IMG/VR virus record: IMGVR_UViG_3300029953_000081
Coordinates: 1 to 38,700 of that record
DNA length: 38,700 nt
DNA from: a virus
Direction: 5' to 3' (one strand)
The notes under the pieces were generated by a model. It was not told where the DNA came from, did not search any database, and was given only the letters and a program-made list of their open reading frames with translations. Below are positions 1 to 38,700 of this stretch, piece by piece. Position 1 is the stretch's first letter. The number at the start of each line of letters is the position of its first letter. A program made the translations under genes and the position numbers.

Positions 1-106
1 CTTTTTCCCATTCTAGATCAAGAACAGTCGGCATGTAATGAGGTTGAGGATCATGACGTTTAACCATTATTGAAACGCGTAACCCTTTGTCATTGGCTGC
101 TTTCAT
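1..106 (-). CDS. Hypothetical protein, N-terminal part only
   Basis: An open frame starts with ATG at 106 and runs off the left edge; 35 residues are visible, beginning MKAANDKGLRVSIMVKR. A weak AAAGG lies about 10 bases upstream of the ATG. The visible part is basic, with no recognisable motif, signal peptide or membrane segment. It is divergent from the frame at 147, with only 40 bases between the start codons. I do not recognise the family. It could be a chance frame, because only a fragment is seen. Confidence 0.45.
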   Translation of the reverse strand, partial: MKAANDKGLRVSIMVKRHDPQPHYMPTVLDLEWEK

Positions 107-146
107 GATTGTGAACCTTTAGTTTAATAACCAACTAGGTATTGAT

Positions 147-392
147 ATGACCAAGCGTGACAGGCTGGCGTACTTCCCCTTTGGGAATAGGAAGTTAGGT
201 ATTCCAGAAGTAGAGTTTAGGGCGCTTTATCGTGACTTCCTATTAACCACGGAATCGGGTGTTCCTCGCGAGGATTATGCCGAGGCGGTGGGGAGCGCCC
301 TTTTGGTTTTGAAAAATCATTATCCCGACTTTCGCCTAGACGAACTCGTATCTCTTGCTGAAGAAAATTCAGATAGTCACGGCAATACATGA
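147..392 (+). CDS. Hypothetical 81-residue protein
   Basis: The frame begins ATG at 147 behind a weak AGGT and encodes a balanced, soluble-looking protein (MTKRDRLAYFPFG...) with helical, acidic C-terminal half. I do not recognise the family. Its last 176 bases overlap the C-terminal coding region of the minus-strand gene at 217-837. That minus-strand gene has the better family resemblance, so this frame may be spurious; the 23-residue start lies outside the overlap. Both could be real as convergent overlapping phage genes. Confidence 0.38.
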   Translation: MTKRDRLAYFPFGNRKLGIPEVEFRALYRDFLLTTESGVPREDYAEAVGSALLVLKNHYPDFRLDELVSLAEENSDSHGNT

Positions 393-837
393 AATAGTTT
401 TCTTGATCGTCTAAAAGTTTAACGTCAACATGGAGCCAATCGAACGTCAAAATCTTTTGTTCCTTCTCATTTGCTAATTCTTCCAAATTCGTAAAAAACA
501 AACCCGCTTTAGAATGATCTGCCCAATGACAATGAGCGTACTGATTACGAATATTTTTACAGTGTTTCATGGACGTATAAACATTTTCGTATTCTGTTTT
601 TAGCCCAAACGTTATCATTGGATGTCTTAGGATTGCATCTGCTGTCTCAAGGCGATGCCCTTCGCTTCTAAGTCGGAAAATGGTTTTTATTCCTAATCCC
701 TCGTCTTTTATTCCTAGCTTCTCATTTAGTAAGACAGTGCCAACACAATATGCTAAAATAAACTCCAATTCGCCAAATCCGGCGAGTAGGCGTCCTATTG
801 TCAACGCCTCCAATGGGTAGCGTTCAAAGCAGGGCAT
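217..837 (-). CDS. Conserved hypothetical protein (MPCFxRYPLEALTIG type)
   Basis: About 206 residues from ATG 837, giving MPCFERYPLEALTIGRLL. The N-terminal block, a central RNQYAHCHW motif with preceding Cys, and a proline-rich tail (RSPPPRHNPREEHPIPWL) match, from memory, a family of uncharacterised proteins in rhizobia and related alphaproteobacteria; no function is known to me. An alternative ATG lies at 846 and the frame stays open to 960, but residues upstream of 846 look like shadow translation of the small plus-strand gene at 845. No membrane segment is convincing. The gene is divergent from 845-979 with the start codons almost touching, so its promoter must lie inside that gene. Confidence 0.7.
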   Translation of the reverse strand: MPCFERYPLEALTIGRLLAGFGELEFILAYCVGTVLLNEKLGIKDEGLGIKTIFRLRSEGHRLETADAILRHPMITFGLKTEYENVYTSMKHCKNIRNQYAHCHWADHSKAGLFFTNLEELANEKEQKILTFDWLHVDVKLLDDQENYFMYCRDYLNFLQQEIRVRLGESRDNDFSKPKGRSPPPRHNPREEHPIPWLIGSHDKAP

Positions 838-844
838 GATTGTC

Positions 845-979
845 ATGGTAGAACCCAAGAAACAAACCGATTGGTCACGCTTTGAGCGTGCCGTTGATAT
901 TGCGCTCAAGACGCCAGCCAAACACAAGCCAGCGATTCGCAAAAGCAAGAAAAAGACCACCCAAAAGAAGGCACGTTGA
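845..979 (+). CDS. Small basic hypothetical protein (44 aa)
   Basis: ATG 845 to TGA 979. The protein starts MVEPKKQTDWSRFERAVD and ends in a Lys/Arg-rich tail (KSKKKTTQKKAR). The segment FERAVDIALKTPAKHKP resembles short conserved proteins of alphaproteobacterial phages and genomes, with unknown role; the basic tail would suit nucleic acid binding, which is inference only. The upstream AGGGC is a modest ribosome binding site. Its start overlaps the 5' end of the divergent minus-strand gene. Confidence 0.6.
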   Translation: MVEPKKQTDWSRFERAVDIALKTPAKHKPAIRKSKKKTTQKKAR

Positions 980-1005
980 CTCTCTGCGTCGCTTTCCCCT
1001 AGATT
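976..1005 (+). promoter_or_regulatory. Possible sigma70-like promoter for the structured RNA
   Basis: TTGACT at 976-981 (5 of 6 to the -35 consensus), an 18-base spacer, and TAGATT at 1000-1005 (4 of 6 to -10). The predicted transcript would start near 1012, at the first hairpin of the structured region, and continue into the lipoprotein gene. The placement supports it; the -10 match is only fair. Confidence 0.4.
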
Positions 1006-1010
1006 AATCG

Positions 1011-1180
1011 CGTGCTGGCATTCGTCAGCGCGGGGCTTAGAAACCCTTATCCTTTGGCGGCTTGTGTAACCGTCTTTGCACTCCTCGACTATGGTCGGGG
1101 AGGCGCATGTGTATGTTCAGGTTCTTGCGAAAGTGAGAATTAAAGATATGCGCGACCTTCCCAAAGGATAGGTTTTCTAA
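1011..1180 (+). ncRNA. Candidate structured leader RNA or small RNA
   Basis: Hand folding of the plus strand gives nested helices. A leading hairpin pairs 1011-1017 with 1026-1032. A closing helix pairs 1037-1057 with 1161-1180 (about 19 pairs, one bulge, one mismatch). Inside it, P2 pairs 1081-1089 with 1094-1102 (UAUG loop); P3 pairs 1103-1110 with 1146-1153 and directly abuts P2; P3 carries a hairpin 1122-1128/1133-1139 capped by a GAAA tetraloop. At least five G-U pairs occur, which would be A-C mismatches on the other strand, so the plus strand is the RNA. No protein-coding frame explains the stretch 980-1209. I cannot assign it to a known family: it lacks tRNA features and the hammerhead core. 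Its position in front of a masked ribosome binding site suggests a cis-regulatory leader. Confidence 0.55.
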
Positions 1181-1203
1181 CTCCCCGATCACCAGTCAGG
1201 GAG
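1181..1203 (+). promoter_or_regulatory. Hairpin masking the lipoprotein ribosome binding site
   Basis: CTCCC at 1181-1185 is the exact complement of GGGAG at 1199-1203, which is part of the Shine-Dalgarno sequence AGGGAG (1198-1203) six bases before the ATG at 1210. The hairpin begins at the base after the closing helix of the structured RNA ends, the usual layout of an expression platform. Five pairs with a 13-base loop is only moderately stable. Confidence 0.45.
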
Positions 1204-1209
1204 ATAGAT

Positions 1210-1416
1210 ATGAACATGAAAAGCATAGCTGCATTCGCGTCACTTATTGTCTTAACGGGATGCGTCAACACCCAATATGCAAAATCAGTTGCTGTTACCA
1301 AGGATGCAAACGGCAAGGTTGTTCAGACAGTAGAGACTGAAGGCGTTGTTCAGCCTAACCAAAATGGCTGGCCTGTAAATTTTGAACACCTAAAGGGCGT
1401 ACAGCCGGGCAATTAG
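1210..1416 (+). CDS. Small lipoprotein, C-terminus altered by IS insertion
   Basis: A 68-residue protein with a type II signal: basic start (MNMKSIAAFAS), hydrophobic core and lipobox L15-T16-G17-C18, so it should be acylated at Cys18 and anchored in the envelope. The mature part is short and polar (NTQYAKSVAVTKDANGK...). The ribosome binding site AGGGAG is ideal. The last two codons and the stop (GGC AAT TAG) fall in the terminal inverted repeat of the neighbouring IS, so the original C-terminus was probably different. Possible roles are an outer-membrane spanin-type component, superinfection exclusion or a host-derived lipoprotein; none is proven. It faces the opposite way to the phage operon. 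Confidence 0.68.
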   Translation: MNMKSIAAFASLIVLTGCVNTQYAKSVAVTKDANGKVVQTVETEGVVQPNQNGWPVNFEHLKGVQPGN

Positions 1417-1419
1417 CAC
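1407..1419 (+). repeat. IS terminal inverted repeat, left
   Basis: GGGCAATTAGCAC matches the inward-read right end at 12 of 13 positions. It supplies the stop codon of the lipoprotein gene that enters the IS from the left. Confidence 0.8.
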
Positions 1420-1425
1420 TAGCCT

Positions 1426-2370
1426 TTAGACTTGCGCTTCACGAGTCCGCCGATAGGTCAAACGCTTGCCAACGATGCCATGTATGGACTTTTCCATGCG
1501 TTCGGCATCGTTGACGCCGCGCCCTTCACGCTCATTGTAGCGGTAATCAAACTCTGCAACATAACGTTTCAGATGTTGCTGCGAAACGTGATGAAAAGTG
1601 CCGACAATACCGCGCTTCAAAATTGAGAAATAATTCTCAACCGTGTTCGTATGCCAGAATTTATCCCTGACATATTCCCCTGCGCTGTGATTAACCGTGC
1701 CGTGCCCCGCAAAGTCACTTGTGACTGGTGGGTAAACCCTTGCATCGTCCGTCATCAAATAACTGCGTTTGTTAATGTGCTGTTCAAGAACGGGACGCAG
1801 CGTTTTTCCGCTGACTTCGGGGAGGTGCATAGAACGGACATTGCCATTACGTTCGACCAGTGAAACCACAGGGGCTTTGCCGACTGCTCCGCGCCCCGCG
1901 TTCAAACGCTTATTGGCATGTTTGTTCTTTTCCTTGCCGCCGACATAAGTCTCATCAATCTCAATAACCTTTCCGGTTCCACCCATAGGCGCAAGATCGG
2001 TATTGATAAGGGACTCGCGGATGCGATGACAAAGGAACCACGCCGTTTTCTTGCTGATGCCGAGCATGCGGCCAACTTGCAATGCGCTCATTCCCTTTTT
2101 GGAAGCCATCATGAGATGGGTTGCAGCCAGCCATTTGTTTAAGGGTATCTTGCTGCGCTCATAAAGCGTTCCAACCGTCACGGTGAACGGTTCGCGGCAG
2201 CTATTGCATTGATACAGTCCGGGGCGCGTGGTTTTGCCTTTCATAAGCGTTGCCTGACCGACTACGCCGCAATGAGGGCAGATTGCGCCATTAGGCCAAA
2301 TCCGTGCTTCGAGCCACACACGGGCTTTGTCTGCATCGTGAAAGATCGGATTGCTAAAATCGGTGGACAT
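1426..2370 (-). CDS. IS1595-family transposase
   Basis: 314 residues, full length for the family. The N-terminus holds a zinc ribbon (CPHC near 32-35 and CNSC near 54-57), then a helix-turn-helix-like region (SALQVGRMLGISKKTAWF). The ISXO2-like DDE domain follows: first Asp in EIDETYVGGKEK, second in MTDDARVY, and the conserved NTVENYFSILKRGIVGTFHH block with the third acidic residue. It cuts and joins the IS ends during transposition. ATG 2370 is preceded by GGAG eight bases away. Two devices may keep expression low: a dedicated promoter inside the right end and a leader hairpin. No frameshift or missing motif is seen, so it is likely active or recently active. Confidence 0.95.
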   Translation of the reverse strand: MSTDFSNPIFHDADKARVWLEARIWPNGAICPHCGVVGQATLMKGKTTRPGLYQCNSCREPFTVTVGTLYERSKIPLNKWLAATHLMMASKKGMSALQVGRMLGISKKTAWFLCHRIRESLINTDLAPMGGTGKVIEIDETYVGGKEKNKHANKRLNAGRGAVGKAPVVSLVERNGNVRSMHLPEVSGKTLRPVLEQHINKRSYLMTDDARVYPPVTSDFAGHGTVNHSAGEYVRDKFWHTNTVENYFSILKRGIVGTFHHVSQQHLKRYVAEFDYRYNEREGRGVNDAERMEKSIHGIVGKRLTYRRTREAQV

Positions 2371-2373
2371 GGC

Positions 2374-2400
2374 GAATCTCCAAGGTTTATAAGGAGATTC
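2374..2400 (-). promoter_or_regulatory. Leader hairpin masking the transposase ribosome binding site
   Basis: On the minus strand GAATCTCC (2400-2393) and GGAGATTC (2381-2374) are perfect 8-base inverted repeats with an 11-base loop; the 3' arm contains the GGAG ribosome binding site. The IS promoter would start transcription near 2390, after the 5' arm, so only transcripts reading in from the phage operon can form the hairpin. This matches the read-through protection known for IS10 and IS50. Confidence 0.65.
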
Positions 2401-2425
2401 TACATCTTGTGCCGTACTATGTCAA
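2397..2425 (-). promoter_or_regulatory. Transposase promoter
   Basis: Minus-strand TTGACA (2425-2420), a 17-base spacer and TAGAAT (2402-2397): the best sigma70-type promoter noticed in the window. The -35 box lies next to the right inverted repeat, as usual for IS elements, and the -10 overlaps the 5' arm of the leader hairpin. Confidence 0.75.
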
Positions 2426-2426
2426 G

Positions 2427-2439
2427 GTGATAATTGCCC
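2427..2439 (-). repeat. IS terminal inverted repeat, right
   Basis: Read inward it is GGGCAATTATCAC, 12 of 13 identical to the left end. It lies 29 bases past the stop of the endolysin gene. Confidence 0.8.
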
Positions 2440-2468
2440 AACTTTACGCTGGGTTCTTTGAACGAAGA

Positions 2469-2909
2469 TCACACTGTCACGGGAGTATTCCATAAAACCA
2501 CCTCCGCAGCGCGACGGCGGACAAGACCCATATCAACCGCGCCTCTGACTTTGTTCCACAACATAATATGTGCGGGAACTTGGTCGATAAAACCTTCATT
2601 CATGAGAGCGAGCGCACTTGAATTGCTGAAATTACCAATCCCGATGTTGTAAGCCAGCGATACCAAAGCCGCGAATTGGTTCTCATTGATGGGCGTTTTA
2701 ATCATGCGGGTTAATGCCGCCGCGACGGTATCAATCGAATTGACCAGCCAAGCGTCCGCCGTGCTTTGAGTGATTGTCATATCGGGGGTGACAAATGGCC
2801 CCGTTTGACCATAACCGACCGTCCAAATTCCACCCTGATCCTGATAAGAACACAACTCGCATCCTTCAAATTCTTTGATGAGAGCAACACATGATGCGTT
2901 AGCTTGCAT
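2469..2909 (-). CDS. Endolysin, GH24 lysozyme (muramidase)
   Basis: 146 residues, the usual size of a T4/P22-type lysozyme. It hydrolyses peptidoglycan glycan strands at lysis. The catalytic triad is visible with T4 spacing: Glu15 (KEFEG), Asp24 (CSYQD) and Thr30 (IWTVGYGQT). Later blocks NQFAALVSLAYNIG and VRRRAAEVVLW are typical of the family. There is no signal peptide or signal-arrest-release segment at the N-terminus (MQANASCVALIKEFEG), so it should wait in the cytoplasm for a holin. It starts in a TAATG overlap with the membrane protein gene before it and is the last phage gene before the IS. Confidence 0.93.
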   Translation of the reverse strand: MQANASCVALIKEFEGCELCSYQDQGGIWTVGYGQTGPFVTPDMTITQSTADAWLVNSIDTVAAALTRMIKTPINENQFAALVSLAYNIGIGNFSNSSALALMNEGFIDQVPAHIMLWNKVRGAVDMGLVRRRAAEVVLWNTPVTV

Positions 2910-3211
2910 TACTTACGCCTCGTCGGGCTTTCAAGGATTTCGATGATGCGATGAAGGCTTTCGCTTTGCTCTGAAAGCTTTTCGTCCACAACGGCAAGGT
3001 GGGAGTCTATCTTGTTGCGCTCATCATCTTGTTTCTCGCGCCACATAATAAGGGACTGAATGCTTCCCTTGTCTTGTTGAACCTGCGAATCCAATTTCGC
3101 GCCATACCACACAAAACACGCGCATTGCAAACATATCGCGCCAATAATGCCGATGGACACTTTCTTATCCAAATGCCACGAGTTCTCATATGCCCGCCGT
3201 TCGTCACTCAT
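2909..3211 (-). CDS. Membrane-anchored coiled-coil protein, inner spanin or holin candidate
   Basis: 100 residues from ATG 3211 (AGGG seven bases upstream; another ATG at 3214). A charged N-terminus (SDERRAYENSWHLDKK) is followed by one membrane segment (VSIGIIGAICLQCACFVWYG) and then a long charged helix (QQDKGSIQSL...RRK) that should form a coiled coil outside the membrane. This N-in, C-out layout fits an inner-membrane spanin of the Rz type; it could also serve as a holin-like factor. It overlaps the spanin-like gene before it and the endolysin after it, so it belongs to the lysis cassette. Confidence 0.72.
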   Translation of the reverse strand: MSDERRAYENSWHLDKKVSIGIIGAICLQCACFVWYGAKLDSQVQQDKGSIQSLIMWREKQDDERNKIDSHLAVVDEKLSEQSESLHRIIEILESPTRRK

Positions 3212-3614
3212 CATACGCCCTCGCCTGCGCCCTCATCCGCGCATAATCAATCATTGCCCCAACCAGCGGTGAATCCGATGGCAAGGTTTCTAAATCAGCT
3301 TTCATGTTCTGCTGTTCGACAACTGACCACGCCTTAACGGAAATGCACGGATAAGCCACCCCATGATCGGCACATGACGCTAAAAACAGGCACAGGAACG
3401 CGATAGAGAGTTTTCCGTCCTGAAGTAGCCGCTCCATCGCCGTTTTGCTTGTGGGGGCGTCTGTGGCAGCCACAGCCTCCCTTTGCAGGGCTTCTGCCGT
3501 CGCCAGCGCGTCGTCGCCTTTAACTTCTGCCGCCCCAAGCTTCTCCTCCGTGCTTTCCCGGGATTTCAGGAAAACGCCGAACATATCCGCGAGGAGCGAC
3601 AGAAGCCAAGTCAT
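3204..3614 (-). CDS. Spanin-like protein with internal lipobox (possible gene fusion)
   Basis: 136 residues in two parts. The first 60 (hydrophobic TWLLSLLADMFGVFLK, then an Ala/Glu-rich helix ending TSKTAMERLLQDGK) look like the short lysis-associated proteins found in alphaproteobacterial phages. The second part starts with a signal-like stretch, KLSIAFLCLFLASC, a good lipobox (L-A-S-C near residue 81), followed by a small polar domain (HGVAYPCISVKAWSVVEQ...). In relatives I believe these are usually separate genes. Here one frame joins them; an internal ATG at 3437 could make the lipoprotein alone, though no strong ribosome binding site precedes it. Role in outer-membrane disruption is inferred. 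Confidence 0.65.
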   Translation of the reverse strand: MTWLLSLLADMFGVFLKSRESTEEKLGAAEVKGDDALATAEALQREAVAATDAPTSKTAMERLLQDGKLSIAFLCLFLASCADHGVAYPCISVKAWSVVEQQNMKADLETLPSDSPLVGAMIDYARMRAQARAYDE

Positions 3615-4045
3615 TAGACCGCCGGAGCAGAAGTTGCAGCCGCCGCAATTGCCGCAACCGTAGGCGCGTCACCTGCCGTCACTGTCGCATTTGCCACCTT
3701 GACCACTTGTAATGCCGCCTGAGTGGCCTGCAGGGCTTGTTGGGCGTCAATCGGCGCGTCCATGGTAGTCGTCGCGACAATTGCCGCCCCTACCGTAGCT
3801 GCAGCCGCGCCAAAGCCGCCAGAAAGCAAGAGCGGAGCCGAGGCAATAGCCGATTTAAGAGCCGCCTGACCGACCTGAGACGCCAAAGTTTCGATGAACT
3901 TTTTGACCGACGGCCAAACATCCGCATCGAATTTTGATGCAAGACCGTCAATAACGTCTACGGCATCGGTTTCCGCGCCAACAAAGAAGTCCTTGACGTG
4001 TTGGTAGAAAGTTTCAGAAGTCGCTATATTCGTCGTGTCAGTCAT
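3614..4045 (-). CDS. Ala-rich lysis-cassette protein, holin candidate
   Basis: 143 residues. An acidic N-terminal half (SETFYQHVKDFFVGAETDAV...) is followed by a hydrophobic Ala/Gly stretch (SAIASAPLLLSGGFGAAAAT and on, residues about 65-92) that could cross the membrane, and an Ala/Val-rich tail. A strong AAGGA precedes ATG 4045. The next gene starts in a TAATG overlap. Its place at the head of the lysis genes and its hydrophobic core make a holin role possible, but I recognise no established holin family and it could be a virion-associated protein. Confidence 0.6.
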   Translation of the reverse strand: MTDTTNIATSETFYQHVKDFFVGAETDAVDVIDGLASKFDADVWPSVKKFIETLASQVGQAALKSAIASAPLLLSGGFGAAAATVGAAIVATTTMDAPIDAQQALQATQAALQVVKVANATVTAGDAPTVAAIAAAATSAPAV

Positions 4046-4094
4046 GATATTTTCCTTTGGTTAGAGTGGGTGTGGGATTGAAGTACCGAAGAAC

Positions 4095-4259
4095 TTAATC
4101 GGTTAAGTTGAAACCATTGACTCGTTTGAACGCCCTAGCGACAATGCGCCGTTTCGGGCTTTCGATGACTTTCATATGCTTTGCTCCCTCGACTCGAAAC
4201 AAAATCCAGATGTTTCTTTTATCGTCTTTTAGAAACGCGTATGTTCGATCTCCGCTCAT
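4095..4259 (-). CDS. Small basic hypothetical protein (54 aa)
   Basis: ATG 4259 overlaps the stop of the preceding gene (ATGA), and the frame ends with TAA at 4095. The protein begins MSGDRTYAFLKDDKRNIWIL and is basic and soluble (IESPKRRIVARAFKRVNG). The tight coupling and protein-like composition argue that it is real despite its size. No family is recognised. It lies between the tailspike and lysis genes. Confidence 0.6.
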   Translation of the reverse strand: MSGDRTYAFLKDDKRNIWILFRVEGAKHMKVIESPKRRIVARAFKRVNGFNLTD

Positions 4260-4459
4260 AGATTGTGTTTGAGAAAGAACGGCAACCGCGTCATGTGACC
4301 GAGAATGCCAATCCGCGTCGCATAGCTTGTTTCACGGGGACTGCGATTATCATTCTTCGGAAAAATATCCGGTTGGATGAATACCCTTCCAAATATTTCT
4401 CGTCGTGCGAACTTTTCAAGTGTCACAATCCGAAGATCAAGTTTGGCGATTTTGTTCAT
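4256..4459 (-). CDS. Hypothetical protein (67 aa) with MxKIxKLDLxIVT start
   Basis: ATG 4459 follows a good AAGGA six bases upstream. The N-terminus MNKIAKLDLRIVTLEKFA is repeated in degraded form ahead of the tailspike gene (6340-6402), so the start and frame are supported by a paralogous copy. The rest is basic, with no membrane segment and no recognised fold. Ten bases follow the tailspike stop; the next gene is coupled through ATGA. Confidence 0.6.
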   Translation of the reverse strand: MNKIAKLDLRIVTLEKFARREIFGRVFIQPDIFPKNDNRSPRETSYATRIGILGHMTRLPFFLKHNL

Positions 4460-4468
4460 GAGTTTTCC

Positions 4469-6349
4469 TTAAGGGCAAGTTGACTTGACATAAAAATCAC
4501 CTTTGGAATCCACACAGGCATAGCCGCCGCCTGTGCCGGGCGACGACGAACCTAACCCTGATACAGAAAGAGGCGAGAGCGGCATCGTTGTGCCAATCCC
4601 GACTCGTTGCGCGTCGGTGATACGCATCGCCTCCGTCATCGTCCCCGCTGTGGTCGCCGTGGAAAACCTTATCCGACCAGGGACGACCGATGTTGTTACC
4701 GAACCATCGACATCCATCGCGATATCCGCCGCGGCAATACCGGGGACGGTTCCGTCTGCGCCCTGCGTGTGCAGCGTGAAAAGATTGTCGTTGGTCTGCA
4801 CCGCCACGTTGCTACTAGGGTAGTTGCGCGATTTCAACGCCCATATCCCGTTGCCGTAAGCGTCATTCGACCCTTCCGTCAAAGCTTGTCCGCCATTGTT
4901 GTTTATGTATTGGATGGCATATCGCTGCAAGCTGCCATCGGTTAGCAAGCCTGTGTAGCTGTTACCATAAGAAACGGTGCCACCGGCGTTGATAACGTTG
5001 CCCTGGTAGGAGTAATATCCGCTGCCGGCGATGATGTTTATTGTATCAAGAGCGTAGGCGAAATCCCCACTCCAAAAAGGATAACTCCCCGCGTCGAATG
5101 TGGACAGGTTGATGGTGGTTCCGCCCCCGTCCGCGTAGAAGTATATCGCGCCGCCGGGCGTATCAAGCACGGTGCCGGCGATAAATGTGCTTAACGGCGT
5201 GTGGGTGCTGTCGCCGATTTTATAACCGACTTGACCTGCCCCCGGGGCACCCGCCACTTGACCGAGGAAAGCATCGCCGCCGCCCAAGATGAGAACCCCC
5301 GGAACCGCCGAAGTGTTGCCTTGCAAGGTGAAGCGCGTTCCAGCGTCGAACAGGCTGTTATTGGACGTGACCCGCGCCGACCCGTTCGAGCCATACTCGA
5401 ACCAGCATCCGAGAAACGCCATGTTGTAGCCGCCGGAGTCGTCGTTTAAAGCCCACGCCATCCCAGGAACGCGCTGCCAGATATGCGAATTTGCCATATG
5501 GATGTTGCCGCGACCATTGATGATGTGCACGCCGTCATAGGTGTTCGCCGTGCTCCTCCCCGCATCGATAACGATGAGATCATCCCATTGCGTGTCGTGA
5601 GGACCTCCGAAATAAAGACCGTGCTGTCCTGTTGTGTCAATACGGATGTGGTTAACATACCCTTCCATGCCGTTCAGGGGGGTAGCTCCACTGCCCCAAT
5701 CAGGGTACATCCCATAGACGGGGCAGTTGTCAAAACTATCGTTCTGCCATGCCGGAGTATAACCGTAATAGTCGAAGCAATCGCCAGAGGTGTTGTTGGC
5801 GCTGTTTCCGTCAATCGTCATGTTGTGGAGATAGAAAAACCCTGTGCCGAGAGTAGATCCGCCGACCAGCGTGGCGAAATTTTGGGTTTGGATAACGGTC
5901 GTATTTTTTCCGGCAGGCATTTTAAGCGTACAGCCGCCAAGAGGTCCGTTGCGGCAATCCATCGCGAAATGGTCGCCAGTTATAATCACGTTCCCGTAGA
6001 CTGTACCCGGCGGCATAATCATCGGCAGACCTTGGCTTATGGCTTGAGCCTCGCACGATTGCAATGCCGTGGACTGGTCGGCGGAGCTGTTCTCGATCAC
6101 GCCGCAATCCGCAACGGCATCGAGGACAGTCGAAAAACGCAGCGCGAAAGATGATGATGCAATCCCCGTCGAAGACTCTGTCGCCACAGATGAGGGGTTT
6201 TCGGCTCCGTATTGTCCGCTGTTGTTGTAAATAAGCTGACCATTACTGCCCGGTGGCGGAGTCTGCCCCGCAAACGCGGGGGCGCAAAGAAATAGAAGGA
6301 TTAGGGCGAATGTCTTCATGCACGCGGATGTGGTGTTAGTTACAAACAT
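4469..6349 (-). CDS. Tailspike with parallel beta-helix and N-terminal signal peptide
   Basis: About 626 residues. Near the start lies MKTFALILLFLCAPAFAGQ, a textbook signal peptide with AFA cleavage site (start at 6349 or the internal ATG at 6319; neither has a strong ribosome binding site). A linker PPPGSNGQLIYNN follows, then from about residue 75 a right-handed parallel beta-helix pattern of short strands and Asn/Gly turns (MDCRNGPLGGC, FFYLHNMTIDGNSANNTSG, DDLIVIDAG, NIHMANSHIWQR), as in polysaccharide-degrading spikes. The C-terminal part has the RVGIGTTMPLSPLSVSG motif shared with the next protein upstream, ending in a Cys-containing tail. It probably binds or cleaves surface glycans. 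The export signal is odd for a virion part assembled in the cytoplasm. Confidence 0.8.
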   Translation of the reverse strand: MFVTNTTSACMKTFALILLFLCAPAFAGQTPPPGSNGQLIYNNSGQYGAENPSSVATESSTGIASSSFALRFSTVLDAVADCGVIENSSADQSTALQSCEAQAISQGLPMIMPPGTVYGNVIITGDHFAMDCRNGPLGGCTLKMPAGKNTTVIQTQNFATLVGGSTLGTGFFYLHNMTIDGNSANNTSGDCFDYYGYTPAWQNDSFDNCPVYGMYPDWGSGATPLNGMEGYVNHIRIDTTGQHGLYFGGPHDTQWDDLIVIDAGRSTANTYDGVHIINGRGNIHMANSHIWQRVPGMAWALNDDSGGYNMAFLGCWFEYGSNGSARVTSNNSLFDAGTRFTLQGNTSAVPGVLILGGGDAFLGQVAGAPGAGQVGYKIGDSTHTPLSTFIAGTVLDTPGGAIYFYADGGGTTINLSTFDAGSYPFWSGDFAYALDTINIIAGSGYYSYQGNVINAGGTVSYGNSYTGLLTDGSLQRYAIQYINNNGGQALTEGSNDAYGNGIWALKSRNYPSSNVAVQTNDNLFTLHTQGADGTVPGIAAADIAMDVDGSVTTSVVPGRIRFSTATTAGTMTEAMRITDAQRVGIGTTMPLSPLSVSGLGSSSPGTGGGYACVDSKGDFYVKSTCP

Positions 6350-6402
6350 AATATAGCGTCCCTTGTCACAATCTGAAGATCAAGTTTAGATATCTTGGTC
6401 AT
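6340..6402 (-). pseudogene. Remnant copy of the 4256-4459 gene start
   Basis: A 20-codon frame, MTKISKLDLQIVTRDAILCL, starts at ATG 6402 behind GGAG (8-base spacing). The first 13 residues match the start of the gene at 4256-4459 in 10 positions, and then the similarity stops. It overlaps the tailspike start. It is either a truncated duplicate or a short leader peptide retained for translational coupling. Confidence 0.5.
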
Positions 6403-6404
6403 GA

Positions 6405-7559
6405 TTAATCTCCCACCCATGCCGAACCATTGTAGAACACAGGGCAGGTCACTGCCCCGCTTCCAGCGAGTGCCGCTCCCGCAAGAGGACAGGCCGTAGT
6501 CTGGTCTGTCACGTATGCCCGCATCCCGACAACGCCAGACGGCAAAGATGAAACCAAATAACCTCTTGTTTTAACCGCGCCGTAGACGTCGAGGTTTGAT
6601 TGAGGCGTTGCCGTGCCGATGCCAATCTTTGGCGAACCCGTCATGACGCCCGTCCCAAAAATGGCACTGCCGATATCCATAAAATTGTAGTATTGCGCCG
6701 TCGTCGGAACGTCGACATTTTCGCCGATGATGATGCACTGATCACAACCCGTTAGATTTGTACCCCCAATATATGCACCGAGAAAAACTGAATTTTGATT
6801 GTTGCCCGTTGTTCCGGTTCCATAGGCGACGTGTGACCCCAAAAATGTCGAGTTACTCGCGTTGGTAACGTAAAATCCGGCGGATACCCCAAGCATTGTG
6901 TTGTCATATACCGGACCGGGATTGAACCCTATGCCTGCGCCATCGCCGATACATATATTATTATTGCCGCTCGTCAAATAGGCGCACGTTTGGTCGCCAA
7001 TGGCGAGATTGTAGCTTCCGGTTTGCATCAGGAACAGCGGACGATAGCCAGAAATGGCGATGTCATTGTTGCCTGTCGTCAGGTGGGATTCCGCTGCATA
7101 GCCAATGGCAACATCATTTGTTCCGCTTGTGATTGCCGACTGAGCACCTGACCCAATGGCGACGCGAGAAGACGACAAGTTTACTGTTAGAGCGTTTTGC
7201 CCATTGATGTCTATGCTCCCATAAACATCTAAAGCAGCAGCGGGACTCGCCGTCCCGATACCGACATTTTCGGTGGTGTAGAGGTTGGTGCCGGTGTCGG
7301 TGAGGGACGACGGGATCAGGTTGCCGGTGCCGTTGCCTTTGTAGATGATGTTCGCGGTCATGGTGGCGAGTCCGGTGCCCCCGTTCGCCACGACAAGCAC
7401 GCCACCTAACGTGACAGTGCCTGTTGTTGCTGTGGCTGGAGTTAATCCTGTTGTCCCACCGCTAAAACTTGTCACAGCCCCTGATCCACTACTGACGAGT
7501 TCGGCTTGCGCTGGCAAGGCGAATAATATAATGGCTAATACTGCGACAAGTATCTTCAT
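6405..7559 (-). CDS. Secreted-type tail fibre-like protein with GIGT repeats
   Basis: 384 residues starting with a signal peptide, MKILVAVLAIILFALPAQA, then low-complexity Gly/Thr/Ser sequence (SSGSGAVTSFSGGTTG), a GGTGLATMTANIIYKG fibre-type motif, and VGIGTASPAAALDVYG-type motifs near residues 98 and 313. The middle repeats short strands (NDVAIGYAAES, NDIAISGYRP, YNLAIGDQT, NNICIGDGAG) suggesting a trimeric beta-structured shaft like head-of-trimeric adhesins. The C-terminus (SLPSGVVGMRAYVTDQT...FYNGSAWVGD) is a cap module that I recall from other alphaproteobacterial phage tail proteins. It shares an ATGA overlap with the gene before it. A receptor-binding or decoration role is inferred. 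Confidence 0.75.
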   Translation of the reverse strand: MKILVAVLAIILFALPAQAELVSSGSGAVTSFSGGTTGLTPATATTGTVTLGGVLVVANGGTGLATMTANIIYKGNGTGNLIPSSLTDTGTNLYTTENVGIGTASPAAALDVYGSIDINGQNALTVNLSSSRVAIGSGAQSAITSGTNDVAIGYAAESHLTTGNNDIAISGYRPLFLMQTGSYNLAIGDQTCAYLTSGNNNICIGDGAGIGFNPGPVYDNTMLGVSAGFYVTNASNSTFLGSHVAYGTGTTGNNQNSVFLGAYIGGTNLTGCDQCIIIGENVDVPTTAQYYNFMDIGSAIFGTGVMTGSPKIGIGTATPQSNLDVYGAVKTRGYLVSSLPSGVVGMRAYVTDQTTACPLAGAALAGSGAVTCPVFYNGSAWVGD

Positions 7560-8008
7560 AGAATTTCACCTGTGAAGAATGCCGTTGAACTCGATGTTTG
7601 CGTGAAACATCCTGTGCTGCTAAACACAACGGATATACCTGTGCTCATCCGCAAAGGGAATGGCGTAAAGGCAATGCCAAGCGTTCCCGGACTGCCAGCC
7701 AAGTAATAGCATGCCACCGGAGTGACAGAACCGTCAGATGGAGCCGTTGCAGAGTTATAAATCAAAACGTAGCCCGCCGAACTACTCGTAACGGAAAGTC
7801 CAAACAGAGTCCCAGATGACGCTTTAAAAACGTGGCTAGATTCCGTTGTGGCTGAGTTAACGGGTACATTTGAGGATCTAAAGCATGCGGTAATGCCGCC
7901 GGGACATCCCGTAATTGTCGGATAGCTTGGCTCGACCTGCTGCGCTGTTTGTGCGTGAGAAACACCGCACAAAGCAAAAAAGGACAAGAGAATGAGAACT
8001 TTTTTCAT
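7556..8008 (-). CDS. Tail-associated protein with signal peptide
   Basis: About 150 residues from ATG 8008, preceded by GGAG eight bases upstream; an alternative ATG at 8032 overlaps the previous stop (ATGA). The N-terminus MKKVLILLSFFALCGVSHAQ is a signal peptide with SHA cleavage site. The mature part is a small beta-rich domain (SSSAGYVLIYNSATAPSDGS, SSTAFFTGEIL) with four Cys. Proteins like this sit beside tail fibres in related phages; the function is unknown to me, perhaps a host-contact module. It is the third exported-looking protein in the tail fibre cluster. Confidence 0.68.
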   Translation of the reverse strand: MKKVLILLSFFALCGVSHAQTAQQVEPSYPTITGCPGGITACFRSSNVPVNSATTESSHVFKASSGTLFGLSVTSSSAGYVLIYNSATAPSDGSVTPVACYYLAGSPGTLGIAFTPFPLRMSTGISVVFSSTGCFTQTSSSTAFFTGEIL

Positions 8009-8028
8009 TAGTTTGCTCCATTTGGATT

Positions 8029-8430
8029 TCATATCGATAACCATCCCAGAGAAGAATCGTAAAGTTGTATGCAGCCGTTATTGGTATAAACTTGGTTCAC
8101 GCCCTTAATCGATCCCGTAGCTGGTTGCGGCGTAATCGGGTATTGGTAGGCGGTTCCGGCAAAATCGAATATCCATATGCTTTCACGCGAACCCGTGCTG
8201 GTAGGGATAGGAAGAAACTTATTAGCCCCAGTTGAACTGTTAAAGATGTTGATAGAGCCAAGTGCCGCCAAATTTCCTGTTGTTCCACTTGAAACAACCT
8301 GCTCGGACGCAATACCACCGCCACCACCAAGTTCCGCAATGGCTCCCGTTGTGGTCTGAAATGTTCTCCCAGACGGCATACCATCGAAGAAAACCCCTCT
8401 CACCTCCAATGTTTCATTGCCAACCAACAT
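8029..8430 (-). CDS. Small tail or decoration protein with GNETL module
   Basis: 133 residues; ATG 8430 is chosen because AAGGAG lies eight bases upstream, while the longer frame to 8481 has none. The N-terminus LVGNETLEVRGVFFDGMPSG closely parallels the start of the fibre-like protein at 24739-25998 (LSGNETLRAFGVSSNGQPSG), including the later TTGxIAxLxE. The remainder (ASEQVVSSGTTGNLAALGSI...YDSSLGWLSI) is beta-rich and lacks a signal peptide. The shared module suggests both proteins attach to the virion in a similar way. Confidence 0.7.
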   Translation of the reverse strand: MLVGNETLEVRGVFFDGMPSGRTFQTTTGAIAELGGGGGIASEQVVSSGTTGNLAALGSINIFNSSTGANKFLPIPTSTGSRESIWIFDFAGTAYQYPITPQPATGSIKGVNQVYTNNGCIQLYDSSLGWLSI

Positions 8431-8512
8431 CAACTGCTCCTTATGGCATAGAGAGACAGTTTGCCGGTTGCTCCCGTGCATAAACGGGAATAGAGGAATG
8501 TTTTTTTCAACC

Positions 8513-9940
8513 TCAAGCCCTCCTTATGCCGTAAAGGGAAAATGATCCCGAAGAAATGTTGCCGCCATTGGTCAATATCTTGATGTCATTATACGGGCCG
8601 GAAACAGGCTGCACACCTCCGCCCGTATACGAAAGAACCGATCCGGATTGAGAATATGACTGACCTTGAAATACGATTTGAGTTTGATTTGTCGAGCTTA
8701 AATTCATAAGAATTATTTTCCCCGACGTTCCGGGGGTACTGGCGTTGTTTACGCCATCAGGTGCAAAGTTAAACCCTACATCACTGGCATTACGCGCTAC
8801 ACCTGATCCTCCTACGGATGTTATCCCCCACACAGACCAGACATAATTGGCCGTAATGTAGGTACCAGATGCGCCTATCTGGATTAGTAAATAGGCTCCA
8901 GCGCTCACCGGAACAACCGCAGAATACCGCAATTCATAGTGATCATATCCTGAAGGGATTCCGGCAAAAGACACTGTGGCAGAATTGCTCGCAGTGACTG
9001 TTGGGAATAAAAGAACGTCACTTGCGCCAGAGGCTCCTCGATCCACATAGCCCTGAGTGGCAATTTGGACACCGCCTGTCCCAGCCGTTCCTGTGGGGGC
9101 ATGGGGTGTGCCGGTAAAAACTGGACTCGACAATGGCGCGAACGATGCCGCCACAAAGGCAGTAGAAGCGGCACTGTTATCCGCATCCCCAGGAGATGCC
9201 GTCGGAACTGATATGGATCCGCTCGTAAAACTATTGCTTCCAGAATAGGTATTGTTGCCCGTAAAGGAATTATTTCCAGAAAGGGCAATGCCTCCTAAAT
9301 TATTTAATGCTTGCCCAGAAGTTGTTGCCCCCGTACCACCATTGGCAACCGACAAAGGAAGCGGGGCATTTGGAATCGTTGATGGTATAATTAAAACCCA
9401 ATCATCGTTTCCTAAATCGGTCGCCCAGACGGATGACGTATTAGCGTTCACACATAAATAATAACTTCCAGTATTTGCTCCGTTGATGCCGTCTTGAACT
9501 ATGTCAGCATAATTATAAACTGCGCTAGTTTGCCATACTCCGCGATAAGAACCGCTTCTCGCAGCTATTTGTTGAATCTCCATGCACAAAATATCAAGGG
9601 CTTGTTCAGTAACAATTGGATACTGATTGCCTTGATTGGATATTTCTGCTGCTTGCGTAAGAGGGAGAACGCGTGAAATGGTCAGCGATGTTCCATTGGC
9701 AATCGGCGATCCTGACAAAGGATATGTAACGGTTCCACCTTGCCCCCAAATTTGCCCCGTAGCTGGGGAATTGAGAGAAACGCTATAGGCGGTGGACGGA
9801 AGGGAGATGGTAGTACCAGAAGCGGCGGTATAAACCACATTGATGTCAGATACGGCAACGCCAATGAATGGAAACGCAAAAACGGTTTGCGAGCCGTTTC
9901 CGCCGACGACGATAGTGCTGCTGGTGGTCGAAACGGTCAC
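8513..9940 (-). CDS. Tail fibre protein, T7 gp17-like N-terminus
   Basis: 475 residues, start GTG at 9940 (GGA six bases upstream; no in-frame ATG before the upstream stop). The first 130 residues (VVGGNGSQTVFAFPFIGVAV, ...YPIVTEQALDILCMEIQQIA) match the T7-type fibre domain that attaches fibres to the tail. Then come a central carbohydrate-module-like strand set (YRGVWQTSAVYNYADIV), the common fibre motif PLSVANGGTGATTSGQAL, and a C-terminal beta-sandwich-like region (SGYDHYELRYSAVVPVSAGA). It should recognise the host surface. A four-codon frame ATGGAACGCAAGTGA overlaps the GTG and could couple initiation. Confidence 0.85.
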   Translation of the reverse strand: MTVSTTSSTIVVGGNGSQTVFAFPFIGVAVSDINVVYTAASGTTISLPSTAYSVSLNSPATGQIWGQGGTVTYPLSGSPIANGTSLTISRVLPLTQAAEISNQGNQYPIVTEQALDILCMEIQQIAARSGSYRGVWQTSAVYNYADIVQDGINGANTGSYYLCVNANTSSVWATDLGNDDWVLIIPSTIPNAPLPLSVANGGTGATTSGQALNNLGGIALSGNNSFTGNNTYSGSNSFTSGSISVPTASPGDADNSAASTAFVAASFAPLSSPVFTGTPHAPTGTAGTGGVQIATQGYVDRGASGASDVLLFPTVTASNSATVSFAGIPSGYDHYELRYSAVVPVSAGAYLLIQIGASGTYITANYVWSVWGITSVGGSGVARNASDVGFNFAPDGVNNASTPGTSGKIILMNLSSTNQTQIVFQGQSYSQSGSVLSYTGGGVQPVSGPYNDIKILTNGGNISSGSFSLYGIRRA

Positions 9941-9964
9941 TTGCGTTCCATCTATTGGGATACA

Positions 9965-9979
9965 GCGTCATCACGACGC
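9965..9979 (-). repeat. Hairpin repeat upstream of the tail fibre gene
   Basis: Minus strand GCGTCGTGATGACGC, a 5-pair stem with a 5-base loop, 24 bases before the fibre start codon. The identical 15 bases occur ahead of the portal gene at 32868-32882. Possibly an RNA processing or translation control site. Confidence 0.45.
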
Positions 9980-10030
9980 GATTTATCGGGCAGATATTAT
10001 CACTTAATCGTAGAATTGGATAGGGAATAT

Positions 10031-12484
10031 TTAGTGCATTCCTCCACCTAGTTTACCATTCCCCAACACTCCGCTTGATGCATTTCCTTTGGCAAGATAA
10101 ACGCCGGGAACACCATAGGGAACTCCAGCCCCCGGAACATACCCGATCATTGCATTCCCGGTTTCTTTTCTCAGGCGCTGGTTCGTTCTTTCCCACCATC
10201 CCGGACTCGCAGCTTCCAAAAGATGGTAGGCAAGCAAGTAATCATATGCCCCTTTAACATAGAAAAGATTGGCAAATGGGACATGATTAACCGCTATGTG
10301 GGCTAGATCAGGCCATAGTTTATTTTTCTCTCCCTCTACATCGCCAACGGCTTTTCCGTATAGAGAGGCGATATCGTTCACATCCCCTACAACGGGGCCA
10401 GCAAGTGCAACAATTCCTTGTGTTCCCATGCGCTGTATTTGACCGAATAGCTCATCCCCAAGGATGCCAAGCGCCCCGCTGTTTGCCGTTGCTTCCAAAA
10501 TAGTTTTGATACTTAGGGGATCAGGAGCGGGACGCCCAGCTAACTTTGCGTTCATAACCATTCTGGCATAACCGGCAGGTACGCCAATGGCAACGAGCAT
10601 TCCCATATTATAGACGACTTCTTTTTTAGAAAGACTTTGGTAAATATTACGTTCGAGGATTTGGTTATAAGCTGCCAGAGGCCATGCCTTGAATTGCAAT
10701 AAAAACTTAATTCCTTCGCTCGTTAACGTTCCCTTCTTAAGATTGCCATACATCAAGGCCTGTTCTTTGATGCCGGGAGTAACAACGCCTTCACGGGCGG
10801 CATCCGAATAATAGGAAAGGATTTTGTCTGAAAGGTTTCCAGCGTCAGGATGTCCGGCTAAACCTTCTTTAATCGAAGTCGGTGTTAGGTATTTGTTGCC
10901 ATTAAAATCCCGAAGATTTGGCTCTGTCTTTTGGATTAAACTCCATTTATCAGCATTAATGCCATAGCGGGATAATTGCTTTTGAACATGAGGTTCTAAA
11001 TCCTCAAATTTAGTCGCGATGTTTGATGCAAGATTTTGGGAAAGCATACTCTTAATGCCAGCTTTCCATCGGTCAAAAAGAAAGTGAATGCCAGTAGCAT
11101 CCATATGCTTTGTGGCGAATGAACTGATTTTTCCGGGCAAGGTACTCTCTCCGAAAACATTGGCTTGCTGTCGGAACATGCCGTCGCCGTAGGCTCCGTT
11201 CTCTGCGGCGATCTTGGCATACTCACCTTCTGGCTTACCTTCAAATATGCTCTTTGCCATAGTGCCAAAAGCACTTAGTCTATTGATGCCGTTATGTGCC
11301 GCCATATTAGGAATTGAATAAACGCCTGAAAAGAAATGCGTCCACATCACACCGCCCAAGTGCATGGTGCTTTCCAAAGCGCGAATTACAGGCCCAGCCT
11401 TGGCGACAAAACCCATGTTGGCAGGAATGTTTGCCGTTCCGTCAAGTGCGGCCATTTCGTTTCTGATGTTTGTCGATTTATCTCTAAAATCCCTGACCTC
11501 GTCTCCTTGGCTTTTATACGTTTTCTCAACGCGACGCATAATCATGTTAAGATTAGCCATTGGATTAGTTCCGAACTTCTCCATCAACGCGCCAGCTTTC
11601 GCCATGCGATCAAAAATAGAAGAGACGGTTGAGGCCAGATTTGGGTTTTTGCCGTACTTTTGAGAATAGGAATAGGCGGATTCGCCGTCCTTCCAGACTA
11701 TTGCGCGATGTGCTGAAACCTTATTAGAGACGTTTAGGGTATTCTCAAAATCCTTGCCGACAAAACCACTTTCTGTTGAGCCGATTTTTTCATGTACTCC
11801 CGTATAAAGGCTATCATACATATCGCGCATGACGCGCATCTGCATATTTTGGGCTGTTTCCCCTTTATTAGGGACATCACCAATGAATGTTTTTGGCGAA
11901 ATCCATTGCTTTACATCGTTAAACCAAGCGTTAAAGGCTTCATCCAAAGTCTTTCCTGAACCAGCAGCAGCGCGTAATTTTTCCGAATCGTGACTGGTTG
12001 CAATTGCGTAATCACGAGCGTCTTTAATCCTTCCTCCCACCGCATTTACATCATCACGGGCAGCGTCAGTGAAATGGATAATTATCTTTGCGAGTGTTGA
12101 AATGGGCGAGTTCGCGACCTTCTCACCGTTCTGCAATTTATACATTGCGCCATAAACATCTTTATCCATCAATCCGGAATTAAAAGCCTTGGTCAGATTA
12201 TTTTTGCGCAATTCTTCGTTAAATAAAGTGCTGTATTGCTCGCGTTTTGCCACCCATTTGCTTTGAACGCTGTCAGCGGCATCTTTGATGTTTTTGTATG
12301 TTCCGCGCAATAAGCCATGAAGCGTTTCTGCCGCGTTCTTTATGCCTCCATTAGTAGCGACTTTGTTCATTACTTTGTCGCGCTTCATAGCCGCGTCAAG
12401 GGCATCCATTTTCTTCTCGCGGGCTTCCTGCGCATCGCGCATAGCCTTAAGATATTCCCCGCGTTCAAGGCTGCATGTTGCCAT
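10031..12484 (-). CDS. Internal virion protein, gp16-like C-terminal part
   Basis: 817 residues, helical and basic, starting MATCSLERGEYLKAMRDAQE in a TGATG overlap with the previous gene. Helical segments of mixed polarity run throughout (TLHGLLRGTYKNIKDAADSV; HLGGVMWTHFFSGVYSIPNM), and the region FLLQFKAWPLAAYNQILERN followed by VVYNMGMLVAIGVPAGYARM resembles the C-terminal domain of T7-like gp16 ejection proteins. The Gly-rich end (GVPYGVPGVYLAKGNASSGV) is typical of ejected core proteins. It likely enters the cell during DNA injection and helps form the channel across the envelope. Confidence 0.75.
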   Translation of the reverse strand: MATCSLERGEYLKAMRDAQEAREKKMDALDAAMKRDKVMNKVATNGGIKNAAETLHGLLRGTYKNIKDAADSVQSKWVAKREQYSTLFNEELRKNNLTKAFNSGLMDKDVYGAMYKLQNGEKVANSPISTLAKIIIHFTDAARDDVNAVGGRIKDARDYAIATSHDSEKLRAAAGSGKTLDEAFNAWFNDVKQWISPKTFIGDVPNKGETAQNMQMRVMRDMYDSLYTGVHEKIGSTESGFVGKDFENTLNVSNKVSAHRAIVWKDGESAYSYSQKYGKNPNLASTVSSIFDRMAKAGALMEKFGTNPMANLNMIMRRVEKTYKSQGDEVRDFRDKSTNIRNEMAALDGTANIPANMGFVAKAGPVIRALESTMHLGGVMWTHFFSGVYSIPNMAAHNGINRLSAFGTMAKSIFEGKPEGEYAKIAAENGAYGDGMFRQQANVFGESTLPGKISSFATKHMDATGIHFLFDRWKAGIKSMLSQNLASNIATKFEDLEPHVQKQLSRYGINADKWSLIQKTEPNLRDFNGNKYLTPTSIKEGLAGHPDAGNLSDKILSYYSDAAREGVVTPGIKEQALMYGNLKKGTLTSEGIKFLLQFKAWPLAAYNQILERNIYQSLSKKEVVYNMGMLVAIGVPAGYARMVMNAKLAGRPAPDPLSIKTILEATANSGALGILGDELFGQIQRMGTQGIVALAGPVVGDVNDIASLYGKAVGDVEGEKNKLWPDLAHIAVNHVPFANLFYVKGAYDYLLAYHLLEAASPGWWERTNQRLRKETGNAMIGYVPGAGVPYGVPGVYLAKGNASSGVLGNGKLGGGMH

Positions 12485-15162
12485 CAGATACCGTTCTCAT
12501 TCAGGCATTGCCCAAGTTCTTTCATTTTTTCAGCATATGCCTTATCAGCATCGGCAGCTTCTTTATAGGATTGTTGCAAATCTCCACGTTCTTCTGTTGT
12601 CATGCCTGATGTATCAAGAGATTTCTCTGCACTGGCAATACGCAAATCAAGTTCGTCCCCACCGCCGATAACACTTTTAAACAATCCTTCGTCGGCTGGT
12701 TTCTGCTCAACCTTCGGTTTAATTTTATCTCCACGCGATTCCATGGCTTGCTTGGCGGATTTCTCCATGCCACCTAGAACACCTTGCTTTCCGCCTCCGA
12801 TGACGTTTTTGGCTGGTTCGAAAGTTGCGCCTGCGCCTGCTCGTCCACCGTCGTCTCCTGCGCCTTCGGTTCGGCGTCCAGCATCGCCTGTGTCGATTGG
12901 TTGAGTGCCTTCGCCGCGTCCCTCGTTTCCGGTTTGAGGTTCGGGTCGTTCATTGCCTGCGCCGACTTCTGGCTCATGTCCAGTATGTGCGCTTTCAGAT
13001 GAGGCTTCATTGGCATTGGATTCCTCCATATCAGGGTAATAGTCGTGTTCGGAATGCTCCCCATCAAGTTCTTCAACGAAGTTCTTCTCAAGGGCGGCTT
13101 CTTTTGTTCTGCGCTCAAGTTCATCACGAATTTCTTCTGGTTCCAATCCAGTCGTATCAATGCCCATTTCTCCAGCATGACGCTCTAAATCATCCTCATA
13201 ATCTAACGCATTTCCTTTTTTTCCAATATGTTCTTTTTCCAAGGCATCAAAAAGATCATCATGGGTTAATGTCTCTGGATTTTTGGTATCGTATTCCTTG
13301 TCGGTAATCCAGTCTCTAGCGTGTTCCAGTGCCTCATCATACGACATACCTTTTTTCTGGTATAGACGACCACGGTTAGTCATTATGCCACGCATATCCC
13401 TGTTCTTGAGATAGCCGCTTTCATCCCTCATGCCACCAGCTTGGGCGATGCTTTGGAGAATATTTTTAGGTTCACCCATTTTTTTATTTTTAGCGGCCTC
13501 ACTACGATTAATGCGTTCTTGCATTTTCTTATTAGCAGCAGCATCTTCAGGCGTTATCTCGGCTCCGGTGCGCTTAAACGTAGTTGGTATATCTACATTT
13601 CCGGTCTTTCCTTCAGCGTTCGCTTTAACAGCGCTTAAAACATCTTCGCTGCCCTTGCGAATTTCGCCGTCCGACAAGCCAACAGTATTTTTGAGATAAT
13701 CAATATACTTGTCATGCGACTTGCTCTTACCGCTCGACTTCTCGCGAACAATGTAAAGGGCTTTATCGACATCACTTGCAAATTGTGGTGATTTTGCGCC
13801 CTTGAGTGCTTTCGGCAGTTCCGGGAAGGATTCTGGCTTTGGAGCAGGTATTGCTGACTTTGGAGCCTCAGATGGAATAGACTCGGCCAATGTAACCGAT
13901 TTCCATAATGGATTGGCGTTTGGTTTTCCCGCTTCAATATCCGACGAAGAACGGGGTTTCACAGCATCTTCCGGATTAAGACGCCCTGCCTTGATCCTCG
14001 CTATTTCCCTCACAACATCGTCGTTGACCCCGGATAATCCTGCATTTGATAATTCCTGTTTTACGGTATCAGTGTAGCGGTTGATCTCATTATCAGGAAG
14101 GCGCGAAGGTTTTGGCTCTACTTTTAATCCGTTGGGGATAATATTCTGTTTTGCCGCCGCAATCTCTTCAGGCGTCATATTAGGAGAATAGCCATTCTGG
14201 TTTTGACGCGTCCTATCGTCTGCAATCTGCGACAAGTCAGGGGACTGTCCGCCACGGCCTACAACAGATTCAGGGTCAACAGGGCGACCATTGACAATAT
14301 CCGCAATAGTTGAATTTATGGCCGCTTCTTTAACGGGGGCAGGGGAACGCACTATATCTGCAGCTTGCGCCTGAAAATCAGTCTTTAATGTCTGTGCCCT
14401 CATTAATTCATCTGGCTTTAGAACGCCAGCTTTATGCAAGGCACCAAAACCGCCGTGTATCAATGCGCCGCCAACTGCGCCAAACGCCAAATCATTTAAT
14501 GCTGCATGTAAATCATAGTCTCCACCCTGATATTGGCTGATGCCGAGTTGCGCAGCAGCGAGAGGAACCATTGAGGTTGTACCGCCAGCCGCACCAGAAA
14601 CAACCCTCGCTGCTGTTCTCGCTGTTACAGATGAGGCATCAACGCCCAAAGCGTCAAGACCAGCCAGAACTTTTCCGCCACCCAGAATAGCGCCGCCGTA
14701 AGACATGGCGGCTAAACTGGCTGGATCAGCTAAGGTAGCGGCTGCGCCAGCCAAAAATGTCGCAGGCAATCCACTCGCATTACTGTAACGCGCAGTCATA
14801 TTATCGTTTACTAATTCCCTTTGCTTATCCTTGATAAGCATATTGGCGACATTCTCATACATAGGCTCATCGGTAATCTTTGTCGGTTTTCCATCATTTC
14901 CTATAGGAGCCGATGCATTAATTTGTTGGGCTGAAATTTTTTGTGTGTTTGGCAAATCAAGCCCAAAAGCATCCGATAAAACATCGGTGCCATGAACAAC
15001 ATTTTCGGCCAAAAATGAACCGGCCTTGCGGGTGAAATTATTGGTTATATCCGCGCCAATCATTCCGGTAAAAGACGGGGCTTCCTGCTGAAATTCAGAT
15101 GCCGCGCCTTGAAGCGGATTCTGTGGAATAGGGCTATCTTCTATAAAATCTTGAAAAGCCAT
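12484..15162 (-). CDS. Large internal virion (ejection) protein
   Basis: 892 residues. A hydrophobic Gly/Ala-rich stretch near residues 130-250 (LPATFLAGAAATLADPASLA, AFGAVGGALIHGGFGALHKA) could insert in a membrane, as in T7-like ejection proteins. The middle and C-terminal parts are highly charged and low in complexity (Glu/Gly/Arg-rich SAHTGHEPEVGAGNERPEPQ), ending in a helical segment with ELDLRIASAEKSLDTSGM. TAATG coupling joins it to the transglycosylase gene. It probably forms the injected channel together with its neighbours. No enzymatic motif is seen. Confidence 0.7.
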   Translation of the reverse strand: MAFQDFIEDSPIPQNPLQGAASEFQQEAPSFTGMIGADITNNFTRKAGSFLAENVVHGTDVLSDAFGLDLPNTQKISAQQINASAPIGNDGKPTKITDEPMYENVANMLIKDKQRELVNDNMTARYSNASGLPATFLAGAAATLADPASLAAMSYGGAILGGGKVLAGLDALGVDASSVTARTAARVVSGAAGGTTSMVPLAAAQLGISQYQGGDYDLHAALNDLAFGAVGGALIHGGFGALHKAGVLKPDELMRAQTLKTDFQAQAADIVRSPAPVKEAAINSTIADIVNGRPVDPESVVGRGGQSPDLSQIADDRTRQNQNGYSPNMTPEEIAAAKQNIIPNGLKVEPKPSRLPDNEINRYTDTVKQELSNAGLSGVNDDVVREIARIKAGRLNPEDAVKPRSSSDIEAGKPNANPLWKSVTLAESIPSEAPKSAIPAPKPESFPELPKALKGAKSPQFASDVDKALYIVREKSSGKSKSHDKYIDYLKNTVGLSDGEIRKGSEDVLSAVKANAEGKTGNVDIPTTFKRTGAEITPEDAAANKKMQERINRSEAAKNKKMGEPKNILQSIAQAGGMRDESGYLKNRDMRGIMTNRGRLYQKKGMSYDEALEHARDWITDKEYDTKNPETLTHDDLFDALEKEHIGKKGNALDYEDDLERHAGEMGIDTTGLEPEEIRDELERRTKEAALEKNFVEELDGEHSEHDYYPDMEESNANEASSESAHTGHEPEVGAGNERPEPQTGNEGRGEGTQPIDTGDAGRRTEGAGDDGGRAGAGATFEPAKNVIGGGKQGVLGGMEKSAKQAMESRGDKIKPKVEQKPADEGLFKSVIGGGDELDLRIASAEKSLDTSGMTTEERGDLQQSYKEAADADKAYAEKMKELGQCLNENGI

Positions 15163-17855
15163 TACTGGCCTCCAAGCATATCAAGGATAGATTGTCCTTT
15201 TCCGGTCACCACAGACGGGGTTGCCGGACTTGTAGCTGATGGCGAGCGAACCATTTCAAGAATGGATTTGCCCTTCTCATTATGAGTAGGAATCGGCGCA
15301 TCGTCAAATCCAAGGGAGATTTGCTTGCCGTCATTTCCCATAACTGAACGACCAAAATGATCGTATAAATAAACTCTATTTTCTGACCCTCGGGTTACCC
15401 ATGAAGGAGACGATTTGACATCGTTAATATACTGCTGCCTGTTCGCGTAGGTATCAGGAACAAACTGAGCGGGAGATATCCTTGTTTCTATATTATCAAG
15501 CGTGACTTGTGCATTGTTAGAAATGGTGTCGAGTTTATCAATCGGAACCCTTGCGCCGCCATCTGGCAAATAGGCATACTTTGAAGTCATCGCCTTAATA
15601 GCTGTGGCAGCAGGATTGCCGTCTGACGGATCATAAAAATGTATCGCCATTGCCAGTTTTTGCACACTGCCGACTGTTCCGGAAACTTGTCCGGGGGAAG
15701 CCCCGCTTCGGGCAAGAGACTGTGTCAATTTTATAACGTCAGGGTTTTCGGATACAGCTGTATTCAATTCTTTCAAAGGCGCCGCGCCGCCCATAAGAAC
15801 TTCATCGCTCTTTCCTTTTGTTTCATCAGAACCGAGATACCTAGCGAACATTGTTCCATATTTGTCTGTAGTCGGATCGGCACCAAGTTGTTGCACAATC
15901 TGATAGGCTGGCGGAAGCCCTCCTTGTTGAACAAGAGATTTATAAACCGCAGGCCAATTGTTTCCATAATCATTCGCCATTTTCGATAGTTGAGTAGGCG
16001 CGGATTCGGGATCGGCGATGAGATTATTTGTTATTGAGGCAGCATAAGCCTTGGGTAGTACCGAACGATTGGCTTCCGGCACTTGTAAAGCTTCCTGTCG
16101 AGCAGCCACAGCGCTAACATAGTCGCTCATCTTCTGCGGGTTCTTCGTGTCCTGCGCAGCGTCCTGATACATGGCGTTTAATTTGCTGTCATTTCCGGTT
16201 ATAACTCCCGCAGGATCATCATTGAGTTTCTTATAATAATCCTGAGCGGCAGCTTGCATTTTGCTATGCAAATCGGACTGTTCACCGAAATTACCATTCA
16301 TCCGACCAGTCACATCGGAAACATAAGACGAAACGCTTTTGCCGTTTTTATCTGTGGTATTGTTTATCCAAGGTGTCGCGCTACCAATTGGCGCAACATT
16401 TCCCGCTCCTGAAAAATACCCAACAGCCACTCTCGCTGGATCGCCATTAAATTTTGTGGACAAATCGTCAATAATCCGGCGACCGACGGCTTCGTTGTCC
16501 TTTGGATTATTTATATCTTCTCCGGGCTTAGCGTATTGGGCAAAGGTTCCCGGCGTAATTTGCCATCCGCCAACCGAAACGCCATTCGCGGGAGCATTTG
16601 TCCTTCCTCCAGATTCCTGTTGATGGATAGAGTCGGCGATAGACATGCTCGTCGGAGCGAGTTTGTCTAACTCTGCTTGATTTTGCTGTGGAGTGCGAGT
16701 TGGCATGCCCCCCACAAATCCGGCGACTTGGTGCAGTTGAGTAACCTGATTCAGTATGTCCTGAACTTTGTCAGGGTCTTTCGGAAATGCTTTGTGCAAA
16801 GTTTCTGGATCATAGACACCTACAGGCGCTTTTCCCGCATAGGCGAGCGCAGCATCATTATCCAATGTTTTGCCAACATCATAACGAGCATTCGCGGAAC
16901 CGAATGATTGCTGAACATTATCAAGATGGTTTAAGTGAGCGGCAATATCATCTTGACTATAACCAGCGCGTTGCATCGAGCTTGTTACGGTTTCTTTATT
17001 ATAAGCGTCACCAGAGCTTGCAAGGCTGCTAGCATCCCAAAGTGTGCTTTGGGCTTGACGCTTAAATTCACCCTGCATTTCAGATGCAATACTCGCCCTG
17101 TGTGCCGCATCGAGGTATGGGACTGTGCTCCCGTCAGGTTTTGTGATGACGCCATTTTGCGCTTGTTGCCATAAGCTTTGCGCCGCATTTGGGTTGCTTT
17201 GCAGATTGGCTTTTATAGCCGCTCCAAAAGCTTCTCCATAATTATGAGAAACCATTTGATCGGCAACATTGGGATCAGAAACACCCATATGATGCGCCAG
17301 ATCAAGGGCGCTATTCTGAATACCCTGCAAATACGTTGCGCCAGTTGGGTTTGTCGCATTCATGGCGAACTGATTTATATTGGTGGCTATAGAAGCATTG
17401 ATCGACGTTGTCTGCGCGACCTCAGCCTGCTCCCCGACATGGGAACCAGCCCTGAATATAGCTCCACTCACAAGTCCGGCAGAATCTTTTTGATATAGTT
17501 CATTGGCATTAACAGAAAGACCGCTGCTGTTATTCTTAACAATATTGTTTATTTCATCCTGAAATGGTTTAAGGCCAGCAACTGCGTCGTTACCTTTGAG
17601 TTGCCTAAATCTCATTTCAGCGTCAGACATGTCCTGCGCGGTTTTTGTCGTTGCGTCTCGCGCTGTGGATTCGGAATATATGTTGGCGAATTTATCTGCG
17701 AGTTTATTTGTTTGTGCGGCAACGTCCCCAAGAGCTAGGCCAATCCCCGCGCCAAAGGCGTTCGGGCTAGCCTGTGGAACATCCCCATAAGTTGCGCCAG
17801 AACCGCCAGATGAAGGCTCAACCGTAGGGTTGCTATTGTAAGGCACATTAGCCAT
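15162..17855 (-). CDS. Internal virion protein with lytic transglycosylase domain
   Basis: 897 residues. The SLT-type domain lies around residues 400-500: catalytic Glu in ADSIHQQESGGRTNAPANGV, then SVGGWQITPGTFAQYAKPG and RVAVGYFSGAGNV, the standard E, GxxQ and AYNxG-like blocks. It would cut peptidoglycan locally as DNA enters. Long Ala/Gln-rich helices flank it. In T7 this activity sits at the N-terminus of gp16, while here it is central in the first of three large core proteins. It is coupled by TAATG on both sides. Confidence 0.85.
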   Translation of the reverse strand: MANVPYNSNPTVEPSSGGSGATYGDVPQASPNAFGAGIGLALGDVAAQTNKLADKFANIYSESTARDATTKTAQDMSDAEMRFRQLKGNDAVAGLKPFQDEINNIVKNNSSGLSVNANELYQKDSAGLVSGAIFRAGSHVGEQAEVAQTTSINASIATNINQFAMNATNPTGATYLQGIQNSALDLAHHMGVSDPNVADQMVSHNYGEAFGAAIKANLQSNPNAAQSLWQQAQNGVITKPDGSTVPYLDAAHRASIASEMQGEFKRQAQSTLWDASSLASSGDAYNKETVTSSMQRAGYSQDDIAAHLNHLDNVQQSFGSANARYDVGKTLDNDAALAYAGKAPVGVYDPETLHKAFPKDPDKVQDILNQVTQLHQVAGFVGGMPTRTPQQNQAELDKLAPTSMSIADSIHQQESGGRTNAPANGVSVGGWQITPGTFAQYAKPGEDINNPKDNEAVGRRIIDDLSTKFNGDPARVAVGYFSGAGNVAPIGSATPWINNTTDKNGKSVSSYVSDVTGRMNGNFGEQSDLHSKMQAAAQDYYKKLNDDPAGVITGNDSKLNAMYQDAAQDTKNPQKMSDYVSAVAARQEALQVPEANRSVLPKAYAASITNNLIADPESAPTQLSKMANDYGNNWPAVYKSLVQQGGLPPAYQIVQQLGADPTTDKYGTMFARYLGSDETKGKSDEVLMGGAAPLKELNTAVSENPDVIKLTQSLARSGASPGQVSGTVGSVQKLAMAIHFYDPSDGNPAATAIKAMTSKYAYLPDGGARVPIDKLDTISNNAQVTLDNIETRISPAQFVPDTYANRQQYINDVKSSPSWVTRGSENRVYLYDHFGRSVMGNDGKQISLGFDDAPIPTHNEKGKSILEMVRSPSATSPATPSVVTGKGQSILDMLGGQ

Positions 17856-18475
17856 TAGCCGTTCCCCGACATGCCGCCAGCACCAACAGCATTGCTATCC
17901 GAAATATTGACCGAATTACTCGTGTCAATGCCGCTAGAATTACCTATGACCTTCGCATAATTCAGCGAAGCATTCCCAACCCCGCTTAGTAAACCAGCTC
18001 CTGCGCTGAAATCTCCCGCCGTCTGGTCATTCTCTCCGCTCGCCGTATCCGCGCCCGACTGATTTTCAAAGTTCGTTGATTGTGTCTGATAGCCATAAGC
18101 CGTCCTTGCGGCATTAGAACGAATTGTTTGCGCATCCAATGCCCCCAATTCGCCTTGAGACGTTCTTACCGCCGTTGCCGTCGGGCTGTTGATGTCAACG
18201 CCCGATGATCCCTGCGCGGCTTCTATCGCTCCAACCTGCGAACGTGTTTTCTGTTCTTGTATCGCGGCCTGTTGTTCGCCAGATTCAGAGGCGAAGTTGG
18301 CATTCTGCGTGGCTATCTTTGCGTTGCCTGCGGCGACTTGCGCTTGATAATCGGCAGAGGCTTTTTGGGCTGATGCGTTTTGCAACGCGCCCATTACGCT
18401 AACGCCAGTTCCAGCGGCGGAAAGCGCTAGCCCTGTTGCCGCGATTGCTGTCGTTGCGGTTATACTGCCTGCCAT
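17855..18475 (-). CDS. Internal virion protein, T7 gp14-like
   Basis: 206 residues with a hydrophobic N-terminus (ATTAIAATGLALSAAGTGVS) followed by an Ala/Gln-rich helical region (QKASADYQAQVAAGNAKIAT) and a conserved GSSGVDINSPTATAV motif, a pattern I know from many podovirus core proteins between the tail tube and the large ejection proteins. It likely sits in the portal-proximal core and is ejected to the outer membrane. It is two bases from the cupin-like gene and coupled to the transglycosylase gene. Confidence 0.78.
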   Translation of the reverse strand: MAGSITATTAIAATGLALSAAGTGVSVMGALQNASAQKASADYQAQVAAGNAKIATQNANFASESGEQQAAIQEQKTRSQVGAIEAAQGSSGVDINSPTATAVRTSQGELGALDAQTIRSNAARTAYGYQTQSTNFENQSGADTASGENDQTAGDFSAGAGLLSGVGNASLNYAKVIGNSSGIDTSNSVNISDSNAVGAGGMSGNG

Positions 18476-18476
18476 T

Positions 18477-18938
18477 CTATTCCCCCGTCATAACGACATG
18501 ATTAACGGCATCAATGCGGCGCGATGACAGCATGGCGAACTCGTCCGTAAACTCCTCTTCCGCTTCACTCACGCTTTTGACACCTGTCTTAAAAATCATC
18601 GTCAAATAAGTGTCCGTTCTTGCGATAAAAGCCTGTTTACGTCCTGCGCTAGCAGCAAAAACATGATATCCGCTGAGTTCAACAACTTCTTCCCCCAGAT
18701 AAACCGTAAAATCACCGCTCGCGATAAGAACGGTCGCCACCTTGATTAAAGCTCCCACAAGGCGAACTCCCGCAGGGATCATGATGGTTCGCGCATAAAC
18801 TCCAGCGTGGAAAATATGGGTGGTGGGGATATCCCTTTGTGGCTTTTGCAGTTCATGAGCCTGCAATTGCATGACGTTATCAATCGCCATTTCGCTCATG
18901 GCGGGGATGCGATCATTGGCGACGACAATATTATGCAT
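18477..18938 (-). CDS. Cupin-like beta-barrel protein
   Basis: 153 residues from ATG 18938, which overlaps the end of the GNAT gene and has AAGG eight bases upstream; the longer frame to 19028 only extends through that gene. The core (THIFHAGVYARTIMIPAGVR, IKVATVLIASGDFTVYLGEE) has the alternating strands and Gly turns of a cupin barrel with one histidine motif (HIFHAGVYAR). Metal ligands are incomplete, so catalysis is uncertain. Similar small cupin-like proteins occur among podovirus tail genes. Role unknown, possibly structural. Confidence 0.65.
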   Translation of the reverse strand: MHNIVVANDRIPAMSEMAIDNVMQLQAHELQKPQRDIPTTHIFHAGVYARTIMIPAGVRLVGALIKVATVLIASGDFTVYLGEEVVELSGYHVFAASAGRKQAFIARTDTYLTMIFKTGVKSVSEAEEEFTDEFAMLSSRRIDAVNHVVMTGE

Positions 18939-19395
18939 CGCACAACCTTTTAAAAAAGGTTCGGTTCGATTCCTTGTAACCCTTGCTGGATTCAAGGCAC
19001 TTCGCCAGAGTTCCCCCACATGGGGCACTAATAAAGATCGCAGGAGAACCCTTCCTCTGGGCGTACATTTCCGCCTCGCGACGCAAAAAAGTTCCCGCGC
19101 CGGTTTTTCTATACTCCTTCAAAACAAAAAAGCTTTCCGTCAGGGCAATGCATATTCCATAATGCGGGTTTTCCGATATCAGCACATTGACAAACCCAAT
19201 CACTTTATCATCGTCATAAGCGGCAATAGGCTGCAAAATGCCAGCTAACTCAAGCTTGCGGTATGTTTCGATCTGAGCCGAAGGGCGAGGAAGTCCTTCA
19301 AGGACTAATTCATCGGCATATTTCTCAAGCAATGCAGTAAAATCTTTGTCTGCAACCAGATCATCAACCTTGGATAGTTTAACTGAAACTGTCAC
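18931..19395 (-). CDS. GNAT-family acetyltransferase
   Basis: 154 residues with the GNAT layout: VIGFVNVLISENPHYGICIA as central strands, FFVLKEYRKTGAGTFLRREA as the acetyl-CoA binding motif (R/Q-x2-G-x-G/A variant KTGAGT), and a C-terminal strand pair (SPAIFISAPCGGTLAKCLES). It could acetylate a host or phage protein or small molecule; the substrate is unknown. It overlaps the gp13-like gene by ATGA and precedes the cupin-like gene, within the virion gene series. Confidence 0.8.
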   Translation of the reverse strand: MTVSVKLSKVDDLVADKDFTALLEKYADELVLEGLPRPSAQIETYRKLELAGILQPIAAYDDDKVIGFVNVLISENPHYGICIALTESFFVLKEYRKTGAGTFLRREAEMYAQRKGSPAIFISAPCGGTLAKCLESSKGYKESNRTFFKRLCDA

Positions 19396-19853
19396 GCGGC
19401 CTCCATTTCAAGCCGCACAAGTAATGCGCCGCCTTTGCCATGTGGTACAAACTCACGTTCCTTAAATCCGATAATTCGCATCATCTTGAGTGACTTTGTG
19501 TAAGCAGCGTCGCAATAGGTTTGCAACATCTTGTATGACTTTAACATTTCCTTCAGTTCACGTCTATAAAACGTGGCGAATACAAGCGGATATTCGTCAA
19601 CAACATTCGATGTCATAAGCCAAGGATTGCCCGTAAAGCCAAGCAACGAACCGTTGATGCCCCATATCGCAACAATCCTATCGCCGATGAACCCTGAGCG
19701 GCACATTTGAGAACTTTTATAACTACGCCAGATGCTTTTGAAAGGCGTCATATTCCATTTCTCTATCTCGCGCAGATCGTCGTCGCGCAAGTCTAAAACC
19801 AGCATCCGAATATGTTCAACCGTCGTTGGGATAATGGTTATTTCTTTGGTCAT
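19392..19853 (-). CDS. gp13-like protein with GNAT-type fold (DUF2833 type)
   Basis: 153 residues beginning MTKEITIIPTTVEHIRMLVL, with LRDDDLREIE, a strand set RIVAIWGINGSLLG and NPWLMTSN, and C-terminal MMRIIGFKEREFVPHGKGGA. This is the pattern of T7 gp13, a virion-assembly protein with an acetyltransferase-like fold. The acetyl-CoA motif is weak, so it may be enzymatically inactive. In T7 it also lies directly between tail tube and core genes, which fits. It is coupled by ATGA to both neighbours. Confidence 0.75.
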   Translation of the reverse strand: MTKEITIIPTTVEHIRMLVLDLRDDDLREIEKWNMTPFKSIWRSYKSSQMCRSGFIGDRIVAIWGINGSLLGFTGNPWLMTSNVVDEYPLVFATFYRRELKEMLKSYKMLQTYCDAAYTKSLKMMRIIGFKEREFVPHGKGGALLVRLEMEAA

Positions 19854-20629
19854 CCGACACCAGCAGACTGCCGTTCAAATATCTTCTTAAAAACATCAAA
19901 AAGATAATCCTGACCATAATTACATAGTGCGCGGTTGATTGACCATAAAATTAAACGACAATTTTCGATAGTGTATCCCCCCTTGGGATCAATCCGATCA
20001 ACAGACGGAGAATTAGGAGTTTTTTTGCCAACCATGTCAAATGGGATGCCAGAAAGTTCGCATGCTCCTATTTGGAATCTAAGTCGGAACCATTCATGCG
20101 TAAGATTAAATGCTATATTTTTATTTTTTGCTGACATTTTTGTTGATGTTATCATTACGTTCTCTCTTTTATTGAGCCTAAGGTTCCGTCTCGATAAGAC
20201 AACTCTTTCTGGATTTTTCTTCACCCATTCCCGTGTCTTAAGGCACATTAATTCCCTATTTTTTTTGTAGTACTCTTTTGTATATTTCTTAACTTTTTCA
20301 GTATTATTAGCATAATATCTCTTGTATCTTTCGCGGTATGCTTCTCTATTATTTGTCCAATCAGTAAGTTTGTATTGCTTAACTTTATCGGGATTACGTT
20401 TTTTCCATTCCCTTGATGTTTGTAAGTGACGTTCACGATTGTACTTTTCCCAGTTCCTTTTATTCGCCTTCTTCTTTTCTCTGCGAACATCATCGGGATC
20501 TTTCATGCAATCTCTGCTGCAATAAACAGACTTTTGTTCTGGGCGTATTTGGCAAGCAGGTTTTGAAAAAATTTTCTTGCACCTGCAACACTCAAGATTA
20601 ACTTTAATTCCAGCATACTTTTTAGGCAT
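19850..20629 (-). CDS. Free-standing HNH homing endonuclease
   Basis: 259 residues from ATG 20629, chosen because GGAGAGG lies just upstream; an earlier ATG at 20689 has a weaker AGGA. The N-terminus has a zinc finger (CCRCKKIF and VYCSRDC), the middle is strongly Lys/Arg/Tyr-rich with repeats of the type REYYKKNxEKVKxY, and the C-terminus has the HNH core SVDRIDPKGGYTIENCRLIL. Such enzymes cut DNA lacking them and spread by repair. It interrupts the otherwise conserved order gp12-gp13 of T7-like phages and is AT-rich compared with neighbours, both signs of recent arrival. Confidence 0.88.
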   Translation of the reverse strand: MPKKYAGIKVNLECCRCKKIFSKPACQIRPEQKSVYCSRDCMKDPDDVRREKKKANKRNWEKYNRERHLQTSREWKKRNPDKVKQYKLTDWTNNREAYRERYKRYYANNTEKVKKYTKEYYKKNRELMCLKTREWVKKNPERVVLSRRNLRLNKRENVMITSTKMSAKNKNIAFNLTHEWFRLRFQIGACELSGIPFDMVGKKTPNSPSVDRIDPKGGYTIENCRLILWSINRALCNYGQDYLFDVFKKIFERQSAGVG

Positions 20630-20696
20630 GACCTCTCCGTACGTTGTTTGAACGTAAGAAGTATCAGACATTTGTTTAGAATACAACATCTCTATC

Positions 20697-23618
20697 CTAC
20701 CCCGAAGAATCACCAGAATTGTAGTAAATTACAACTGCATTGAGGTTCATCGGCAATGGATAAGACTGCTGCACGGCGACTTGTCCGTTGGTGTACCAAC
20801 CGCCGGCCACTGGTAGATAGAAATCTCCAGTCTCAAGAGGAATCGGTTGCCCTGCAAATATCGTTGAGTTGCGCATTTTGAGTTCGGTCATATTTGACCA
20901 TGCCGGACTCCCGCCGCCTGGAGTGGTGGACTGGTCGGGCTGGTTGGTTCCCACGCTAATCCCGCGAGTGTTTTCAACACGAACAGCAACCGCGTTAATG
21001 CTCTTGCGCTTTGTTTGAGGGGTCGATTGTCCCGGAGGATCAAGATATGTATTTTGAACCTGCGGTAAGAATGGAAGTCCTATCGTTATTGACGATGCTG
21101 GCTGCGGCAACGTAATGCCGACAGTCCCATTGCTAAATGCAACAACAGTCTGATTATCAACCACCCCGCCATCGGCCAAAATAGCCACTTCCATCCCAAT
21201 TAAGTGGTTTAATCCCGTTACAACCTGTGTCGGAGTCGTGATTGTCCAATTTCCTGCTGTTTGCGGAATGGGGGTGTTATTCGGATCATTCGGCACTGTG
21301 GCCGTAATTGGCTGATTATCTCTTACAACGGCGGTTAAATCTGTAGTGGACACATAGGCGGTTACATCCATGATGCCACCGCCAACTCTTACCACGTCAC
21401 CAACGTTCGCGCTTGTGAACACAGCGCTGCTTGCGGTTAGCGTAATTGTCCCCGTCGTTCCTGAAGGCGTTAGCGTGGCATTTGGTGCAGGCTGGGGATA
21501 AGATAGACCTGCATCGACACAGAAACTGTCTTCAACGGTTTCCCATAGACGATTGTCAAACCTTTCCGAATAATAATACCACCCACCATTGATAAAACGC
21601 TTCACGATCCAGTAAACGGCATTTACGGGCGGTTCCGTTACTGAGGAAACGCCTACAAAAATACCGTTGGTATCATGCCGCGCCCATCCCTGAACTTCCT
21701 GTTCTTTGATGAAAGTAAGAGATAGAGCTGTTCCGTCATTGCGAACTGCCCATATTAAATAATATGGGTTTTGGGCATATGCCCATTGTGTAATCTGGTA
21801 ATTTTCAAACAGATGGGATGAAAGAACGGTCACGTCCGCGCTTGTGCAGCGTTGAGTGAAGTAATTATATGATAGATCCCTGACAACGCTACCAAGGGAT
21901 TGCACATACATAATTTCACTGTTGAGCGGTATAGGAGGAACGGTCGATGAAATGCCGTTGTACTCTTGCGGAGTCGCTTGCTGGCTCGTCGGCGTGAACG
22001 GCGTTCCAACGCCGCCACCGCCACTCAACAACCATGTTCCGCCACCCGTAAAGACAACCGCCGCGCTCAGCATTGGCTGAATAAACTGAATGCCGTTGAT
22101 CTGTTGCGCCCAAGGGTTGCCGATAATCGCATCGCCATCCGTTATCGGAATGGAAGAATCCATATTCAGGTATTTGCCCGGCTGACTCATAAAATAATCG
22201 TCAGGAGCATTCAGTGTATTGGCCTGAACCGCGCGTTGAAAAAGGTACGAAGGCACCGCAGGATAAGTTCCTGTCTGAGCGCCGAAAGTCAGGGTTGCCG
22301 TGGCTCCAGAACCAGAGCCGGAGTCTGTTATGGTAATTGTATCTGTATTCGCGAAATTTTTACCATTATTGTCGATCAAAAAGCCGACAAACACGCCATT
22401 AAGAACAATCGGCGCACCAGAAAACTCGGTGCCAGTCGAAGTGTTGATGGTATAACCAATCGTAGCCTGCGTATAACTTCCACCGCCTGCAGTCGGCATG
22501 ACGCCGATAATTTGACCGCGAGCGAACGGGTCTTGATGTTTAGGTGGAACTTGGGTGAAGTCAGCCGTGATATTGGTGTCTACAAAGCTTGTCCCAAAAG
22601 CTTCTCCGACATAACCGTAGTTGATGCCGATAGGAACGGGGACATTAAACGATGGTGTGGCTTTATAGACGTTGTAATATATCGCCCCCGTGACCGCATT
22701 CCATGTGGTAGTATTTGATCCGGCATTAACGGATATATCGTTATTTAAAAGGGAATTGGCGTTTGACGGAACGCTTTCGTTGCCGTTAGAATCGACAGCC
22801 GTAACAACATAACTGTAATAAGTACTGGGTATCGTGGACGAAGCGACATACCCAGTGCAGCCCGTCGGGGCTGCAATAGGCGACTCATAGGTTATCGCCG
22901 TGAGCGTATAGCTGGCTGCCCCTGTTCTCACCAGATTATAAGAAGGATATTCTACAGGGGACAGACCCGTTAAAGTGTTCGGGTTAACGCAATCAAGCGT
23001 CATCGTGTCGGCGGACTGGACAAATTTTAAATACGGGAGATCAACCGCCGCATAGGGCGTCACCAGCGTATAAATCCGCGCAAATGTTCCTCCAGAAGTG
23101 TAGGTTCCCCAATTTATGGTATTGACGACATTCCCGAACAAATCCGTCAGAGTGAACGTGTTGGTTGTCGCATTTTGGACAATCCATGTCAGGCCGTTCA
23201 ATGCCGGTATGCCGCCTATCTTTTGCCCAAAAACCCAATCATTATTACTAAAACCATGAGATGTGATGGTGATGACGGCTGGATTAGCTGTGGTTATGGC
23301 GGAAACGTTTTTCGCAGCTTCCAGTACATACGCGCCGTTTGATTTGACGCGCATATAATTATCGCCAAACTCAAGCTCGAAACCCTGCTGGTTGTTAAAC
23401 TGAAACGTAATGTCTTTCGGCGGTGCTGCTGACCCTGGTTGTTTGCACATGCCAACATAGGCAAGCCCAGCGCGGGAATAAGCCCCACCGCGATAACCGA
23501 CAAAGGCATTCCTAAAAGTCGTAGCGCCGATATGATCTTTGGCAAGATCGGTACGCCCAAAGACAGAAGGAGAAAGTTCACCGGCAATGAAAGAATTTTG
23601 TATGACCTGAAAACTCAT
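20697..23618 (-). CDS. Tail tubular protein B, T7 gp12-like
   Basis: 973 residues from ATG 23618 in an ATGA overlap with the tube A gene. The N-terminus SFQVIQNSFIAGELSPSVFG and RTDLAKDHIGATTFRNAFVG, then YRGGAYSRAGLAYVG, is the signature of this nozzle family. The C-terminal half has FLPQVQNTYLDPPGQSTPQT and KRKSINAVAVRVENTRGIS, also typical. The middle (FARGQIIGVMPTAGGGSY onward) is a beta-rich insertion. It forms the tail nozzle and anchors the fibres. Length is somewhat above T7 gp12 (794 residues), accounted for by repeated Thr/Asn/Gly-rich strands around residues 180-360. Confidence 0.9.
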   Translation of the reverse strand: MSFQVIQNSFIAGELSPSVFGRTDLAKDHIGATTFRNAFVGYRGGAYSRAGLAYVGMCKQPGSAAPPKDITFQFNNQQGFELEFGDNYMRVKSNGAYVLEAAKNVSAITTANPAVITITSHGFSNNDWVFGQKIGGIPALNGLTWIVQNATTNTFTLTDLFGNVVNTINWGTYTSGGTFARIYTLVTPYAAVDLPYLKFVQSADTMTLDCVNPNTLTGLSPVEYPSYNLVRTGAASYTLTAITYESPIAAPTGCTGYVASSTIPSTYYSYVVTAVDSNGNESVPSNANSLLNNDISVNAGSNTTTWNAVTGAIYYNVYKATPSFNVPVPIGINYGYVGEAFGTSFVDTNITADFTQVPPKHQDPFARGQIIGVMPTAGGGSYTQATIGYTINTSTGTEFSGAPIVLNGVFVGFLIDNNGKNFANTDTITITDSGSGSGATATLTFGAQTGTYPAVPSYLFQRAVQANTLNAPDDYFMSQPGKYLNMDSSIPITDGDAIIGNPWAQQINGIQFIQPMLSAAVVFTGGGTWLLSGGGGVGTPFTPTSQQATPQEYNGISSTVPPIPLNSEIMYVQSLGSVVRDLSYNYFTQRCTSADVTVLSSHLFENYQITQWAYAQNPYYLIWAVRNDGTALSLTFIKEQEVQGWARHDTNGIFVGVSSVTEPPVNAVYWIVKRFINGGWYYYSERFDNRLWETVEDSFCVDAGLSYPQPAPNATLTPSGTTGTITLTASSAVFTSANVGDVVRVGGGIMDVTAYVSTTDLTAVVRDNQPITATVPNDPNNTPIPQTAGNWTITTPTQVVTGLNHLIGMEVAILADGGVVDNQTVVAFSNGTVGITLPQPASSITIGLPFLPQVQNTYLDPPGQSTPQTKRKSINAVAVRVENTRGISVGTNQPDQSTTPGGGSPAWSNMTELKMRNSTIFAGQPIPLETGDFYLPVAGGWYTNGQVAVQQSYPLPMNLNAVVIYYNSGDSSG

Positions 23619-24385
23619 GCAGGCCACGCCATATTTTCATATGAACATCCGTAACCATAACCAGTTCCATCAAGCCACTGACCGCATCCACGCGCTGTGA
23701 TCCAACTAGCCTCCCTGTTCTGAGACACGACTCCTTCATTACCGTCAGCAGTACGGGCTTGGGCAATGATCGCATCGGCGATTTGAATCTGCTTATTCAG
23801 CAATCCCATATTCAAATTTAGAGGCGGTATCAGAAACGCAGCCAAAGACGCGACGTAAGCGGCCTGAAACTGGGAGTCCCAGAAATCAGGATTTGGATTG
23901 TTTTGCGTATAAACTATCTGCGCCAATGAAAGATTGGTCAGAATAATTTTTGTCAAACTTCCGGAAACAATATCCGCGCCAACGACAAACGGTATTTCTT
24001 GCCGTGGCCTTAAGGTTGGTGCAAGGGAGCTTGGCGTCGGAAATATAGGAACGGAGCCGACTTGAGGCAAAAACGTCGGCTGCAAATAACGCACAAACAG
24101 GCAATCCGTTGGCAATAAATACTCATACAGCCACGGTTGTGGAGGAATTGGCAAAATGGTGCCGGTCTGATTTTCAGGCGTTCCTTGAGCGGCCTTAAGC
24201 AGTGTAAGGGGGGCTTGAAAGCGAAGACAGTTCCAATGAGCAGCCCTACCAAGCTGTTCAAACGTCGGCTGAAATAGGAGATTGCAATATATGGCGGATT
24301 GCGAGCTTTCAGTAAAGCTTGTGATCTGCTCACGAGCACCGGCTTGTCCAAGTGCGCGATTTGAAATATCTATCTGATTTGGCAT
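23615..24385 (-). CDS. Tail tubular protein A, T7 gp11-like
   Basis: 256 residues from ATG 24385 (AGGCG seven bases upstream; the frame extends to a TTG at 24406). The sequence QIDISNRALGQAGAREQIT, then FEQLGRAAHWNCLRFQAPLT and WLYEYLLPTDCLFVRYLQP is typical of the gatekeeper that joins portal and nozzle. WDSQFQAAYVASLAAFLIPP and the helical C-terminus fit as well. It is coupled by ATGA to tail tube B. Length is close to family norm (about 200 in T7, longer in relatives). Confidence 0.9.
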   Translation of the reverse strand: MPNQIDISNRALGQAGAREQITSFTESSQSAIYCNLLFQPTFEQLGRAAHWNCLRFQAPLTLLKAAQGTPENQTGTILPIPPQPWLYEYLLPTDCLFVRYLQPTFLPQVGSVPIFPTPSSLAPTLRPRQEIPFVVGADIVSGSLTKIILTNLSLAQIVYTQNNPNPDFWDSQFQAAYVASLAAFLIPPLNLNMGLLNKQIQIADAIIAQARTADGNEGVVSQNREASWITARGCGQWLDGTGYGYGCSYENMAWPA

Positions 24386-24419
24386 TCTAACGCCTATCTG
24401 GCGCAAACACGCCTAAATC

Positions 24420-24737
24420 TTATTCTTCGCCGTCATCTTCTGTCTCAGAACTCTCGTCCTCGGCGCAAACGTGGGTCAGGCACCAATCGACACGATCAAT
24501 CTCGTCCGAACCGGGCTTCATGTGAACGCCGGTAACCTTGGCAAAGGAATGAATGTGCAGATAATCACCCACATGCACATCGCTATCCAGATCAAGCTTA
24601 TCGAGGGATTCTTTATTGAACGACCCGCAAAGACCATAATCATAATCAGGCAAATCGGATACAGAAGGTGAAACCAAACCCATAGGATCTGGTTCTTTTT
24701 CCGTTTTCATATCTGTCATTGATGGAAAAGAACGCAT
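24420..24737 (-). CDS. Capsid staple-like small structural protein
   Basis: About 105 residues from ATG 24737, one base after the stop of the preceding gene; ATG 24719 is an alternative and neither has a strong ribosome binding site. The pattern YDYGLCGSFNKESLDKLDLD, then VHVGDYLHIHSFAKVTGVH, RVDWCLTHVCAEDE and an acidic tail corresponds to a short head-associated family known to me as capsid staple-like. It likely binds the capsid lattice. Confidence in the structural role is moderate because the name rests on motif memory. Confidence 0.68.
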   Translation of the reverse strand: MRSFPSMTDMKTEKEPDPMGLVSPSVSDLPDYDYGLCGSFNKESLDKLDLDSDVHVGDYLHIHSFAKVTGVHMKPGSDEIDRVDWCLTHVCAEDESSETEDDGEE

Positions 24738-24738
24738 T

Positions 24739-25998
24739 TTATGACCATGTGCCAGTTGCCAAGCTTTGGAATGTAACTGCGGGTGTTCCAATTGCAGTCA
24801 CCAATACCTGAAACTCACGCCAGCCAGTTGAAGGAATGGTTTTCGTTGTACCATTAACAGTTACACCACTTCCAGCAGTCAGAACAGAAGTTGTTGAGGC
24901 AGTCTGGTTGACAATACGCAAGCGATAGCTTGTGCCAACAGTCGGGCAATGCAATGCACCAACAATTGCAGCAGCCGTAGGAGTGTTAAACGTGGTAATA
25001 GCAGTAGAACCAGTAATATCAAGATCAACACTTGCAACGCCGCCAGTAATCTGAGCAGCGGTAAGCGTAACACTCGTAGCTGATGCAACAGTGTTATAAG
25101 CGGCAGTTGCATTTGAAGCAGCCTGTACCGCCCAAACACCGTTTGCAGCAGAATTAAACACGGCCACACATCCAGGAAGAATCGTTGTCCCTACAGTAGA
25201 TGCTTGACCATTAATTGTGTCACTGGTTGCGTTTTGTGGTGGGTAAACCAACAAGGCATTAGCACCAAGGTTGATGACCGTAACTTCAAGGCCAGCCGAT
25301 TGGGTAGTTGTGCTAACAACTGTTCCTGGTAAATTTACGCCGGTTCCAGTAGTAACCGTAGAAACTACTGCAAGTTGGTTGACCAATTGAGTAGCAGTTG
25401 CCTGTGAAGTACCAGCAGCCGAAACACCAGTTTGGTAATTTTGTGTTATAAGAGACCCAGAGTACCCTTCACCAATACCATTAGAAGTCCATGTGCCGTT
25501 TTGTGTGCCAGCAATATAAGACTGGGTGCAAACGTAAAGAGTGGTTGAACCTTGCATCTGCGTAACGCCTGTACCAGTAGCGATACCATCAATTGTATCA
25601 CCGTTAGTTCCGCCGTTATAACAACCATAAACCTGCAATGGATTTGCTCCATTGTTAGCTATAAGAATAGTTAAACCCTTAACCGCAACAGGCAAAGCAG
25701 CGCCAGTCCCAGAAGCAACGGTACTAAATTGATTAATTTCAGTCGCAAGTGCTAAAGCAGTGCTTTGACCTGCAGAACCACCAGTTAGAGCAACGCTTGC
25801 ACTTTCAGTAAAAAGGCCAGTAATGGTAAGGTTATTGAATGTAGGGCTGACACCTGTTTCAGCTAAAGCAGCAATCTGACCAGTCGTCAGATAGAAGTCC
25901 TGCCCACTGGGCTGACCATTAGAACTGACGCCAAAAGCGCGTAGAGTCTCGTTTCCGCTCAACGGAGATGCAAAATTGGTGGGTACGATTGATGTCAT
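24739..25998 (-). CDS. Virion fibre or decoration protein with GNETL module and duplicated domain
   Basis: 419 residues, Thr/Gly/Ala/Val-rich. The N-terminal 45 residues (PLSGNETLRAFGVSSNGQPS, LTTGQIAALAETG) share a module with the small protein at 8029-8430. Two copies of a beta-domain follow, recognised by ALALATEINQFSTVASGTG with ANNGANPLQVYGCYNGGTNG and by ATQLVNQLAVVSTVTTGTG with NLGANALLVYPPQNATSD. The C-terminus (TIPSTGWREFQVLVTAIGTP) is a further beta-rich cap. Lying between head and tail tube genes, it may decorate the head or form a head fibre. No enzyme motif is seen. Confidence 0.7.
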   Translation of the reverse strand: MTSIVPTNFASPLSGNETLRAFGVSSNGQPSGQDFYLTTGQIAALAETGVSPTFNNLTITGLFTESASVALTGGSAGQSTALALATEINQFSTVASGTGAALPVAVKGLTILIANNGANPLQVYGCYNGGTNGDTIDGIATGTGVTQMQGSTTLYVCTQSYIAGTQNGTWTSNGIGEGYSGSLITQNYQTGVSAAGTSQATATQLVNQLAVVSTVTTGTGVNLPGTVVSTTTQSAGLEVTVINLGANALLVYPPQNATSDTINGQASTVGTTILPGCVAVFNSAANGVWAVQAASNATAAYNTVASATSVTLTAAQITGGVASVDLDITGSTAITTFNTPTAAAIVGALHCPTVGTSYRLRIVNQTASTTSVLTAGSGVTVNGTTKTIPSTGWREFQVLVTAIGTPAVTFQSLATGTWS

Positions 25999-26019
25999 GC
26001 TCTAAACTCCTGAAACGAA

Positions 26020-26340
26020 TTATTTCTTCTCTTCGCCTTTGCCCATCTCTTTTTCGTGGCGCTTATGCATAGCCGCGTGTTCGTCCGCATGCCTCGAATG
26101 CATTTCTTTTTTGTCGCCGCCTTTATGCATCATGTGTTCGCGTTGATGCTTCATGTGCATTTCAGCTCTGTCCATCGAATGACGGGCTTCCATATTTGCG
26201 CCTTCGCTTTCAGCGCCGCCTTCAGTTACGGCTTCTTTGTCCTCGGCTTTGTCGGCCTTCTTCACTTTGACCTTGCCGTCTTCGGCATCACGTTCCATTT
26301 TTGGCGAATTGCCAAACATTTTGTCTGCCATTTTTCCCAT
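26020..26340 (-). CDS. Highly charged Met/His/Lys-rich head-region protein
   Basis: 106 residues with extreme composition: Lys/Glu/Asp-rich first half (MERDAEDGKVKVKKADKAED) and a Met/His-rich second half with a repeating MHxRHxxEH pattern (HMKHQREHMMHKGGDKKEM; MHSRHADEHAAMHKRHEKEM). Probably disordered or helical, and able to bind metal ions or DNA. Proteins of this kind accompany podovirus head genes, with no known function. It starts four bases after the stop of the gene before it. Confidence 0.7.
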   Translation of the reverse strand: MGKMADKMFGNSPKMERDAEDGKVKVKKADKAEDKEAVTEGGAESEGANMEARHSMDRAEMHMKHQREHMMHKGGDKKEMHSRHADEHAAMHKRHEKEMGKGEEKK

Positions 26341-26343
26341 GAT

Positions 26344-26592
26344 CTATTCCTTTGCTCCGTACAACAGTGCGGCTCCGCTTTTCTTCTTCGCGGCAGGGTG
26401 AAAGTGTTTCAGAGTTTTGGCTAACTGTGCCTCTTTCCTGATTGTTCCGTTTTTAGAGTGCATTGCCTCGTTTAATTTTTCTTCTGGTATCTTCTCTCCT
26501 TGCGGGATTCCAAGGTGAGAGTGTAACTTTCCCTTGCCTTCTTTACCGATTGCTGATTGAATCCATTTCTTCTTCTTTTTGGGATCAGACAT
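26344..26592 (-). CDS. Basic head-region protein (KKWIQSAIGKEGK type)
   Basis: 82 residues: a Lys-rich start (MSDPKKKKKWIQSAIGKEGK), then LHSHLGIPQGEKIPEEKLNE and RKEAQLAKTLKHFHPAAKKK. This KWIQ...LH..LG.P.G..IP pattern recurs in short phage proteins near capsid genes; no function is established. It overlaps the 57-residue gene before it by eight bases. The strong positive charge suggests contact with packaged DNA (inference). Confidence 0.72.
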   Translation of the reverse strand: MSDPKKKKKWIQSAIGKEGKGKLHSHLGIPQGEKIPEEKLNEAMHSKNGTIRKEAQLAKTLKHFHPAAKKKSGAALLYGAKE

Positions 26593-26758
26593 GACATACC
26601 CCTACAAATACAAAAAAGAAATCAGCAACCTTATTCCTGTCTGCCAAAACTGTCATTGCATTAGACATATCGAACTTTCCGGAAACCATAGATTGCCTAG
26701 CGCCCGCACTCGAAAAATGCTTGCCGACTAGATAATCTATTGGCTTCTTCTCAGCCAT
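26585..26758 (-). CDS. Small hypothetical protein (57 aa) in the head operon
   Basis: ATG 26758 overlaps the stop of the preceding gene (ATGGCTGA), and the frame ends at TGA 26585 inside the start of the next gene. The protein starts MAEKKPIDYLVGKHFSSAGA and continues with SMVSGKFDMSNAMTVLADRN before a hydrophobic Phe/Val C-terminus. Both stop/start overlaps follow the style of this operon, which supports it although it is short. No family recognised. Confidence 0.68.
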   Translation of the reverse strand: MAEKKPIDYLVGKHFSSAGARQSMVSGKFDMSNAMTVLADRNKVADFFFVFVGVCHV

Positions 26759-27248
26759 TTATCATGCTCGTCTGATCTTGTTTCTTACTGCGGACGCTCT
26801 TGATTTCAGGTGTGCTGATTTGTTCCTGCTCAATAACGCGAGCCTTCGACTTGACAACCTTGTTGGACATGACCGGAGCCTGAACACGCTCGGCATTGAA
26901 CCGACCGCTATCGGCAATCTGCGCCAGATAAGACCTCATGTTGATTTCATGGGTCTGTACGCCCATGCGCATGCCGTATTCTTTGTTTTCTTTAGCTTCC
27001 TCAACGCCACGAGCAAGCTTCTTCATCCAATCTTCGACCGCCATCAAAGCGAGTTCGTTCATAGGCAAAAGATTGTAATTAGGCTCATCAGGGTACGCGA
27101 TCAGCGTTGGTCGTCCTTGTGCGTCATACTCCTCATGCAACGTTTCACCATCGAAAAAGCCATTACCAACAACACGGTAAATCGGCTCATCATCGGGGAT
27201 GCTAAGTTTGGAAACCTTCTGGGGAGGAAACGTATAAAGCGATGCCAT
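26751..27248 (-). CDS. Conserved phage head-region protein (165 aa)
   Basis: The protein starts MASLYTFPPQKVSKLSIPDD, with a beta-rich N-terminal half (YRVVGNGFFDGETLHEEYD, PTLIAYPDEPNYNLLPMNEL) and a helical C-terminal half ending in a Lys-rich tail. It lies directly after the capsid cement gene. I recognise it as the kind of uncharacterised protein found at this locus in podovirus genomes, but cannot give a function. No membrane segment or enzyme motif. Confidence 0.7.
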   Translation of the reverse strand: MASLYTFPPQKVSKLSIPDDEPIYRVVGNGFFDGETLHEEYDAQGRPTLIAYPDEPNYNLLPMNELALMAVEDWMKKLARGVEEAKENKEYGMRMGVQTHEINMRSYLAQIADSGRFNAERVQAPVMSNKVVKSKARVIEQEQISTPEIKSVRSKKQDQTSMING

Positions 27249-27258
27249 TGTCTATTCC

Positions 27259-27789
27259 TTAGTAGGCAGAATTGAAGTTCTTCACGGAATCCAGCACCGA
27301 CTTGATGCTTGGCGGGTTCATCAAGAACTCAGCGTTAACCGACATAGTTGCCGTATTAGTTAGATCAAAGTATGCGCGATAGAAGCGCGGCAGACCGGCA
27401 AACTCAGGCGGGATAGGCGGCAGAGGAAGATAAAGCGTATATCCCAAAGTCAAAGTCGCCAAACCAGCCTTGGCTCCGCTTGTGGTCAGGCGCGTGTAGG
27501 TGCCGGGAGAATACGAGCCGTTGTCAGGAGCCGCTTCAATTCCGAAAGCAAAAGTACCAGTACCCGTGCCAGCCGTCGAAATCGTGAACAAAACACCGGG
27601 ATGAGCAATGTTTTGACCAAGGCCGAGATCAGTACCAAGGTTGGTAGCCAAACCAGCGTTGCCGATCATATTGGGAGCGTTCCCTGCACCGGCTCCGGTT
27701 ACGTCAAAGACGTTCGTAGAAGCGCCAGAGGCAGAGACTGCTTGAGCAACGGATAGGTTTGCGCCAGAAGAATTTTCGGTATATGCCAT
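27259..27789 (-). CDS. Capsid cement protein, Bbp16-like
   Basis: 176 residues, beta-rich and Gly/Ala/Thr-rich: NAPNMIGNAGLATNLGTDLG, VLFTISTAGTGTGTFAFGIE, LTLGYTLYLPLPPIPPEFAG and LPRFYRAYFDLTNTATMSVN. The proline-rich block followed by RFYRAYFDL resembles the Bbp16-type cement protein of BPP-1, which sits on the capsid surface. Its position directly after the major capsid gene is the expected one. Present in many copies per virion if the homology holds. Confidence 0.8.
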   Translation of the reverse strand: MAYTENSSGANLSVAQAVSASGASTNVFDVTGAGAGNAPNMIGNAGLATNLGTDLGLGQNIAHPGVLFTISTAGTGTGTFAFGIEAAPDNGSYSPGTYTRLTTSGAKAGLATLTLGYTLYLPLPPIPPEFAGLPRFYRAYFDLTNTATMSVNAEFLMNPPSIKSVLDSVKNFNSAY

Positions 27790-27808
27790 TTGTCTTGCTC
27801 CTTAAGTT

Positions 27809-28867
27809 TTAAGAGACTGTCGCTTCTGCGTCGGTCAGTTGATCGTTCAAGCGGATAGGAATGCCACGCCAGTTGAGAACGGGTGCGCCGTCATATTCGG
27901 TTGGCGACATCAAAACGTTCTTGTTGCGGATTGCCTGAATTTCCATCGCCGTTTTGACGGTACGATCCGATGTCCATGTGAATTTATGGCCAATGTTTCC
28001 ATTGGGGTCGTCAGTCTTCGTGATGCCGGAAGCGCGTGGCGTGGTATGAGGCAGCAAATTGATAGCCGCGCTCATCAGAGCGAACAAATCAGGAGGCGTG
28101 GTCGAAAGTAAACCGCCAGCCGTGGTCGTCGTATCGATATTGCAGATACGGGCGTTGAACTGCCAGTTATCGACGCAAACACCAAGCTTCCAAGTGAACA
28201 CATCCGTATAACCTTCGTAACGAAGACCGTTAACATCATACAGAGGAACGATGTCGCCCTTATCTTCATGTTGAAGACCAGCCGCAGAACCTTTCGGAAA
28301 CAGGACGGCGGTGCCGCCTTCATCGCTCCAGCCATTGAGCCACAACGATGCATTTGAACTACCTGCGCCACCGGCACTGATAACGTTCTTAGCCGTTGCA
28401 GCAACCGTGGTAGAGAGGGCGTTGTAATACAGCGTCAAACCAGTTGTGGATTGAGGCACCGTGTTTTCATTGGCATAGAATACCGAATTGGCAAACTTCT
28501 GCGCCATGCCTTGCATGTGCGGCTTGGCTTGCTGCAAACGGAACTGGGCGACTTCGCCGTTGAGTTCGGCTTCGTCTTTATCGACCATCCCGTAATCACG
28601 CAGAATGCCAATCGAAAACTTCTGTTTGCCAAAGATGGGCTTGGTCGCCGCGATACCTTGGTTATTGGCCTTCCAAGAAGGTTGCGGCAATCCGACAACA
28701 ACCGAGGTTTCGTGACCCATTGGCAAATTGCCGGGCTTGGCAATCGCATCAGCAACAACGTCGTTGCACTGAGCCATCAAGTTGACGATATAGCCAATGG
28801 TGCCGTCAGGGGAACTCATAGCCGCCCAATCCATGAGATTAGGAACCTGATTGTTGAATAATGGCAT
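27809..28867 (-). CDS. Major capsid protein, Bbp17-like
   Basis: 352 residues, near the family size. Characteristic segments are DGTIGYIVNLMAQCNDVVAD (early helix), GHETSVVVGLPQPSWKANNQ, KFSIGILRDYGMVDKDEAEL, FANSVFYANENTVPQ, and the C-terminal VLNWRGIPIRLNDQLTDAEA, consistent with the HK97-fold capsid proteins of BPP-1-like podoviruses. It forms the icosahedral shell. It lies between scaffold and cement genes, and its start has GAAGG upstream within the short spacer. Confidence 0.9.
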   Translation of the reverse strand: MPLFNNQVPNLMDWAAMSSPDGTIGYIVNLMAQCNDVVADAIAKPGNLPMGHETSVVVGLPQPSWKANNQGIAATKPIFGKQKFSIGILRDYGMVDKDEAELNGEVAQFRLQQAKPHMQGMAQKFANSVFYANENTVPQSTTGLTLYYNALSTTVAATAKNVISAGGAGSSNASLWLNGWSDEGGTAVLFPKGSAAGLQHEDKGDIVPLYDVNGLRYEGYTDVFTWKLGVCVDNWQFNARICNIDTTTTAGGLLSTTPPDLFALMSAAINLLPHTTPRASGITKTDDPNGNIGHKFTWTSDRTVKTAMEIQAIRNKNVLMSPTEYDGAPVLNWRGIPIRLNDQLTDAEATVS

Positions 28868-28889
28868 TGTCTACCTTCCTTTAAGGTTA

Positions 28890-29651
28890 TTACGATTTAG
28901 GGCTGTTTCCGTACATAGATTGGGCAATGCCCTGCTTCTGTACGGGCACGGATTGAGATAAAACCGGCGAACCTTCTTTTGCTGCTGTCTTGGTGATATT
29001 GGATAAGAAACGGAGCAGAGCAGGGTGATTTTCAACGCCCGTTTCCTGCAAAAGCTTGGCTGTTTCGAGTTGCTGCGCTTTGGTGCCGCCGTAAAGGCTA
29101 ATAGCTTGGGAGGCCGCACTAACGGTTCCTTCCCAATTATCTCCACCAATCGAAGGGTCTTTTTTAGCGTTCTCGAGCCATTCCTTGTTGCGGTTGTTAA
29201 ACCAGTCCCAAGAAGCCTTATTCTGGCTCTCGACAACCGCCTTAACATCCTCAAGGTGCATGTCGATCATTTCCTGACCAAACTTCTGCACAGCAGCTTG
29301 TTCGGTCTTGGAAAGATTCTGGAACTCGCCAAGTTTCGATTGGAATGATTTGAAAACGGGATTATCGACTTGTGCGCCTTCAGGCAGCTTGAACTCGTAA
29401 ACCGGCAACGGCGCTGGCTCGGCGTCAACCTTTGGGGCTTCGGCAACAGCGTCAGCAGGCTTGGTTTCTGGCTCTGGATTGAGGAGGGGTTTCGCAGCTT
29501 CAACCGCAGGCTCGACGGGCGCAACAGGAGCAACTTCAGGATTTGGCGCGGTTTCTACAACTGGGGTAGTAACTTCGACGGGAGCTACTTCAACGACGGG
29601 CGCTACAGGAGCGGTAACTTCCGGTGCTACAACTGGTGCTTCGTCAGCCAT
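28890..29651 (-). CDS. Capsid scaffold protein
   Basis: 253 residues. The first 80 are an acidic Pro/Val/Glu/Ala repeat region (VAPVEPAVEAAKPLLNPEPE), then YEFKLPEGAQVDNPVFKSFQ, a helical middle (LSKTEQAAVQKFGQEMIDMH, WDWFNNRNKEWLENAKKDPS) and a basic end (SVPVQKQGIAQSMYGNSPKS). This is the usual order in scaffold proteins that guide capsid assembly and then leave or are degraded. It directly precedes the capsid gene. A strong two-tier hairpin (29661-29702) sits just ahead of its start codon. Confidence 0.8.
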   Translation of the reverse strand: MADEAPVVAPEVTAPVAPVVEVAPVEVTTPVVETAPNPEVAPVAPVEPAVEAAKPLLNPEPETKPADAVAEAPKVDAEPAPLPVYEFKLPEGAQVDNPVFKSFQSKLGEFQNLSKTEQAAVQKFGQEMIDMHLEDVKAVVESQNKASWDWFNNRNKEWLENAKKDPSIGGDNWEGTVSAASQAISLYGGTKAQQLETAKLLQETGVENHPALLRFLSNITKTAAKEGSPVLSQSVPVQKQGIAQSMYGNSPKS

Positions 29652-29660
29652 AAGGTCTTT

Positions 29661-29702
29661 CCGTCAAGGGATGCGGCTCTTCACAGAGCGGCTATTTGAC
29701 GG
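29661..29702 (-). promoter_or_regulatory. Two-tier hairpin in front of the scaffold gene
   Basis: On the minus strand CCGTCAA (29702-29696) pairs perfectly with TTGACGG (29667-29661); inside, GCCGCTCT and AGAGCCGC (29692-29673) pair at seven of eight positions around a GTGA loop. The outer 3' arm ends at the weak ribosome binding site (GGAAAG) of the scaffold gene. There is no U-tract, so it is not a standard terminator; mRNA processing, stability or translation control are possible. Confidence 0.55.
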
Positions 29703-29726
29703 ATACTATAACTTGATTTTTTATGA

Positions 29727-29756
29727 GATATAACTACCGCTAAAGGCGGGTTACAA
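29727..29756 (-). promoter_or_regulatory. Weak candidate promoter for scaffold and capsid genes
   Basis: Minus-strand TTGTAA (29756-29751), 18-base spacer and TATATC (29732-29727), within an AT-rich 99-base gap between the HTH gene and the scaffold gene. The matches are only fair, and a phage-specific promoter could be present instead. Confidence 0.25.
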
Positions 29757-29945
29757 AATTATATTTGCTCTGATCGCTATTGCGACAGCATTGACGGTAT
29801 TTTTTGCTTCTAGTTTGATGCGAACGTTATCAAGGTGGAAATTTACGGTGTCATAAGAAACATTTAGCAACTGCGCAATAATGGGATGTGTATTTCCATC
29901 CGCGACGAATCCCAAAATCTCAACCTCTCTCGGCGTTAAACTCAT
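29751..29945 (-). CDS. Solo LuxR/GerE-type helix-turn-helix protein
   Basis: 64 residues that consist of nothing but a GerE-type DNA-binding domain: SLTPREVEILGFVADGNTHP, then IIAQLLNVSYDTVNFHLDNV and RIKLEAKNTVNAVAIAI. The TPRE start, the recognition helix (YDTVNFHLDNV) and the dimerisation helix are all present; there is no receiver or autoinducer domain. It should bind DNA as a dimer. It overlaps the Bbp19-like gene by ATGA and lies just before the capsid gene block, an unusual place for a regulator. It might control late transcription of the phage or mimic a host LuxR regulator. Confidence 0.85.
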   Translation of the reverse strand: MSLTPREVEILGFVADGNTHPIIAQLLNVSYDTVNFHLDNVRIKLEAKNTVNAVAIAIRANIIL

Positions 29946-30298
29946 TTGCGCTCCCGCTCGACAGCCTCACAACGCATCAACCAGAACATTTCCGGCGCGG
30001 CAGTCATAACCTCGTCAAGCACGCGCAAGCCAACCGCACGTTCGCCTTCAAAACGTCCGTTACGCTCTGCCGTATCCCGCATAGGATTGTCAGAAAAAAC
30101 ATGGCAGTTTGTTCCAAGCAGGTCAAACATCCATGCTCGTCCATTCTCTTCCGACATGATGGCTTCAACCACGCGAAGCTTTTTCTCTTTGAGGCGTTTC
30201 GCGTGCTTCTCCGCCGTTTCGATAGCCTCCGGATCATTGGCATCGAACGGGATGGCTTGTTCGTCATAGGCGATTTCATTGTCGATTGCGTCAGCCAT
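29942..30298 (-). CDS. Bbp19-like head protein
   Basis: 118 residues from ATG 30298, which overlaps the stop of the 56-residue gene before it (ATGGCTGA). An acidic N-terminus (DNEIAYDEQAIPFDANDPEA) precedes a helical core with AIMSEENGRAWMFDLLGTNC, HVFSDNPMRDTAERNGRFEG and ERAVGLRVLDEVMTAAPEMF. This GRxWxxxLL..C..F...FEGER.VGLRLL pattern is what I associate with Bbp19 proteins of BPP-1-like phages. Location between portal and scaffold genes agrees. Role in the head is likely but not defined. Confidence 0.78.
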   Translation of the reverse strand: MADAIDNEIAYDEQAIPFDANDPEAIETAEKHAKRLKEKKLRVVEAIMSEENGRAWMFDLLGTNCHVFSDNPMRDTAERNGRFEGERAVGLRVLDEVMTAAPEMFWLMRCEAVERERK

Positions 30299-30461
30299 GA
30301 TTATTACCCATAATTTCCCTGAAATTACGTTGAACCCACCACACAAAAGAAAAATCGCGATTGAAGCCAATACTTACTTGGGCATACACATCAAATATGC
30401 TGGCCGGCCACATACCAAGAATGTTTTTGACCGCCATATCTATAGCATCATTTCTAGACAT
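30291..30461 (-). CDS. Small hypothetical protein (56 aa)
   Basis: ATG 30461 overlaps the stop of the preceding gene (TAATG) behind GAGGGG, and its own stop overlaps the Bbp19-like start. The protein starts MSRNDAIDMAVKNILGMWPA and has an aromatic stretch (DFSFVWWVQRNFREIMG). The double coupling and clear ribosome binding site make it convincing. No family recognised; a small head or membrane-peripheral protein is possible. Confidence 0.7.
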   Translation of the reverse strand: MSRNDAIDMAVKNILGMWPASIFDVYAQVSIGFNRDFSFVWWVQRNFREIMGNNHG

Positions 30462-30706
30462 TATCCCCTCATCATCGATGCTGCTTTCTGCGCCATCTCC
30501 ATCTCCGTCACCAAGGACTGAACCTGAAATTCATTCAGGGCAGGGGACTTGTACATCACCTTGGCTTTTTGCCGCATGAGAAGAAACTGCTTGGCGACCT
30601 CTTTCCATGCGGGAAGATTAGTCATTACGCCCAACTCGCGAGAACATGACGCGGCGCGGGCTAGGCTTTCCCAAACTCGTTCAAAAGATTCTGAACTTTG
30701 CATCAT
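30461..30706 (-). CDS. Hypothetical helical protein (81 aa)
   Basis: ATG 30706 overlaps the preceding stop (ATGA). The protein (MMQSSESFERVWESLARAAS, then VAKQFLLMRQKAKVMYKSPA, VTEMEMAQKAASMMRG) is helical and Met/Ala-rich with no signal or membrane segment. It lies in the run of small genes between portal and Bbp19-like genes. No function is known to me; a small structural or assembly role is plausible. Confidence 0.65.
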   Translation of the reverse strand: MMQSSESFERVWESLARAASCSRELGVMTNLPAWKEVAKQFLLMRQKAKVMYKSPALNEFQVQSLVTEMEMAQKAASMMRG

Positions 30707-30936
30707 ACAAGTATCACTTTCTTCTCGCGCTCGCCCTTGTGAATGCTTTTCGGGAATGTCGCAATACACAACGCCTTAACTGCAGCCAGACCATCGCGCA
30801 TTAGCAAGAACCTTGGATCGCGGCGGTGGAAGCAAAGTTGCTCGCAACCGCCGGTCGCCTGATTGATGGCTTCGAGCAGTTCGATTGCGACGATGACTTG
30901 CGTGCGCTCGGCTTTTGGGTCAACCGCGACTTTCAT
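30703..30936 (-). CDS. Hypothetical protein (77 aa)
   Basis: ATG 30936 has GAGG five bases upstream; the longer open frame starts inside the GIY-YIG remnant and is not used. The protein (MKVAVDPKAERTQVIVAIEL, then CEQLCFHRRDPRFLLMRDGL and a basic tail KGEREKKVILV) appears soluble with a strand-helix pattern. Its ribosome binding site and start codon lie within the endonuclease remnant, so the relic now supplies its translation start region. No family recognised. Confidence 0.62.
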   Translation of the reverse strand: MKVAVDPKAERTQVIVAIELLEAINQATGGCEQLCFHRRDPRFLLMRDGLAAVKALCIATFPKSIHKGEREKKVILV

Positions 30937-31024
30937 GCTGCCTCTTTTGCTGATCGTGACAAGCACTGCCAATATATCTACGACCAGATTTAATGTTAGC
31001 GATTTGGTAGATACCTGATTTCAT
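30920..31024 (-). pseudogene. Truncated GIY-YIG endonuclease (N-terminal stub)
   Basis: A 34-codon frame from ATG 31024 encodes MKSGIYQIANIKSGRRYIGS and then stops at 30920. The GIY and YIG motifs have the correct 10-residue spacing, which is the start of the catalytic domain of this homing-type nuclease family, but the catalytic Arg helix and Glu are missing. The stub ends overlapping the next gene. It is best read as the remains of an endonuclease inserted between the portal gene and the small head genes. Confidence 0.7.
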
Positions 31025-31036
31025 GACACCAATGTA

Positions 31037-32857
31037 TCACCCGTTTAACATCTGGTCGAGCGCAGATTTTCCATTAGTTACACTTGTGTTGGAAAGTACC
31101 TGTGCCGCTTGTGCGCCAGTCTGGGCGGTCTGTGCGCCTTGAGCCAAAGCCTGCTGCTGCTGTTGGTCTTGCTGTTGTTTGGCTCGTGCAGCGCGTACCT
31201 TAGCTACATGGTCGGCGTCATAAATAATCGTCGCGGGAACGCCAGACATTGCTGCACGCTCATCGACATAAGCATCATAATTGAACTTGTCGCCTGCGGC
31301 AGGAAAGACGGAGATAAGATTGCCAAAAATTGCCGACATGGAATCCAAGGCTCCGATTGAGCTAGCCTTTTGTGCTAAAGCCAAACTGCTGATGAAATCG
31401 AAACCGAGCGGAAGACCTTGTAGCGATTTTGGCATAGGATCGATTAGCTTCTTCCTTTGCATGATGCTGAAAATCCTTTTCAACTTAGGCCGTAAGTTCT
31501 CACTGATGATGTTCTCAACGACAGGGCCGAGTACTTGCATCGCTTCCGCGCGACGCGCTTGTATCTCCGTTGCGGTACGTTGATCGCCTTGAAGGGTAGA
31601 AATCGCCATGAAAATGTCTTTGAAGAACCCTTTTTCAATGCGTTGGGAAATCTTCTCGATATTCTGCGCCAAGGCAGCAACGTCAGGGTTCACGTTGTAA
31701 ATCGACCGCATGCCGTTGTGAGCATCCAGCCCCGGCATGAACGTCACATGCCCCGGCAAACCGCTGGCAGGCTGATTTTTTAGCTTTTCATCGGCAATTA
31801 GAGGTGGACGAACCATTTTCTCTATGGCTTCGGCCATGCGCCGCGTCATCACTTGCAATTGCTTCACATCCGGCAGAACATCCATGCCTTGTGATCGTCC
31901 ATAAGCGTCATTTCCCTGAGTTGACCAGCGCGATGCCGAAAATGGCTTGTCCCAGAACCCACGAATGGACAGAGGCTGCTTGCTGGCATTTCCATAAGCC
32001 CAATAAACCTCGCGCCACGGGAATCCACCGGGCAATTTCCAGTCTTTATTGGCACCGACGGCATAATTCGGTTCAACAGCATGGGCGATAATGCTTTCGG
32101 TCTGTAATCCCGCGCCCTTACCTTTCCACAACAAAGCAGTTTCTTCGGTGACGTTATCAATTCCAAAGAAATCCACTTGCTGCTCGACGGTCATCAAGAT
32201 CAGGCGATACAGACCGATAACCCGATTTGACGCATCCACATCAAGGTAATACTCGCCAACGCAAGGAACATGCACACGGATAACATTTTCTTCATCTTCA
32301 TAAATAATCGCCGGAGAAGTTCCGTAGGAAGCGATATCCTCGCATTCCTGTACGAATTGGTTATAGAAATTGCTGATATTCAGAACGCCATAAATGCGAT
32401 TTTCGGTATTCTCAATCCATTGCCTTGCCTCATCATCGAGGGTCACGCCTTGCATCAATGGGATGACCTTGAACCAAGGCCGCTGTGGCCCCGCGAGGTT
32501 AGACGCCATACCGCCTGCGCAATAACGCAATACCAAGGTCGCGGTTGGATCGACAATCTGATTGTTAATAGGGACGCCGCGCATCATGGAATTGGGCGTG
32601 GGAATGCCGCCAGAACCCTGCGTCAGGAGCAAGGATCGGCGCGGAGCGATGTACCGAGCAATGTCGTTGTAATTTGTGCTCCACCACGTTTGACGCCATG
32701 CGTAGAGCGAGTTGAGCTTGCCGGATAGATGTCCGAACATCGATACCCAGACATCTTCTGGAATAAGCTGTTCTTTCGCGCCTTGTAACGGCGATTGCTG
32801 GCTCAGCAGCAAAGGGCTGGATTTTTGGTAGAATGAAACGTCGTCGGCGAGAGCCAT
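31037..32857 (-). CDS. Portal (head-to-tail connector) protein
   Basis: 606 residues, close to related connectors. Typical segments are SLYAWRQTWWSTNYNDIARY, IAPRRSLLLTQGSGG, QIVDPTATLVLRYCAGGMAS (early helix), NLAGPQRPWFKVIPLMQG and, towards the end, RTATEIQARRAEAMQVLGPV, followed by a Gln-rich tail (RAKQQQDQQQQQALAQGAQT). This is the head-tail connector family of podoviruses. Twelve copies form the DNA entry ring. ATG 32857 has GGAG six bases upstream, directly beside the 15-base hairpin repeat. Confidence 0.92.
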   Translation of the reverse strand: MALADDVSFYQKSSPLLLSQQSPLQGAKEQLIPEDVWVSMFGHLSGKLNSLYAWRQTWWSTNYNDIARYIAPRRSLLLTQGSGGIPTPNSMMRGVPINNQIVDPTATLVLRYCAGGMASNLAGPQRPWFKVIPLMQGVTLDDEARQWIENTENRIYGVLNISNFYNQFVQECEDIASYGTSPAIIYEDEENVIRVHVPCVGEYYLDVDASNRVIGLYRLILMTVEQQVDFFGIDNVTEETALLWKGKGAGLQTESIIAHAVEPNYAVGANKDWKLPGGFPWREVYWAYGNASKQPLSIRGFWDKPFSASRWSTQGNDAYGRSQGMDVLPDVKQLQVMTRRMAEAIEKMVRPPLIADEKLKNQPASGLPGHVTFMPGLDAHNGMRSIYNVNPDVAALAQNIEKISQRIEKGFFKDIFMAISTLQGDQRTATEIQARRAEAMQVLGPVVENIISENLRPKLKRIFSIMQRKKLIDPMPKSLQGLPLGFDFISSLALAQKASSIGALDSMSAIFGNLISVFPAAGDKFNYDAYVDERAAMSGVPATIIYDADHVAKVRAARAKQQQDQQQQQALAQGAQTAQTGAQAAQVLSNTSVTNGKSALDQMLNG

Positions 32858-32867
32858 TTTATCTCCG

Positions 32868-32882
32868 GCGTCATCACGACGC
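32868..32882 (-). repeat. Hairpin repeat upstream of the portal gene
   Basis: Minus strand GCGTCGTGATGACGC, identical to 9965-9979. It ends one base before the GGAG ribosome binding site region of the portal gene, so it could affect initiation or be a processing site. Confidence 0.45.
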
Positions 32883-32897
32883 TGGTTAATTGTTTAT

Positions 32898-33059
32898 TTA
32901 CAGCGTCAACTGAAAACCCAAGAAGCCGATATCAAACGAAAATGTCCGCCAAGTCTTATCCCAATGAGGTTTTGAGAACACCCATTGAAACGGCTGCAAA
33001 CGCAAATGGCATCCGATTGTCTTCGCGCTTTTCACGGTAGATCCAAGAACGCGGATCAA
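32898..33059 (-). CDS. Small protein (53 aa) with TTG start
   Basis: The frame starts with TTG 33059, which overlaps the preceding stop (TTGA) and has GGGAGG six to seven bases upstream, an excellent ribosome binding site; an internal GTG lacks one. The protein reads MIRVLGSTVKSAKTIGCHLR, then QWVFSKPHWDKTWRTFSFD and ends IGFLGFQLTL, Trp/Phe-rich and beta-like. It fills what would otherwise be a 198-base gap before the portal gene. No family is recognised. Confidence 0.65.
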   Translation of the reverse strand: MIRVLGSTVKSAKTIGCHLRLQPFQWVFSKPHWDKTWRTFSFDIGFLGFQLTL

Positions 33060-33268
33060 TTTACGCCTCCCAAAGTCGCCTTTCCCGTACTCACACTTGA
33101 TGGATTAACGCCTTCTGCACTCGTACCGATGTCCTGAGAATCGATGCCCATGGCATTTTGTCGGCTTGCGGACGTTGCTGCGACAGACGAAGACGCAAGC
33201 GTTGCAGGCTGCGCTGCGGGGGGAACCGCAGGAGGTGGCGTATAACTTGGAGTACTACCAAAACCCAT
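33056..33268 (-). CDS. Pro/Ala/Ser-rich small phage protein (70 aa)
   Basis: The protein starts MGFGSTPSYTPPPAVPPAAQ and is rich in Pro, Ala and Ser, then SRQNAMGIDSQDIGTSAEGV. Short MGFGS/MGLGS...P-rich proteins next to the portal gene are common in podoviruses of proteobacteria; function unknown. It appears disordered. A 6-base inverted repeat, TTAGAC and GTCTAA (33286-33311), lies just upstream. Confidence 0.68.
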   Translation of the reverse strand: MGFGSTPSYTPPPAVPPAAQPATLASSSVAATSASRQNAMGIDSQDIGTSAEGVNPSSVSTGKATLGGVN

Positions 33269-33325
33269 TTAGCCCATCCTTATGATTAGACGCGCATCTT
33301 ACACGGTCTAAGTTCATAAATCAAT

Positions 33326-33601
33326 TTACAAATGACCATAGGTTAGACGTTCGGCGGGTGACATGTTGTTGAACTGATCCTGTTGTTGCTGAATCTGTTG
33401 CTGCTGGCGTTCGTTCTCTTCGCGCTGTTCGCGCATTTGTTCTTGCTGGCGATCTTGGCTTGCCCGCACTTCATCCTGCATGTTCTGCTGCTGAGTCCAT
33501 GAGGACGATGCCGCTAACGATCCATAGGGATCATCAAAACCCTGCGCAAAAGCGGGGGTTGCGATAAGAAGAATAGTTCCTATTATTAATGCGTTTTTCA
33601 T
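33326..33601 (-). CDS. Exported Gln-rich coiled-coil protein
   Basis: 91 residues from ATG 33601, preceded by GGAGG five bases upstream; the longer frame overlaps the terminase gene and is not used. A signal peptide (MKNALIIGTILLIATPAFAQ) is followed by GFDDPYGSLAASSSWTQQQN and a Gln/Glu/Arg-rich helix (QDRQQEQMREQREENERQQ) likely to form a coiled coil in the periplasm. Position between terminase and portal genes is odd for an exported protein; it might act on the host envelope or exclude superinfection. No family recognised. Confidence 0.7.
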   Translation of the reverse strand: MKNALIIGTILLIATPAFAQGFDDPYGSLAASSSWTQQQNMQDEVRASQDRQQEQMREQREENERQQQQIQQQQDQFNNMSPAERLTYGHL

Positions 33602-33602
33602 T

Positions 33603-35039
33603 TTATCCTCCGTTAATGTGTTTATCTGAAAGCGGGTCGTAGTCGAAGGTGAATTTAGGTTTATTGCCAGCAATTTTATCCTTCCAAGCAGGCGGCATGC
33701 GTGAGACCTCAATGCCTGAAACAACGTAATACCTCAACGCGTCCATAAGATGATCGTTTTCTTTGACGATCTTGCCATTTTCATCACGACGATAAAGTTT
33801 ATATTCTTTTAACAAGTTCACGCAATTGGAAAATACCTTGATGCGACCACTCGATAACCTTTGATAAACATCATAAATGCCAGATTCAACGCCATTTTTG
33901 GCATTCGTGATGTGAAGCCCTAATTGTTCATACAAATTAAAAAGTTGCTCGCCATCTTTTTGGGCGCGTCCGTGCGAGGCAGGATCAATTACCCCAAATA
34001 ACCATTCACCACGAGCTTTAATCGCATCCGCATGAACTGATGGTTCCGCTTGCCCCCTGTAATGCTCGTCATGGAAATAAATCGTATCCGCATCGGCATC
34101 ATAAGCAGCAAATATAGCCGCAGTCCTGTTCCAACCTACATCGAGCGCATACCCTCTCCGCCAATGAAGCGGCAACTCAAAAGGGGCAATAACAAACTCA
34201 CTCTCAGGCACCGGATAAATAGCGCCGGAACCCAAAGCAGGAATACCTTTGGTTCTAGCGTCCCTCTGATGAGGTGGATAAGCTGAAAGCATTTCCTTCT
34301 TGTCGGAATCTGACAAATGGGGGACATCATCCCATGTCGCCGTACATAACGAAACTTTTCCGTCCCTAACCTGCTCTTCAAGAAACAGGATGGTTTCCGA
34401 CATGCCTTTCAACGGGGTGAATGTCATATAGACAACCCCGCCGGTAGTCATAGTGCGCGTCAAAGCTTCGGTATAAACAGCAAGCGGGGCTTCCTCATCA
34501 AGCCATATAACATCACGAGCCGTAGCCTGAAAAGCCTCGCGCCCCTGATCGAATGACTGAAACTGCAAAACAGACAACCCGCCACTGACGTGCCTTATCT
34601 GGCACGTGTCTGTGGCATCAGGAATACCAGTCTTTGGTCTTCTTTCGTGAATATCATCGAAAGGAATAGTGCCAGTACCAATTGCCGACGGCGAACCAAG
34701 CAATTCTAACTGAATTGAATCCCGAACCAATCGACCAGACTCTCCGGCTACCAGTGCATTGACGGGACGCTTAAATCTCTTGCCTCTCCACCAATGCGGA
34801 TATTTTCCAGTAAGATGAAGCGTAGTTTCATAAGCACCAGCTACAGACTTGCCTACACGGTTCGCCGCGCGGAACTCACGGACACGAAAATCGGCACCAT
34901 CCGCAAAAAACTGTAAATGCTTTGCGTATAACTCTCGGCGAAACTGCCCTATATCTGGGAAAAACGTGAAAAGCCTATTACGTTTACGCTTCTCAAGTTC
35001 AGCCTCAATGTCAGCCACCGTTATTTTTGGCAATAGCAT
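33603..35039 (-). CDS. Terminase large subunit
   Basis: 478 residues. The N-terminal ATPase has a Walker A-like AANRVGKS near residue 60 and Walker B VIWLDEE near 175-180, with the following MTFTPLKG coupling motif. The C-terminal nuclease shows the first metal-binding Asp in RRGYALDVGWNRTAAIFAAY near 300 and a late Asp in ENDHLMDALRYYVVSG. It packages DNA into the procapsid and cuts concatemers. It overlaps the small subunit gene by 29 bases, so its start lies within that gene; no strong ribosome binding site is seen and coupling is likely. Confidence 0.92.
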   Translation of the reverse strand: MLLPKITVADIEAELEKRKRNRLFTFFPDIGQFRRELYAKHLQFFADGADFRVREFRAANRVGKSVAGAYETTLHLTGKYPHWWRGKRFKRPVNALVAGESGRLVRDSIQLELLGSPSAIGTGTIPFDDIHERRPKTGIPDATDTCQIRHVSGGLSVLQFQSFDQGREAFQATARDVIWLDEEAPLAVYTEALTRTMTTGGVVYMTFTPLKGMSETILFLEEQVRDGKVSLCTATWDDVPHLSDSDKKEMLSAYPPHQRDARTKGIPALGSGAIYPVPESEFVIAPFELPLHWRRGYALDVGWNRTAAIFAAYDADADTIYFHDEHYRGQAEPSVHADAIKARGEWLFGVIDPASHGRAQKDGEQLFNLYEQLGLHITNAKNGVESGIYDVYQRLSSGRIKVFSNCVNLLKEYKLYRRDENGKIVKENDHLMDALRYYVVSGIEVSRMPPAWKDKIAGNKPKFTFDYDPLSDKHINGG

Positions 35040-35463
35040 TGTTTTTTAATTGTTCGAGCTGATCCGTAGTCAGAATAGCTAATATGTCATCGCTCACGCT
35101 GCCTTTGGTGTACAAAGGAGCATCTTTGTCGCCCTTGAGCGTGGTGCTGTCACCAAACTTCTTCGGGGCCAGCTTGGAAGCCCTCCACTGCCTTGCCCAT
35201 ATCCTAAGCTTAACAACCTGCCAATCCTCCGCAGTCGCCTGATCGGCCATAGTTACACAAGCGTCAGCCTCATAGTCCTGCTGCGCTCGCCTAGCTTCTG
35301 CTATACGGGCAGCAAAATCAGGGTCTCGCGCCATGTCCCTATAAATCGTAGGCTCAGACGGAAATCCATCGGTTCCAGCTAATTTGTAAATGGCTCCTCC
35401 ACCAGATATTTCTTCACATAAACGATCAACTAACTCGTCATTCCATTCAAACTTTGCCGTCAT
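35011..35463 (-). CDS. Terminase small subunit
   Basis: 150 residues. A helix-turn-helix-like N-terminus (LVDRLCEEISGGGAIYKLAG and PSEPTIYRDMARDPDFAARI) recognises phage DNA, followed by AEDWQVVKLRIWARQWRASK and KLAPKKFGDSTTLKGDKDAP, typical of small terminases of proteobacterial phages. The acidic and Gln/Leu-rich end may contact the large subunit. ATG 35463 has AAGGA seven bases upstream. It lies immediately before the large subunit gene, as expected. Confidence 0.85.
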   Translation of the reverse strand: MTAKFEWNDELVDRLCEEISGGGAIYKLAGTDGFPSEPTIYRDMARDPDFAARIAEARRAQQDYEADACVTMADQATAEDWQVVKLRIWARQWRASKLAPKKFGDSTTLKGDKDAPLYTKGSVSDDILAILTTDQLEQLKNNAIAKNNGG

Positions 35464-35473
35464 TTTACATCCT

Positions 35474-35764
35474 TTACGCGCATGATATTTCTTTCAGTTC
35501 CCCTGACAATATATCAATCGCTTTGTTGTGTCGATTAAGCAAAGCTTGCCTGAGGCAAACCAATCTAGATATTTCTTTATTTTTTTCATCCATGTCGGCA
35601 TTAAGTCCATTAATAATCTCGTCTCGACTACTGTTTTGACGCACTAGATAACGTATAACTCCGACAGCATCGTCCATGAGACCAATATCCCTCGGAGACG
35701 ACAGAACAGACGAGTAGTCCACCAGCCTATTAACAACGCCATCAGGTGATTGGGATTGGTTCAT
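35474..35764 (-). CDS. Hypothetical coiled-coil protein (96 aa)
   Basis: Taken from ATG 35764 (MNQSQSPDGVVNRLVDYSSV); ATG 35812 in the same frame is an alternative and neither has a clear ribosome binding site. The C-terminal half (NADMDEKNKEISRLVCLRQA and onward) is a charged helix likely to form a coiled coil. There is no membrane segment. It lies 10 bases before the small terminase gene. No family recognised. The 154 bases upstream hold no further gene that I can see. Confidence 0.6.
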   Translation of the reverse strand: MNQSQSPDGVVNRLVDYSSVLSSPRDIGLMDDAVGVIRYLVRQNSSRDEIINGLNADMDEKNKEISRLVCLRQALLNRHNKAIDILSGELKEISCA

Positions 35765-35918
35765 ATTTTCACATTTTTCGTCACGTGTTATAATATTGAT
35801 GTAGATGCCCATTTTTGTCGCCCAAAGCCGGAGATCAGCCTTCAACAAAAATATCTGCTGTTATTGGTTATTACCAGCCATCCATATTATTTATGTTTCA
35901 CAGTTTCCGGCGAAACGT

Positions 35919-36199
35919 TTAGTTAATTTCTCTATCAGGTATTGACTCTTCCCGCGCCATTTGCAAATGACTCCGCCTCATTAACCGAGGAGCCATACTT
36001 GACGACATCATAGCAAACTTTGGCGAATCTGTCACTTCCAAAAAGGAACCTGTGTGGCAATCCCGGCAAAGTGGAACGCAGTTTAGTACTTTGCTAGTCA
36101 TTTCAACCTGAGCTTTCCTATGCGGCACCGGCACTTTGCGGCATTGATGAGTTGTTGCCAATTCCATCGCGCGATAATTTGGAGTTCTTGTTTCGTCAT
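35919..36199 (-). pseudogene. HNH-like gene, probably frameshifted
   Basis: An ATG at 36199 overlaps the stop of the preceding gene (ATGA), giving MTKQELQIIARWNWQQLINA before that frame ends after 33 residues. A second frame, one base off, carries the more conserved-looking part: NCVPLCRDCHTGS, which resembles the second half of an HNH zinc core. Joining the two by a single -1 shift would make a protein of about 92 residues with AAKC as the first Cys element. The usual paired His is not found, so the nuclease is probably inactive. No slippery site is seen. Confidence 0.4.
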
Positions 36200-37074
36200 G
36201 CCGCCAACCCAAGCTCTTGAAGTATTGATTTAGGACACTGGCACTTCGGCGAAGTGGGTGGCTCTCCCCAAAAGTCAAACCAAGTCCCGGCCTTTGACCA
36301 ATCGTTGATCCTAGATTTCCAGAGTTTATCTTCTCCGTCCAACTGGATAGGGGATTTCATTTTCGCAGATCTCAGGCTGTCCTCGAAAAACTTTAGGGTG
36401 CGCGGAGGTTCTTTGCCGCGAGCGAACATTTTCGACATTTCTTCGCGAAAATGCTGGCGACAAAAATCGACCGTATAGCCAGATTTTATCCATTCATCGG
36501 CTGTGTATTTATCGCTAGGGGCAGGGGCTATTCGGGTTTGGCTTTGTCCCCAGATTTCCATTCGAGCGGCATCGAATGCTTGGATTATCAAGATGCTTTG
36601 CGGAGAGGCGTCCGCTGCTTTAGTTTTCGGAAAGGCTTCCGCGCTTAGCTGCTTTGTATTTTTAAGTAAGGTATTATTATTGTTGTCGGTTGCTATGTCG
36701 CCATCTATGTCGCGGACGATTTTTCTAAACTGATATTTATCATAATTACAGATACTTATGAGATTCTGTGGTGTGTCGCGACCTATGTCGGTTGCTATGT
36801 CGGCAAAAATGACAATCATCTGCTCGTTTTTCAGGTCATTTAGAAACCTTCTAACCTTAGAAACGTGCCATTTCCATTTCTTGGACATGTACGACAGAGA
36901 ATACGAAAGCTGCCCGCGATCCAGCTTATATTTCTTGTCATGTATATCAACTTCTGCGGCGGCAAAAAGTGCATGCTCAATCATCCATACCCATGCCTCA
37001 CGACGCGAATACGGCTCGTCGGTATAAAGCTTTTTGTGTTCCATCCATCCCCGTTCCATGAAATAATAGCTCAT
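36196..37074 (-). CDS. Replication initiator-like protein with winged-helix N-terminus
   Basis: 292 residues. The N-terminal 110 (YSRREAWVWMIEHALFAAAE, LDRGQLSYSLSYMSKKWKWH, VSKVRRFLNDLKNEQMIVIF) have the winged-helix pattern of phage replication and DnaD-like proteins that act with a DnaB-type helicase. A linker follows, then a C-terminal helical region (WIKSGYTVDFCRQHFREEMS, PPRTLKFFEDSLRSAKMK) often paired with it. It probably binds the origin and loads the helicase, whose gene it overlaps by ATGA. A replication origin could lie in this gene, but no iteron set was found by eye. Confidence 0.75.
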   Translation of the reverse strand: MSYYFMERGWMEHKKLYTDEPYSRREAWVWMIEHALFAAAEVDIHDKKYKLDRGQLSYSLSYMSKKWKWHVSKVRRFLNDLKNEQMIVIFADIATDIGRDTPQNLISICNYDKYQFRKIVRDIDGDIATDNNNNTLLKNTKQLSAEAFPKTKAADASPQSILIIQAFDAARMEIWGQSQTRIAPAPSDKYTADEWIKSGYTVDFCRQHFREEMSKMFARGKEPPRTLKFFEDSLRSAKMKSPIQLDGEDKLWKSRINDWSKAGTWFDFWGEPPTSPKCQCPKSILQELGLAA

Positions 37075-38411
37075 AGGCTGTCCTCAAATACTTGGCGGAC
37101 GGCATCAAATGACAATAGAACATTACGTGCATCTCCCTGCCGATTCTTGGCGATATTGATTTCTGCCTTTCCCATGCAGTTAAGAAGGCGTTGCGCCCAT
37201 TTGCTGCGCTCAGATTCGTCCGTAGGCTCTTTATTTTTCAGATAATATTCTTCACGGTAAATCAACATCACCGCATCAGCGTCCTGTTCGACGCTTCCGG
37301 AGTCCCGCAAATCACTCAGGGAAGGTCTTTTATCATCGCGCCCCTCTACCCCACGGTTTAGTTGATGAAGCAGCAGGACGGGGCATTTAAGTGATTTGGC
37401 GAGGGCTTTAAAAACCATGGTCATCTCTGACACTTGGTTGACCCTGTTAACCCGTGAATCTCTGGGGGCAACAATTCCGAGGTGGTCGATGATAATCAAA
37501 GCGGGTGGGGATTTCTTGGCATTCTGTTCTGCCATGAAAATAATCTTTTCGGCAGTGAGGCCACCCTTGTCGATTATGAGTAAGGGGGCGCGTGCCAATT
37601 TTTGTCTTGCCTCGACCAGCGCATGAAAATTTAAATCTTTGGGGCCATTTTTTTGTGCCCATATTGTCGTTCCGGCATAACGGGCGTTAACCCTGTGTGC
37701 CAGTTGTTGCCCTGACATTTCAAGACTAAAGAATAATACCGGCTTGTTATCCATAGCCGCATTCATGGCAATCGTCAGAGCAGCCGCAGTTTTCCCCATA
37801 CCTGGGCGACCAGCGAGAACATACAATCCACCATCGTCCATTCCCGACAGTGCGTGATCTATTCCGGATAAACCTGTTTTAAGGCCTGAAAAACCGGTTC
37901 CGCGTTTATAGGCTTCCTCTGTTTTCTCGAATGCTTTGTCGAGCGTCGTTTGAAGGGTTACAGTTTCGGCATCGTCCTCTCCAGCAATCTCTCGCCACAA
38001 CAACGACATCTCCTGCGCCTTTTCGACTTCGGGCAATGTGCTATTGGCAAGATTTCGGATGCGCCGCTTATTGTAAGCTTCGACGATGGCTTTTGCATAG
38101 TCGCGGGCATTTAAAAGGACAACACTTGCAGCCATAGAAAATATGTAATCCCTTACACTTTCGCCACGAAATAACTTTGGATTTAATAACGGCTCAATTG
38201 TCCGCAAATCATGCCGTTTGCCATTTTTTGTCTCGGTCAAAAGTACGTCGAAGATATGGGCATGTTCGGGGTATAGAAATGCTTCCGGAGTCAAAATGTC
38301 TACGACGCCGGAAATACGTCGGCTGTCGCCCAAAAGGACGCCGATGAGAGATTGTTCGGCGTCACAAATAGTGTCGTTGGTTTCGTCTGACACTTTTTCA
38401 ATGGATCCCAT
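37071..38411 (-). CDS. dnaB: Replicative DNA helicase, DnaB-like
   Basis: 446 residues from ATG 38411 (the frame extends to a TTG at 38429). An N-terminal DnaB domain (AEQSLIGVLLGDSRRISGVV, FLYPEHAHIFDVL) is followed by the RecA-like helicase core: Walker A GRPGMGKTAA near residue 200, FFSLEMSGQQLAHR, Walker B LIIIDHLGIV near 310, the glutamine motif LLLHQLNRGVEGR near 347 and SDLRDSGSVEQDADAVMLIY. It unwinds DNA at the phage fork as a hexamer. It partly overlaps the small gene before it and couples to the initiator-like gene after it. Confidence 0.95.
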   Translation of the reverse strand: MGSIEKVSDETNDTICDAEQSLIGVLLGDSRRISGVVDILTPEAFLYPEHAHIFDVLLTETKNGKRHDLRTIEPLLNPKLFRGESVRDYIFSMAASVVLLNARDYAKAIVEAYNKRRIRNLANSTLPEVEKAQEMSLLWREIAGEDDAETVTLQTTLDKAFEKTEEAYKRGTGFSGLKTGLSGIDHALSGMDDGGLYVLAGRPGMGKTAAALTIAMNAAMDNKPVLFFSLEMSGQQLAHRVNARYAGTTIWAQKNGPKDLNFHALVEARQKLARAPLLIIDKGGLTAEKIIFMAEQNAKKSPPALIIIDHLGIVAPRDSRVNRVNQVSEMTMVFKALAKSLKCPVLLLHQLNRGVEGRDDKRPSLSDLRDSGSVEQDADAVMLIYREEYYLKNKEPTDESERSKWAQRLLNCMGKAEINIAKNRQGDARNVLLSFDAVRQVFEDSL

Positions 38412-38610
38412 GACGCGCGCTTTCCTCAATGATGAGTCTTTTAAGGATAAAAGACAAAATCATCCGAACTTTGCGATGAAATTGGGTTGCTACCTTGCGT
38501 TGCTCCATAACGTCAATCTCGTCCATCATCGCTACGATATACTCGTGGGCAGACATATCATCCGTGTTCTGCAGGGCAGGTGATTTTGGAAACCGAATGA
38601 CGTTGCTCAT
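38398..38610 (-). CDS. Small conserved phage protein (70 aa)
   Basis: The protein starts MSNVIRFPKSPALQNTDDMS, a beginning I associate with short phage and bacterial proteins of unknown role, then a helical segment (AHEYIVAMMDEIDVMEQRK and VRMILSFILKRLIIEE). ATG 38610 has GGAG six bases upstream and overlaps the preceding stop (ATGA). It overlaps the helicase start by 14 bases. Possibly a replication accessory factor from context only. Confidence 0.65.
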   Translation of the reverse strand: MSNVIRFPKSPALQNTDDMSAHEYIVAMMDEIDVMEQRKVATQFHRKVRMILSFILKRLIIEESARHGIH

Positions 38611-38700
38611 GCCATCTCCCGCCTAACCGCCTGCACCCGCGTAGCCCGTAACCCTTTGATGCCGAATTTGCTCCACAACTCGCACCAACCGTGCAACTCT
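38607..38700 (-). CDS. C-terminal part of a hypothetical protein
   Basis: A frame open at the right edge encodes 30 visible residues, ELHGWCELWSKFGIKGLRAT and VQAVRREMA, and stops with a TGA at 38607 that overlaps the ATG of the next gene (ATGA). The coupling and composition mark it as a real gene continuing outside the window. It is basic; no family can be named from this fragment. Confidence 0.6.
   Translation of the reverse strand, partial: ELHGWCELWSKFGIKGLRATRVQAVRREMA

What the first reader, a model, noticed from the sequence alone, without database searches (positions are those of the whole stretch)
1011..1203. Riboswitch-like structured RNA ahead of a small lipoprotein gene
Directly seen: a closing helix of about 19 pairs (1037-1057 with 1161-1180), two abutting internal helices (1081-1102 and 1103-1153), a GAAA tetraloop (1129-1132), a leading hairpin, and immediately afterwards a hairpin that masks the Shine-Dalgarno of the 1210-1416 gene. 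At least five G-U pairs assign the structure to the plus strand. A fair promoter would start transcription at the first hairpin. The order promoter, aptamer-like domain, masking hairpin, gene is that of a riboswitch or other cis-regulatory RNA; a trans-acting small RNA is the alternative. I cannot match it to a known class.
Basis: partly seen in the sequence, partly recalled or inferred. Interest (0 to 1): 0.8.

Follow-up and report, generated by a model that had tools for sequence, protein, structure and literature searches.

The report
Phage leader RNA resembling sRNA-Xcc1
A temperate-phage genome carries, just ahead of a small lipoprotein gene, a folded RNA that is a distant relative of a known mobile-element RNA (sRNA-Xcc1) and has an extra upstream strand that can refold it, so it is probably a switchable regulator of the next gene rather than a metabolite-sensing riboswitch.

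Summary
The structure is real: 1011-1210 folds at -86.4 kcal/mol (z -6.3, no shuffle as good), and the minus strand folds less well (-68.6). It is not an orphan. A pattern search found one homolog in a Mu-like phage (L226), ahead of an antirepressor-type gene. In this fold 30 of 31 pairs stand in both, with 8 double compensatory changes. It is the architecture of sRNA-Xcc1 (Rfam RF02221), the best but sub-threshold Rfam match of both. A model built only from the two phage RNAs finds a genuine sRNA-Xcc1 (E 5e-4 in 858 kb). Ribosome-site complementarity is suggestive only (Fisher 0.001-0.02). Best reading: a sRNA-Xcc1-like leader RNA that controls the next gene by alternative pairing, as phage C4 RNA does. 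A ligand riboswitch is not supported. Mechanism untested.

The parts
976..1005 (+). promoter-like site TTGACT-18-TAGATT, would start transcription near the first hairpin
   Evidence: 9 of 12; 0.2 expected in shuffles. L226 has TTGACA about 40 nt upstream of its first hairpin (read) but no -10 was found there
1011..1032 (+). 5' hairpin, 9 bp
   Evidence: a hairpin stands at the same place in L226
1037..1057 (+). P1 5' strand: pairs with 1161-1180; target mimic / competitor strand
   Evidence: equivalent upstream strand in L226, L231, L236 with unrelated sequence (p .006/.010/.030; window .004)
1081..1102 (+). hairpin A, 9 bp; its 3' strand 1093-1102 is shared with P0
   Evidence: not shown to be conserved (Fisher .23)
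1093..1102 (+). P0 5' strand (sRNA-Xcc1-like fold begins here)
1103..1153 (+). hairpin 1: outer stem 1103-1110/1146-1153, conserved internal loop GNAUGUYCA/AAAG (1111-1119, 1142-1145), inner stem 1120-1128/1133-1141, GAAA tetraloop 1129-1132
   Evidence: same architecture in RF02221
1154..1174 (+). hairpin 2: GACCU/AGGUU with inner UCC/GGA
   Evidence: three double compensatory changes against L226
1161..1180 (+). P1 3' strand (hairpin-2 loop and 3' arm plus linker 1175-1180), pairs with 1037-1057 in the alternative state
1181..1190 (+). P0 3' strand; also 5' arm of the SD-masking hairpin B
1181..1203 (+). hairpin B masking the Shine-Dalgarno GGGAG (1199-1203)
   Evidence: RBS complementarity p .018 in the window
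1210..1416 (+). 68-codon lipoprotein gene (lipobox LTGC), the next gene
   Evidence: 61% identity over 46 aa to an unannotated fragment in Caballeronia sp. M1242
1407..2439 (-). IS1595-family insertion sequence (transposase 1426-2370) directly behind the lipoprotein gene; inverted ends 1407-1419/2427-2439
   Evidence: not part of the RNA

Best explanation
1011-1209 is a phage-encoded leader RNA whose 3' half (1093-1190) is a diverged relative of the mobile-element RNA sRNA-Xcc1. It can adopt two exclusive states. In the full-length transcript the upstream strand 1037-1057 pairs with hairpin 2 and the linker (helix P1), and the released 3' strand masks the Shine-Dalgarno of the lipoprotein gene in hairpin B. 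If the 5' part is removed or not made (mature sRNA-Xcc1 is about the size of the P0 domain that starts at 1093), the domain closes through P0 and the Shine-Dalgarno becomes easier to open. I think it works like the C4 RNA of phage P1: an RNA lying ahead of the gene it controls and acting on that gene's ribosome-binding site by short base pairing. Shown by computation: fold, strand, homology, compensatory changes, exclusivity of P1 and P0. Inferred: transcription, processing, direction of control, and a role in switching a lysogeny or host-modifying gene.
For: Fold strength and strand. Homolog in L226 found by a pattern on one hairpin but alike well beyond it: full-length match to a model of the window RNA, 25 bits, E 3.4e-6 in that locus; the other 40 pattern hits lack the shared loops. 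P0 fold: 30 of 31 pairs in both, 8 double compensatory changes, 1 of 20000 shuffles as good. RF02221 is the best Rfam match of both RNAs in the same register (22.7 bits, E .16; 19.1 bits, E .77). Reciprocal search: model R2 from the two phage RNAs finds the true sRNA-Xcc1 of L231 (57.4 bits to RF02221) at 26.8 bits, E 5e-4, among 858 kb. P1 strand upstream of all four RNAs, Fisher p 9e-6. P0 probability about 0 in all four full transcripts, and .92-1.0 in the trimmed forms of window, L226 and L231. In the window, trimming lowers the cost of opening the SD by 2-3 kcal/mol. RBS complementarity, Fisher .0014 for the last 26 nt. L226's next gene is a Bro-N antirepressor, the kind of gene C4 controls in P1 (PMC8201110). 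sRNA-Xcc1 lies upstream of symE in Xanthomonas cassettes (PMC12444791) and its mature form is about 88 nt (PMC2996969).
Against: Both RF02221 scores are far below the family's gathering score of 53. Only one close homolog and two true sRNA-Xcc1 loci could be compared; the P0 covariation rests on two sequences. The RBS test was made after seeing the sequences; the broader test gives Fisher .016 with the window alone at .42. The predicted effect of trimming is opposite in L236 (SD harder to open, P0 probability 0) and about absent in L231. Hairpin A is not conserved beyond chance. No transcript data.
Confidence: 0.6

Rival explanations
1. It is mainly a stand-alone trans-acting sRNA like published sRNA-Xcc1; its place before the lipoprotein gene is incidental and P1 only marks a precursor.
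For: sRNA-Xcc1 is described as an independent RNA of about 88 nt (PMC2996969) with many copies in some genomes (PMC8780938, PMC12189769). Unrelated genes follow the four RNAs. In L231 a run of T follows P0, as a terminator would require.
Against: In the window and L226 the structured element ends within about 12 nt of the next start codon and no terminator-like site was found. RBS complementarity in L236 and the window. 11-nt repeats of the P1 strand before the next gene in L231 and L236 (0 of 300 shuffles each).
Confidence: 0.25
2. It is a true ligand-sensing riboswitch: the conserved internal loop of hairpin 1 is an aptamer, with P1/P0 as the switch and hairpin B as expression platform.
For: Order promoter, structured domain, SD-masking hairpin, gene; two exclusive states; a loop conserved in sequence (GNAUGUYCA/UAAAG) inside covarying stems.
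Against: Downstream genes share no pathway; no Rfam riboswitch family matches even at E 10; the loop differs in sRNA-Xcc1 (AAUACAAU/AA), so it is not a strictly conserved binding site.
Confidence: 0.08
3. The resemblance to sRNA-Xcc1 is convergence on a simple three-helix shape; the window and L226 RNAs form a separate phage RNA family of unknown action.
For: Scores below the gathering threshold; L236, a good RF02221 match, scores only 9.2 bits with model R2 although at the right place; no R2 hit in 379 genomes with strict filters.
Against: Best Rfam match of both RNAs is the same family in the same register; reciprocal hit on L231 at E 5e-4; P1 present upstream of both groups.
Confidence: 0.2
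4. The fold is a DNA-level palindrome (att site, IS or mobile-element end) without RNA function.
For: An IS1595 element lies just behind the gene; the IS ends are inverted repeats.
Against: The IS ends are at about 1407 and 2439, outside the element; G-U pairs favour one strand by 18 kcal/mol; compensatory changes that use G-U pairs.
Confidence: 0.03

Closest known systems
sRNA-Xcc1 (Rfam RF02221)
   Same: Order of elements: closing P0, hairpin with asymmetric internal loop and GNRA tetraloop, second hairpin, 6-nt linker, P0 3' strand; location in mobile DNA; upstream P1 strand also present at true members L231 and L236.
   Different: Scores 22.7 bits against a gathering score of 53; internal-loop sequence differs; hairpin B with the SD replaces the T-run; P1 and the 5' hairpin are not in the Rfam model.
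C4 antisense RNA of phages P1 and P7 (Rfam RF01695)
   Same: Works-like comparison: a structured RNA upstream of a phage immunity gene that acts on the ribosome-binding site by short pairing; an antirepressor gene follows in L226 (PMC8201110; the C4 pairing details are from general knowledge).
   Different: No match to the C4 model at E up to 10; RBS pairing in the window is statistically weak.
Translational riboswitches and RNA leaders with SD-masking hairpins
   Same: Two exclusive pairings and an SD hairpin before the start codon.
   Different: No conserved metabolic gene, no ligand evidence, no Rfam riboswitch match.

Membership tests
sRNA-Xcc1 (RF02221) | covariance-model score at or above the curated gathering score (53 bits) | tested here: not met
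   22.7 bits window, 19.1 bits L226; by this rule it is not filed as a member, only as a relative
sRNA-Xcc1 (RF02221) | P0 + hairpin 1 (internal loop, GNRA tetraloop) + hairpin 2 + linker + P0' | tested here: met
   5'-trimmed window RNA folds exactly so
sRNA-Xcc1 (RF02221) | reciprocal detection: a model of the phage RNAs finds true members | tested here: met
   L231 26.8 bits, E 5e-4 in 858 kb; but L236 only 9.2 bits, E .79
sRNA-Xcc1 (RF02221) | mature RNA of about 88 nt with 5' end at P0 | not testable with these tools
   no transcript data; published size in PMC2996969
C4 antisense RNA (RF01695) | match to the Rfam model | tested here: not met
   not listed at E up to 10
C4 antisense RNA (RF01695) | complementarity to the ribosome-binding site of the next gene | tested here: inconclusive
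   window p .018 (RBS-proximal, post hoc) or .42 (broader); four loci together .0014 or .016
Riboswitch (ligand-binding) | conserved aptamer associated with genes of one pathway | tested here: not met
   lipoprotein, Bro-N antirepressor and unrelated ORFs follow
Riboswitch (ligand-binding) | ligand-dependent refolding | not testable with these tools
   needs in-line probing or SHAPE

The most novel reading that the evidence does not exclude
sRNA-Xcc1, so far described as an 88-nt trans-acting sRNA, is in general the processed 3' half of a larger bistable leader element: an upstream strand (P1) competes with the next gene's ribosome site for the same hairpin-2/linker sequence, and phages use it like C4 to gate antirepressor, lipoprotein and other accessory genes.
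Probability: 0.35. Interest if true: 0.65.

Novelty: new variant of a known kind. Interest (0 to 1): 0.5.

Why it matters
sRNA-Xcc1 is annotated in many mobile elements and is usually discussed as a virulence-linked trans-acting sRNA. A conserved upstream partner strand and complementarity to the neighbouring gene's ribosome site, both outside the Rfam model, suggest a local regulatory role that can be tested at once in existing loci such as the Xanthomonas symE cassettes, and that would tie these RNAs to phage immunity control of the C4 type.

Tried and rejected
Nucleotide search of phages and plasmids with the whole region: nothing relevant. A 16-mer of the P1 strand (34 hits) and a gapped P1 inverted repeat (11 hits): no homolog. 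Relatives of the lipoprotein and of the 217-960 protein in viral contigs: none. The only genome-contig hit for the lipoprotein (L170) reads antisense to a methyltransferase gene and is spurious. A single-sequence model R1 over 48 records and 93 loci: nothing significant. Near relatives of the phage (L082 to L084) do not carry the RNA in what is held. Stenotrophomonas phage YA1 (L229), the best DNA hit at E 9, lacks the conserved loop and scores 11.5 bits with R2: not accepted. L232 and L233 as RF02221 members: weak, not used. Hairpin A as a conserved element: not supported. Precise IS target-site duplication: none convincing. An early idea that the IS truncates the lipoprotein gene was dropped: the Caballeronia relative ends at the same place.

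Full report
WHAT WAS CHECKED. The window is a 38.7-kb IMG/VR virus record of a podovirus-like phage: terminase, portal, head protease, major head protein, tail proteins, lysozyme and DnaB on the minus strand. A near-identical contig, L082, extends it past its right end with a RusA endonuclease, a Cro-like carph-isopro protein and a repressor-like ORF, so it is probably temperate. The finding lies at the left end, past the lysozyme and an IS1595 element, facing the other way from the phage genes.

The minus strand gives -68.6. It is the strongest fold for its G+C content among 1540 windows of both strands. A promoter-like site ends just before it. No Rfam family reaches its gathering score anywhere in the window.

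FINDING A HOMOLOG. DNA, protein and single-sequence model searches failed. A gapped pattern on the hairpin 1103-1153 gave 41 viral loci. Forty are chance. One, L226:5412-5219 (-), matches the model of the window RNA over its full length (25 bits) and shares GGCGCATGTGnATGTyCA, TAAAGA and TCCC, most of it outside the pattern. L226 is Mu-like (MuB, GemA) and the RNA is followed directly by a Bro-N antirepressor-like gene. Its RNA also folds better than shuffles (z -4.5).

WHAT IT RESEMBLES. Searched separately, both RNAs have sRNA-Xcc1 (RF02221) as best Rfam match in the same register: 22.7 bits (E .16) and 19.1 bits (E .77), below the gathering score of 53. Aligning window and L226 on the P0 fold: 31 and 30 of 31 pairs form, 14 pairs vary, 8 with changes on both sides, 1 of 20000 shuffles as good. 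True members were then fetched from a bacterial genome: L231 (57.4 bits) and L236 (49.1 bits). They show the same order: P0, hairpin with internal loop and GNRA tetraloop, second hairpin, 6-nt linker, P0'. A model built only from window and L226 finds L231 with E 5e-4 in 858 kb and nothing else significant beyond its own two sequences. L236 is found at the right place but not significantly. I therefore call it a relative, not a filed member.

THE SECOND STATE. L226 has it with unrelated sequence, and so have L231 and L236 upstream of the annotated 87 nt. Against dinucleotide shuffles of the 130 nt upstream: p .004.006.010.030; Fisher 9e-6. In full transcripts P0 has probability near 0 in all four; starting at P0 it rises to .92.998 and 1.0 in window, L226 and L231, but stays 0 in L236, where the same sequence pairs with the next gene's ribosome site instead. 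Mature sRNA-Xcc1 is about 88 nt (PMC2996969), the size of the P0 domain, which is why processing is proposed.

THE NEXT GENE. In L231 and L236 the P1 strand's words (GCCTAGAAAAC, GCCTAAAACAC) recur before the next gene's start codon (11 nt each, 0 of 300 shuffles), and the SD regions GCCTACAGGAG and GGTACTAGGAG complement hairpin 2. In the window the SD GGGAGAUAGA complements UCUAACUCCC (p .018); in L226 CUCUAGGAG complements CCUAGAG (p .084). Together Fisher .0014 for the SD-proximal 26 nt.016 in the first, broader test where the window alone gave .42. This is suggestive and partly post hoc. The direction also differs: trimming opens the SD in the window by 2-3 kcal/mol and closes it in L236.

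THE LIPOPROTEIN. The 68-aa product has a lipobox (LTGC) and one relative, an unannotated fragment without signal peptide in Caballeronia sp. M1242 (61% over 46 aa), ending at the same EHLKGVQ. So the gene is complete, the IS begins just behind it (about 1407), and no RNA precedes the Caballeronia fragment.

MECHANISM. Best-supported: a leader RNA with two exclusive states that controls translation of the adjacent gene, comparable in logic to C4 RNA ahead of the P1 ant operon (PMC8201110), and in line with sRNA-Xcc1 lying upstream of symE in Xanthomonas integrons (PMC12444791). Shown: fold, strand, homology, covariation of P0, recurrence of P1. Inferred: transcription, processing, direction, signal.

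LIMITS. Two phage RNAs and two sRNA-Xcc1 loci are few. Hairpin A is not conserved beyond chance.

Noticed in passing
window 1407-2439: IS1595-family element with 13-nt ends GGGCAATTAgCAC/GTGaTAATTGCCC directly behind the lipoprotein stop codon; no clear target-site duplication.
   Followed up: partly
L184:6055-6192 (Caballeronia sp. M1242 plasmid NZ_CP071131.1, about 77018-77155): Unannotated, apparently decayed relative of the lipoprotein without signal peptide, downstream of a LysR gene.
   Followed up: yes
L231:1250-1660 and L236:1850-1420 (-): True sRNA-Xcc1 loci with 11-nt direct repeats (GCCTAGAAAAC / GCCTAAAACAC) before the RNA and again before the next gene's ribosome site.
   Followed up: partly
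L229:2965-3115 (Stenotrophomonas phage vB_SmaS_YA1, PV224507.1): Strong intergenic palindrome (GCGATGCGCATGG...GTGCGCATCGC) just before a start codon; not a homolog by model score.
   Followed up: partly
window 3451-3650, minus strand: Lowest folding energy of the window (-96.7 kcal/mol) inside the small ORFs upstream of the lysozyme, about equal to the RNA for its G+C content.
   Followed up: no
window 217-960, minus strand: ORF with the motif IRNQYAHCHW, HEPN-like by eye, no relative found in phages, plasmids or viral contigs.
   Followed up: partly
L082:1-4124: Extension of the same phage past the window's right end with a RusA endonuclease, a carph-isopro Cro-like protein and a repressor-like ORF: the phage is probably temperate.
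   Followed up: partly
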